DNA of 45,454 nt from Chloroflexota bacterium (GTDB lineage Bacteria > Chloroflexota > Dehalococcoidia > UBA2247 > RBG-13-53-26): positions 1 through 45,454 of the forward strand of contig VGOE01000013.1 of the NCBI GenBank assembly GCA_016876035.1. The letters run 5' to 3'. Position numbers and translations under genes: made by a program. Shown here in pieces: positions 1-45,454 of the stretch; the first letter of the stretch is position 1, and every line of letters begins with the position of its first letter. The notes under the pieces were generated by a model. The model saw only the letters and a list, made by a program, of their open reading frames with translations, did not search any database and was not told the origin of the DNA.

Positions 1-99
1 GGTCTCCTGCTCAAAATCCCCCCACCAATCCTCCTCATCCTTGACCTCCCGCCACAAATCCTCTAACTTGAGTTGGGTCAGGTCTTTGACCTGTACCAT
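1..99 (-). mobile_element. Transposase N-terminus (partial, runs off the contig)
   Basis: An open frame starts at an ATG (complement of 97-99) and runs off the left edge after 33 codons. A strong AAGGAGG ribosome site lies about seven bases upstream. The peptide begins MVQVKDLTQLKLEDLW and is rich in acidic residues and tryptophan. That resembles the start of IS256/Mutator-type transposases as I remember them, but 33 residues are too few to be sure. A terminal-repeat-like sequence at 156-171 matches one at the right end of the window, beside a transposase C-terminus. Together these suggest two copies of one IS, with the assembly ending inside each. Confidence 0.45.
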
Positions 100-155
100 G
101 GGGCGTCCTCCTTTCTAAGATATCTTTTTCTCTATATCTCTAGAAGGATACGCCC

Positions 156-171
156 CCCTCTTTTTACACAC
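156..171 (-). repeat. Probable IS terminal inverted repeat, left copy
   Basis: Read on the minus strand this is GTGTGTAAAAAGAGGG. It matches 14 of 16 bases of 45344-45359 read on the plus strand. It lies about 57 bases upstream of the transposase start at 99, where a terminal repeat would be expected. The outer border is probably near 172-177. Confidence 0.5.
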
Positions 172-241
172 AATATGTTACGCTACCTCGCACAGATTCA
201 CCTTGACCCACTGCGTTACAGGAGATATACTCGAAGCAGAG

Positions 242-2383
242 ATGGAGATCACACAGCTTTTGGAAAAGGCTGGGGACTACCTTTCTAAGGAGAAGCTGGC
301 CCTGGTTGAGGAAGCCTACCAGTTTGCCCTGGAGGCTCATCAAGGACAGACGAGGCAGTCTGGAGAGCCGTATCTACAGCATCCCCTCGAGGCTGCCTCT
401 ATTCTGACTGACCTCAGGCTGGATGCCAACTCTCTGGCTGCCGCTCTCCTTCACGATGTTCCGGAGGACTGTGCCGTACCCCTGTCCCGCATTGAAGATA
501 TCTTCGGTCCCGAAATAAGCAAACTGGTGGACGGGGTCACCAAACTGACCCATGTATCTTCTCAAGTGATCGAAAAGCCCAGCGAGAAGGACCTCCAGGC
601 CGAGAGCCTGAGAAAAATGCTGGTAGCCATGGCGGAGGACTTGAGGGTGGTCTTCATCAAGCTGGCGGACCGACTGCATAATTTGCGCACCCTGGATGCC
701 CTTCCTCCGGCAAAACAGCGGGCCGTCGCCAGAGAAACGCTGGAGGTCTACAGTCCTCTAGCCCATCGCCTGGGCATCGTGAAGCTAAGGTCACAGCTTG
801 AGGATTTGTCCTTCTCTTACTTGGAACCTTTGAAATATCAGCGGACGAAGCAACTGCTAGTGAGATACGAGGTCGACCACGAAAAAGTGATTAGCCACGT
901 TATTGCAACGCTCACGCCAGAGCTGGAAAAGGCAGGACTGAAAGCCGTGGTCTCGGGGAGGTCGAAGGGCATCTTCAGCCTGTACCGGAAGATGCAGAGG
1001 TACAGTGCCCTGGGGAAGGATCTGAGTGATATACATGACATCCTGGCTGTACGGGTCATTGTGGACAGGGTTGAGGATTGCTACCATGCGCTGGGCATTG
1101 TTCATAGCTTGTGGCATCCCATCAGTAGCGAATTCAATGACTACATTGCCACGCCGAAGCGAAACGGCTATCGGTCGCTTCACACCACTGTGATGTGTCT
1201 TGGTGGGCCGATTGAGGTCCAGGTTCGCACCCATGAGATGCACTACGCCGCCGAATATGGGGTCGCTGCCCACTGGTGCTACAAGGAGGGAGTCAAACAG
1301 GATCTGTTCGAGCAGAGGATCTCAGGATTGCGCCAGCTTCTTGAGTGGCATAGAGAACTCGCCGGTACCCGCGAGTTTCTGGAGTCGGTGAAGACGGACA
1401 TTCTCCGAGACCAGGTCTTTGTGTATACGCCAAAGGGAGAGATAAAAGATTTGCCCACTGGGTCTACGGCGCTGGACTTTGCCTATATGATCCACACCGA
1501 CTTGGGCCATCGCTGTATCGGAGCAAAGGTCAATGGCAAGCTGGTGCCTCTTACTTATCGGCTCCACAACGGTGACACAGTGGAAATCATTGCTGCCAAG
1601 GGGCGCAAGGGGCCTAGCCGAGACTGGCTCAATTTCAACCTGGGATATGTCAATACTTCGCACGCACGAGAGAGGATCCGCCAATGGTTCAGAAAGCAGG
1701 CCCGGTCTGAGAACATCGAGAAAGGCAAAGAGATTCTGGAGAAGGAAATGCGGCGGTTGGGAATAAGCTTGGGCAACCGCGAGGAGATTGCACGCCTGTT
1801 CAATTATAGGGACGTCGACGACTTCCACGCTGCCATCGGCTGTGGAGAGATCAACCCCAATCAGATTGTCCTGAAGATTGCCGCGCAGGCAGAGCAACCC
1901 AAGGTAATCACGGATATTGCCACCAAACCTTCAGCGCCCATGGGCATCAAGGTTCTGGGGACGGGTGACCTTCTCACTCAGCTAGCACGGTGTTGCCACC
2001 CCTTGCCAGGGGACGAGATCATCGGTTATATCACCCGTAGCAAGGGGGTGAGCGTCCACCGCCAGAACTGCCCTAACATGGCACGGGTAACTGAAAAGGA
2101 GAGGCTGGTCTCTGTCGATTGGGGAAGGGTCGACCGGCTATACCCGGTGGTGATTCGTATCGATGCCTTTAACAGGGTGGGGCTGCTGCGGGACATCAGT
2201 ACTTTGGTAGCTGAAGAGGGAATAAACATAGCCTCGGTGACTTCGACTGCCCATGATAGCGACACCAGTTCGGTCTTTCTGACTCTGGAGATAAGAAGCA
2301 TCAGCCAGTTATCCCGGCTGCTGTCCAAGCTGGAGGGAGTCAGCGGGGTGACCAGCGTGATGCGAGGGGCGGGAACAGGTTAG
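242..2383 (+). CDS. relA: RelA/SpoT-type (p)ppGpp synthetase/hydrolase
   Basis: This is a long-form RelA/SpoT homolog of about 713 residues that makes and degrades the alarmone (p)ppGpp. The order is classical: an N-terminal HD hydrolase domain with HDVPED at about residue 71, a synthetase domain with NDYIATPKRNGYRSLHTTV, a TGS domain beginning DQVFVYTPKGEIKDLP, a cysteine-containing segment (RCCHPLPGD) and a C-terminal ACT domain. The intact HD motif implies hydrolase activity; whether the synthetase is equally active I cannot tell. The start is uncertain. ATG at 242 fits the family N-terminus (MEITQLLEKAGDYL), but the AGGAG at 220-224 is 17 bases away. A TTG at 203 is also in frame. Confidence 0.93.
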   Translation: MEITQLLEKAGDYLSKEKLALVEEAYQFALEAHQGQTRQSGEPYLQHPLEAASILTDLRLDANSLAAALLHDVPEDCAVPLSRIEDIFGPEISKLVDGVTKLTHVSSQVIEKPSEKDLQAESLRKMLVAMAEDLRVVFIKLADRLHNLRTLDALPPAKQRAVARETLEVYSPLAHRLGIVKLRSQLEDLSFSYLEPLKYQRTKQLLVRYEVDHEKVISHVIATLTPELEKAGLKAVVSGRSKGIFSLYRKMQRYSALGKDLSDIHDILAVRVIVDRVEDCYHALGIVHSLWHPISSEFNDYIATPKRNGYRSLHTTVMCLGGPIEVQVRTHEMHYAAEYGVAAHWCYKEGVKQDLFEQRISGLRQLLEWHRELAGTREFLESVKTDILRDQVFVYTPKGEIKDLPTGSTALDFAYMIHTDLGHRCIGAKVNGKLVPLTYRLHNGDTVEIIAAKGRKGPSRDWLNFNLGYVNTSHARERIRQWFRKQARSENIEKGKEILEKEMRRLGISLGNREEIARLFNYRDVDDFHAAIGCGEINPNQIVLKIAAQAEQPKVITDIATKPSAPMGIKVLGTGDLLTQLARCCHPLPGDEIIGYITRSKGVSVHRQNCPNMARVTEKERLVSVDWGRVDRLYPVVIRIDAFNRVGLLRDISTLVAEEGINIASVTSTAHDSDTSSVFLTLEIRSISQLSRLLSKLEGVSGVTSVMRGAGTG

Positions 2384-2465
2384 TCAACAAGGTGGGCTTG
2401 TGGAAGGCGAGCTCTGCGCTTTGCCAGTATAGTTTCCGGGGCTACTGGGTTGTTCATATGGCGAT

Positions 2466-2494
2466 TTGCTTCAAACGTCTGAACAGGCTAGAAT
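2466..2494 (+). promoter_or_regulatory. Putative sigma70 promoter of rpsT
   Basis: TTGCTT (2466-2471) and TAGAAT (2489-2494) are separated by 17 bases. They lie about 55 bases upstream of the rpsT start, in the gap after relA. This is a sequence match only. Confidence 0.45.
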
Positions 2495-2548
2495 TGAAAA
2501 TCGACCGGAAGTCGGCACTAGAGGTTTCCAGGATGATTAGGAGGTGCT

Positions 2549-2797
2549 TTGGCAAAACTAGCTAATGTGGAAAGAAGACGGTTGCGTAATAAATCGGTGC
2601 GCACTTTTGTTAAAACATGCACGGCCAAGGCGGACAGTCTCATCGATGAGAAAGAGGCGGTTGCCGCTCGTGAGGCCGTCACTGCTGCAGTGAGTGCCCT
2701 GGATAAGGCGGCCAAGAAAGGCGTCATCCACCGTAACAAGGCCGCTCGTCACAAGTCGCGCCTGATGAAAAAGCTAAATCAAGCCACCAAGAGTTAA
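2549..2797 (+). CDS. rpsT: 30S ribosomal protein bS20
   Basis: An 82-residue, very basic protein beginning MAKLANVERRRLRNKSVRT, typical of bS20, which binds 16S rRNA in the small subunit body. Its length is normal for the family. The start codon is TTG, supported by AGGAGG about eight bases upstream. It has its own probable promoter and is followed by a strong hairpin at 2827-2856, so it is probably transcribed alone. Confidence 0.95.
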   Translation: MAKLANVERRRLRNKSVRTFVKTCTAKADSLIDEKEAVAAREAVTAAVSALDKAAKKGVIHRNKAARHKSRLMKKLNQATKS

Positions 2798-2826
2798 GGC
2801 TTAAAGGCCCGGATCAAACCGTCGAA

Positions 2827-2860
2827 AACCCAGGCAGCCTGTTGGCTGCCTGGGTTCGTT
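2827..2860 (+). terminator. Probable rho-independent terminator after rpsT
   Basis: A perfect 13-bp stem (2827-2839 with 2844-2856) closes on a TGTT loop and is followed by CGTTTCGT, a weak T-rich tail. It begins 29 bases after the rpsT stop. Confidence 0.7.
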
Positions 2861-2884
2861 TCGTAAGAGAGGCTCAAGGCGTGA

Positions 2885-2912
2885 TTGACAACCAGGTGAT
2901 CAGCATTATAGA
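2885..2912 (+). promoter_or_regulatory. Putative promoter of the surface protein gene
   Basis: TTGACA (2885-2890) and TATAGA (2907-2912) with a 16-base spacer. They would give a leader of about 100 bases before the gene at 3017. They lie downstream of the rpsT terminator. Confidence 0.5.
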
Positions 2913-3016
2913 ATGCCAGCCAAGGAGGCCATCACACCAGGAGGACTACCGACACCAGGGGTTTGCTTACATCGAGGTATAGGACCGCGAGTAAAAGGCC
3001 TCCGAAGGAGGTCAAG

Positions 3017-4375
3017 ATGTCAAGAAAACCGCTGCTCAATGGCTTAATCAAGAGAACGATCATACCGTCAGTGCTGGTTGCGATCCTTCTGTTGAACCTT
3101 GCCTCAATCGCTTATGCTGCGCCTAGCAGTGCGGTTTCGGTAGAAACGGACAATATTATTGAGGTGGGCAGCAGCCAGGAAGTTGTGGTCACCTTCCAGA
3201 ACACTGCCTCATCAGACATTAACGATGTGGCGTCCACCATTCAGTTCATAACATTTGCGGCGGCAAATTTGAACCCGAGCCGCACTCTTATTGCCTTGAA
3301 TGCTTCATGGGAAATATACGCTAATGAAGCTGATCCGGTTCCCAGGGTTATTGGTACTGTTACCGGCGTGAATACCCCGGAGATCTACGCACCCTATTCT
3401 GTCACCAGTCCCATCGATATGTATACTTGGGCCCTGGGAAAACCGAGTGGCACTCTTGATGTCTACACCGATACGTCACAATTTGATAATAGCCTCAAGA
3501 TTCTAAGACCCGGGGAAGTTCTGAAACTGACCATTACTGCCCTATGCGGTGGTTTGGTCGGGGATAGCCGGATATGGTTCTTCTTCAGAGCTACGGAATA
3601 CGAGCCTACGAGTATTCCCGTGCCGAACATAAATACGATTCCAGAAGCTCAAAGGATGAACCTCTACTATTCGAAGTCTCCGGGGCCTATCCAGATGCCG
3701 TACTGGTGGCCGCTACACAACAGCTATGACCCTTACGATGCAGACATCAACACGGGCCATGTTTTCGAACAAGTATCCTGGACAAGAAGAGCAACGACTC
3801 GTGCCTTCTCCAAATCAAACAAGCTCGTGCATCAAATAGCTGTGGCAAACCCGGAAGAAGGCTCCTTCTCTTTCCATATCTGTGGTATGAAGTTTAACGA
3901 TCTCAACAGGGATGGTATTCATGACAGTGAAACTGAGCCAGGTATCAATGGAGTTGCTGTGACCCTTCTAGGGCCTGACCAACAAACCAAGGCAGAAGTC
4001 TACTATGAAGGGAAGTTCATCTACACCCCTCCGGATGACACGAATCCCCTGGAGTCGGGCGAGAACGGCCTTGAGGGAAGCTTTTGCTTCAATCTACAAG
4101 ACGTACAACCCGGGACCTACGTCTTCTACGTCAGGGAAGACGTGCCACCGGGCTGGGTAGCGACCACCCCGACTCTGATAGGCCCGATAACACTGGTGGC
4201 CAGCGACAGCGGGCCTCGCGAATCCCTCCATAACAACTTTGGCAACGCCAGCCCACAAATCACTAGAGTTCCTGCCCTCTCCCAGTGGGGGATGATTGGG
4301 ATGGCCACCTTACTTGCCGGGTTCTTGATCTGGGCAGCGAGGAGAAAGCGGAGTAATCTTGGAAAAGCTCTGTGA
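3017..4375 (+). CDS. Secreted surface protein with SdrD-B-like domain and C-terminal sorting signal
   Basis: A 452-residue exported protein of unknown function. An N-terminal signal peptide (basic start, hydrophobic run, cleavage probably after AYA near residue 34) is followed by a beta-rich region without recognised homology. Then comes a Cna-B/SdrD-B-type module whose start, KFNDLNRDGIHDSETEPGIN, has the calcium-loop style of that family. The C-terminus has VPALSQWGMI, a hydrophobic helix and then RRKR, resembling IPTL-CTERM sorting signals (consensus near IPTLSEWG) and suggesting processing at the membrane. ATG 3017 is preferred because AAGGAGG ends five bases upstream; an in-frame start at 2963 lacks this. 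No sorting protease is visible nearby. Confidence 0.75.
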   Translation: MSRKPLLNGLIKRTIIPSVLVAILLLNLASIAYAAPSSAVSVETDNIIEVGSSQEVVVTFQNTASSDINDVASTIQFITFAAANLNPSRTLIALNASWEIYANEADPVPRVIGTVTGVNTPEIYAPYSVTSPIDMYTWALGKPSGTLDVYTDTSQFDNSLKILRPGEVLKLTITALCGGLVGDSRIWFFFRATEYEPTSIPVPNINTIPEAQRMNLYYSKSPGPIQMPYWWPLHNSYDPYDADINTGHVFEQVSWTRRATTRAFSKSNKLVHQIAVANPEEGSFSFHICGMKFNDLNRDGIHDSETEPGINGVAVTLLGPDQQTKAEVYYEGKFIYTPPDDTNPLESGENGLEGSFCFNLQDVQPGTYVFYVREDVPPGWVATTPTLIGPITLVASDSGPRESLHNNFGNASPQITRVPALSQWGMIGMATLLAGFLIWAARRKRSNLGKAL

Positions 4376-4536
4376 TTTCGTGGAAAGACTCCAGTCAGAA
4401 TTCCTGATCGAGTGTCATAGTTTGCCAATGGAACCTCAATCTTCCTAGCAAACCTGCCGAGGTTGTTGGCGAAACATCGTGCCAGGCTGGTGCGTCCGCT
4501 AGAGAGGACGAAAATTCAGTATGAAAGGAGGCTAGA

Positions 4537-4950
4537 ATGAAGCTGATCAAGGAGTTTAGGCAGTTCCTGCTGCGGGGGAACGTGGTAGACCTGGCCGTTG
4601 CGGTGGTCATCGGCATCGCCTTTGGGGCAGTGATAACCGCTTTAGTCGCAGATATACTAACACCTCTCATAGCTGCCATCGCTGGAGAGCCAGATTTCTC
4701 GAACCTGACCGTCACGCTCAACAAGAGCGTCTTCAAGTACGGTGACTTCATCAATGCGCTTATTGCCTTCATCCTGGTGGCCGCAGCGTTATTCTTCTTT
4801 GTAGTGGTGCCAATAAACCGTATGATTGCTCGCTCCCGCAAGCAGCCGCCGGCAGACCCGACGACCCGAAAGTGCCCCGAATGCCTGAGCGAGATTCCTA
4901 TTGAGGCACGGCGCTGTGCTCACTGCACATCAGTAGTGCCACAAGCGTAG
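4537..4950 (+). CDS. mscL: Large-conductance mechanosensitive channel MscL with C-terminal zinc ribbon
   Basis: A 137-residue MscL, the pentameric channel that opens under membrane tension during osmotic downshock. The amphipathic N-terminus and first membrane helix (LLRGNVVDLAVAVVIGIAFG, about 11-30) and the second helix (about 70-93) are typical. Instead of the usual cytoplasmic helix bundle, the last 27 residues hold two CxxC pairs (Cys113/116 and Cys127/130), a small zinc ribbon. A GGAGG ribosome site lies seven bases before the ATG. It stands alone between the surface protein and a convergent operon. Confidence 0.93.
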   Translation: MKLIKEFRQFLLRGNVVDLAVAVVIGIAFGAVITALVADILTPLIAAIAGEPDFSNLTVTLNKSVFKYGDFINALIAFILVAAALFFFVVVPINRMIARSRKQPPADPTTRKCPECLSEIPIEARRCAHCTSVVPQA

Positions 4951-5088
4951 AAGTAATAGGCCAACCTGAAAGCGCGAACCTGGATACCGGATATGCGGCC
5001 GCTCGGCTACCCGGACGTGATGAAGCGTCCCGCCATTACGTGCCTTCCGTGTGCTGTAGTTGAGCCAGGGTAGCTGAGATTGAGTGAC

Positions 5089-5895
5089 CTACCTTCCTTT
5101 GAAAACCGGAGGCCTCTTCTCAAGAGCGGCGCGCATCCCCTCCTGGAAATCCTCAGTCTGTATCAGGCGTGACGCGGCCTGGAACTCGAATCGCAATTGA
5201 AAATCGAAGCTGGTCTCCAGGCCCTGGTAGAGCAACTGTTTTACCATTCCCAGGGCTAGGGGGGGCATTTGCGCCAGCTTCCCTCCTAATGCGTGTGCGG
5301 CCTCGATCAGGATCTGAGGAGGCACTACTTGCTCCACCAGCCCAGACCTTTCCGCCCAACTGGAGTCTTTGGTCTCCCCTGCGGTCAGAAACTTCAAGGC
5401 GACAGGCAAGCCTGTGATGCGTGGCAGAAGATAGGTAAGCCCCAGTTCGCCTGCTATGCCCAGATTGATAAAGCCTGGTGCGAAGGTGGCTCGTTCCGAG
5501 GCAATGCGGTAGTCACAGAGACACGCCAAGGCGAGCCCCATACCAGAGGTAAAACCATTTATAGCTGCAATGACAGGCTTATAGCAGGTGCGCAGGGATC
5601 TGGGGAGAGTCTGGAGTGGCCCGAAAGGCTGGCTAAGATCCGCCAAGCCTTCAGCCACGCGAGCTGGGTCCGCCATTGCCTGGGCCAAGTCGGCAAAATC
5701 TACCCCGGAACAGAAAGAGCGCCCTGCTCCGGTAATGATGATCACCCTGATGTCGTCATCGCTTTTAATCTCGTCCATGCACTGGCCAAACTCCCGGAAG
5801 AACAGCATATCCAGGGCATTATGCTTCTCGGGCCTGTTCAGGGTCAGGGTAGCTATGTAGTTGGCTTTCTCCACCAGAATCCTCTGGTAAGGCAT
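5089..5895 (-). CDS. Enoyl-CoA hydratase/isomerase family protein
   Basis: A 268-residue crotonase-fold protein. The two oxyanion-hole segments are visible (SFCSGVDF near residue 60 and NGFTSGMGLALACLCDYRIA near 113), so it should bind and polarise an acyl-CoA thioester. Compared from memory with rat enoyl-CoA hydratase, neither classical catalytic glutamate is in its usual place. A glutamate in GIAGELGLTYLLPR may act instead, as in some isomerases, so the reaction is uncertain. It is the last gene of the long minus-strand run, 58 bases after PGI/PMI, and might function with the acyl-CoA dehydrogenase at 13175. Confidence 0.85.
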   Translation of the reverse strand: MPYQRILVEKANYIATLTLNRPEKHNALDMLFFREFGQCMDEIKSDDDIRVIIITGAGRSFCSGVDFADLAQAMADPARVAEGLADLSQPFGPLQTLPRSLRTCYKPVIAAINGFTSGMGLALACLCDYRIASERATFAPGFINLGIAGELGLTYLLPRITGLPVALKFLTAGETKDSSWAERSGLVEQVVPPQILIEAAHALGGKLAQMPPLALGMVKQLLYQGLETSFDFQLRFEFQAASRLIQTEDFQEGMRAALEKRPPVFKGR

Positions 5896-5953
5896 GAGTC
5901 ACCTCCGTATTTTGTGGCTAGATACGATCCTGGTCTCTAAAGCAGAAAGAAAT

Positions 5954-7015
5954 CTAAAGCCCGGCAAGACGCTTTTTCAGATAATCTATTGAAGCTACCG
6001 GGGTGGGGTCAACGCCATTGAGCATGGCCAGATAGAAGCTGACATAATCCCCAAAAAGGATGAGGCCCAGCATCTGAGCCAAGGGGCTATCGCCTGTTGC
6101 CTCTATCATGTCGTGTCCGATTCCGGCCTTTGTCATGATTTCCATAGTAAAACGGTAACGCCGCGAAAGGCGTGCGTGCAGCCGCGACGAATGGAGCAAG
6201 ACCACCTGGATGTTATCCTTCACCTCTAAAGGGAACTGATAACCTACTATGGCATTATGATTCAGCTCAGGAAAAAGCTCGTAGAAAGCCCAGGCCTTGC
6301 CATTCTCATTAAGCTGCGTCTTCCAGCGCTGGGCCACCTCCGACAGTATTCCAGCTCCGTAGATTACCGCCAGCTTTCCTGAAAGCCTGGTGGCCAACTG
6401 TTTGGCCGGGTTAGAGGCCAAGGGCGTGCTTTCGCTCAGTTGGGCCGCCAGTTCGTTCAGGACATGGATGGCCTCCTCGAAATCAGCTGACTTGTCCTCC
6501 ACAAGCCCAAGTCTCTGGAAAATACCCAGCAGGGGAACAAAACTGTGGGCAAAGGCAGCCCGGGGCGGTGCATGGTAATCTATGACAAAGATGGGAACTC
6601 CTTCTTTGGCCGCTAGCGTTCTGAGTTGGCCTCCTCCGGTGAGCACCAGCTTCTTGGCAGCGATCGGCAGGGATTCGACAAAGGCGGAGATGGTCTCTTC
6701 AGTGTTCCCAGAGTAGCTTGATACAATAAGCAGAGTCTTCTCATCAAGAAAGGGAGGCCGGCCATAACTTCGGTGCACCGAAACAGGCAATCTGTTTTCC
6801 AGAGCGGTTAGGCTACGCAGCAGCTCGCCTCCGATGGCAGAGCCACCCATCCCCAGGATAATAGCCCTGTCCACCTGGCTGTAGTGCTGAGGCAGTTCGA
6901 ATCGCAGTGCATCTTGCCACGCTTGCCGGCACTGCCCGGGCAAGGCATGGAGATGATAGCGCATTCCGGAAGGATCGAGCCGCTGGTAAGTCTGTGGATC
7001 GTCGAGATTGCTCAC
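5954..7015 (-). CDS. Bifunctional phosphoglucose/phosphomannose isomerase
   Basis: A 353-residue SIS-domain protein of the archaeal-type PGI/PMI family, which interconverts fructose 6-phosphate with glucose 6-phosphate and mannose 6-phosphate. The first SIS domain carries LGMGGSAIGGELL and VSSYSGNTEET. The second carries NENGKAWAFYELFPELNHNA, with the Glu and His expected at the active site. The start lies four bases after the stop of the phosphohexomutase, so the two are probably co-translated and act in sequence on hexose phosphates. Confidence 0.88.
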   Translation of the reverse strand: MSNLDDPQTYQRLDPSGMRYHLHALPGQCRQAWQDALRFELPQHYSQVDRAIILGMGGSAIGGELLRSLTALENRLPVSVHRSYGRPPFLDEKTLLIVSSYSGNTEETISAFVESLPIAAKKLVLTGGGQLRTLAAKEGVPIFVIDYHAPPRAAFAHSFVPLLGIFQRLGLVEDKSADFEEAIHVLNELAAQLSESTPLASNPAKQLATRLSGKLAVIYGAGILSEVAQRWKTQLNENGKAWAFYELFPELNHNAIVGYQFPLEVKDNIQVVLLHSSRLHARLSRRYRFTMEIMTKAGIGHDMIEATGDSPLAQMLGLILFGDYVSFYLAMLNGVDPTPVASIDYLKKRLAGL

Positions 7016-7019
7016 CCCG

Positions 7020-8438
7020 TTACACTCCCAATATCTTCCTTCCCTCTGCGATGAGTGTTTTCGCCCTTTCCAAAGTGCTGGCCTCGGCGTAGATGCGGAG
7101 GATTGGTTCCGTCCCCGAGAGGCGGATCAACAGCCATGAACCATCCGCCAAGGTGAAGTGGTAGCCATCTACGGTATTGATCCTGGTGACCTCACTCCGA
7201 GCAATAGTGGAGGGCATTCTACTGACCAGACGCTCCAGGATCTTCTCTCGTTCTGCTGCCGGAAATTCCAGGTCGAGACGCTCGTAGTGGTGTGGGCCAA
7301 CTTTGCTATACAGGTAGTCAATAAGTTGCGACGGCGTCTTCTTCAGCCTATTGATGAAGTCCAGCATGTAGATACCAGCAAGTATGCCATCGCGCTCAGG
7401 CAAGTGGCCCCGAAACCCAAAACCGCTGCTTTCCTCCCCCCCGATTAGAGCATTCTCGGCCATCATCTTGGGAGCCACGTACTTGAAGCCCACCGGTGTC
7501 TCGTACACCGGCACGCCGTAAAGTTGGCCTAGCTTGTACATCATGCTGCTCGTGGTGAGCGTCTTAACGATAGCGCCGCGTTCTCCTCGCGCCTCCAGCA
7601 AATAAAGGGCCATCAGCGCGAAAATCTGTAAAGGAGTCAACACCGTCCCGCGCTCATCCACAATTCCAATGCGGTCGGCATCACCATCTGTGGCGAGCCC
7701 TAAACTGGCCCTGCTTTCCATAACCAACACAGAAAGCTTTGACAGATGGCGGGCGATCGGCTCAGGTTGAATTCCTGGGAAGAGGGGATTACGCTCTCCA
7801 TTGATCTCGACTACCTCAGTTCTGCCATTCTCGAGGATCTTCTTGAAATAACCAGCTCCCGCCCCAAACATGGAGTCCACTGCCACTTTCAAGCCAGCCT
7901 GCCGTATGCTTTCAAGATCAGCAAGCTGACCTAGATGTCGGAGATAAGCGGGATCCAAATCAGAGTACTCAATGATCCCTTGTGATAGCCCCTGATCCAA
8001 TGACAAACGCTTGACTCTGTTTTGGGCCATGATTTGAGGCAGGCGGGACTCCACATCGGCCACCACCTCGGTTGGGGCGCTACTCCCGTACTTGGTCTTA
8101 ACCTTGAAACCATTCCACTGAGCAGCGTTATGGCTGGCAGTGATGATGATCCCTCCGGCAGCTTTCAGATGTATGATGCCATAGCTTATCACCGGTGTGG
8201 GTGAAGCCCTGGGACATAGGTACACTTTGATTCCATTGCCCGCCACCACTTCGCTGGCCGCAGCAGCAAAGTATTCCGAAGCGAAGCGGGTATCATAGCC
8301 GACGACCAGCCCTCCTTGGGCAAGTCCCTTGTCACAAAAGTACTCCGATACGCTCTGGGCGCAGTAGCGCACATTATCGAAGGTGAAATCGTCAGCTATA
8401 ATGCCTCTCCAGCCATCAGTGCCAAACTTGATTGTCAT
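7020..8438 (-). CDS. Phosphoglucomutase/phosphomannomutase (alpha-D-phosphohexomutase)
   Basis: A 472-residue phosphohexomutase that moves phosphate between C6 and C1 of glucose or mannose. All four functional loops are visible in order: the phosphoserine loop ITASHNAAQWNG, the metal loop DGDADRIG, the sugar loop GGEESSGFG and the phosphate-binding RLSGTEPILRIYAE near the C-terminus. The start FGTDGWRG is typical. Substrate preference cannot be read from sequence, but the adjacent PGI/PMI fits supply of sugar 1-phosphates for nucleotide sugars. It follows metK after an 81-base gap. Confidence 0.9.
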   Translation of the reverse strand: MTIKFGTDGWRGIIADDFTFDNVRYCAQSVSEYFCDKGLAQGGLVVGYDTRFASEYFAAAASEVVAGNGIKVYLCPRASPTPVISYGIIHLKAAGGIIITASHNAAQWNGFKVKTKYGSSAPTEVVADVESRLPQIMAQNRVKRLSLDQGLSQGIIEYSDLDPAYLRHLGQLADLESIRQAGLKVAVDSMFGAGAGYFKKILENGRTEVVEINGERNPLFPGIQPEPIARHLSKLSVLVMESRASLGLATDGDADRIGIVDERGTVLTPLQIFALMALYLLEARGERGAIVKTLTTSSMMYKLGQLYGVPVYETPVGFKYVAPKMMAENALIGGEESSGFGFRGHLPERDGILAGIYMLDFINRLKKTPSQLIDYLYSKVGPHHYERLDLEFPAAEREKILERLVSRMPSTIARSEVTRINTVDGYHFTLADGSWLLIRLSGTEPILRIYAEASTLERAKTLIAEGRKILGV

Positions 8439-8519
8439 TCTTGCGATCCTTTGCTAGAGAAGCATCGCCAGTCTATAGGAAGGCGACCCCCCCTACATCA
8501 CAGCTACCATACCCGCAGG

Positions 8520-9770
8520 CTATGTGCCAGATGACTTCTGGTCCCGATTTTTCGCCTTAGCCAGTCCGGCGTCAGCCTGAAGTATGGCCACCTTATCTGT
8601 CCTCTCCCACGGAAGGGCGATGTCCTTGCGCCCGAAGTGCCCGTAGGCAGCCAGAGGCCGATAGATAGGCCGGCGCAGGTCGAAAGTTCTTATGATAGAC
8701 TCAGGTCTGAGATCAAAGTGTTCCTTGATCAGTTTGAGAATAAGCTCGTCATCCACCTTGGCAGTGCCGAAGGTCTCGATGGAAATGGCCACAGGATGGG
8801 CCACACCGATGGAGTAGCCCACCTGAATCTCGAGGCGGTCAGCTAGTCCGGCTGCCACCACGTTCTTGGCCACGTAGCGAGAGGCATAGCTGGCAGAGCG
8901 ATCCACCTTGGTGGGGTCTTTGCCAGAAAAAGACCCTCCCCCATGCCGGGCTGCCCCACCATAGGTATCCACACAGTTCTTCCTTCCGGTAAGCCCGGAA
9001 TCTCCCACTGGGCCACCGATCACAAAGCGCCCCGTAGCATTGACATAGTACTTCGTTTTCTTATCGAGAAGCGATGGCGGGATGATCTCTTTGATGACAT
9101 GCTCAATGATGTCGCGCTGGATAACATTATGGCTGACCATGGGATCATGCTGAGCGCCTATGATGACACTGTCCACCCGCCGGGGCACCCCGCGGTGGTA
9201 TTCCACAGTTACCTGCGATTTTCCATCAGGACGCAGATAGGGCAAGAGGCCACTTCTCCTCACCTGCGCCAGACGCTGGCACAACCTGTTAGCCAGAGAA
9301 ATGGGCAAAGGCATAAGCTCAGGAGTCTCATTGCAGGCGAAGCCAACCATGAACCCCTGGTCACCCGCGCCGACCTTATCCAGGACATCGTTGGTGGCTG
9401 TCCCTTGTCGTGTCTCGAGGGACTCGTCTACCCCCATAGCGATATCTTTCGATTGCTCCTTGATAGAAACCATGACACCGCAGCTTTCATAATCGAAACC
9501 ATATTCAGGTCGAGTGTAGCCGATATCTCTGATAACGCCTCGCACAACCTCAGAAATTTCGACGTAGCAATCGCAGGTGATTTCGCCGAAAACAATCACC
9601 AGCCCGGTGGTGGTGGCTGCTTCGCAGGCGACGCGGGCGTAAGGGTCTTTAGCCACGATGGCGTCAAGAATGGCATCCGCTACCTGGTCACAAAGCTTGT
9701 CCGGATGTCCTTCCGTGACCGACTCGGAAGTCACTAGGTGCGAGGTTGATGTCAGGAAGGTTGTCGTCAT
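8520..9770 (-). CDS. metK: S-adenosylmethionine synthetase
   Basis: A 416-residue MetK, which makes SAM from methionine and ATP. Clear signatures include [12 protein letters not shown] at the N-terminus, [12 protein letters not shown] in the middle and [16 protein letters not shown], where most homologs have GGGAFSGKD. The last 25 residues are a poorly conserved tail. It sits in the same run as mtnP and mtnA, which recover methionine from the SAM by-product methylthioadenosine. I looked for a SAM riboswitch in the 147 bases upstream and saw none. Confidence 0.96.
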
Positions 9771-9917
9771 TAATCCCTTCTCCTTTTCTATGTCTCTGTC
9801 CAGATTTCCTCTAAGTTCCAGACTCCTAGCTTTCCAGGTATTGTCTCTGTTCTCGGGTTAACTTGTCAACGCTAATGTCCATGATGCTGGCAGAGTGCCT
9901 TTCAGCGGCCAGGTTGA

Positions 9918-10436
9918 TCAGTCTCCCCTCAGCCAGCCTTGCAGTTCCTGTGCCACTCTCTGCTGATCAGTTCTGGACACCATGACTACCTCCACCCTGG
10001 GATCCCGCTTGAGGCGGTCAGCCCAAGGATGGGGAGCTAGCATGATAGTACCGAGCAATTTCTTCCCACTATCCAAAGCCTCCAGCACTGCCTCCCTGAA
10101 AGCCAGCGAGAAGAGCTCCATTTTCCCTATCTCGTCAACCACTATGATGTTGCACTCTCTTGTGGCCCAGCGCAAAGCAGCCACACCGACGTTATCCAGG
10201 TTATCCACCATCACTCCATACTTGCTCACCCGATGAGGGCCATGAAAATCAACGCTCGCCAGGATAGCGCTGGCTCCGTCCAGGGTCACTATCTCAAAAC
10301 CTTGCCTCACCCCTTGCTTTCGTATCTCCCTGGTATAGAATCCTCCGGCCTTTTGCTCTACCGCGGAGATAGCTCCCTTAATCAGCGTAGTCTTGCCGAC
10401 GCCGGGCGGCCCAGTAAGCAAATAGGCCTGCTTCAT
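9918..10436 (-). CDS. THEP1-type nucleoside triphosphatase
   Basis: A 172-residue P-loop NTPase of the THEP1 family. The Walker A motif is LTGPPGVGKTT at residues 7-17 and the Walker B region is IIVVDEIGKMELFS near 96-109. The family hydrolyses nucleoside triphosphates in vitro and its cellular role is unclear. Its length and domain extent are complete. It starts 21 bases after a 31-codon basic peptide gene and is followed by metK after 147 bases. Confidence 0.88.
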   Translation of the reverse strand: MKQAYLLTGPPGVGKTTLIKGAISAVEQKAGGFYTREIRKQGVRQGFEIVTLDGASAILASVDFHGPHRVSKYGVMVDNLDNVGVAALRWATRECNIIVVDEIGKMELFSLAFREAVLEALDSGKKLLGTIMLAPHPWADRLKRDPRVEVVMVSRTDQQRVAQELQGWLRGD

Positions 10437-10457
10437 GCGTTAGCCGTCTTTACGCAA

Positions 10458-10553
10458 TCAAGATTTCGGTTTGGCTTCAGCCTTTCTTCTTTCCTTCAGC
10501 TTCTTCCTTTTTACTCTGTGCTTACGTATGGCTACTCTCTTACTTTTGTTCAT
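10458..10553 (-). CDS. 31-residue basic peptide, translationally coupled to DUF6485
   Basis: A short frame starts at an ATG whose last bases overlap the TGA of the DUF6485 gene (ATGA, 10550-10553). A good AGGAGG ribosome site lies eight bases upstream. The peptide begins [18 protein letters not shown] and over half its residues are Lys or Arg. It resembles very small ribosome-associated proteins (bS22/COX24-like, with KHR..KRKKL patterns), but I can claim only likeness in composition. An RNA- or ribosome-binding role is inference. Gene finders would usually miss it. Confidence 0.6.
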
Positions 10554-10756
10554 TGTCTCGACCTCCTGGAGGAAGCCGCCACGAATCTGGCGATGGAGCG
10601 ATCGTAGGTCCTCTCAACTTCCGGTGGGAAAAGGCATCCTGGTAATTCGCCAAGAGCACGATGGTACAGAAGGCACTGACAGCATTTCCCCTTCTTGCTA
10701 CAAGGCTCGTAAGTGCAGGTACATTTTGCCTTATTGACCTCGACCTCGCATTCCAT
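10550..10756 (-). CDS. DUF6485 cysteine-rich protein
   Basis: A 68-residue protein with eight cysteines (3, 12, 14, 19, 25, 26, 28, 41). The pattern [22 protein letters not shown] followed by [18 protein letters not shown] is that of DUF6485, a family of unknown function with a probable metal-binding site. It is about full length; the last ten residues, rich in Ser and Arg, look extraneous. The stop overlaps the start of the basic peptide gene. The gene follows the truncated methyltransferase-like frame by 13 bases. Confidence 0.8.
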
Positions 10757-10769
10757 GGCCGTACTCCCT

Positions 10770-11087
10770 TTACATTATATATCGTTTTCGCAATTTGGCA
10801 GAAAGCTCCGCCAAAAGTTCCACGTTTGGATCAAGCTCTTGAGAATGGTGAGTGGAGATTCGTTCCTCTTCCGCACTGATGCTGATACCTGGGAAGCCTT
10901 CGAAGAACCGAGTGTGCATGTTCTCCTTATAGGAACGCCGGGGCAATTGTGGCCAGCACGGCATAACCTGGAGATAGCACAGTAGCCGTCTACATGCATC
11001 TTCAGGACTGGTGTGAGGCATGCTTCCGATGACGGTAGGCAAACAGCCGAACTTGATCTGCGGAGGTATAGCCACACTATTTGACAT
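10770..11087 (-). pseudogene. Truncated cobalamin-independent methionine synthase/UroD-like protein
   Basis: A 105-residue frame whose first half matches, as I remember the family, the N-terminus of MetE-C/UroD-fold methyltransferase-like proteins: GCLPTVIGSMPHTSPEDACR, then PCWPQLPRRSYKENMHTRF and EGFPGISI. Such proteins normally run to over 300 residues and continue into a TIM barrel. Here the frame ends at a TAA 13 bases before DUF6485, with no continuation in the other frames. It overlaps the 3' end of mtnP by 11 bases. I read it as a truncated remnant, though a short functional domain is possible. Confidence 0.45.
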
Positions 11088-11940
11088 AACTACCAATAAG
11101 CACATGCAGCTTTTGCTTCAGTGCTGCTGGAATGACTTCCGGTGCCGTGATGATGGCGTTCTTCAGGGCGGTAGCACACTGGCATTCCCGTTTCTTTGGG
11201 ACTTGAGCCACCGCTCTCCTCAAAATCTTCTTGGACATCTCTACGTTGTGGCGCAGGTTCTGTATCACCATCTCTACGGTGACCGTCCCAAGGGTATCGT
11301 GCCAGCAGTCATAGTCCGTGACGAAGGCCAGGGTGGCGTAGCAGATCTCTGCCTCCCTGGCCAACTTAGCCTCAGGCAGAGCAGTCATGCCGATGATGCT
11401 AGCGCCCCAGCTACGATAGAGATGCGATTCGGCTTTTGTCGAGAACAGGGGGCCTTCCATTACCACGTGGATTCCGCCGTTATGCACTACAGCCCCGGCT
11501 TCACTGGCTGTTTGAAACAAGATGTGGCTCAACACGGGGCAAAAAGGCTCGGCAAAGCCGACGTGCGCCACCAGACCGTCTCCGAAGAAGGTGTTCACCC
11601 GACTTTTGGTACGGTCGATAAGCTGGTTGGGTATTACCAGATCCCCAGGGTGAATTTCTTCCCTGAGGCTGCCGACAGCACTGACCGAGATTATCCATTC
11701 TACGCCCAGTGACTTGAGGGCATAGATGTTAGCTCTGGCCGGGATCTCCGTAGGATTGATGCGATGCCCTTTGCCGTGCCTGGGAAGGAAAGCGACCCCC
11801 ATGCCTTCCAGACTCCCCAGAGTAACGGCATCGCTCGGATCGCCAAAAGGAGTACTGATCTTCGTTTCCTTGACATTGCTCAAACCCTCTATCTGGTACA
11901 GGCCGCTACCGCCTATAACGGCCAGCTTTGCCTCAGCCAC
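11077..11940 (-). CDS. mtnP: S-methyl-5'-thioadenosine phosphorylase
   Basis: A 287-residue MTA phosphorylase of the PNP/MTAP family, which splits methylthioadenosine into adenine and methylthioribose 1-phosphate. Characteristic segments are VIGGSGLY at the start, FLPRHGKGHRINPTEIPARANI, the central VVMEGPLFSTKAES and IIGMTALPEAKLAREAEICYA. Phosphate- and MTA-binding residues appear intact. The gene follows mtnA after 27 bases, so the first two steps of MTA salvage are co-transcribed. Its stop lies inside the next gene. Confidence 0.93.
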   Translation of the reverse strand: MAEAKLAVIGGSGLYQIEGLSNVKETKISTPFGDPSDAVTLGSLEGMGVAFLPRHGKGHRINPTEIPARANIYALKSLGVEWIISVSAVGSLREEIHPGDLVIPNQLIDRTKSRVNTFFGDGLVAHVGFAEPFCPVLSHILFQTASEAGAVVHNGGIHVVMEGPLFSTKAESHLYRSWGASIIGMTALPEAKLAREAEICYATLAFVTDYDCWHDTLGTVTVEMVIQNLRHNVEMSKKILRRAVAQVPKKRECQCATALKNAIITAPEVIPAALKQKLHVLIGSYVK

Positions 11941-11967
11941 GTAAACCTCCTTCAGTTTCCGAAGTCT

Positions 11968-13014
11968 CTAGGCCCGATTTGGCAGCACACAGCAAACCTG
12001 CTTCAGTCCTGCCCTGTAGGGCTTCCTCACTATCCCCATCTCCGTAATTATAGCCGATACATACCGGTGTGGTGTTACATCAAAGGCTGGATTTCTTGTC
12101 TCTATCCCTTCTGGAGCAATTTGCACCCCTTGCAGACGCGTTATCTCTTCTGAGTTTCGAAACTCAATGGGAATCTGGTCTCCTGAGCGCAGGGAAAGGT
12201 CAATGCTGGTAGTAGGTGCCGCGACATAGAAAGGGATGCCGTTTTCTTTGGCTAGGACTGCTAGCGTGTAGGTGCCTATTTTGTTGGCTGCGTCACCGTT
12301 AGCGGCAATCCTATCGGCGCCGACTATAACGCAGTGTATTTCCTTCTTGCTCATGAAGTGACCAGCCATAGAATCCGTAATGAGGGTAACCGGGATGCCA
12401 TCGTGGAGAAGCTCCCATGCAGTAAGACGCGCTCCCTGGAGCAGTGGGCGGGTCTCAGTGACGAAGACTCTGATGTTCTTGCCCTGCTCTCGGGCTGCCC
12501 GGATGACTCCCAAGGCTGTCCCATGGTTTCCTGAAGTAGCTAAGAAGCCAGCATTGCAATGAGTCAGAATGGTGAATCCATCGCCAATGAGTTCAGCACC
12601 ATAGCGGGATATCTGGCTGGTAGCCCACTCTTCGTGAGTGTGGATGGCTTTTGCCTCCTCGATGAGGGCAGCCTTGATCTTGGAAATAGTCCCTTGGCTT
12701 TCGGTTACCACCTGCATTCGGTTGATGGCCTGAAGAAGGTTAACCGCCGTGGGCCTGGTGGAGATCAGCACTTCGGCAATACGCCGTAGCTCGATAAGGA
12801 AGTCTGTCTTGCTGCTGGCCTTGATAGTCTGGGCACCCAGAGCCATTCCGTAGGCAGCGGTGATCCCGACCACCGGAGCACCACGCACCTTCATTTCCTT
12901 GATTGCCTGAGCAACCTCTCGATAAGTTGAAAGCTCCAGGTAAACCTCTGCTTGAGGCAGCCGGGTCTGATCGAGGATTCTGACTTTTCCCTTGAACCAT
13001 TCTATGACTTGCAT
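11968..13014 (-). CDS. mtnA: Methylthioribose-1-phosphate isomerase
   Basis: A 348-residue MtnA, related to the eIF2B alpha/beta/delta fold, which converts methylthioribose 1-phosphate to the ribulose form. The segments KVRGAPVVGITAAYGMAL, THCNAGFLATSG (catalytic Cys), GADRIAANGDAANKIGTYTLA (catalytic Asp) and FYVAAPTTSID are all present. It is the first gene of the salvage run, 160 bases downstream of the acyl-CoA dehydrogenase. Later salvage enzymes (mtnB, C, D, K) are not in the window. Confidence 0.93.
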   Translation of the reverse strand: MQVIEWFKGKVRILDQTRLPQAEVYLELSTYREVAQAIKEMKVRGAPVVGITAAYGMALGAQTIKASSKTDFLIELRRIAEVLISTRPTAVNLLQAINRMQVVTESQGTISKIKAALIEEAKAIHTHEEWATSQISRYGAELIGDGFTILTHCNAGFLATSGNHGTALGVIRAAREQGKNIRVFVTETRPLLQGARLTAWELLHDGIPVTLITDSMAGHFMSKKEIHCVIVGADRIAANGDAANKIGTYTLAVLAKENGIPFYVAAPTTSIDLSLRSGDQIPIEFRNSEEITRLQGVQIAPEGIETRNPAFDVTPHRYVSAIITEMGIVRKPYRAGLKQVCCVLPNRA

Positions 13015-13174
13015 GCGTACAGTCTGTTGTTATCCTTTCACCAGGCTGCTTTTGTCGATGGGCAACTGCTGTGGAACCACAGCAGGAGTCGGGCGAAGAA
13101 CGCAAATCGAAATTGCCAATTCGCCTTTGCCCGGCAGTACATACTTTGTGCCCTTAGACTCAGGGCTATGGAGT

Positions 13175-14350
13175 TTAGCCTCTGGGTAGCCCTAGTCCTC
13201 TGAGGGCGATGATGTTCCTCTGGACCTCGGCAGTGCCAGCGCCAACAGTCGCTGCCATGGCGTAGAGGTATTGCCGCAGGAAGAAGCCTCGCAAGGGAGC
13301 CCACTTACAGTTCTCCTCCAGAGGCCCGTACTGCCCGAGGAGTTGCATGGCTGCCTGAGCCACGTGCTGCTGCAACTCTGCTCCCGATACTCGTGACATG
13401 GATGCCTGGTGATCCACGCTTTGACCTGTGCTCTGCATCCACACGATTCTCTGGGCCAGAAGCCTGACTGCCTGGCTCTCCACAAATAGATCAGTCAGCC
13501 TGTTTCGAACTAGAGGGTTCTTGAACAATGGCACTCCATTTCGCTTCGTTTCCTTAGCGAATTCTATCAAGCGAGTTAAGTTCCGGCGTGCCGCAGCAAT
13601 GCGGTGAATACCTGATCTTTCATAGCCCAGCACGGCGCCGGTTACCCTCCAGCCATCATTCTTCTTGCCTACCAGGTTACCCTTGGGGACACGCACATTA
13701 TCGAAGAAAATCTCACAGTAGGTGCCAACGATGTTGGGCAAGAAACGGACAGTCACGCCCGGCGATTTCAAGTACACGAGGAAGAAGCTGATACCTCTGT
13801 GCTTAGGGGCCTCGGGGTCGGTCCTGGCCAGCACGAAAGTCCAGTCAGCGTGGTGAGCACCCGTGCTCCACACCTTTTGGCCATCCAGAATAAAGCAATC
13901 TTCCTTCTCTACGGCTCGCATGGCCACCGCTGCCAGGTCAGAGCCGGCCCCTGGTTCACTGAAACCCTGACACCACACTTGCTCTCCCCGAGCGATTTTG
14001 GGCAGGAATTCCTTCCTCTGTTCATCGCTGCCATATTCGATCAGAGTGGGAGCACACATTAGCGCACCCTGCAAGTCTACCCCTGGCAATTCATGGTAAT
14101 ACATCTCATCACTGAGGATGAATTGTTTGGAGACCGAACCTTGCCCTCCGTATTCCTTGGGCCAGGACAAAGAGTGCCATCCCTTCGTTCCCAGCTTACG
14201 CAACATGCCGCAGGAGAATTCCCACTCGGGCCCATCTTTTGCTTCCTGTAGAAGGCCTGTTCCCGTCCAGCCAGGCGGCATCTCTTGTTTTATGAATTCA
14301 AGGACTTCTTGTCTGAATCTCTCGTCATCTTCACTGAAGCGAAAATCCAC
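13175..14350 (-). CDS. Acyl-CoA dehydrogenase
   Basis: A 391-residue flavoprotein of the acyl-CoA dehydrogenase family. The FAD/substrate segment QGFSEPGAGSDLAAVAMRA and the C-terminal VGAGTAEVQRNIIA are clear. Where short- and medium-chain enzymes have YEGT with the catalytic Glu, this protein has GAGT. That is usual in the FadE-like branch active on branched or cyclic acyl-CoAs, where another acid serves as base. It has its own probable promoter and no electron-transfer flavoprotein genes nearby. Confidence 0.9.
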   Translation of the reverse strand: MDFRFSEDDERFRQEVLEFIKQEMPPGWTGTGLLQEAKDGPEWEFSCGMLRKLGTKGWHSLSWPKEYGGQGSVSKQFILSDEMYYHELPGVDLQGALMCAPTLIEYGSDEQRKEFLPKIARGEQVWCQGFSEPGAGSDLAAVAMRAVEKEDCFILDGQKVWSTGAHHADWTFVLARTDPEAPKHRGISFFLVYLKSPGVTVRFLPNIVGTYCEIFFDNVRVPKGNLVGKKNDGWRVTGAVLGYERSGIHRIAAARRNLTRLIEFAKETKRNGVPLFKNPLVRNRLTDLFVESQAVRLLAQRIVWMQSTGQSVDHQASMSRVSGAELQQHVAQAAMQLLGQYGPLEENCKWAPLRGFFLRQYLYAMAATVGAGTAEVQRNIIALRGLGLPRG

Positions 14351-14675
14351 GCAAACCTCCAGAAGCCAATCTACTGGTGAAGAGTCTACGCCTCGGGAGA
14401 CACGGGTGTCAAGGATTGTCGCGTTGTTGACTATTAGCTAGGCCTTGGTCTAGAATGAGCCAGAAGCAGTCTGATGGCCCTATAGAGTTCATATTGATAA
14501 TCGAAAAACAAGGAAAGACTCGCTCGACTAGAGTACCCGACAATAGGTACTTTGCCACCGTGCCATTCAATGAGTCTAATCACTTCGTCAATGATAATTA
14601 GCCCTTTTCGGCCGATACATCTGAACTCTACTATCCTGTCTCTTCGTCTGTTCTGCTGGCAAAGGAGGCCTACCG
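14351..14675. other. Divergent intergenic region, 325 bases
   Basis: This gap separates the acyl-CoA dehydrogenase (-) from the DUF47 gene (+). It holds the promoter for the former at 14383-14412 and the AAAGGAGG ribosome site of the latter at 14661-14668. I see no further gene. Confidence 0.5.
14383..14412 (-). promoter_or_regulatory. Putative promoter of the acyl-CoA dehydrogenase gene
   Basis: On the minus strand, TTGACA (14412-14407) and TAGACT (14388-14383) are separated by 18 bases. The predicted start of transcription lies about 25 bases before the gene's ATG. Confidence 0.5.
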
Positions 14676-15305
14676 CTGCCTAACTTATCTCTTATACCCA
14701 GAGAGAAGAGCTTTTTTATTCTTTTCGAGCAGAGTGCCCAGAACGCGGTCAAGATAGCCCAGGCTCTGAGGGATATGGTGCTTATCTGGGAAAACGTCAG
14801 GGAGAGAGTGGGGGTAATAACGGACCTGGAGCACCAGGGGGACGCTATTACCCACCAGATTATGGCACAATTACACCGTACCTTCGTCGTTCCCTTTGAT
14901 CGGGAGGATATTGCTCTGTTGGCTCACTCCCTGGACGACGTAACTGACTTCATCCATTCGGCAGCTGATGCTATGTTGCTCTACAAAGTAGAGCGCCCCA
15001 CCGTTAAGGTTAAGGAAATGTTGGATATTGTTGTGCAAGCAGCTACTGAAATGGAAAGAGCGATATTTGAAATGCATGACTTCATTGATCGAAACCAGCT
15101 TCTGAATCGGTGCGTCGAGATTCATCGTTTGGAGAACGTGGGAGACAGCTTGCATCGCTCAGCGTTGGCTGAACTTTTTGTCGACCCAATAGACATTGCC
15201 CACCTCATCAAGTGGCGCGAGATTTACCATCATATAGAGACTGCCATCGACAGGTGCGAGGATGTGGCCAACATACTGGAAGGCGTGGCTCTGAGGTATG
15301 CCTGA
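14676..15305 (+). CDS. DUF47/PhoU-like protein, probable CTG start
   Basis: A DUF47 family protein of 209 residues, related to PhoU and usually a partner of Pit phosphate transporters. The first ATG in frame is at 14775, but the family N-terminus is encoded upstream without interruption: LSLIPREKSFFILFEQSA. The AAAGGAGG at 14661-14668 lies seven bases before a CTG at 14676, and no ATG, GTG or TTG intervenes before 14775. I therefore assign the CTG as start. The DUF47 core is visible in EHQGDAITHQI, FVVPFDREDIALLAHSLDD and LENVGDSLH. The neighbour is phoU; no transporter gene is adjacent. Confidence 0.85.
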   Translation: MPNLSLIPREKSFFILFEQSAQNAVKIAQALRDMVLIWENVRERVGVITDLEHQGDAITHQIMAQLHRTFVVPFDREDIALLAHSLDDVTDFIHSAADAMLLYKVERPTVKVKEMLDIVVQAATEMERAIFEMHDFIDRNQLLNRCVEIHRLENVGDSLHRSALAELFVDPIDIAHLIKWREIYHHIETAIDRCEDVANILEGVALRYA

Positions 15306-15462
15306 ATCCCCAAGCCAAACCTGTCTCATCGCCCAACGCAACGGGACGAGGCAGCCACGACTTTTTCCTTGGCCATGGTGGAGTGTATAATGCAAGCATC
15401 ACTGAAAAGTCATCAGCCCAAATCATGTCGCAGATAGATTTGGCTAATCAGATGGGGAGACA

Positions 15463-16137
15463 ATGACCATGGAAACAGGTGCAACTTTTCATAAACTATT
15501 GCAGGGAATTCATGATGACGTTCTGGTTATGGGAAACACGGCCGAGAAAGCCTTAGGTCGTGCTACCGAAGCCCTGAAAAAGCGGGATTTATCTCTGGCA
15601 CACCAAGTGATCGCCGATGATGCCAAGATTAATCAGTTGCGTTTTAGCATAGAAGACCACTGTATCGGTTTCATTGCTACGCAGCAGCCTGGGCCGAGTG
15701 ACCTGCGCGTCATTGTGGCGATCCTCAGTATCATAACGGAATTAGAGCGCATAGGCGACTATGCTGAAGGAATTGCCAAGATTGCTATCATGATTGGCGA
15801 CGAGCCACCATTGAAACCTCTAATTGACATTCCGCGGATGGCAGAGATAACCAACGAAATGATCAAAGAAAGTCTCAAGTCCTTCGTCGCCCGGGATGTG
15901 GCACTGGCAAAGCGGGTCGTCAGCATGGACAATGTAGTGGACAGCCTCTATGACCAGGTATTTCGTGAGCTCCTTACCTTCATGATGGCTGACCCAAAAA
16001 CAATCAACCGCGCTACCCGTCTCATTTGGGCGGCCCACAACCTTGAGCGTGCTGCCGACCGCTGCACCAATATCTGCGAACGCGTGGTGTACATGGTAAC
16101 CGGCAAGATGGAGGAAATAGGGGCTTCAAAGTACTAA
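15463..16137 (+). CDS. phoU: Phosphate transport regulator PhoU
   Basis: A 224-residue all-helical PhoU with its two three-helix repeats. The metal-binding motifs are ELERIGDYAEGIAK in the first repeat and NLERAADRCTNICERV in the second. PhoU restrains phosphate signalling and uptake, normally through PstSCAB and PhoR, none of which is in this window. ATG 15463 has GGGGAG upstream; ATG 15469 is an alternative. It lies 157 bases after the DUF47 gene on the same strand. Confidence 0.93.
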   Translation: MTMETGATFHKLLQGIHDDVLVMGNTAEKALGRATEALKKRDLSLAHQVIADDAKINQLRFSIEDHCIGFIATQQPGPSDLRVIVAILSIITELERIGDYAEGIAKIAIMIGDEPPLKPLIDIPRMAEITNEMIKESLKSFVARDVALAKRVVSMDNVVDSLYDQVFRELLTFMMADPKTINRATRLIWAAHNLERAADRCTNICERVVYMVTGKMEEIGASKY

Positions 16138-16297
16138 CGCGAACTCATGAATAGCACACACCAATCAGGCTGGCCTTGACCATCTGCTTTGCCTTCAATC
16201 CCACATTAGCTGTGGTGTACCTTCATGATTTATGGCATACTATGGTGTGCACATTGAGACGTGGGTTGACATAATATTCTTGTCAAAGGAGCATCGA

Positions 16298-16510
16298 ATG
16301 TGTTGCTTGTCATTTTTCCTTATTCCTGCTGCTGGTCTCAGCTTTTTCTTCTGTGCCTGGCTCACCATGATTTTCTGGGGCATCATCGCGCCAGACTTCG
16401 GCATAGCAACTATTTCGTACACCAAGGCTATGCTCATCACCATTGCCCTCTGGCTAGTCGTGGCCCCACTGGCTGCGGCTGTTGCCAAGGGCAGGGGATG
16501 GAAGCACTAA
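16298..16510 (+). CDS. Small two-helix membrane protein
   Basis: A 70-residue hydrophobic protein of unknown function. Two membrane helices are likely (about 5-30 and 44-62), joined by a short segment IAPDFGIATISYTKAM and ending in a basic tail GRGWKH. ATG 16298 is chosen because AAAGGAG lies seven bases upstream; the frame is open further upstream to 16232. It sits between phoU and an SDR gene. Confidence 0.55.
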   Translation: MCCLSFFLIPAAGLSFFFCAWLTMIFWGIIAPDFGIATISYTKAMLITIALWLVVAPLAAAVAKGRGWKH

Positions 16511-16606
16511 GGAAGCCTCCACAGGCTGGTTAGACCTACTGTTTCTCGGCCTTCCTTTTGACCTGCTACTGACAGGGCTCGTGCCCATGAATATTAAGGA
16601 GGGAAA

Positions 16607-17374
16607 ATGCTGGCTGACAAATTCAAACTGAGTGGCAAGGTGGCAGTCGTAACAGGGTCAGGTAGAGGTATAGGTCAGTCCATCGGGCTAGCCTTCGCCG
16701 AAGCCGGGGCTAACGTTGCCTTTGCAGCAAGGACAGAAAAAGACATCCAGGCTAGTGCAGAAAAGGCCAGAGCCTTTGGCGTGCAAGCCATCGCAGTTCC
16801 GTGCGATGTCAAGAAAGACAGCCAATTGCAGAATCTAGCAGACAAGACCGTGGAGGCCTTTGGCAGGATTGATATTGTGGTAAACAATGCCGGGGGCGCC
16901 TGGCCCAGTCCGATACCCCAGACAACCCGCGAGCAATTCAATGATGACTTCGATTTCAATGTTACCTCGGCCTTCAGCTTCACCCGTATCTGCCTACCGC
17001 ACCTAAAAGAGAGCAAGGGTTGTGTCATCAACATCAGCTCAGCAGCAGGGCGGCTCGTCCAGCCCAACTTTTGTGCCTATGGTACAGTCAAGGCCGCCCT
17101 GAGCTTCATGACAAAACTAATGGCTTCTGAGCTGGCCCCAGATGTGAGAGTGAACGCCATTGCGCCGGGATCCATACTGACGCATGCTTTGCGTACCTTC
17201 TTGGACGAGGCATCGTTACAGAGAATGTGCGACCTGACCCCAATGAAAAGGCTAGGCCAAGTAGAGGATATTGCCCTAGCTGCTCTGTACCTGGCATCGC
17301 CAGCAGCCAGTTGGGTGACGGGCAAGGTAACGGAGGTTGATGGAGGCTCAGAGAAGACGAATATGCCATTCTAA
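16607..17374 (+). CDS. Short-chain dehydrogenase/reductase
   Basis: A 255-residue classical SDR. The Rossmann motif TGSGRGIG (residues 16-23), NNAGG near 93, the catalytic Ser in NISSAAG, and Tyr/Lys in YGTVK are all present, and the C-terminus VTGKVTEVDGGS is typical. It should be an NAD(P)(H)-dependent oxidoreductase; the substrate is not predictable, with 3-oxoacyl reduction being common in this subfamily. GGAGG lies shortly before the ATG. It converges on the thiolase gene. Confidence 0.9.
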   Translation: MLADKFKLSGKVAVVTGSGRGIGQSIGLAFAEAGANVAFAARTEKDIQASAEKARAFGVQAIAVPCDVKKDSQLQNLADKTVEAFGRIDIVVNNAGGAWPSPIPQTTREQFNDDFDFNVTSAFSFTRICLPHLKESKGCVINISSAAGRLVQPNFCAYGTVKAALSFMTKLMASELAPDVRVNAIAPGSILTHALRTFLDEASLQRMCDLTPMKRLGQVEDIALAALYLASPAASWVTGKVTEVDGGSEKTNMPF

Positions 17375-17547
17375 TCGGTGGGAGAATTGCCGCGCGCAGG
17401 CATAGCCTCGACTGCAGCTGGGCTGCTCTCGGCAGTTATTGTTACGGGAATTGAACTCGGTGCTTGCACCACAAGTGCCGGAACAAATGAAAAGGCGGTA
17501 GACAATGCCGGCAACGATGCCCACCGCCCTTCGCTTCTCTCTGCTAA

Positions 17548-18765
17548 CTAAACGTCTGGCGCTCCCGTAATAGTGATGCCACAAACAAACTGGCCGGGAA
17601 AACCACCCTGATTATGGGCCAGTCCCAGCTTCACGTCCCTCAGTTGCCGCGATGGCTCCTCTGCTCTACTCTGGAACTGGGTATAGAACTCATAGACTTC
17701 GCGGCAGCCGCTGGCGCCAATAGGATGCCCGAAGGACTTCAAACCGCCGCTGATGTTCACGGGTATCTCACCTTCCTGCTCCCAAGCGCCTGAGTCCACG
17801 TCTTCCTTGCCATGTCCATACTGGCAAATGCCCATGGACTCGACTCCTATCAGCTCGGCAATGGAGAAGCAGTCGTGTACCTCAGCCAGGCTCAGCTCCT
17901 TTCGAGGATTCCTTATTCCCGCCTGAGCGTAAGCCTGCTTGGCCGCCGCCTCCGTGGCATCCCAGTAGGTGAAGTCGTAGTCCTCTCTCTCTTTTCCCCA
18001 TCCCGGACTGGCGGCTATACCAAAACCCTTGATGGTCACGTAGTCATGAGGATGCTTGGCAGCGAACTTCTTCACATCTTCAGTGCGGCACATAATGGCC
18101 GCCGCCGCGCCATCAGTTACCCCACAGCAGTCGAATAGTCCCAAGGGCCAGGCAATGATGGGGGCATTGACCGCCTGCTCCAACGTAATCTCTCGTCTCA
18201 GGTGAGCACGGGGATTTCGGGCGCCATTGCGGTGGCTCTTGACCGAAATCTTGGCCAGCGTAACCTTGCCTTCTTCGCGGCTCAAGCCGTATTTACGGAA
18301 GTAGGCAGTAGCCGCCATGGCATAGCGCCCTGGTGCGGCACCCTGCTCAGCCGCGTACATGGGATAGACCTTTCCTGGAGCTCCCGAGGTAACCAGCCCA
18401 GGGAAACCAGCGTCCTTCTGTTTCTCAAATCCCAATGCCAAAACGAGGTCGTATTGCTTGGAGGCCAGGCCCAGGGCAGCTCCCCGGATCGCTTCGGACC
18501 CAGAGCCGCAGGCGTTCTCCACCCGGGTGATGGGTATCTGTTGCAGTTGCAGTGTCTGAGCAACAACCAGGCCGGTGGTAGCATTATCATTGATATAATA
18601 TGCCACCCAGGCTGCTTCAATCTGGTTTCGCTCCACCCCAGCATCATCCAGAGCCTCGCAGCAGGCCTCTGTAATTAGGTCGAAGATGTCCGCCTCCCAC
18701 CTCTCACCCCATGCGGGGCAACCCATACCGATGATAGCGACTTTGTCCCTTATGCTTTCTGCCAT
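17548..18765 (-). CDS. Thiolase family protein (acetyl-CoA acetyltransferase/lipid-transfer type)
   Basis: A 405-residue thiolase-fold protein of the SCP2-like group often called lipid-transfer protein or archaeal acetoacetyl-CoA thiolase. The nucleophile is probably the Cys in VENACGSGSEAIRGA near residue 85. The C-terminal SGGLKSFGHPIGASGCREVYE holds the active-site His, and GGFPGQFVCGI matches the family end. It follows the HMG-CoA-synthase-like/DUF35 gene by 12 bases, matching the archaeal arrangement where thiolase, HMG-CoA synthase and DUF35 form one complex. Acetoacetyl-CoA formation is inferred from that context. Confidence 0.85.
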   Translation of the reverse strand: MAESIRDKVAIIGMGCPAWGERWEADIFDLITEACCEALDDAGVERNQIEAAWVAYYINDNATTGLVVAQTLQLQQIPITRVENACGSGSEAIRGAALGLASKQYDLVLALGFEKQKDAGFPGLVTSGAPGKVYPMYAAEQGAAPGRYAMAATAYFRKYGLSREEGKVTLAKISVKSHRNGARNPRAHLRREITLEQAVNAPIIAWPLGLFDCCGVTDGAAAAIMCRTEDVKKFAAKHPHDYVTIKGFGIAASPGWGKEREDYDFTYWDATEAAAKQAYAQAGIRNPRKELSLAEVHDCFSIAELIGVESMGICQYGHGKEDVDSGAWEQEGEIPVNISGGLKSFGHPIGASGCREVYEFYTQFQSRAEEPSRQLRDVKLGLAHNQGGFPGQFVCGITITGAPDV

Positions 18766-18777
18766 CTTAACTATCTC

Positions 18778-20208
18778 CTAACATCTTACGGGTCGGGCCT
18801 TCCACATATAGTTGCGAAAGCCTGATCCCTCTCTTATTCCATCAAAGACCATCCTGAAGGTAAACTCCATATCTATGCCGACATCGATCTTCTCAGGGTC
18901 ACGGTCGGTCAGCGAAGAGTAGTATCTGCCACCACCCTCCAGGTCGATCACTCCCCTGACGAGAGGCAGTATTATCTCTCTGGCCCTTTCATCTATACTA
19001 TAGGTGAAGAGCTTGCCCTTCTTGTCAGATAGCCTTATTTCCTCAAAGTTATCCTTGGCCTGGCAGTACATGCACAATCGCTGTCTCGGAAACTGGATAT
19101 GCCCGCAGCTCTTGCACTTTTGTCCGTACATGGCGTAGAACATCTTGCGGTCTCTCCAGACAGCGGTGACAGGGGAACGGCGGGGCGGGCGGAAACCAGG
19201 CTGCCCTTCAATCACATTGCGCATCTGTAGGTAAGCACCATAACTGGAGAGATCCATCTTCGAGGCCAGGTGACGCTTTATCCCCCGCCTGTTCTTGATC
19301 TTAGCGATCTGATCCGTCACTCGCAAAGCATAGGCATCAGCCCCGTCACCGTAGGAGGCAAAGAGCAGCCTGTCGCCCGGTTTGGCCTCCTCCAGAGCAG
19401 CTACCAGAGTCATGGCTGCAAAGGCACAGCCTGTGTCACCCACTGAATCAAATAGAGGTTGCTGCACCTGGGTCTTGGCATCGAGGCCGATTTTCCTAGC
19501 GATGGTGGCGTGCGACCTGCCATCAGGAGCGTAGAAGGCCGCCTTGGCGAAGTCTTTCGCAGTCAGCTTGTGCTTTTGCATCAGCCCATTTACAGCCTGA
19601 GGCAAGATCTTCTCGAACCCCTCGTCCTTGATGAAGCGGTCCTCCCAGGCCCAGCCGTAGAGGTCATTCTCCTTGCGCCATATGTCCATGAACTCGCTGG
19701 AAAGGGTGTAGCTTCCCTCGATGCTGGCAGCAACATCCGAGTCCCCCAGCAGAAAGGCGGCTGCCCCGTCGCCATATATAGGCTCAAACTCCGAATTTGG
19801 AGCCGGCAGCCGGCACTCGGAGGCCACTACCACGATCCTGTGAGCCTCTCCCGCCTTGATGGCGTTGGCGGCAGCAGTGAAAGCATTAGTGCAGGCCCTC
19901 AAAGAATTGCCGAAGTCCATGGTGCTGGCATCTTCACGAAGGTCGGCAGCAGCCCTGATTATGCTGGCTGATTGTTTGTCTTTATAGGGTGGCGTGGTGG
20001 AGGCGAAATAAAGCCCATCCACTGTCTTCCGGTCTATGCCAGCGAGACAGTCGACCACTGCTTCCACCGCCATGGTGATGCTGTCTTCGTCAGCGTTGGC
20101 GACCGCTCTTTCCCCCCGGCCCAGCGACTTCCCCCACACCGCACCGATTGTATCTCGACTCAGCCTGTATATCGGAATGTAACCACCGTACGAAACTATA
20201 CCTACCAT
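18778..20208 (-). CDS. HMG-CoA synthase-like protein fused to a DUF35 OB-fold domain
   Basis: A 476-residue fusion. Residues 1 to about 330 are a ketoacyl synthase III/HMG-CoA synthase fold, beginning VGIVSYGGYIPIYRLSRD, with the nucleophilic Cys in FGNSLRACTNAF and a later FDSVGDTGCAFAAM. From about 350 the chain is DUF35: a rubredoxin-like zinc ribbon with CKSCGHIQFPRQRLCMYC, then an OB fold. In archaea DUF35 is a separate protein that bridges thiolase and HMG-CoA synthase and passes acetoacetyl-CoA between them. Here it is covalently attached, with the thiolase next in the operon. The product may be HMG-CoA or another branched acyl-CoA. Confidence 0.82.
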   Translation of the reverse strand: MVGIVSYGGYIPIYRLSRDTIGAVWGKSLGRGERAVANADEDSITMAVEAVVDCLAGIDRKTVDGLYFASTTPPYKDKQSASIIRAAADLREDASTMDFGNSLRACTNAFTAAANAIKAGEAHRIVVVASECRLPAPNSEFEPIYGDGAAAFLLGDSDVAASIEGSYTLSSEFMDIWRKENDLYGWAWEDRFIKDEGFEKILPQAVNGLMQKHKLTAKDFAKAAFYAPDGRSHATIARKIGLDAKTQVQQPLFDSVGDTGCAFAAMTLVAALEEAKPGDRLLFASYGDGADAYALRVTDQIAKIKNRRGIKRHLASKMDLSSYGAYLQMRNVIEGQPGFRPPRRSPVTAVWRDRKMFYAMYGQKCKSCGHIQFPRQRLCMYCQAKDNFEEIRLSDKKGKLFTYSIDERAREIILPLVRGVIDLEGGGRYYSSLTDRDPEKIDVGIDMEFTFRMVFDGIREGSGFRNYMWKARPVRC

Positions 20209-20375
20209 CTCCTATCTCTCCTTTTCCAGGTCCTGTTGCAGACGAACTTATTACCGGGACTCAACTCCATAACATAAATGGAAGACCGTTTAACAAGCGG
20301 TTGAATTCCCGCAGGAATGGTGCGCCTATTGCACACTTGATGTGGAATCCCATGCCCAGTCACAAGTATACATAT

Positions 20376-20405
20376 ACAGTATGATACTCCGTGCTGGTGT
20401 GTCAA
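20376..20405 (-). promoter_or_regulatory. Putative promoter of the HMGS-thiolase operon
   Basis: On the minus strand TTGACA (20405-20400) and TACTGT (20381-20376) have an 18-base spacer. The short inverted repeat GTATA-CA-TATAC overlaps the -10 region just downstream. The -35 lies inside a larger dyad at 20394-20432. Confidence 0.35.
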
Positions 20406-20432
20406 TTCTGTGCAGTTGACATAATACACCAG
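20394..20432. repeat. Inverted repeat in the HMGS promoter region
   Basis: Arms CTGGTGT (20394-20400) and ACACCAG (20426-20432) flank an inner dyad GTCAA (20401-20405)/TTGAC (20416-20420), with five extra bases on the right side. It could be an operator or a relic of a small element. Confidence 0.4.
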
Positions 20433-20574
20433 GGCATTTTATCTTCTCGCCGTCGCTGAATCCGCGGTGGAAAGATCAGAAACACAAGAACACGTTCATA
20501 AATGATTTCGCCGCTATTTGTCTGTGGATAGACATTTCCACAACATGCTGCGTAAACCTGCCCCAGCAGTCTGG

Positions 20575-21519
20575 CTACTCGCTCTTAACCTGTTTGCTCT
20601 TGCCATGAAAAACTCTGTGAACCTCTTTCAGGTGTCTATCGGTGACGTGTGTGTAGACTTGCGTCGTAGTTATACTCTCGTGCCCCAGCATCTCTTGAAC
20701 AGAGCGGATGTCCGCCCCAGCAATCAACAGGTCGGTGGCAAAAGAATGTCTTAGTGTGTGGGGACTCGTCTTAACCTGCAAGTGGCACATCCTGCCATAC
20801 TTCTTGACAATTCTCTGAACGGATCTTGGAGTCAACCGCATTCTCTCGCCGTCCTTCGATATGTCTTCCGCACCAGCATACCGAATAAAGAGAGGCCTGA
20901 AGTAGTCCTCACGCGATCTCAAATAACGCCCCACCCATTCTGCGGCGCTCTCTGACAGGAATACGACCCGTGCCTTGCTGCCCTTGCCAATCACGCCCAA
21001 CTCCTTGCGCTCTAAGTCAATCTGCTCACGATTCAGCCGCGTAAGCTCAGACACCCTGAGCCCTGTGCTAAACAGCATCTCTAGGATGGCCCTATCCCTT
21101 AAGCCCGTAATGTTTGAGGTATCTGGGCTACCGAGCAGTCTTTCAATTTCCTCCGAACTCAGGAATTTTATAACTCTCGAACCGGTCTTGGGGAGCTGTA
21201 TTCGATCGGGAGACAACGCAGTCAAATTACGCTGGACGATCAGGTATCGCAACAAAGCCCTCAGAGCGATTAGGTAGTAAGTCTGCGTGATCTTCTTGAG
21301 CCCCTCGCCGCTGGGACCAGCCAACCTCGCCAAGTATAACCTGTATCTTCTGACAAGTTCTTCATCTACATCCTGCACGCTCGCTTTAGAATCGGTTTCA
21401 GCAAGCCATTCTGAGAAACGCCTCAAGTACCGCCTGTATAGCTCGATTGTGAGGGGGGAGTAGTTTCTTTCCACTTCCAGATACTCTAGGAACTCCTGAA
21501 TTGCCTGATCTAGCATCAT
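20575..21519 (-). CDS. Tyrosine recombinase, XerC/XerD type
   Basis: A 314-residue site-specific recombinase. The N-terminal SAM-like core-binding domain (residues 1-90, LEYLEVERNYSPLTIELYRR) is followed by the catalytic domain with Arg in STGLRVSELTRL, Lys in IGKGSKARVV, HTLRHSFAT, the later His in EMLGHESITTTQ and the nucleophile Tyr in VYTHV. The full set suggests an active enzyme. Its size and lack of a phage context favour a chromosomal dimer-resolving Xer protein. AGGAGA lies six bases before the ATG. Confidence 0.88.
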   Translation of the reverse strand: MMLDQAIQEFLEYLEVERNYSPLTIELYRRYLRRFSEWLAETDSKASVQDVDEELVRRYRLYLARLAGPSGEGLKKITQTYYLIALRALLRYLIVQRNLTALSPDRIQLPKTGSRVIKFLSSEEIERLLGSPDTSNITGLRDRAILEMLFSTGLRVSELTRLNREQIDLERKELGVIGKGSKARVVFLSESAAEWVGRYLRSREDYFRPLFIRYAGAEDISKDGERMRLTPRSVQRIVKKYGRMCHLQVKTSPHTLRHSFATDLLIAGADIRSVQEMLGHESITTTQVYTHVTDRHLKEVHRVFHGKSKQVKSE

Positions 21520-21627
21520 CGGTTTCTCCTAGTAGAATGTCGCATAATGGACGTTTTGAGACATGGCACATTTTCCATTAACTATTATTGACATAACTAA
21601 CTATCACTTTGAAACATCCTTTTCCCC

Positions 21628-22731
21628 TCACCCGCCTGCCTCTCCCGCCTCACTATGCTCCCCAACCCTCCCAGCCACCACCTCCAGCAACCTGTGCAGA
21701 CCCCACCCCTTAGCTGCCGAGATGGCCAGCATGCCCTCACCCTCACCGGTTGGACACACCTGCCGTACGAAACGGTCTTCCTCTGCGCCCTCGCTACTCA
21801 ACAGGTCTATCTTGTTGAGCAGGGTAAGCCTCGGCTTATGCCCCAGACCCAAATCCCTCAATATATCCTCTACTGTCTGGCACTGCTCTGCCGCATTCTT
21901 GTGGGTTACATCCACCACATGAAGCAACAAATCGGCTTCTTCCAACTCCTCCAATGTCGCCCTGAAGGCTGCCACAACAGTCGGAGGTAACTTATGAATG
22001 AAGCCTACAGTATCACTCACCAGAATACGCCGTTGATCAGGCAAGGTCACACGGCGCGTCACCGGATCGAGGGTAGAGAACAGCTTGTCCTCCACCAGCA
22101 CATCGGCCTTGCTCAGTGCGTTCAATAGCGTGCTCTTCCCAGCATTAGTGTAACCGACCAGCGATACCATAGGAACACCACCCCTCCTGCGGCGCTTGCG
22201 ATATAGAGCACGATGTTTTCGCACCGCCTCAATCTCCCTCTTCAAGCGCTGAATCCTTCGCTCGATCAGTCGCCTATCGGTCTCCAACTGGGTCTCTCCA
22301 GGCCCTCTGGTACCGATCCCAGCACCCAGCCTCTCCAGGTGACTCCACTGCCCAGCCAGGCGAGGCAACAAATACTCGCTCTGTGCCAGATCCACTTGTA
22401 GCTGCCCCTCATGCGTATGGGCATGATTGGCAAAGATATCTAGGATCAACGCAGTGCGATCGATAACCTTAACCTCAAGAGCCTCCTCCAAATACCTCTG
22501 CTGCCTGGGTGAAAGCTCATCATCGAAGATGGCCACATCGTATCCAGTCTCATTCTTGAGAGCCACCACTTCCTCTAGCTTGCCTCTGCCTAAGTAAGAT
22601 GTAGGCGATGGTCTATCTAGCCGCTGCACCACTTCAGCCACAACTTCAACATCAGCCGTGTCAGCCAAGCTAGCCAACTCAGCTATAGAATCCTCTGCTC
22701 GCCAGCCGGCATTCCCAGTCTTTGTCTCCAC
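21628..22731 (-). CDS. hflX: GTPase HflX
   Basis: An HflX GTPase, which binds the large ribosomal subunit and splits stalled ribosomes. The N-terminal domain includes PTSYLGRGKLEEV and IFDDELSPRQQR, the linker GIGTRGPGETQLETDRR is diagnostic, and the G domain has GYTNAGKST, DTVGF and NKID. The coordinate given starts at a GTG at 22731, but the family N-terminus continues upstream in frame for 19 codons (KLYPTAETKERAVLVGVE). It reaches a ribosome site AGGAGG at 22798-22793 with only an ATC (22788-22786) in place of a start codon. The true protein is probably longer. Confidence 0.92.
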   Translation of the reverse strand: METKTGNAGWRAEDSIAELASLADTADVEVVAEVVQRLDRPSPTSYLGRGKLEEVVALKNETGYDVAIFDDELSPRQQRYLEEALEVKVIDRTALILDIFANHAHTHEGQLQVDLAQSEYLLPRLAGQWSHLERLGAGIGTRGPGETQLETDRRLIERRIQRLKREIEAVRKHRALYRKRRRRGGVPMVSLVGYTNAGKSTLLNALSKADVLVEDKLFSTLDPVTRRVTLPDQRRILVSDTVGFIHKLPPTVVAAFRATLEELEEADLLLHVVDVTHKNAAEQCQTVEDILRDLGLGHKPRLTLLNKIDLLSSEGAEEDRFVRQVCPTGEGEGMLAISAAKGWGLHRLLEVVAGRVGEHSEAGEAGG

Positions 22732-22792
22732 ACCAACCAGTACCGCCCGCTCTTTGGTCTCCGCCGTGGGGTAGAGTTTGCCGGGGATGGTA

Positions 22793-22840
22793 CCTCCTTT
22801 ATGTCACCTGTTTATGTCAATCACACCTGTTTTATGTCAA
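22793..22840 (-). repeat. Three tandem TGACATAAA-type repeats upstream of hflX
   Basis: On the minus strand the sequence reads TTGACATAAAACAGGTG, TTGACATAAACAGGTG, then TGACATAAAGGAGG, the last merging into the ribosome site. Each repeat contains a -35-like TTGACA or TGACA. A regulator-binding role or promoter duplication is possible. Confidence 0.45.
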
Positions 22841-22894
22841 ACGTGGCAGGAACAAAAGCGTTGTTATGTCGCCATGTCCATGCTTTTCTTGGTT

Positions 22895-24070
22895 CTATCC
22901 CTTGCCCACAGATGTATGCCACTTCGCTAGGCGGGCCAATCCCTCCGCCACCTCGTTGTCAGGAGCAGTCAGTGAAAGACGCACATAGCCCTCCCCGTAC
23001 CTGCCATAGCCTGTGCCTGGGGTAACCACCACCCCAGTCTCTTCTAACAACTTGGTGGCAAATCCCTCCGCGGTATAGCCCTGCGGGATTCCAGCCCAGA
23101 TATACAGGCTGGCTTTGGGTGGAGTCACCCGCAGGCCCATCTCCCGGAGAACCCCTAACATGGCATCGCGCCGCCGTTGATAGATCTCATTATGCTCCCT
23201 GATACACCCCTGGTCCCCCTGCAAAGCTTCAATAGCAGCATACTGAATAGCCTGAGGAATCCCAGAATCAAGATTTGACTTGATCCGCATTAAAGCATCT
23301 CTTATCTGGGCATTACCCACTGCCATCCCCACCCGCCACCCGGTCATGTTGAAACTCTTGGACAAGGAATGAAACTCCAACCCGATATCTTTGGCCCCAG
23401 GCACCTGCATGAAGCTGACGGGCCGATAGCCATCGAAAGCTACCTCCGTATAAGGGGCATCATGGCAGACTACCAGGTCGTATCTCTTAGCAAAATCCAC
23501 CACCTCTTGGAAGAAGTCCATGCCAGCAACTGCCGCCGTTGGGTTATTGGGGTAATTCAACCACAACAGCTTGGCGCGACGAGCTACTTCTGCTGGTATC
23601 TGCCCCAGGTCAGGTAGAAAGCGGTTTTTCTCGGTCAAAGGCAAGAAATAGCACTGGCCACCGGCGAACATCGTGCTTACGGAATAGACCGGATAGGCCG
23701 GGTCGGGAACAAGAACAATGTCGCCAGGATCAACAAAGCACAAGGCAATATGCCCAATACCTTCCTTCGATCCGATCAGAGGTAACACTTCTTTATCGGG
23801 ATCGAGCACTACACCGAAGCGCTGCTCATACCATCGGGCTATAGTTCGTCGGAACTCCGATAGCCCGTACGTCTCAGGATAACGGTGATTGGCCGGATCC
23901 CTAGCAGCCTGGCACAGTCGTTCGATAACATGGCTCGGCGTAGGAATGTCAGGATCGCCAATAGCAAAGCTAATCACCTTCTCTCCCCGAGCCTTCTTTT
24001 CAGCAATCTTCTCCGAGATTCGCACAAAGAGATAGGGTGGTAACCCTTCAATGCGCCTGGAAATTCTCAT
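22895..24070 (-). CDS. dapL: LL-diaminopimelate aminotransferase
   Basis: A 391-residue PLP-dependent class I/II aminotransferase of the LL-DAP type, which converts tetrahydrodipicolinate directly to LL-diaminopimelate. The start ISRRIEGLPPYLFVRI, the PLP region LNYPNNPTAA and the lysine in FHSLSKSFNMTGWRVG are visible. ATG 24070 is chosen because GGAGG lies four bases upstream and because it overlaps the dapF stop as ATGA, a translational coupling. dapF next door supports the lysine/DAP role. A general aspartate-family aminotransferase is the alternative. Confidence 0.87.
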   Translation of the reverse strand: MRISRRIEGLPPYLFVRISEKIAEKKARGEKVISFAIGDPDIPTPSHVIERLCQAARDPANHRYPETYGLSEFRRTIARWYEQRFGVVLDPDKEVLPLIGSKEGIGHIALCFVDPGDIVLVPDPAYPVYSVSTMFAGGQCYFLPLTEKNRFLPDLGQIPAEVARRAKLLWLNYPNNPTAAVAGMDFFQEVVDFAKRYDLVVCHDAPYTEVAFDGYRPVSFMQVPGAKDIGLEFHSLSKSFNMTGWRVGMAVGNAQIRDALMRIKSNLDSGIPQAIQYAAIEALQGDQGCIREHNEIYQRRRDAMLGVLREMGLRVTPPKASLYIWAGIPQGYTAEGFATKLLEETGVVVTPGTGYGRYGEGYVRLSLTAPDNEVAEGLARLAKWHTSVGKG

Positions 24071-24915
24071 TGTTCCTCCAACACCAAGTTCCTCCGCAGC
24101 CAATCACCAGTGAATACCAGAGCAGCTTCTCCCCTGAGATATACCCCGCCTTTCCCGTCCCATCCTACCGTCAACCGTCCCCCGGGGAGTATGACATCCA
24201 CCCAACGATCAACATAGCTATGCAGCATGGCTGTCACTGCTATAGCACAAGCGCCACTGCCACAGGATAGGGTTTCTCCTACACCCCTTTCCCAGACCCG
24301 AGCCTTTATCTCCTTCCGCGACGCCACGCTGGCCACCTCAAAGTTCAAGCCTTGCGGGAAGAGTTCGTGATGCACCACGATGGGGCCTAAGTCAGGCAGA
24401 GGAAAATCAGACAACTCTTTGACAAAACACACCCCATGAGGATTTCCCATCGAAACGAAACTCAACAGCAGATCCGTGCCCTGGACATGAAGGGGATAGT
24501 CCAGTATAGGAGCTCTGTCAGCCGATATCGCCACCGGGATTTCCTCAGCGCCAAACTTTGGTATTCCCATATTCACTTCGAATCTGCCATCACCCTCCGG
24601 CCTGACCCTCCTGATGCCAGCGGTCGTCTCGATGCTAATCTCCTTGCCAGCCCTAGCCAAGCCTCGATCAATAACGTACCTGGCAAAGCACCGCAAGCCA
24701 TTGCCGCACACCTCTGCTTCGGAGCCGTCCGAGTTGAATATGCGCATGCGGAAATCCGCCACCTTCGATTTCAGCAACAGCATCAGGCCATCGCCTCCAA
24801 TACCAAAGCGTCGCTGGCACATGGCTTCGGCTAGCCTGGGCCAGTCGCAGTCTAGCCCTTCAGCCTCTACCAGGACGAAATCATTTCCGGTGGCTTGTAG
24901 CTTGGCGAACTTCAT
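24067..24915 (-). CDS. dapF: Diaminopimelate epimerase
   Basis: A 282-residue DapF, which converts LL- to meso-diaminopimelate by a two-cysteine mechanism. Both cysteines are present in their motifs, FNSDGSEAEVCGNGLRCFARY and GETLSCGSGACA. The N-terminus MKFAKLQATGNDFVLVE fixes the start at 24915; a further ATG at 24936 is in frame but less likely. It is the gene before dapL with a 4-base overlap, so the last two steps to meso-DAP are made together. No murein synthesis genes are in the window, so lysine synthesis is a sufficient explanation. Confidence 0.94.
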   Translation of the reverse strand: MKFAKLQATGNDFVLVEAEGLDCDWPRLAEAMCQRRFGIGGDGLMLLLKSKVADFRMRIFNSDGSEAEVCGNGLRCFARYVIDRGLARAGKEISIETTAGIRRVRPEGDGRFEVNMGIPKFGAEEIPVAISADRAPILDYPLHVQGTDLLLSFVSMGNPHGVCFVKELSDFPLPDLGPIVVHHELFPQGLNFEVASVASRKEIKARVWERGVGETLSCGSGACAIAVTAMLHSYVDRWVDVILPGGRLTVGWDGKGGVYLRGEAALVFTGDWLRRNLVLEEQ

Positions 24916-24984
24916 GCCTTGTGCTGGACTTCCCATCTATGCCGATTGTAACAGGAGCACATCCCAGGGGCAAGAGGCACGGTG

Positions 24985-26089
24985 TTACTCTCTTGTGCCG
25001 ATTTGCGACCTGAGGTAGGACTCGATGAACTTGTCTAGATCACCATCCAAAATCGCAGTAGTGTTGCCGGTTTCAACGCCGGTGCGGTGGTCTTTTACCA
25101 TCTTATATGGATGGAGAACATAGCTTCGGATCTGGTTGCCCCAGGCAGCGCTTTGATGCTCACCCTTGAGCCTTGCCCTTTCCTCAGCTTCCTTGGCTCG
25201 CTCCACACCTAAGAGGCGAGCCTGAAGGACTTTAAGAGCCACTTCCTTATTCTGATGCTGAGAACGCTGGCTCTGACAAGTAGCCACCAGCCCTGTAGGA
25301 AGGTGAATGATACGGACTGCAGAACTCGTCTTCTGCATATGTTGCCCACCAGGCCCGCTGGATCTGAAAGTCTCCACCTTTAGTTCATCAGGGCCTATGC
25401 GTACCTCCGTAGCCTTATCTACTTCAGGAAGAACCTCTACCAGAGCGAAGGACGTGTGTCGAGCATGATCCGCATCGAAGGGAGAAAGACGGACGAGGCG
25501 GTGTACACCGTGCTCAGATTTCAGATATCCGTAGGCATAATCCCCGCTGATCTCCAGCAGGGCACTCTTTATACCTGCTTCTTCTCCGGGAGATGTGTCC
25601 AGCAAATCCGTACGATAACCCCGCCTTTCCGCCCACCTTATATACATCCTGAGCAGCATCTCCGCCCAGTCCTGAGACTCTGTACCGCCTGCGCCCGCAT
25701 GGACAGCCAGAAGCGCGTCCCTGTGGTCATATTCACCACTCAGAAGCAGTTGAAAGTCCAGCTTCTCCAGTTGGGAAGAAATCTGATCGAGTTCGGAGGC
25801 GATTTCCGCCTCTAAAGACACGTCCTTCTCCTGAAGAGATAGACTAACCAGTTCGGCTAGGTCATTGACCTTTCCTTCCAAGGCGCGCCAGGTTTGTATT
25901 TCATCGTTCAGGATAGAAAGTCGGCGCATAACATCATTTGCCCTCGAGGGATCCTGCCAGAAATCGGGCTTGCCTGACTCTGTAATTAACCGAGCCGCCT
26001 CTTTTTCCTTGCCGGCAATGTCAAAGACGCACCATCGTGGAAATGATGCGATCCCTCAAGTCTTCCAGTCTTTCCTTCTCATTTTGCAT
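24985..26089 (-). CDS. prfB: Peptide chain release factor 2, with programmed +1 frameshift
   Basis: RF2 recognises UGA and UAA. Translation starts at ATG 26089 (GGAGGATCGATA upstream), runs 22 codons to CTT TGA C, and shifts +1 at 26020-26026. It then continues as LDIAGKEKEAARLITESGKP through PDFWQDPSRAN to the stop at 24985, giving about 367 residues, the usual length. The tripeptide SPF, which sets UGA specificity, is in VRLSPFDADHARHTSF, and the catalytic GGQ is in SSGPGGQHMQKTSSAVRI. The frameshift lets RF2 level control its own synthesis. It follows the endonuclease V gene by 32 bases. Confidence 0.95.
26020..26026 (-). promoter_or_regulatory. prfB programmed +1 frameshift site
   Basis: The minus strand reads CTTTGAC, the canonical slip site. 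The zero frame ends at TGA (26023-26021) and the +1 frame restores the RF2 N-terminus. The Shine-Dalgarno-like stimulator that precedes the site in E. coli (AGGGGG) is weak here: only GATGGTG is seen. Confidence 0.92.
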
Positions 26090-26121
26090 TATCGATCCTC
26101 CTCATCTCAGCAGGCAGAGCT

Positions 26122-26832
26122 TCAACAGGCTGAAAGAACCGCTGTTGCTCGAGGTCTTCCTCGGCTTGATAGAACTCCAGAGGCAGCCAGATGAGCCAGA
26201 CGCATGGGCTCGGGAAGGCGATAGCCCCGACAGCAATTCATTACCACAGAGATAGCTGTCGGCAGGTCCACCTTATGCCCAACGGAGATATATACCGGCC
26301 TTACTCCTGCCTTAGTGCGCAGTGCCACACCAACAACCTCAGCGCCATCCTTCATTTCCGCAAAGCTGCCAGTATCTTTCTCCAGCAGCCCATGCTTTCC
26401 ACAAAGGATAGACTTAGCACAACCAATGCTAGGGGTGTTCAGCAGCAGCCCAAGGTGTGAAGCAATGCCCAATCGCCTCGGGTGAGCAATGCCCTGGCCA
26501 TCCACAAGAATGACGTCTGGTACCGTGGTTAGCTGTTGACAGGCAGCCAGAATCACCGGAGCTTCGCGGAACGATAGAATCCCCGGCACATAGGGAAAGG
26601 TGACTTTCTGTCTCACTACTCGTGTCTCCACCAGATTCAATTGAGGGTAGGACATGACCACCACTGCCCCAGTAGCCACCCCATCAAGGCTCTCTTTGGA
26701 AACATCCACCCCGGCAACAAGCTTCGGCGGAGTGACACTTCTGTCCTGGGATACCATACCAGCCAGTCTCGTTTGAATCGCCTTCGCTTCGGTTGACGTT
26801 ACCTTCCAAGAGTGTAGCTCTAGCACCTGCAT
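26122..26832 (-). CDS. nfi: Endonuclease V
   Basis: A 236-residue endonuclease V, which nicks DNA (or RNA) one base 3' of deoxyinosine and other deaminated bases. Signatures include the metal-binding AGVDVS near residue 40, FPYVPGILSFREAPVIL, and VDGQGIAHPRRLGIASHLG with the second acidic residue. The C-terminal GYRLPEPMRLAHLAA is also typical. The final 20 residues are variable. It probably heads the prfB operon. Confidence 0.93.
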   Translation of the reverse strand: MQVLELHSWKVTSTEAKAIQTRLAGMVSQDRSVTPPKLVAGVDVSKESLDGVATGAVVVMSYPQLNLVETRVVRQKVTFPYVPGILSFREAPVILAACQQLTTVPDVILVDGQGIAHPRRLGIASHLGLLLNTPSIGCAKSILCGKHGLLEKDTGSFAEMKDGAEVVGVALRTKAGVRPVYISVGHKVDLPTAISVVMNCCRGYRLPEPMRLAHLAASGVLSSRGRPRATAVLSAC

Positions 26833-27136
26833 GGCTTTGATTATAGTTCCTGATCAGCCCTGAAGCAACCACGTTCTTGGCACAACACGAGACGGGTGTC
26901 AAAGGTAACCCCAAGCTCAGGCTGTGTCCCTGATAGTCAAGAAACCGGCCGCTAGGCCCTACGAGGTCTCTTAATGTATCCCCCTGCAAGTAAACCACCT
27001 CACAACGCATTACATGAAGCGATTTTTTAGAATGTCCAGAGGAGGACCCCCGTCCTCCACATACAGACAACATTTGGGCACGACTAGCCCATTGACGTAT
27101 ACTTAAGGTGCTTCAAATTACCATGGAGAAAAGGCA
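26833..27136. other. Divergent intergenic region, 304 bases
   Basis: Lies between nfi (-) and rsmH (+). It contains a perfect 7-bp hairpin, GGAGGAC-CCCC-GTCCTCC, at 27041-27058. TTGACG at 27092 could be an rsmH -35, but no good -10 follows. Frames here are shadows of nfi or lack ribosome sites. Confidence 0.4.
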
Positions 27137-28063
27137 TTGAACCGCCCAGCAACTCATACGCCTGTTCTGCTTCGCGAATCCGTCCAACTGCTGAACATCC
27201 GGCCTGGTGGGCATTACGTCGACTGCACTGTCGGGACGGGCGGTCATGCCCTGGCTATTCTGGAGAGCAGCACGCCAGAAGGACAGCTATTAGGCATTGA
27301 TCTAGATCACAAAGCCCTGGAGGTAGCAGCCAGAAGGTTCGAAGGCTACAGCAAGAATGTGGTCCTGGTCAATGACAACTTCACACATCTGGAGAGCATC
27401 TGCCACAGGTTTCAGTTTCACCCAGTGGATGGCATCCTGTTTGACTTGGGAATGTCCTGGTTACAGCTAGAGGATCCGAGCCGAGGGTTCAGCTTTCGAT
27501 TTGAAGGCCCTCTCGATATGCGTTTTGGTACAACGCAGTCCGCCACGGCAGCCAGCCTGGTAAATCGACTTTCGGAAACCGAACTGGCCAGACTCTTGGA
27601 AAGATATGGCGAAGAGCGCCGAGGCCGCCTGATAGCCAGGGAAATTGTTGCTGGCCGTCCTTTCAACACCACCCTTCAATTGGTCAGCGCCATACAGCAG
27701 GTTCTGGGAAGAAGTGGTAGGATCCACCCAGCCACCAGGACCTTCCAGGCGCTGCGCATCGCCGTCAACCAGGAGTTCTCAAACCTGGAGGAGGCCTTGA
27801 GCCAGACTGTCAGGCTTCTCTCTCCCGGAGGCAGACTGGCAGTTATCAGTTACCATTCCCTGGAAGACCGCTTGGTCAAGCGATTCATGCATCAGGAATC
27901 GACGGATTGCCTCTGCCCCCCGAAGGTTCCAGTTTGCAAGTGTGGGCATACCGCTACCCTCAGACTTGTCAACCGAAAGCCCATCACACCTTCTCGGGAT
28001 GAAAAGGAAGCAAACCCACACAGCCGCAGCGCTAAAATGAGGGTGGCTGAGTGCTTGCAATGA
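27137..28063 (+). CDS. rsmH: 16S rRNA m4C1402 methyltransferase RsmH (MraW)
   Basis: A 308-residue RsmH, which methylates C1402 in the ribosomal P site using SAM. The start THTPVLLRESVQLLN, the SAM loop VDCTVGTGGHALAIL, DGILFDLGMSWLQLEDPSRGFSF and SYHSLEDRLVKRFM are diagnostic. TTG is the start codon. In most bacteria rsmH heads the division and cell-wall (dcw) cluster and is followed by ftsL, ftsI and mur genes. Here it is followed by an opposed DUF5343 gene and then ftsZ paralogs, so the cluster is reduced. Confidence 0.95.
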   Translation: MNRPATHTPVLLRESVQLLNIRPGGHYVDCTVGTGGHALAILESSTPEGQLLGIDLDHKALEVAARRFEGYSKNVVLVNDNFTHLESICHRFQFHPVDGILFDLGMSWLQLEDPSRGFSFRFEGPLDMRFGTTQSATAASLVNRLSETELARLLERYGEERRGRLIAREIVAGRPFNTTLQLVSAIQQVLGRSGRIHPATRTFQALRIAVNQEFSNLEEALSQTVRLLSPGGRLAVISYHSLEDRLVKRFMHQESTDCLCPPKVPVCKCGHTATLRLVNRKPITPSRDEKEANPHSRSAKMRVAECLQ

Positions 28064-28115
28064 TACAGAGGGGTCGTACGTAAGTTGGGAGACATGTATC
28101 CTTGTTTAGCAAACG

Positions 28116-28892
28116 TTAGCCACGAATAGAGCCGCCAGAGAAGCTCCTGGCTACCATTTCTTTCAAAGAATCAAACCATTTGAGCTTCAATGCTTCCGAC
28201 CATTGGGCATCAAAAGAGGGGAACTTCTGTATCAAAAGCACGAGGTAACCGAGACGGGCGAACCATTCCTCACGCACCTCCTTGGGCCAATTAGGATCAA
28301 AAGAGGGCAACTTGCTAGCCAGGTCCCATTCTGCTGTTTCCGGTTTGTTTGGCTCATTCCTAGGCGAAGAGTAAGACACCCTTCTTCTTCGGGGTGAAAT
28401 CGCCTTTGAAGCATTTTTTTGTGCCGCACCTACTCTCGACCTGTTCGCCAAGCTGGGAGAAAGGGGAATACCAGCGTCTTTGGCCAGAGCCAGAAAGAAA
28501 GACACACACTTATGCCCGACGTTGTTCTCCGCTCCCCATCTTCGGAAACACTCCTCAACCTGGCCCAGTGTAGCATGTCCGACATCCAAATCCCCTAACA
28601 CCGGCTGGTAAGCCGCCCTGACTATGTCTCCTAGCACAGCGGCGCGATCCTTCCCCCCTGCATTAACCAGGCTGACCATCTCCTGGGTCGGGCAACTGTC
28701 GTCACTCATCAAACCCAGAAAAAGAAGCGTTCCCTTGGCAGTCAGAGCAGCGCTATCTGAGAATCCCAGATCCTTGAAGTAGCTCCGGTCGAACTGCGTC
28801 GGTGTATTTTCCTGGACTGCTTGCAATAGCCGTTGCCAAGCAGAATAGGTCAGGTAAGGTGGCAGACGGTTGCTATCTCGTGATTTCATCAT
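28116..28892 (-). CDS. DUF5343-like protein with C-terminal PSFD..W repeats
   Basis: A protein of about 258 residues with unknown function. The first 150 residues look like DUF5343 as I remember it: LPPYLTYSAWQRLLQAV, FDRSYFKDLGFSDSAALTAK, LLFLGLMSDD, then SFFLALAKDAGIPLSPSL. After a basic linker come two copies of a segment near LPSFDPNWPKEVREEWFARL and FPSFDAQWSEALKLKWFDSL. The strong promoter at 28929-28957 puts transcription start near 28922, which rules out the in-frame start at 28937 and favours ATG 28892 or 28889. It faces away from ftsZ. Confidence 0.65.
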   Translation of the reverse strand: MMKSRDSNRLPPYLTYSAWQRLLQAVQENTPTQFDRSYFKDLGFSDSAALTAKGTLLFLGLMSDDSCPTQEMVSLVNAGGKDRAAVLGDIVRAAYQPVLGDLDVGHATLGQVEECFRRWGAENNVGHKCVSFFLALAKDAGIPLSPSLANRSRVGAAQKNASKAISPRRRRVSYSSPRNEPNKPETAEWDLASKLPSFDPNWPKEVREEWFARLGYLVLLIQKFPSFDAQWSEALKLKWFDSLKEMVARSFSGGSIRG

Positions 28893-28928
28893 CTCATCTT
28901 CCCCATGCGTGTTAATTTTCAATTCAAC

Positions 28929-28957
28929 ATTATACAACAGATGAAATGGAATGTCAA
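28929..28957 (-). promoter_or_regulatory. Perfect-consensus sigma70 promoter of the DUF5343 gene
   Basis: On the minus strand TTGACA (28957-28952) and TATAAT (28934-28929) are separated by exactly 17 bases. This is the best promoter I found in the window. Confidence 0.8.
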
Positions 28958-28973
28958 GACCTATCTTTGACGC

Positions 28974-29003
28974 ACTGTACAGTCATCATGACATTCATGA
29001 TGA
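28974..29003. promoter_or_regulatory. Adjacent palindromes, possible operator between DUF5343 and ftsZ
   Basis: ACTGTACAGT (28974-28983) abuts TCATCATGA-CAT-TCATGATGA (28983-29003), a perfect dyad with 9-bp arms. Both lie upstream of the DUF5343 -35 and about 80 bases upstream of the ftsZ promoter, a position from which one factor could affect both directions. Confidence 0.5.
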
Positions 29004-29085
29004 GATGATATCAGTACCAGTATAGCACGTGATTTAGCTATGAAATAGCCCAGTATTAATAATTCATCTCATTTCCAAAAACCTA

Positions 29086-29115
29086 TTGACAGTGCAAAAT
29101 TCGCCGTTCTAAAAT
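29086..29115 (+). promoter_or_regulatory. Putative sigma70 promoter of the ftsZ cluster
   Basis: TTGACA (29086-29091) and TAAAAT (29110-29115) with an 18-base spacer. The first ftsZ starts at 29202, so the leader is about 80 bases. Confidence 0.65.
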
Positions 29116-29201
29116 AGCAACATCAAGGTTCCAGCACGTTGCATCAAGACCGCGGTATTCATGCAGACAAGCTGAATCCTAATTACTAGAAGGAGGAGAA
29201 A

Positions 29202-30230
29202 GTGAGCGAGAGATCAAGTGGAAGACCACCGGCAACAATCAAGGTGATCGGTGTGGGTGGAGGAGGGTGCAATGCTGTGAGACGGATGCTGACCAAGGCA
29301 ACGCCAGGGGTCGAGTACATAGTGTGCAACACTGACATAAAGTCACTCGATTCCTGTCCGAACACTGTCTTGTCAGTGCAGATAGGTGAGCATCTGACTC
29401 GCGGCTTTGGGGCGGGAGGCGATGTCGGAGTCGGAGCGCGGGCTGCAGAGGAGGGGCGCTTTCTATTAAAGAGATCCCTAAAAGACGCCGAACTGGTGTT
29501 CATTACTGCCGGCATGGGCGGCGGCACGGGCACAGGGGCAGCCCCCGTAGTAGCTCAGATAGCTAAGGAAAGCCGTGCCCTGGTAATCGGCGTAGTCACC
29601 ACGCCCTTCTCCTTTGAGGGGAAGAAGCGCTTTCAGTTAGCTCTGGGTGGCATCCGCCGACTCAGACAAGAAGTAGACAATCTTATTGTTATTCACAATG
29701 ATCGTCTGCTGCAGTTCGTAGAGCAGAATGCCCCCACGACCCACGCCTTCGCCGTAGCCGACGAGGCTGTTTCTGAGGGCATCCTGGCCGTCTCCCACCT
29801 CGTCAATGTCCCTGGAGAGATCAATGTTGACCTGGCTGATGTCAAGACAGTGATGAGCATTCCGGGCGGTGCGCTCATGGCCATCGGCAGAGGGGACGGC
29901 TGCCGCTATCCAGCTCAGGAGGCAGCCGAACAGGCCATTTCTAACCCCTTGCTAGACATCGATGTCAAGGGTGCCAAAGGGATCCTGTTCAACTTCAGTG
30001 GCGGCCCAGATCTGACTCTGGGAGAAGTCAACGACGCGGCCAATCTGATTGCCAGGGAAGTCGATCCTGAGGCCATCATGTTCTTTGGTATGTCGAGCCC
30101 CAGTGAGGAACTGAGGGATACAGTTAAGCTCACGCTGATAGCTACTGGTATTCATCCGCCTCTGCCCAGCAACTGGCTATCCGAAATGGGTGAGACTATC
30201 AGAGAAGTAGTGATGGGACGCAGGAGATAG
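29202..30230 (+). CDS. ftsZ: FtsZ-like tubulin GTPase, paralog 1
   Basis: A 342-residue FtsZ family protein. The N-terminal G-box GVGGGGCNAVRRM (about 17-29), the tubulin signature GMGGGTGTGAAP (GGGTGTG at 106-112) and the T7 loop NVDLAD (208-213) are intact, so GTP binding and polymer-coupled hydrolysis are expected. Differences from ordinary FtsZ include NTDIKSL for NTDAQAL, GFGAGGDV for GLGAGGNP and IHNDRLL for IPNDRLL. It ends soon after the globular domain in NWLSEMGETIREVVMGRRR, without the long linker and the conserved tail that binds FtsA, ZipA or SepF. Start GTG has AGGAGG five bases upstream. It is first in a tandem of three. Confidence 0.93.
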   Translation: MSERSSGRPPATIKVIGVGGGGCNAVRRMLTKATPGVEYIVCNTDIKSLDSCPNTVLSVQIGEHLTRGFGAGGDVGVGARAAEEGRFLLKRSLKDAELVFITAGMGGGTGTGAAPVVAQIAKESRALVIGVVTTPFSFEGKKRFQLALGGIRRLRQEVDNLIVIHNDRLLQFVEQNAPTTHAFAVADEAVSEGILAVSHLVNVPGEINVDLADVKTVMSIPGGALMAIGRGDGCRYPAQEAAEQAISNPLLDIDVKGAKGILFNFSGGPDLTLGEVNDAANLIAREVDPEAIMFFGMSSPSEELRDTVKLTLIATGIHPPLPSNWLSEMGETIREVVMGRRR

Positions 30231-30273
30231 GTGACAATCGAAACAATAATAATATAGAAAGGAGACCCGAACA

Positions 30274-30465
30274 ATGTCTATGCTTCTATCGTGGATCAAT
30301 GCAGCAGCAGGGATAGTGCTCTTCTATGCCATCTCGGACATATCCAATTGGAAGATATTCGATTCACCCGGTTCTAAGATACTGCCCTTCATCCTAGGCA
30401 TAGTACTATTCTTGAATGCCGTATATTTGGCTGTAGGCAAAGAGGGATTGCTACGCCGCAGCTAA
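30274..30465 (+). CDS. Small two-helix membrane protein between ftsZ paralogs
   Basis: A 63-residue protein of unknown function with two likely membrane helices (about 5-22 and 36-54) around a polar turn SNWKIFDSPGSK, ending in RRS. AAAGGAG lies nine bases before its ATG, 43 bases after the ftsZ-1 stop, so it should be translated with ftsZ-1. Given that the FtsZ paralogs lack a visible membrane-tether peptide, a role as membrane partner is a reasonable but untested inference. Confidence 0.65.
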   Translation: MSMLLSWINAAAGIVLFYAISDISNWKIFDSPGSKILPFILGIVLFLNAVYLAVGKEGLLRRS

Positions 30466-30754
30466 TCTGCCCCCGGCGTACAGCTTTCGGAAAGCATGGT
30501 TGCCGATCTCTGAGGCCACCTCAATGAGGTGATTAAGACAGCACCTTGTCGCTAGTCTCACCAAGGAGGCCTGGAACGGCAGAGTGAATTGAAGGGCTTA
30601 GTACCCTCGCCCGTCGCTTTCCTACGCTGCTGAAAGCTGATAGCCTAGGGCTTTTGGGCGGAGGTTGTCTTTTTGGGGGGAGGCCTTCCCCCTCCCCCCA
30701 AACCATCGAGCCATAGTTATCATAAAAATTTTGCTAATGAAAGGAGGAAGAGGA
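30466..30754 (+). ncRNA. Long structured leader of ftsZ paralog 2
   Basis: These 289 bases contain no gene but many stems. A possible three-way junction at 30513-30572 has outer stem AGGCC/GGCCT and inner hairpins ACCTC-AAT-GAGGT and AGAC/GTCT. Further stems are AGGG-CTTAGTA-CCCT, GCTTTC/GAAAGC and AGCC-TAG-GGCT. A 12-bp stem at 30672-30683/30691-30702 has a G6/C6 core. The ribosome site AAAGGAGG follows about 40 bases later. I do not recognise a known RNA family. Confidence 0.4.
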
Positions 30755-31813
30755 ATGGTGGAGACAATGATCCGTATCGGAAACTCCAGAATGATGGATC
30801 GCACCAGACCACCAGCGTTGATCAAAGTCATCGGCGTGGGTGGTGGTGGCTGCAATACTGTTCGCCGCATGATACGCAGCCAGCGGATCCCCGGCGTCGA
30901 GTGCGTCGTTGCCAATACAGATATCAAATCCCTGGACATGTCACAGGGGGCAGTAGCACTGCAAATAGGTGAGCATCTCACTCATGGCTTCGGGGCAGGA
31001 GGAGATGTCAAAGTTGGCAAGCAGGCAGCCGAGGAAGGACTGTTCCTACTGAAGAGGGTAGTCAAAGATGCTGAACTAATATTCATTACGGTAGGCATGG
31101 GTGGAGGTACAGGCACAGGAGCAGCTCCGGTTGTAGCCAGGATAGCTAAGGACAGTGGGGCCCTAGTCCTGGCTGTTGTGACGACGCCTTTCTCCTTTGA
31201 AGGCAGAAAGCGACTGGATGTTGCCTTAGCAGGTATCCAGCGCCTCAAAGCCGAAGTCGATAATATGATCGTCGTCCACAATGACCGTCTTCTCCAGTAC
31301 TCGGACCATAACGCCAGTATTTCCCAAGCCTTCGCCATGGCCGATGAGGTAGTTAGCGAGGGAATTACGAGCGTGTCCCAGCTTATCAATGTCCCCGGTG
31401 AGATAAACGTTGATCTGGCTGATGTAAAGATGGTGATGAGCCTGCCTGGCACAGCCATCATGGCCATGGGTCAGGGCGAGGGCGCACATCCAGCTATGGA
31501 TGCAGCACAACAAGCCATATCCAACCCTCTGATAGATGTCACCATAAAAGGTGCCCGCGGGCTTCTCATCAGCTTCTCAGGTGGACCAGACCTCAGCCTG
31601 GGTGAGGTAACTGAGGCAGCTACCCTTATTGCCCGAGAAGCCGACCCCAACTGCAACTTCAAGTTTGGTCTAGCTTCTCTGACAGAAGACCTTCTGGGCA
31701 AGTCTAAGGTTAACGTCATTGCCACAGGGATCAAGTCAGGAAGCACATCACGGGGGTGGCTGGCTGACCTGGGAGATAAGATTACGGAGGCCACGAACCG
31801 CCGCGGGCGCTAA
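30755..31813 (+). CDS. ftsZ: FtsZ-like tubulin GTPase, paralog 2
   Basis: A 352-residue FtsZ family protein with G-box GVGGGGCNTVRRM, GGGTGTG at 116-122 and T7 loop NVDLAD (218-223). It shares NTDIKSL, GFGAGGDV and VVHNDRLL with paralog 1, so the copies form one divergent group. The C-terminus is again short, ending GWLADLGDKITEATNRRGR, which resembles the end of paralog 1 (aromatic Trp, then a helix, then arginines). ATG 30755 is chosen for the AAAGGAGGAAGAGGA upstream; the frame is open back to 30665 without a ribosome site. Confidence 0.93.
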   Translation: MVETMIRIGNSRMMDRTRPPALIKVIGVGGGGCNTVRRMIRSQRIPGVECVVANTDIKSLDMSQGAVALQIGEHLTHGFGAGGDVKVGKQAAEEGLFLLKRVVKDAELIFITVGMGGGTGTGAAPVVARIAKDSGALVLAVVTTPFSFEGRKRLDVALAGIQRLKAEVDNMIVVHNDRLLQYSDHNASISQAFAMADEVVSEGITSVSQLINVPGEINVDLADVKMVMSLPGTAIMAMGQGEGAHPAMDAAQQAISNPLIDVTIKGARGLLISFSGGPDLSLGEVTEAATLIAREADPNCNFKFGLASLTEDLLGKSKVNVIATGIKSGSTSRGWLADLGDKITEATNRRGR

Positions 31814-32024
31814 GCCGCAGGCACGCTAGAAGGAGCGTGAAAGCGGGGAAAATCTTGAGCAGCACCGCACCTCCTACAGCCGAACCGACTTAGAAAGACG
31901 AACCGGGAAGCAGTGGCAGGTGCCTGGATACTGCGAACGTTGCAGCCGAAGCGCAGAGGCGGGCAAGCCGTCTGTCATCGGCCCTAGAAGATAGGGCTGA
32001 TCAACTTAAAGAGGGAGGCACATC
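31814..32024 (+). ncRNA. Long structured leader of ftsZ paralog 3
   Basis: A 211-base gap rich in consecutive hairpins. They are CACGCT-AGAAGG-AGCGTG (31822-31839), nested GCAGT(GGCA-GG-TGCC)ACTGC (31910-31934) and CAGAGGC/GCC-G-TCTG (31954-31974). A 10-bp stem with a GAAGA loop follows at 31977-32001, ten bases before the ribosome site GAGGGAGG. Purine-rich single strands (GGGGAAAATC, TAGAAAGACG) separate them, as in structured regulatory RNAs. I could not match it to a known riboswitch. Confidence 0.4.
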
Positions 32025-33113
32025 ATGATGGTAAGTGAAATAGGACAGAGGGTTAGGCCAGGAGACTTTGGTAGAGTCGTAGCGCACATAAAGGTCATAG
32101 GGGTTGGTGGTGGCGGTTGCAATACCGTTCGCCGCATGATGCAGAAGCAGGCCGTCCCAGGAGTGGAGCATATTGTCGTTAACACTGATATCAAATCTCT
32201 CGGGCTGGCGTCTAGTGTCCGTGCTATCCAGCTGGGTTCACGCCTGACTCAAGGATGCGGAGCGGGTGGAGATATCAAGGTCGGTGAATTGGCAGCCAAG
32301 GAAAGTCGTGCAGAATTGCAGAAGGCAATTAGAGGGGCTGAACTGGTATTCATCGCAGCTGGCATGGGCGGAGGCACAGGCACCGGCTCAGCTCCAGTGG
32401 TAGCTGAAATAGCCAAACAGAGCGGCGCCTTAGTAATTGCCGTGGTTACCACGCCCTTCTCTTTTGAAGGCAATAGAAGATGTGAAATTGCCATCACAGG
32501 CTTACGCCGCCTTATGGAGAGAGTGAATAGCACTGTCATCGTGCCCAATGACCACCTGCTGCGCCTAGGTGATCATGACGTACCTATCCAGAGGGCCTTC
32601 GCCGCAGCCGACCACGTGGTCGCAGAGGGTATCATCGCCATATCTGAGCTGGTCAACGTCCCAGGGGAGATAAACGTGGATCTGGCTGATGTCAGAAGGG
32701 TAATGAGCATTCCCGGGATAGCCCTTATGGCTACTGGGTGGGGTGAAGGCGTCCATGCAGCAGAGCAGGCCGCAGAAGAGGTCATCTTCGAACCTCTGCT
32801 TGATAGTCATGTAAATGGCGCTAAGGGCATCCTCTTCTCCTTTTCAGGCGGTCCTGACTTAACCCTTAGCGGGGTGGAAAAGGCAGCTAATCTCATTTCC
32901 AAACAGGTTGATCCTCACGCTATTATCTTCTTCGGAATGAATCTACCTAGCGAGGAATTGATAGGCAAAGTCAAAATCAACCTGGTAGCTACGGGGATAA
33001 AGCCAGCACCGGACAACAACTGGTTCCTCCGAGTGAAACATGGACTGAGACAGGCACAGGCGATACAACTTGGCAGACCTGTCAGGCTGGGCATGGCCAC
33101 GGCCACGGGATAG
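32025..33113 (+). CDS. ftsZ: FtsZ-like tubulin GTPase, paralog 3
   Basis: A 362-residue FtsZ family protein, the most divergent of the three. It has GVGGGGCNTVRRM, GGGTGTGSAP (GGGTGTG at 115-121) and T7 loop NVDLAD (217-222), so catalysis should be possible. It reads GCGAGGDI where the others have GFGAGGDV, and VPNDHLL where they have HNDRLL. The C-terminus PAPDNNWFLRVKHGLRQ keeps the Trp-plus-basic-helix theme and continues to a tail GMATATG that is not the classical FtsA-binding peptide. Start ATG 32025 (or 32028) has GAGGGAGG six bases upstream. Confidence 0.92.
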   Translation: MMVSEIGQRVRPGDFGRVVAHIKVIGVGGGGCNTVRRMMQKQAVPGVEHIVVNTDIKSLGLASSVRAIQLGSRLTQGCGAGGDIKVGELAAKESRAELQKAIRGAELVFIAAGMGGGTGTGSAPVVAEIAKQSGALVIAVVTTPFSFEGNRRCEIAITGLRRLMERVNSTVIVPNDHLLRLGDHDVPIQRAFAAADHVVAEGIIAISELVNVPGEINVDLADVRRVMSIPGIALMATGWGEGVHAAEQAAEEVIFEPLLDSHVNGAKGILFSFSGGPDLTLSGVEKAANLISKQVDPHAIIFFGMNLPSEELIGKVKINLVATGIKPAPDNNWFLRVKHGLRQAQAIQLGRPVRLGMATATG

Positions 33114-33140
33114 ATAGTGGGTATGTCGGAGGCATAACAC

Positions 33141-33365
33141 GTGCGACGCACAGCGCGAGGTACAGCAAGACATACAGGACGGCCTGCGGCCAGACTGCTT
33201 AAGACTGTTGGGGTAGTTCTGGTTCTACTCCCGGAACCCATAACCACGGGAGTGGGCGTAGGCCTTATTTTCGGGGCGCTTGCCCTCTCGGGCAAGCGCC
33301 GCCGACCAATCCCGTCTTCCGGGGTCATTATACGACACGGATCCTTAGCACCCCTAAGGGCATGA
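33141..33365 (+). CDS. Small basic membrane protein after ftsZ paralog 3
   Basis: A 74-residue frame with GTG start, 27 bases after ftsZ-3, and GGAGG eight bases upstream. It has a basic N-terminus (MRRTARGTARHTGRPAARLL), a hydrophobic stretch of about 28 residues interrupted by LPEPITTG, and a basic end. This suggests one membrane helix or a re-entrant hairpin. Function unknown. An 11-bp perfect hairpin with TCTC loop (33275-33300) lies inside the frame and might also end transcription. Confidence 0.5.
   Translation: MRRTARGTARHTGRPAARLLKTVGVVLVLLPEPITTGVGVGLIFGALALSGKRRRPIPSSGVIIRHGSLAPLRA
33275..33300 (+). repeat. Perfect 11-bp hairpin in the last gene of the ftsZ cluster
   Basis: GGCGCTTGCCC (33275-33285) pairs with 33290-33300 across TCTC. 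There is no T-run after it on either strand, so it is not a standard terminator. It falls inside the small membrane protein frame. Confidence 0.5.
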
Positions 33366-33473
33366 GGCTTCTTCATGACCCTGTGCTCAAAGCTGAGAAG
33401 AGCACGGTGCTTTGAAGATTGTTCGGGGCTGTAGCTAGGAGTGACCCTCCCTAGGCGTTGAGGCGCATTTCAC

Positions 33474-33545
33474 TGGGGTCGCCTGGATTCGAACCAGGGA
33501 CCAATCGGTTATGAGCCGACCGCTCTGCCGCTGAGCTACGACCCC
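33474..33545 (-). tRNA. tRNA with anticodon CAU (Met elongator or Ile2)
   Basis: On the minus strand a 7-bp acceptor stem GGGGTCG/CGACCCC, D arm GCTC..GAGC, anticodon loop CTCATAA and T arm with GGTTCGAATCC fold into a complete cloverleaf of 72 bases. The CCA is not encoded. The anticodon stem lacks the three G:C pairs of initiators, so it reads Met internally or, if lysidine-modified by TilS, AUA Ile. It stands alone. Confidence 0.93.
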
Positions 33546-33824
33546 TCAGCCATTTGGTGCCCGCTACCCCCATTATAGTGGGGCGGTGTCTAGATTTCAA
33601 AGCCGCATCACGCGGATGTTTCTATCAACGTCTTCATCCTTCCAGAAGGTATGATAGAAATCCCCAAAATTCCTGGTAGGTTATGTCAACTCAGCCACCC
33701 TGCAAACTCACGAAACAGCCCCTGTCTTACCTCCCACAGGAACCGGGGCAACCACCACCCCAACTCGCTTCCCGCCCCTGAAGACGACTGCCCTTGCCAC
33801 AACAGCCCGCGAATTCATGCCTGA

Positions 33825-34367
33825 TTAACTTCTCATGGCCCGAGCACATAGCTCTTCTATGTCAATCTCATTATGGTATCTGCCGATATGGCTCAATTCG
33901 TGGGCGTCGCTGTTCGACAAAAGGAGAAGGTCATGCTTCTCCGCTAGCTCCCTGACCCTCGCTTTATCTATATCCTCGTCATGAAGTGGGTTTCTGAACT
34001 CAATACCGTGGATACCAGCATCTATTAAGGAATCGAGGTTCTTAACATGCGGGTGACCAGGATGCGCGATGAACCTGAAGGTGACATCCCCCGGCAGATA
34101 TAGCTCAACGATATGTAATACTCCTCTTTCGGTACCGAGGAAGACCTTATCCGTCTCCTGACCAGGGATAACCGTTATCTCACCCTCGAGATAGCGGTCA
34201 GCTATCTGCTTCACTTCATAGCCATAAGCCTTGGTGTAGTGCTCTGTAATAGCAATCCCATCCAACCCTCGCACCTTCACCGCCGCCGCAATCTGTTTCA
34301 CGATTTCTAGAGTGGGGTTCGGGCATCCTGTCGCTTCCCGACAGTGGGTATGCAAATCCAGTTTCAA
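33825..34367 (-). CDS. PHP-domain phosphoesterase
   Basis: A 180-residue PHP-family metal-dependent phosphoesterase. Metal-binding motifs are visible in order: LDLHTHC at the N-terminus, IAITEHYTK near 38, IPGQETD near 68, HPGHPH near 100 and SNSDAHEL near 150. It is a free-standing short PHP protein rather than a polymerase or histidinol-phosphate phosphatase. Substrate unknown. It is isolated from its neighbours by 200-280 base gaps. Confidence 0.85.
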   Translation of the reverse strand: MKLDLHTHCREATGCPNPTLEIVKQIAAAVKVRGLDGIAITEHYTKAYGYEVKQIADRYLEGEITVIPGQETDKVFLGTERGVLHIVELYLPGDVTFRFIAHPGHPHVKNLDSLIDAGIHGIEFRNPLHDEDIDKARVRELAEKHDLLLLSNSDAHELSHIGRYHNEIDIEELCARAMRS

Positions 34368-34567
34368 AATGCTTTCCTAAGCCTGGCAGCTATAGCAGTC
34401 ATCTAGATAAAGGACACACAAATTATGGCTATAGGATATCACAAACTCGCCTCAGAAGCGAGCTTGACAGCCGTGTACAATGAGCATACCATCAATATCA
34501 CCCGTATGAAATCAAGGTCACCTGCTCCCCGGATGAAATTGGAAGATCTCCACCCATATCCGCTGCC

Positions 34568-36010
34568 ATGAATCGAAACTGTGCCCTGGACTCAATCTTT
34601 AACTCCACGTCTGTGGCCATCGCCGGGGCTGCTGCTGGGAGGATAGGTCAGGCTTTCCTTAACTGTCTGCTCGATTCTGGATTTAAGGGGAAGATCTACC
34701 CCCTCAACCCTAAGGGTGGAGAACTCTGCGGTCTGAAAGTCTATGCCAGCATCAAGGACGTCCCAGGGCCGGTTGACTTTGTGATTGCCTGCATTCCAGC
34801 CCCACTAACGCCACAGCTAATCAGAGACTGTGCCCCTAAAGGAGTTAAGGCAGTTTCTTTCTTCACGGCCGGATTCTCAGAAACAGGCACCCAGGAAGGG
34901 CGGGAACTGGAAGATAGGATGCTGCGTGCAGCCAGGGCTGGCGGAGTCAGGATATTGGGTCCCAATTGCGTTGGCATGTATCGTCCCAAAGTGGGACTAT
35001 CCTTCGCCTCCGACTTCCCCAAACAGGCAGGGCGGGTTGCCTTTATCTGCCAAAGCGGCGGCAATGCCATCTATCTAGTCCGATCTGCTGCCTACCGTGG
35101 TGTCCGTTTCAGTAAGGCCGTTTCCTACGGAAACGCCTGTGACATCAACGAAAGCGAGCTTCTGGAGTATCTTGTTGACGATGATGAGACTGACTTGGTT
35201 GCTGCTTACATCGAGGGAGTAAGAGATGGACAGCAATTTTATGAAGCCCTCAAGAAGCTCTCGGCAGCAAAGCCGGTGGTAATTCTCAAAGCTGGTAGCA
35301 GCGAGGCTGGCGCCAGAGCCGCTGCCTCTCACACCGGCGCTTTGGCCGGGTCCGACAAGCTGTGGGATGGAATGTTGCAGCAGCTTGGCGTCATACGGGT
35401 TCATGACCTGGAGGAGCTTGTCGATATACTGGTTGCCTTCTCGTTCCTATCTCTTCCTGAAGGTAGGCGAGTAGCCGTATGTGGGGGTGGTGGAGGGCAT
35501 AGCGTCTTGACCACCGATCAATATGCCGCTGCTGGCTTTGTCTTGCCACCTCTACCCATCCAGATGCAGCAAGAGTTAAGCCATCAGGTGAAGAAACTGG
35601 TCAACAGTGACGCTGGCTTCATGCTCAACAATCCAGTGGACGTTACCAACCTGGCCACGACTGAAGCCCATCACGTCGTGATGAAAGCGCTGGCCACCTA
35701 TGCGGGGATTGACCTGCTGGTAGGACAGTTCAGCGTGAACAACGCCGGTTGGCCTTATGCAGACTCCAATTTTAGTACCTGGCCAGAATTTTTCATTGAG
35801 GCTCTTATCAAAGCCCACCGCGAGACAAATAAGCCAGTGGCCATGATAATCCACGGCGTTCTCTCAAGGTGGGACATGCAAAAAGCACTGAAGCTGCAGC
35901 AGCAATGCTATGAAGCAGGGCTGCCCGTGTTTCACTCCCCAGCAAGGGCTGCCAGGGCTATCGCTCGGTTCCTGCGCTACCACGAGAGGAGCAACGAACA
36001 AAGTGGTTAA
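34568..36010 (+). CDS. ADP-forming acyl-CoA synthetase-like protein (CoA-binding and CoA-ligase domains)
   Basis: A 480-residue protein with a CoA-binding Rossmann domain (STSVAIAGAAAGRIGQAF, then YPLNPKGGELCGLKVYASI) and succinyl-CoA-synthetase-like domains with GPNCVGMYRPK and ICQSGGNAIY. The residue phosphorylated in this family is the His in AAASHTGALAGSD near 259. It corresponds to the alpha part of ADP-forming acetyl-CoA synthetase; the ATP-grasp beta part is missing from the chain and not encoded next door. It may pair with a separate beta subunit or have another CoA role. Confidence 0.82.
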   Translation: MNRNCALDSIFNSTSVAIAGAAAGRIGQAFLNCLLDSGFKGKIYPLNPKGGELCGLKVYASIKDVPGPVDFVIACIPAPLTPQLIRDCAPKGVKAVSFFTAGFSETGTQEGRELEDRMLRAARAGGVRILGPNCVGMYRPKVGLSFASDFPKQAGRVAFICQSGGNAIYLVRSAAYRGVRFSKAVSYGNACDINESELLEYLVDDDETDLVAAYIEGVRDGQQFYEALKKLSAAKPVVILKAGSSEAGARAAASHTGALAGSDKLWDGMLQQLGVIRVHDLEELVDILVAFSFLSLPEGRRVAVCGGGGGHSVLTTDQYAAAGFVLPPLPIQMQQELSHQVKKLVNSDAGFMLNNPVDVTNLATTEAHHVVMKALATYAGIDLLVGQFSVNNAGWPYADSNFSTWPEFFIEALIKAHRETNKPVAMIIHGVLSRWDMQKALKLQQQCYEAGLPVFHSPARAARAIARFLRYHERSNEQSG

Positions 36011-36075
36011 GCGATCATGTCTGACTTGCCAAAGACCGCCGTCTGCAAGACGTGGATCAGGCAACTTGGGTAAGT

Positions 36076-36095
36076 GTCGGCTGACGTCAGCCGAC
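36076..36095. repeat. 20-bp perfect palindrome
   Basis: GTCGGCTGAC followed by its exact reverse complement, 66 bases after the acyl-CoA synthetase stop. There is no T-run, so a terminator is doubtful; a protein-binding site or REP-like relic is possible. Confidence 0.5.
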
Positions 36096-36479
36096 CTATT
36101 CGATGGCCCTATTCAATAAGTGAGGCATAGGCCTTAACCCTTTGCCCATGCGACGACGAGAGATATTTTGGGTAACTCATTCGAATCACATAAGCTTCTT
36201 TGTCACAACCACCATCAACGCCCGAAAGGGGTATAGAAATATCTATCCGAGGTTAGCTAAGGCGCTTCCCAGCGCATTTGGTGAAGCGTTTTCCAGGAGG
36301 GGGGCGGTTAGCGCAGTACCTCCTTCGATCGATGCTGACACATTCAAAGTACACGGGAGTGAGGGGGCCATTGGATCACTTCGAGCGGGCCCGGCCAGAG
36401 GTAACGTTATTACTGCTAAATTATGGAGTACCAAGAGACCCAGTGCCCAACGCTACGCTCCTTAGCCCTGCCGATTCTG

Positions 36480-36508
36480 TTGCGACGGGCACTAAGACCA
36501 TCTATAAT
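36480..36508 (+). promoter_or_regulatory. Putative sigma70 promoter of the biotin carboxylase gene
   Basis: TTGCGA (36480-36485) and a perfect TATAAT (36503-36508) with a 17-base spacer. They are about 35 bases upstream of the ATG. Confidence 0.6.
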
Positions 36509-36543
36509 AAACCGAGAATAGACTGAGGCGAAATGGAGAAATC

Positions 36544-37935
36544 ATGTTCGACAAGATTCTGATCGCGAACCGAGGGGAAATAGCGGTGAGGATAATCAGA
36601 ACGTGTAAAGAGATGGGAATACGCACGGTAGCGATCCATTCCGATATTGATGCAGAGGCTCTTCATGTAAAACTTGCCGATGAAGCCCATTGTGTGGGCC
36701 CGGCAGAGGCGGCACAAAGCTACCTTAATATGAAGACGATCCTGAATGTTGCCGAGGCAAGTGGGGCCCAAGCCATCCATCCTGGATACGGTTTTCTGGC
36801 CGAGAATCCCGACTTCGCTGAAATGTGTGAGCAGCGGGGAATTGCTTTCATCGGGCCACCCAGCCGGTGTATGTACAAAGCCAAGCCGAAACACAAGGCA
36901 CGCCAGCTTATGAGCTTGATCAACATACCGGTAGCTCCAGGCTCCGGGGAAGCGATAGAGGACTCAACGGAGAAAGGGTGGAAACAGGCTCTAGAGGTAG
37001 CCACGACTATTGGCTTTCCTGTGGTGGTCAAACCCACAGGCACAGGCGGTGGCATCGGTATGGTCGTGGCTAAAGACGGGGACCAACTCAAGAATGCTAT
37101 CGAATATGCTGAAAAAAGGGGAAAGAGAGCCTTTGGTATCTCTGCTTTCTACATCGAGAAGTTCCTCCCTGGAATAAGGCATGTTGAATTTCAGGTGCTG
37201 GCTGACAGAAAGGGTAACGTCATCCATCTGGGAGACAGAGATTGCTCTATTCAGAGAAGGTTTCAAAAGCTAGTAGAGGAAACGCCGTGTCCGGTCATGA
37301 CACCCTTCCTTAGAATGAAGATGGCAGTGGCTGCTATGGAGATAGCCAGAGCTTTGCAATACGTCAACGCAATGACTGTAGAATTTCTCTACTCCCCAGA
37401 GACGCAGGAATTCTACTTCAACGAGATTAACAGCCGTCTCCAAGTCGAGCACTGCATCACTGAGCTTGTTACCAGAGTAGATATAGTTAAGCAACAAATA
37501 AAGATCGCCGCCGGAGAGCAGTTAGGTTATACTCAGGATGATATCCGTTTCGGTACGCACGCTATAGAATGCCGAATCAACGCCGAAGATCCCTTGCACG
37601 ACTTTCGCCCCAGTTCTGGGACCATTTCTCGTCTCCGCTTCCCACATGGCCTTGGGGTTAGAATCGACGAAGGAGTATATGAGGGCTACGAGGTCCCCTT
37701 CTACTATGATTCTCTCCTTGTTAAGCTAGCGGCGTGGGGAAAAACAAGGGATGAAGCCATAGGGCGCATGAGGCGAGCCATCAATGAAATGGTAGTGGAA
37801 GGAATCCAAACGACTCTTCCATTTCACCGGACTGTGATGGACGACGAGCAATTCCAGAAAGGCCAATATACCACAGCCTTTGTGGAAGAGCAAGAAATAC
37901 TCGGGAAACTGAAGCACCGCAGTCAGCACAAGTAA
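36544..37935 (+). CDS. Biotin carboxylase subunit, variant
   Basis: A 463-residue ATP-grasp protein like AccC, which carboxylates biotin on a carrier protein. The start FDKILIANRGEIAVRIIRTC, HPGYGFLAENPDF, LGDRDCSIQRR and NEINSRLQVEH are intact. Compared from memory with E. coli AccC, it departs in the ATP-binding parts: AKPK instead of MGDK, GTGGGIGM instead of GGGGGRGM, and QRRFQK instead of QRRHQK. The catalytic Glu and Arg of the last motif are kept. It may be a carboxylase for another acyl-CoA or 2-oxoacid. No carrier (BCCP) or carboxyltransferase gene is adjacent. Confidence 0.83.
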   Translation: MFDKILIANRGEIAVRIIRTCKEMGIRTVAIHSDIDAEALHVKLADEAHCVGPAEAAQSYLNMKTILNVAEASGAQAIHPGYGFLAENPDFAEMCEQRGIAFIGPPSRCMYKAKPKHKARQLMSLINIPVAPGSGEAIEDSTEKGWKQALEVATTIGFPVVVKPTGTGGGIGMVVAKDGDQLKNAIEYAEKRGKRAFGISAFYIEKFLPGIRHVEFQVLADRKGNVIHLGDRDCSIQRRFQKLVEETPCPVMTPFLRMKMAVAAMEIARALQYVNAMTVEFLYSPETQEFYFNEINSRLQVEHCITELVTRVDIVKQQIKIAAGEQLGYTQDDIRFGTHAIECRINAEDPLHDFRPSSGTISRLRFPHGLGVRIDEGVYEGYEVPFYYDSLLVKLAAWGKTRDEAIGRMRRAINEMVVEGIQTTLPFHRTVMDDEQFQKGQYTTAFVEEQEILGKLKHRSQHK

Positions 37936-37990
37936 GGCAGATGAAACCCTTACAACTGGGTAGGACGAAACCCACTGTGAAAGCCGCGTC

Positions 37991-40972
37991 CTAGTAATAT
38001 CTCAACGCTTCTGCCGGATATACTCTGGCAGCCTGGCGAGCTGGCAGGAAAGTTGTGGTCAGCGAAGCCAAGTAGGCAACCCCGGCAATCAGAGCGATGC
38101 GTGCCCAGGGGATTACGGTGGTCAGCCCCTGCACACCTGCCTCAGGCACAACTTGGTAGGTCAGTACCACCCCAAGTACTACCCCGATAATGATGCCCAG
38201 CAAGGCCACAAAGGAGGACTCCAGAAGGAAGCTGAACTGGACCATTCCCTGCCTGAAGCCGATAGCGCGGAGCACTCCTATCTGCTGACGGCGCTCCACC
38301 ACCGTACGGGCTGCAATGACCCCCAGCGCGGCAATGCCCACAATGAGGCCCAAGCCCATGAACGCCATCATCAGATTCAGAAAGAGTTGGGTCATCCGGG
38401 TAATGTCCTTCACCTCTTCTTCCACGACAATCGTATCTATCCCATGATCTCTGAAGCCGCTTTCCAGGCTCTTGGCTAACTGCGGTGCATCAGCCACTTT
38501 GTCGGATTTCAGTTTGAACCAGTAGTAGGTGGGCGGCAGAAGCCACCCAGCAAAGGCATCCAGAGTGTCCTTGGACATAGCCACAAATGGAGCGTAGAAA
38601 GCCATCTGATCAACGACCGCAATGACCTTCAGTTCGTAGATTTCCCCGGTGAGCGGGCTGCGTACTTCAATGGCGATGTTATCCGGAAGGTAGTCCGATT
38701 TGAGGTTGAAGTCTCCCTTAAGGGATAGGTCGGGCGTGGGGCCAAACATGCCCTCTCCTCCGGGCACCATCACGGCATTGACCACTGCCACCGAAGGAAC
38801 GTTCTTCACAGCGTCCCACACCTCTGTGGCAGAAGCATAGTCCCGGGTCATCAGATCGAACTCGAAGGAATTACTGTCGATAAAGCTGGCATCTACCCCA
38901 GTCAGAGTCATTTCTTCCCACTCACCTTCAGTTCCAGCCTGTCGCATTTCAATCGGTATGACGGTGCTGGCGGCAATGGCCTCGAAATTATCCGGGTCTA
39001 TGCCCCGCTCCTCCATGGCGGTCTTGATGTCTGAAATGGGATTGGCCGGGCTGGCCGAGGCGATGATGTGAAAACCTCCACTGACCCGATAGGTATCACT
39101 CAACAGGTGAGAAAAAGAAGCGTTCATAGATGACATCATCACCAGAGTGAAGATCACCATCGAGAACATAGCCACAGCCATCCCTGTGCGAAATCGAGCT
39201 GCCAATGGGTAGGCCACGGCTGTCTTCAAGATTGGCGCCAGCCTTCGGAGCCGTCCAAACAGACCCGTGATGATTGCCAGCAACACATCGGAGTTATACA
39301 TTACGAGCCATACTGCTCCAGCCACCAGCATCACCCCTGCAAGGATAAACATCTCCATGCCGGTGCTGGACTCCTCTCCCAGCGGATGGTATCTAGCTGG
39401 TGTCAGCCAGAAGCCCAGAAGGGCCACGCCGATTGCTGTGAAGGCAGCGCGGTCAGGCAGCCCAAGGCGTCTACCCAGAAGTGGCACACCGATGATGGCT
39501 AATGAACTTCCCAGTGAATAGGTTGCGAACTGCTTCTGCTGTAAGCCAGAGAACAAGATCATAAGACCCAACAGCGGGAGAAGCACTGTGAAAGCCCATC
39601 TCCTTATTCCACCGCCCCCACCCCGCTCCGGCTCCGGGGTATCGCGAATAGCGCTGACAATATTCAAACGGCTGACACGGCGAGCCGAAAAGAAGACCAC
39701 TGCCAGCGTCACAATCACCCCCAGTGCGTAGGAGATGGCTACTCCGCTAGGAGTGAACTTGTAGACCAGCGGGAATCCTTGCTGTTCAAAAGACGGCGCC
39801 ACCAGTTGAACCATGGCCCACCCGAGCAGGAGACCCAGAAGGCTCCCGATCGCCGAAGACAGAAAGGCGTAGGGGACTCCTTCGAAGGTAAATAGATGCG
39901 TTACATGGCCTTGTTGAGCGCCAACAGCCCGGGCGATGCCCAGTTCCTTCTTCCGTTCTGCGGCCAGCATCACAAACACGAGGAAAACAAGCAGCACTCC
40001 AGCCATGAGAGAAAAACTACCCAGAACCAGGAAAAGCGTAGTGAAAGCGGCCCCAGCCTCGTTCGCTGCATCCAGGTTATCTTTCTTAATGGCAAAAACC
40101 TTGAGCCCGGCTCCCTCAAGGCCAGCATCAGCCTCGAGACGCTGCTTCACCTCATCGCTGTATTTGGCACCTCCAATGACGCCACCCTGGTTTGAAATCA
40201 GGATAGCATTGATCTCACCTTCTCTTCCGGCAAGCGCTTGTAGGCGATCCAGCGGCATAACCACAGTGAACTTGATTTTTGTCAGGCTCAGCGCCTCCGT
40301 GCCCACGGGATTCCGTACTCGGTCGAATATACCAGTGACTGTCATCGGCTTGGCGCTGCCCGAGAGGAAAATTTGGACTTCGTCGCCAACCGACAGGTCG
40401 ATTTTTTCGGCCAGTTGGGCACTGACGTACACCTCGTTCTCGCCAAGGTCAGCAATGGACAGGTTTCTGCCATGCGCATCTCGAAGAGGATCAAAGCCTT
40501 CCGTATAGCGATCATCAACACCCATGAGGGTAACAACAGGCTCGTAGAGATTGCTTTTCGGAGCTAGGGTCGGGACGATCTCGCCAATGGCCGGAGCAAT
40601 AGCCTCCACGCGCGGTTCATCCTGAAGAGCCTGCGACACTTGCTGCAAGAGGCTCTCGTCGAAGTAGCCTAATGCCGCCAGCGATTCAGTCGACTTACTT
40701 TCGACTCGGAGGTCAACCTCCCCGATGATGTCGGCCCCTAATCCCCGGATAGAATTAGTCAGCGTGTCCCCTATGGAGAAGGAGGCAGAGAAGATCATGG
40801 CTGCCAGCATCAGTCCAATAAAGGTAAGCACCATCTGGGCAGGTCGGCGGGTTAGGTTCCGCACGCCCATGACGAAGAAAACCCGCTCGCGCATGGCCAT
40901 CGCGGCTAAGACGATGCCAGCCAATCCCAAAATGATCATCAATGGAATCAGCGCAGCCTTAAAGCTTTCCAT
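37991..40972 (-). CDS. ABC transporter permease, FtsX/MacB type, large
   Basis: A 993-residue membrane protein with two FtsX-like repeats. It begins with a membrane helix, then a MacB-like extracytoplasmic domain (about 70-310). Next come the first FtsX helices with the coupling segment AAERKKELGIARAVGAQQGHV near 340 and a central set of helices. A second extracytoplasmic domain follows (about 640-860), then a second FtsX domain with VVERRQQIGVLRAIGFRQGM and a C-terminal LPARQAARVYPAEALRYY. This duplicated layout suits lipoprotein or peptide export. The ATPase is two genes upstream on the same strand. Confidence 0.88.
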   Translation of the reverse strand: MESFKAALIPLMIILGLAGIVLAAMAMRERVFFVMGVRNLTRRPAQMVLTFIGLMLAAMIFSASFSIGDTLTNSIRGLGADIIGEVDLRVESKSTESLAALGYFDESLLQQVSQALQDEPRVEAIAPAIGEIVPTLAPKSNLYEPVVTLMGVDDRYTEGFDPLRDAHGRNLSIADLGENEVYVSAQLAEKIDLSVGDEVQIFLSGSAKPMTVTGIFDRVRNPVGTEALSLTKIKFTVVMPLDRLQALAGREGEINAILISNQGGVIGGAKYSDEVKQRLEADAGLEGAGLKVFAIKKDNLDAANEAGAAFTTLFLVLGSFSLMAGVLLVFLVFVMLAAERKKELGIARAVGAQQGHVTHLFTFEGVPYAFLSSAIGSLLGLLLGWAMVQLVAPSFEQQGFPLVYKFTPSGVAISYALGVIVTLAVVFFSARRVSRLNIVSAIRDTPEPERGGGGGIRRWAFTVLLPLLGLMILFSGLQQKQFATYSLGSSLAIIGVPLLGRRLGLPDRAAFTAIGVALLGFWLTPARYHPLGEESSTGMEMFILAGVMLVAGAVWLVMYNSDVLLAIITGLFGRLRRLAPILKTAVAYPLAARFRTGMAVAMFSMVIFTLVMMSSMNASFSHLLSDTYRVSGGFHIIASASPANPISDIKTAMEERGIDPDNFEAIAASTVIPIEMRQAGTEGEWEEMTLTGVDASFIDSNSFEFDLMTRDYASATEVWDAVKNVPSVAVVNAVMVPGGEGMFGPTPDLSLKGDFNLKSDYLPDNIAIEVRSPLTGEIYELKVIAVVDQMAFYAPFVAMSKDTLDAFAGWLLPPTYYWFKLKSDKVADAPQLAKSLESGFRDHGIDTIVVEEEVKDITRMTQLFLNLMMAFMGLGLIVGIAALGVIAARTVVERRQQIGVLRAIGFRQGMVQFSFLLESSFVALLGIIIGVVLGVVLTYQVVPEAGVQGLTTVIPWARIALIAGVAYLASLTTTFLPARQAARVYPAEALRYY

Positions 40973-41049
40973 GAGTCTCCTAAGAACATCTGGTTACATC
41001 TGGTTACCACGCGATTGCGTCAGAGGCTGTCCCAAAAATCAGGCAAGGT

Positions 41050-41065
41050 TGGAGCGCATGCTCCA
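41050..41065. repeat. Inverted repeat TGGAGC-GCAT-GCTCCA
   Basis: A 6-bp stem with a 4-base loop in the gap between the permease and monooxygenase-fold genes. It matches in core the repeat at 42562-42584, so a dispersed intergenic element is likely. Confidence 0.45.
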
Positions 41066-41128
41066 GGCTACCCGTTTCCGTGATTTCAGATATCCTCCAC
41101 AGATAATCCGCCGCTGTTTGGCGGTGCT

Positions 41129-41446
41129 TCACTGGCCTATTGCACCGGGGATATCAACCAACACTACCTCGTAATGCTCACGACCGGGCGGCGTGCGGTA
41201 CACTGTGACAAACTTGGCCACCTGCTCATCGTAGTATCCGCTTTCCACGCCAGCCTGTGCTGCCTCCTTGCTGTCCCAAAGGCTCACTATCAGGCCCTTG
41301 CCCTCCGGGGTGCGCATGACATACATGCCCCGGTACCCCTTGCGCTGGCGCGCGGCAGGTACTATCGACCGCTCGAATTGCTCCTGTGCGGTGTCCAGGC
41401 TGATCCTGAGGGTGTCAATTTCAAACAGCGTGATCCGAGCAAACAT
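41129..41446 (-). CDS. Antibiotic biosynthesis monooxygenase-like (ABM) domain protein
   Basis: A 105-residue protein with a likely dimeric ferredoxin-like ABM fold. The pattern FARITLFEIDTLRISLD.., then GYRGMYVMRTPEGKGLIVSLWDSKEAAQA, fits the family. Such proteins include small cofactor-free monooxygenases and haem-degrading enzymes, but many have no known role. GGAGG lies shortly upstream of the ATG. It sits between an ABC ATPase and its permease on the same strand, so it may be co-transcribed with them. Confidence 0.7.
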   Translation of the reverse strand: MFARITLFEIDTLRISLDTAQEQFERSIVPAARQRKGYRGMYVMRTPEGKGLIVSLWDSKEAAQAGVESGYYDEQVAKFVTVYRTPPGREHYEVVLVDIPGAIGQ

Positions 41447-41489
41447 CTTACTCCTCCTTCGGCATCCCTATCGGTAGTTTTCTGCACCA

Positions 41490-42194
41490 TCATCTCTGAC
41501 GACCCGTAAGCAACTCCTCTATTATCTGGCCATCGGCCATCCGAACGATGCGGTCTGTCTTGCGGCCGACTGCCAAATCATGGGTCACCAGAACGAAGGT
41601 CTGTGCATTCTCTCTGTTTAGTCGGCACAGCAGTTCTATGATATCTGCCGATGTCTCACTGTCCAGGTTGCCAGTGGGCTCGTCACCCCACACTATGGCA
41701 GGCTTGTTAACCAGGGACCTGGCAATAGCCACCCGCTGCTGTTGTCCAGCCGAGAGCTCGGTAGGCCTTTTATCTCTCTGGTCAGCCAGCCCCACTAACT
41801 CTAGAATCTCCTGGGCCTGCTTTCGAGCTTGGGCGCGTGTGACTCCTGAAAGGAGCAATGGCAGCTCTACGTTCTCCACAACACTCAGCACTGGAAGTAA
41901 GTTGAAAGCCTGGAACACAAATCCCATCGCTTCAGCCCGAAACCGGGTCCGCTCCCTGTCTGGCATGTTCTGAATATGGAAACCCTGGATGAGGATATCC
42001 CCTTCGTCGATGCTGTCAATCCCGGAGAGACAATTGAGCAGTGTCGTCTTACCACACCCGCTGGGCCCCATCACCGCCACCATTTCCCCATCCTGGACAA
42101 CCAGATCAATGCCTCTCAGCGCATGTACCCTTATCTTGCCCGTGTCATAGGTCTTGTGCACCCCTTTGACTTCAATGATCGCTGCCTTCTGCAT
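41490..42194 (-). CDS. ABC transporter ATP-binding protein, LolD/MacB type
   Basis: A 234-residue ATPase of the MacB/LolD group. Walker A is GPSGCGKTT near 44, the Q-loop is [20 protein letters not shown], and the D-loop and H-loop are in [12 protein letters not shown] and VLVTHD. The signature is [12 protein letters not shown] where LSGGQ is usual, and the Walker B strand reads [10 protein letters not shown]. It should drive the FtsX-like permease encoded two genes downstream in mechanotransmission-type export. It is the first gene of this three-gene set. Confidence 0.92.
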
Positions 42195-42707
42195 CAGTCT
42201 CCCTTCGAGTCAGCCGTCTGGTTGACACTCCTTCATAGGTTAATCCGCTAATCACGGGTAATGATACACCAAAACCCAACTCGAGAAAAACGAAGCTCTG
42301 CTTTTGTGCAGAAACGCTCCCTTTTGTTCTTGGTAGGCCTTGATTCTGCTTTTATTGCGATCCTTATCCTTGGAGAGGATATATGGGGCTGCATCAATCC
42401 CAGGGTAGTCAATCTAAGGGGCAGGTTGTAGCACCCGCCCCAATTATCGTTTAGCGTTGTAGGGTGGGCTCGGCCCACCAATTTCGCTAGATTACCACGT
42501 CATTGCCCAGGCCGCCTATGGCCGGCCTCGGCAATCTCAGGGCGGTGAAGGGTAAAGGGTAGGTTTGGAGCAGATGCTCCAACCATCATGTAGTCACGTA
42601 GCCCTCAACAAGTGGGACCTCTAAGAAATGCATGTGGGGGTCAGGTGTCTCACCTGACCCCCACTATCACGTCCCTCAATGCTCAAAAGGCCAAGCCTAC
42701 AGGCAGC
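42195..42707. other. Intergenic region, 513 bases, with palindromic elements
   Basis: Lies between the ABC ATPase (whose start is at 42194) and the 3' end of hppA. It holds four inverted repeats in 200 bases (42463-42664), listed separately. The frame at 42248-42481 appears to be an artefact of the palindromes. Confidence 0.45.
42463..42664. repeat. Cluster of four inverted repeats, REP/MITE-like
   Basis: In order: GGTGGGC-TCG-GCCCACC (42463-42479); ATTGCC/GGCAAT continuing inward to AGGCCG/CGGCCT with one C:C mismatch (42502-42535); TTGGAGC-AGAT-GCTCCAA (42565-42582); and a perfect 14-bp stem with TCT loop (42634-42664). The last could also end hppA transcription. Confidence 0.6.
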
Positions 42708-45026
42708 CTATGCCTCTCTTGCTTCTCCTGCCTCTTCCGTCTCTTCTCGCCCGAATGCCTCTGCCCTCTTAGAAAACCAAATAGACGCTATTATAGCCAG
42801 AATTCCCAGCACTATCACGGCATAGATGCCAGCAGAGAGGTCCCTTTGCTTCCACACACCGCTAACTTCCACCAGCATCATCGGGGCTGCCAGGACGGCC
42901 ACCAGATTGATGACCTTGATCAGCGGGTTCAAAGCCGGTCCAGCAGTATCCTTCAGCGGGTCTCCCACGGTATCACCCACCACACTCGCTTTGTGAGCCT
43001 CAGAGCCTTTGCCCCCGTAAAGGCCATCCTCTATGGTCTTCTTAGCATTGTCCCATGCCCCACCGGCATTGGCCATGAACACGGCCAGGAGCTGCCCTAC
43101 CAGTATCACTCCTGCCAGGAACCCTGCCAGGGCTTCTAACCCGAAGAGAAAGCCAATTACTATGGGCGAGACGATAGCCAGCAGTGCCGGCGTAATCAGT
43201 TCTCTTTGGGCGGCTGCGGTGCAGATGGAAACCACCTTGCCATAGTCAGGGTCAACGGTGCCTTCCCAGACTCCCTTAACATGGGTAAACTGGTAGCGCA
43301 CCTCATTCACAATGAAGTAGGCCCCCCGTCCCACCGCCCTGATAGTCAAAGCGCTAAACATAAACGGTATAGCGCCCCCTATAAGGAAGCAGACGAAGAC
43401 CTTCCACTGAATCAGGTTGATGGCCTCAAGGCCAAAGTCTTCGTAGAAAGCGGCAAACAAGGCTACGGCCGCCAGCACTGCCGAGGCAATAGCAATACCT
43501 TTAGTGACCGCTTTGGTGGTATTACCTACCGCATCCAGGTCAGCTAAGGTCTGGCGAGCTTGAGGTTCCAACTTCGACATCTCACCAATGCCGTTAGCAT
43601 TGTCAACGATCGGGCCAAAGCTATCCATAGCGATGTTGTTGCCCGTCAAAGTGAGCTGACCGATACCACAGAGGGCTACCCCATAGAAGATGTACAGTAT
43701 TTGGTCGGTGCCCGCACCACCATGCCTCCAGATGGCTGCCGACAGTCCAATGGACACGGCAATCGCTAGGATACCCATCACCGTGCTTTCGTATCCGATG
43801 CCAAGACCGGAGAGAATGGTAGTAGCGGATCCCGTCTTGGTGGATTTGGCAACCTCTTTCACCGGGGCCCGCTCCGTGGAAGTGTAGTAGTCGGTGATGA
43901 ACTGGATGGATACAGCCAGGGCTACGCCTACGGCGGTAGCGTAGAAGAACCGAAGGTCGTCGCAATAGAAATGGGCGAAGAGGGCGAAAGAGGTTATGGA
44001 GATTGACGCCGCAAATAGATAGCCGCGGTGTATGGCTTTCATGGCGTTCTCACCCTCGCGCAGCGCCCGCACCGAGTAAGTGCTGATGATGGAGGATAAA
44101 ACGCCGGCAGCCCGCACCAGCAACGGGAAGATAATCCAGTGAAGTTCATGGGTTACGTCGTATAGCAAGACCCCCAGAATCAGGGCGGAAACGATGGTCA
44201 CTTCATAAGACTCAAAGATGTCCGCCGCCATCCCGGCGCAGTCACCCACATTGTCACCAACCTGGTCAGCGATCACGGCCGCATTGCGGGGGTCATCCTC
44301 AGGGATACCCTTTTCCACCTTGCCCACCAGGTCAGCTCCTACATCAGCCGACTTGGTATAGATACCACCTCCAACGCGCATAAACAAAGCCAGCAATGTC
44401 GCGCCAAAGCCAAAACCTATCAGCACCAGTGGGGAATCCCTGAAAAAGACGAGAAAGATTATAGTCCCCCCGAAGAGACCGAGCCCATCGGTGAGCATGC
44501 CTGTTATGGTGCCACTGCGGTAAGCTATCTTCAGGGCTTTGGTGAAGCTGGTGCGCGAAGCTTCAGCCACCCTGGAGTTGCCCTGCATGGCCATGTTCAT
44601 CCCGATGTAGCCCACCAAAGCAGAGAATAAGGCGCCCATCAGGAAGCCCCCCGCACGCCCTAGACCTATCAGCCATTTCGGGTTGCCATATTCAGATTTG
44701 ATGACTTCACCACCTACATAGCCGGTGAAGAAGATAAACACCGCCAGCGCAAAGATAAGCAGGACAATAGTACGGAACTGGCGCTTGAGATAGGCATTAC
44801 CGCCAGTGCGTATGGCCTTGGCGATATGCTTCATCCTGTCAGTCCCCTCAGGCTCCCTCAAGATCTGGCGGGCCAGAAAAGCAGCGTACACCAGGCCGAG
44901 CAGAGCTACTATTATCACAGCGACCAGGGCATATTTTTCGAAGGTGTCAGCTTCTTTGAACCCTTGCAACAGTTTTATGCTCATGGAACCAGTTTCCTGA
45001 GCACCTTGCAACAGATTCACACTCAT
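42708..45026 (-). CDS. hppA: Membrane-bound proton-translocating pyrophosphatase
   Basis: A 772-residue polytopic membrane pyrophosphatase, which couples hydrolysis of pyrophosphate to ion pumping. The signature DVGADLVGKVEKGIPEDDPR, the substrate-site DQVGDNVGDCAGMAADIFES and the C-terminal VVGDTVGDPLKDTAGPALNP are intact. The segment GNTTKA has Lys where K+-dependent enzymes have Ala, so it is predicted to be K+-independent and hence H+-pumping. The N-terminus carries a duplication: MSVNLLQGAQETGS then MSIKLLQGFKEADT. The second ATG is a possible start. No partner genes are near. Confidence 0.95.
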   Translation of the reverse strand: MSVNLLQGAQETGSMSIKLLQGFKEADTFEKYALVAVIIVALLGLVYAAFLARQILREPEGTDRMKHIAKAIRTGGNAYLKRQFRTIVLLIFALAVFIFFTGYVGGEVIKSEYGNPKWLIGLGRAGGFLMGALFSALVGYIGMNMAMQGNSRVAEASRTSFTKALKIAYRSGTITGMLTDGLGLFGGTIIFLVFFRDSPLVLIGFGFGATLLALFMRVGGGIYTKSADVGADLVGKVEKGIPEDDPRNAAVIADQVGDNVGDCAGMAADIFESYEVTIVSALILGVLLYDVTHELHWIIFPLLVRAAGVLSSIISTYSVRALREGENAMKAIHRGYLFAASISITSFALFAHFYCDDLRFFYATAVGVALAVSIQFITDYYTSTERAPVKEVAKSTKTGSATTILSGLGIGYESTVMGILAIAVSIGLSAAIWRHGGAGTDQILYIFYGVALCGIGQLTLTGNNIAMDSFGPIVDNANGIGEMSKLEPQARQTLADLDAVGNTTKAVTKGIAIASAVLAAVALFAAFYEDFGLEAINLIQWKVFVCFLIGGAIPFMFSALTIRAVGRGAYFIVNEVRYQFTHVKGVWEGTVDPDYGKVVSICTAAAQRELITPALLAIVSPIVIGFLFGLEALAGFLAGVILVGQLLAVFMANAGGAWDNAKKTIEDGLYGGKGSEAHKASVVGDTVGDPLKDTAGPALNPLIKVINLVAVLAAPMMLVEVSGVWKQRDLSAGIYAVIVLGILAIIASIWFSKRAEAFGREETEEAGEAREA

Positions 45027-45334
45027 CTTCTCTTAGTCCTTCCTTTCTTCAGCCAGGATTTTCCCTATCTGCTGAATTTGAACACTATTCATGTTTCCAC
45101 AAGGCTACATCTACGCGATTTGCTTATGTTGAGACAAGCTACTGTGGCTGGCGGGCAATGGGATACAGGGATAGCGGTGGTGGTGGAAGACAAAGTACAA
45201 AATGTAGTGAGTGCCGGGGAGCAAATCAAATATACTACCTCATTCTCCAATCAAATATATCCCCTCTTTCGTTTCCTGAAAAATCATACCCCCTAGCCCC
45301 ACTTTTCGTCAACTCGACTCGACGTGCGGTAGTG
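45027..45334. other. Intergenic region upstream of hppA, 308 bases
   Basis: Should hold the hppA promoter, but I found no convincing -35/-10 pair. A plus-strand frame here is an extension of an hppA shadow and is not called. The region ends at the IS fragment. Confidence 0.35.
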
Positions 45335-45454
45335 TCAAGAGAAGTGTGTAAATTGAGGGATAGGCTTCTCCTTCCAGGTTGAGTTAAGGTGATTGGTAAT
45401 GCCATAGATGATCCGATCAACACTCTCAGGGTTCTGGAAACAGCTCATAGGCCT
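45335..45454 (-). mobile_element. Transposase C-terminus (partial, enters from right edge)
   Basis: A 39-codon frame comes in from the right edge and ends at TGA (45337-45335). It includes PESVDRIIYGITNHLNSTW and ends KPIPQFTHFS. The pattern of a helix ending IY.I...LN..W resembles the C-terminus of IS256/Mutator-type transposases. The 3' end of the frame overlaps the terminal repeat at 45344-45359. The family call is tentative. Confidence 0.5.
45344..45359 (+). repeat. Probable IS terminal inverted repeat, right copy
   Basis: GTGTGTAAATTGAGGG, matching 14 of 16 bases of the inverted copy at 156-171. It marks the inner end of the IS fragment at the right edge. Confidence 0.5.

Follow-up and report, generated by a model that had tools for sequence, protein, structure and literature searches.

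A predicted two-helix membrane protein family confined to tandem type II ftsZ arrays of Dehalococcoidia genomes in which FtsA was not found

Results

A tandem ftsZ array with two small membrane protein genes

The window analyzed here, a stretch of 45,454 nucleotides from a Chloroflexota bacterium (GCA_016876035.1, contig VGOE01000013.1), contains three tandem ftsZ genes, with rsmH as the remaining neighbor from the dcw cluster (Table 1). All three encode genuine FtsZs, matching the Pfam Tubulin and FtsZ_C families and scoring 329-350 bits against TIGR00065 (cut-off 295.2 bits); for ftsZ2, an alternative longer frame begins at 30665. An earlier note on this DNA had placed a small membrane protein gene behind the first and the third ftsZ, each with a good ribosome-binding site. 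Both descriptions are correct: smA begins 43 bases past the ftsZ1 stop codon with AAAGGAG upstream, and the PEPxTT hairpin gene begins 27 bases past the ftsZ3 stop codon with GGAGG upstream. A consensus scan identified seven promoter-like sites, compared with a shuffle mean of 3.5, and a scan for terminator-like sites found none between the genes from ftsZ1 through to the hairpin gene. The promoter-like site before ftsZ1 and the lack of an intergenic terminator-like site are consistent with a single operon. The divergent DUF5343 gene next to ftsZ1 has a counterpart at locus L223 of another family, where such a gene is arranged likewise beside a type II ftsZ candidate.

Table 1. Features of the ftsZ array and its upstream neighbors in the window.
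Feature	Coordinates	Strand	Remarks
rsmH (mraW)	27137..28063	+	Remaining dcw-cluster neighbor
DUF5343 gene	28116..28937	-	Divergent from ftsZ1
Sigma70-like promoter	29086..29115	+	TTGACA-18-TAAAAT, 11/12; upstream of ftsZ1; consensus scan only
ftsZ1	29202..30230	+	342 aa; type II FtsZ without the conserved terminal peptide; C-terminus WLSEMGETIREVVMGRRR
smA	30274..30465	+	63-aa predicted two-helix membrane protein; ATG start; coordinates include stop
ftsZ2	30755..31813	+	352 aa counted from the ATG with AAAGGAGGAAG; C-terminus GWLADLGDKITEATNRRGR
ftsZ3	32025..33113	+	362 aa; C-terminus WFLRVKHGLRQAQAIQLGRPVRLGMATATG
PEPxTT hairpin gene	33141..33365	+	74-aa putative hairpin protein, basic at both ends; GTG start; coordinates include stop

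smA belongs to a conserved family found within ftsZ arrays

Of nine same-family genomes, seven have an smA homolog adjoining ftsZ (E 1e-17 to 1e-20), with a best identity of 53-61% in each of these seven relatives, and homologs of the hairpin protein occur in all seven (8/8 genomes; E 1e-26 to 1e-31). The earlier note had proposed both proteins as candidate membrane tethers of the FtsZ paralogs, to be refuted if the frames lacked conservation or the peptides lacked selection. The frames are conserved and selection proved to be purifying, with a pairwise dN/dS of 0.08-0.28 for smA and 0.11-0.35 for the hairpin gene in close pairs with unsaturated dS, and the hypothesis survived. Both frames stand well clear of chance expectation, and conservation, synteny and dN/dS together rule out that either gene is a spurious ORF.

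The typical array in the relatives runs ftsZ1 - A - B - ftsZ2 - C - ftsZ3 - A' - (B') - 29-31 residue ORF - PEPxTT hairpin. A, B and C are paralogs within one family, whose members are 62-73 residues long; C forms a separate clade and lies behind ftsZ2, and the A/B types lie behind ftsZ1 and ftsZ3. A, A', B and C have pairwise dN/dS values of 0.06-0.28 and the 29-31 residue single-helix ORF has values of 0.03-0.18, compared with 0.03-0.10 for ftsZ1 and ftsZ3. A profile search of 393 genomes of the class recovered 31 copies of the smA family in eight genomes, all 31 inside ftsZ arrays, and nothing convincing outside such arrays. Similarly, a 400-genome sample of the phylum yielded nothing convincing beyond the array genomes. 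Copy number ranges from one to five per genome. In the window, which has a single copy, smA and the hairpin gene are the only small genes of the array left. Its smB, smC and second smA are gone although all three FtsZs remain, and a lenient tblastn search of its gaps found no remnants of the missing genes.

Among named genomes, the family alignment used as query located the array in six MAGs of the Chloroflexi/Dehalococcoidia, such as RBG_13_53_26; a single smA sequence used as query gave no match there. We found no published report of the smA or hairpin proteins in a literature search that left subscription journals largely outside its scope. The smA family is an undescribed family, confined to the ftsZ arrays of genomes where FtsA was not found.

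smA is predicted to form a membrane hairpin unlike known families

An AlphaFold2 model of smA contains helices at residues 2-20 and 32-62 (pLDDT 80.6, pTM 0.60), and the protein is predicted to be a two-helix hairpin with both ends inside. The predicted cytoplasmic C-terminal tail comprises about nine residues and is the least conserved part of the protein, with the commonest residue at 46% against 65-69% elsewhere. It is the helices and the loop between them, not this tail, that contain the conserved residues: the positive-inside rule places the loop with the invariant S21, I23 and W26 outside, and the polar N9 and N48 sit inside the helices.

We rejected assignment of smA to a known small membrane protein family, since searches of Pfam, NCBIfam and PDB sequences returned no qualifying match and Foldseek against the PDB returned none with E < 0.001. 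The best Pfam match was TctB, which the best family member matched at E 0.00049 and the window protein at E 0.0055, scoring 17.3 bits where the cut-off is 29.1; this is below the cut-off, and the similarity probably reflects general membrane-helix composition.

The smA genomes are those of the family in which FtsA was not found

FtsA (PF14450) was matched in 103 of 120 relatives. Within the family, it was not found in the window's own genome, which is 97.7% complete, or in the seven smA-bearing relatives, that is, in exactly the eight same-family genomes with smA; the two same-family genomes without smA (G003 and G004) have FtsA adjoining ftsZ. The eight genomes share one ancestor and one loss of FtsA, and the anticorrelation of smA with FtsA accordingly counts as one event rather than eight. 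The SepF core (PF04472) was found in none of 21 genomes, with controls matched in 7 of 14. The earlier observation that neither FtsA nor SepF lies near the array therefore holds and extends genome-wide, as neither family was found in the window's own genome. A PBP transpeptidase was found in 0/15 genomes of the order, and FtsW/RodA was not found in the window's own genome. The dcw cluster of wall-less Dehalococcoidia is reduced to mraZ-mraW-ftsA-ftsZ (PMC10608941), and the absence of FtsA from the array genomes fits this published reduction, carried one step further.

Among the other genomes without an FtsA match, only those of family f51 (G075, G090 and G104) look truly FtsA-less. Four candidates (G019, G042, G050 and G053) were set aside: their FtsZs keep the terminal peptide, the genomes are 69-80% complete, and FtsA was probably missed. 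In two more (G037 and G039), neither FtsA nor FtsZ was matched.

The array FtsZs form a separate clade with different C-terminal tails

A phylogeny of 56 FtsZs resolves the array FtsZ1, FtsZ2 and FtsZ3 as one clade each (support at least 100/98), jointly supported at 100/99. FtsZs of G011, G019 and G053 share a deep type II clade with them. The FtsA-linked FtsZs, among them those of G003 and G004, branch apart from this clade. The separate position of the array FtsZs rules out that the array family carries an ordinary FtsZ that merely lost its terminal peptide. Further type II candidates in other families are stand-alone genes without small membrane neighbors; in 15 further loci, no small membrane gene was found beside the ftsZ candidate. 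Locus L047 has two hydrophobic ORFs, both over 2 kb away from its ftsZ, and loci L083 and L087 have nothing convincing. The array lineage appears to have lost ordinary FtsZ along with FtsA and to have triplicated a type II gene, with smA arising alongside.

All 93 FtsA-bearing genomes checked encode an FtsZ with the FtsA-binding terminal peptide (xPxFLRR type; 86 by pattern and seven variants by eye), and this peptide is absent from every FtsZ of the eight array genomes. Nearly all array FtsZs end instead in a segment starting W[LFM] (LF in one). The FtsZ1 and FtsZ2 tails have a hydrophobic moment of 0.57-0.68, exceeding most shuffles, and the FtsZ3 tails are more basic and weakly amphipathic, with a moment of 0.38-0.52 that is mostly not distinct from shuffles. 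The polar face of the FtsZ1 tails is acidic (net charge -1 to -2); both this acidic face and the weak amphipathicity of FtsZ3 are less typical of membrane-targeting helices. Judged by eye, the array tails look similar to the membrane helices at the C-terminus of FtsA proteins of the class, such as GFFSRVLDWLREFLPQ.

In f51, FtsZ lacks the full terminal peptide and ends in RRSFFPWVR, RRSIFPWIR or WRSVFNWIK, and no small membrane gene adjoins ftsZ. The first two of these tails resemble the C-terminal RR/KLFF motif through which plant FtsZ1 binds membranes (PMC11285052). Mycoplasma and chloroplasts are also reported to have FtsZs with direct membrane tails (PMC12583498). Taken with the array and f51 tails, the plant motif makes direct membrane tails look like a recurrent route to dispensing with FtsA.

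The hairpin protein is probably an older component of the neighborhood

A low-confidence AlphaFold2 model of the PEPxTT protein (pLDDT 59.6) shows short helices at residues 14-29 and 34-49 flanking a PEP turn. The earlier note had left the choice between a single helix and a hairpin, and this low-confidence model favors the hairpin. No Pfam family matched above the cut-off. Relatives of the protein lie between rsmH and ftsA in three FtsA-bearing genomes (G071, G115 and G045), and other copies lie away from ftsZ. FtsL is a bitopic protein with a periplasmic coiled coil, encoded beside rsmH in the dcw cluster; the rsmH-ftsA position of the relatives would fit, but the low-confidence model is a short basic hairpin, not a bitopic chain. 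Because its relatives coexist with FtsA or lie away from ftsZ, the hairpin protein would be a poor FtsA substitute, and the earlier proposal that it tethers FtsZ is weak. Judging from its sequence relatives, it is probably a membrane protein of longer standing in the ftsA-ftsZ neighborhood.

Discussion

We propose, with a probability of about one half, that the array is an FtsA-independent membrane-attachment module for FtsZ in a wall-less Dehalococcoidia family. Under this proposal, the ordinary FtsZ and its partner FtsA are gone and three type II copies were kept, each with a C-terminal helix that most likely embeds itself directly in the membrane on its cytoplasmic side, as the helix of FtsA does. 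The smA-family hairpins would be dedicated integral-membrane partners of these FtsZs, most likely forming a docking or assembly site recognized by the FtsZ tails. We infer the membrane insertion of the tails, the contact between smA and FtsZ, and any role in division. As the tether, smA is no more likely than the FtsZ tails. A one-to-one partnership of smA and FtsZ would not be obligatory, since the window kept three FtsZs with only one smA-family gene left. More tentatively, the smA family may represent a novel type of FtsZ anchor, having taken over from FtsA the part of receptor for redesigned tails of FtsZ in a wall-less lineage; we regard this as possible but doubtful.

The usual FtsZ terminal peptide docks on FtsA, SepF or ZipA, and smA could likewise be the tether itself, with the W-helix of FtsZ docking on the smA hairpin and no lipid binding by the W-helix alone. 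We consider this rather unlikely, though the exclusive linkage of smA to ftsZ and to genomes without FtsA argues for it, as do the family copies behind each ftsZ in the relatives (C type at ftsZ2, A/B types at ftsZ1 and ftsZ3) and the acidic FtsZ1 tails, which suit protein binding better than lipid binding. What survives of the earlier tether proposal is that smA is a conserved membrane component linked to FtsZ, which occurs in ftsZ arrays only and in just those genomes of the family that gave no FtsA match. The tether function itself fares less well: the FtsZs have tail helices of their own, the cytoplasmic tail of smA is short and variable, its invariant residues are in the predicted outside loop, the window's three FtsZs are accompanied by a single smA, and f51 lost FtsA without any smA.

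The position of the conserved residues, in the helices and outer loop, would suit a protein that works at the division site on membrane or envelope (through curvature, oligomeric patches or a link to an S-layer) without binding FtsZ, and that is co-transcribed through shared timing. N9 and N48 within the helices suggest helix packing or oligomers, and no peptidoglycan machinery was seen in the lineage to drive constriction. However, such a role leaves unexplained both why smA is present exactly where FtsA is missing and why smA genes trail the ftsZ paralogs one by one in the relatives, and we judge it improbable. Variation in copy number from one to five and the loss of most copies in the window would be expected if these were small unrelated membrane genes, either operon hitchhikers or regulators of ftsZ expression. 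Purifying selection at the protein level and the placement of 31/31 copies within ftsZ arrays, co-occurring with FtsA loss, make this very improbable.

An adaptor such as FtsA, SepF or ZipA is generally considered necessary for an FtsZ ring to reach the membrane, and to our knowledge the exceptions are few: plastid FtsZ1 and some Mycoplasma. The array points to another means of attaching the division ring to the membrane, in a bacterial lineage with no tested adaptor found, three FtsZs with different and mostly amphipathic tails, and a co-occurring undescribed small-protein family. An ftsZ gene with a 63-codon gene makes a compact, testable module for FtsA-free, wall-free division, useful for work on the evolution of the division machinery and for minimal-cell reconstitution.

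FtsA (PF14450), the usual FtsZ tether in the class, has the same role as that proposed here, and its C-terminal amphipathic helix resembles the array tails; unlike FtsA, smA has no actin fold and consists of 63 residues in two helices. SepF and ZipA are further division proteins associated with the membrane, and both bind the C-terminus of FtsZ. smA is too small for the SepF core and has no SepF Pfam match. ZipA has a single N-terminal transmembrane helix and a large C-terminal FtsZ-binding domain, whereas the two helices of smA fill nearly the whole 63-aa chain and leave no room for such a domain.

Like the reduced dcw cluster (PMC10608941), the window has rsmH/mraW near ftsZ, and the tested peptidoglycan genes were not found; it differs in that no ftsA was found and in carrying three type II ftsZ genes with interspersed small membrane genes in place of an ordinary ftsZ. 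Odinarchaeota FtsZ1 and FtsZ2 are, like the array FtsZs, paralogs with differing modes of membrane attachment, but archaeal FtsZ2 uses SepF (PMC12583498); in the array, SepF was not found and the extra membrane proteins are predicted integral hairpins. Further likenesses are plant chloroplast FtsZ1 (PMC11285052) and Mycoplasma FtsZ (PMC12583498), in which FtsZ is at the membrane without FtsA or SepF by way of a short hydrophobic-basic or amphipathic C-terminal segment, in the case of Mycoplasma also in a wall-less cell. Unlike either, the array, for which membrane binding is predicted, combines three tandem FtsZs of a separate type, different W-helix tails and an interleaved family of two-helix proteins.

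Second-type FtsZs and their neighbours

Across the Dehalococcoidia, the deep second FtsZ type, the clade that holds array FtsZ1-3, occurs scattered through the class. The tree supports this placement for FtsZs of three genomes (G011, G019 and G053), and the other candidates (L223-L226, L228 and L229) were assigned by profile score alone. Weaker candidates retain the terminal peptide (e.g. L230 and L233). A divergent DUF5343 gene accompanies second-type ftsZ in the window and the candidate in L223. In genome G009, ftsZ1 carries an in-frame TGA, reflecting either a sequencing error or a broken copy.

A single-helix ORF of 29-31 residues (MPSKTDVMVWG..V..MC), kept in seven relatives under dN/dS of 0.03-0.18, lies 3' of the second copy of smA, the two-helix membrane protein gene; it was not found in the window.

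Positions of ftsZ genes and neighbouring features
Feature	Locus	Position	Strand	Remark
29-31 residue ORF	L034	9950-10036	+
29-31 residue ORF	L036	10182-10268	+
29-31 residue ORF	L037	4769-4855	-
29-31 residue ORF	L038	5417-5509	+
PEPxTT hairpin relative	L113	4017-4385	-
PEPxTT hairpin relative	L114	2320-2688	-
PEPxTT hairpin relative	L115	5151-5495	-
PEPxTT hairpin relative	L116	4813-5154	+
DUF5343 gene	window	28116-28937	-	Pfam match
DUF5343 gene	L223	1994-2746	-	Pfam match
DUF5343 look-alike	L083	1366-2082	-	likewise divergent to ftsZ, without Pfam match
ftsZ1 with TGA	L040 (G009:C338)	8254-9345	-
Second-type ftsZ	L047	1810-2838	-
Second-type ftsZ	L083	2349-3461	+
Second-type ftsZ	L087	812-1918	+
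f51 ftsZ	L088	5814-6908	+
f51 ftsZ	L089	3062-4144	-
f51 ftsZ	L090	5477-6562	-

Comparison with known systems

No FtsA was detected in f51, another family, and its FtsZ tails end in aromatic-basic motifs such as RRSFFPWVR, which resemble the RR/KLFF membrane motif of plant FtsZ1. In G075 of this family, the motif is preceded by DLPAF, which looks like a retained but decayed terminal peptide. Two other families, both with FtsA, show the order rsmH, relative of the window's PEPxTT hairpin protein, ftsA. In a full dcw cluster, the slot between rsmH and ftsA is the position of FtsL, and the hairpin relatives occupy this same slot.
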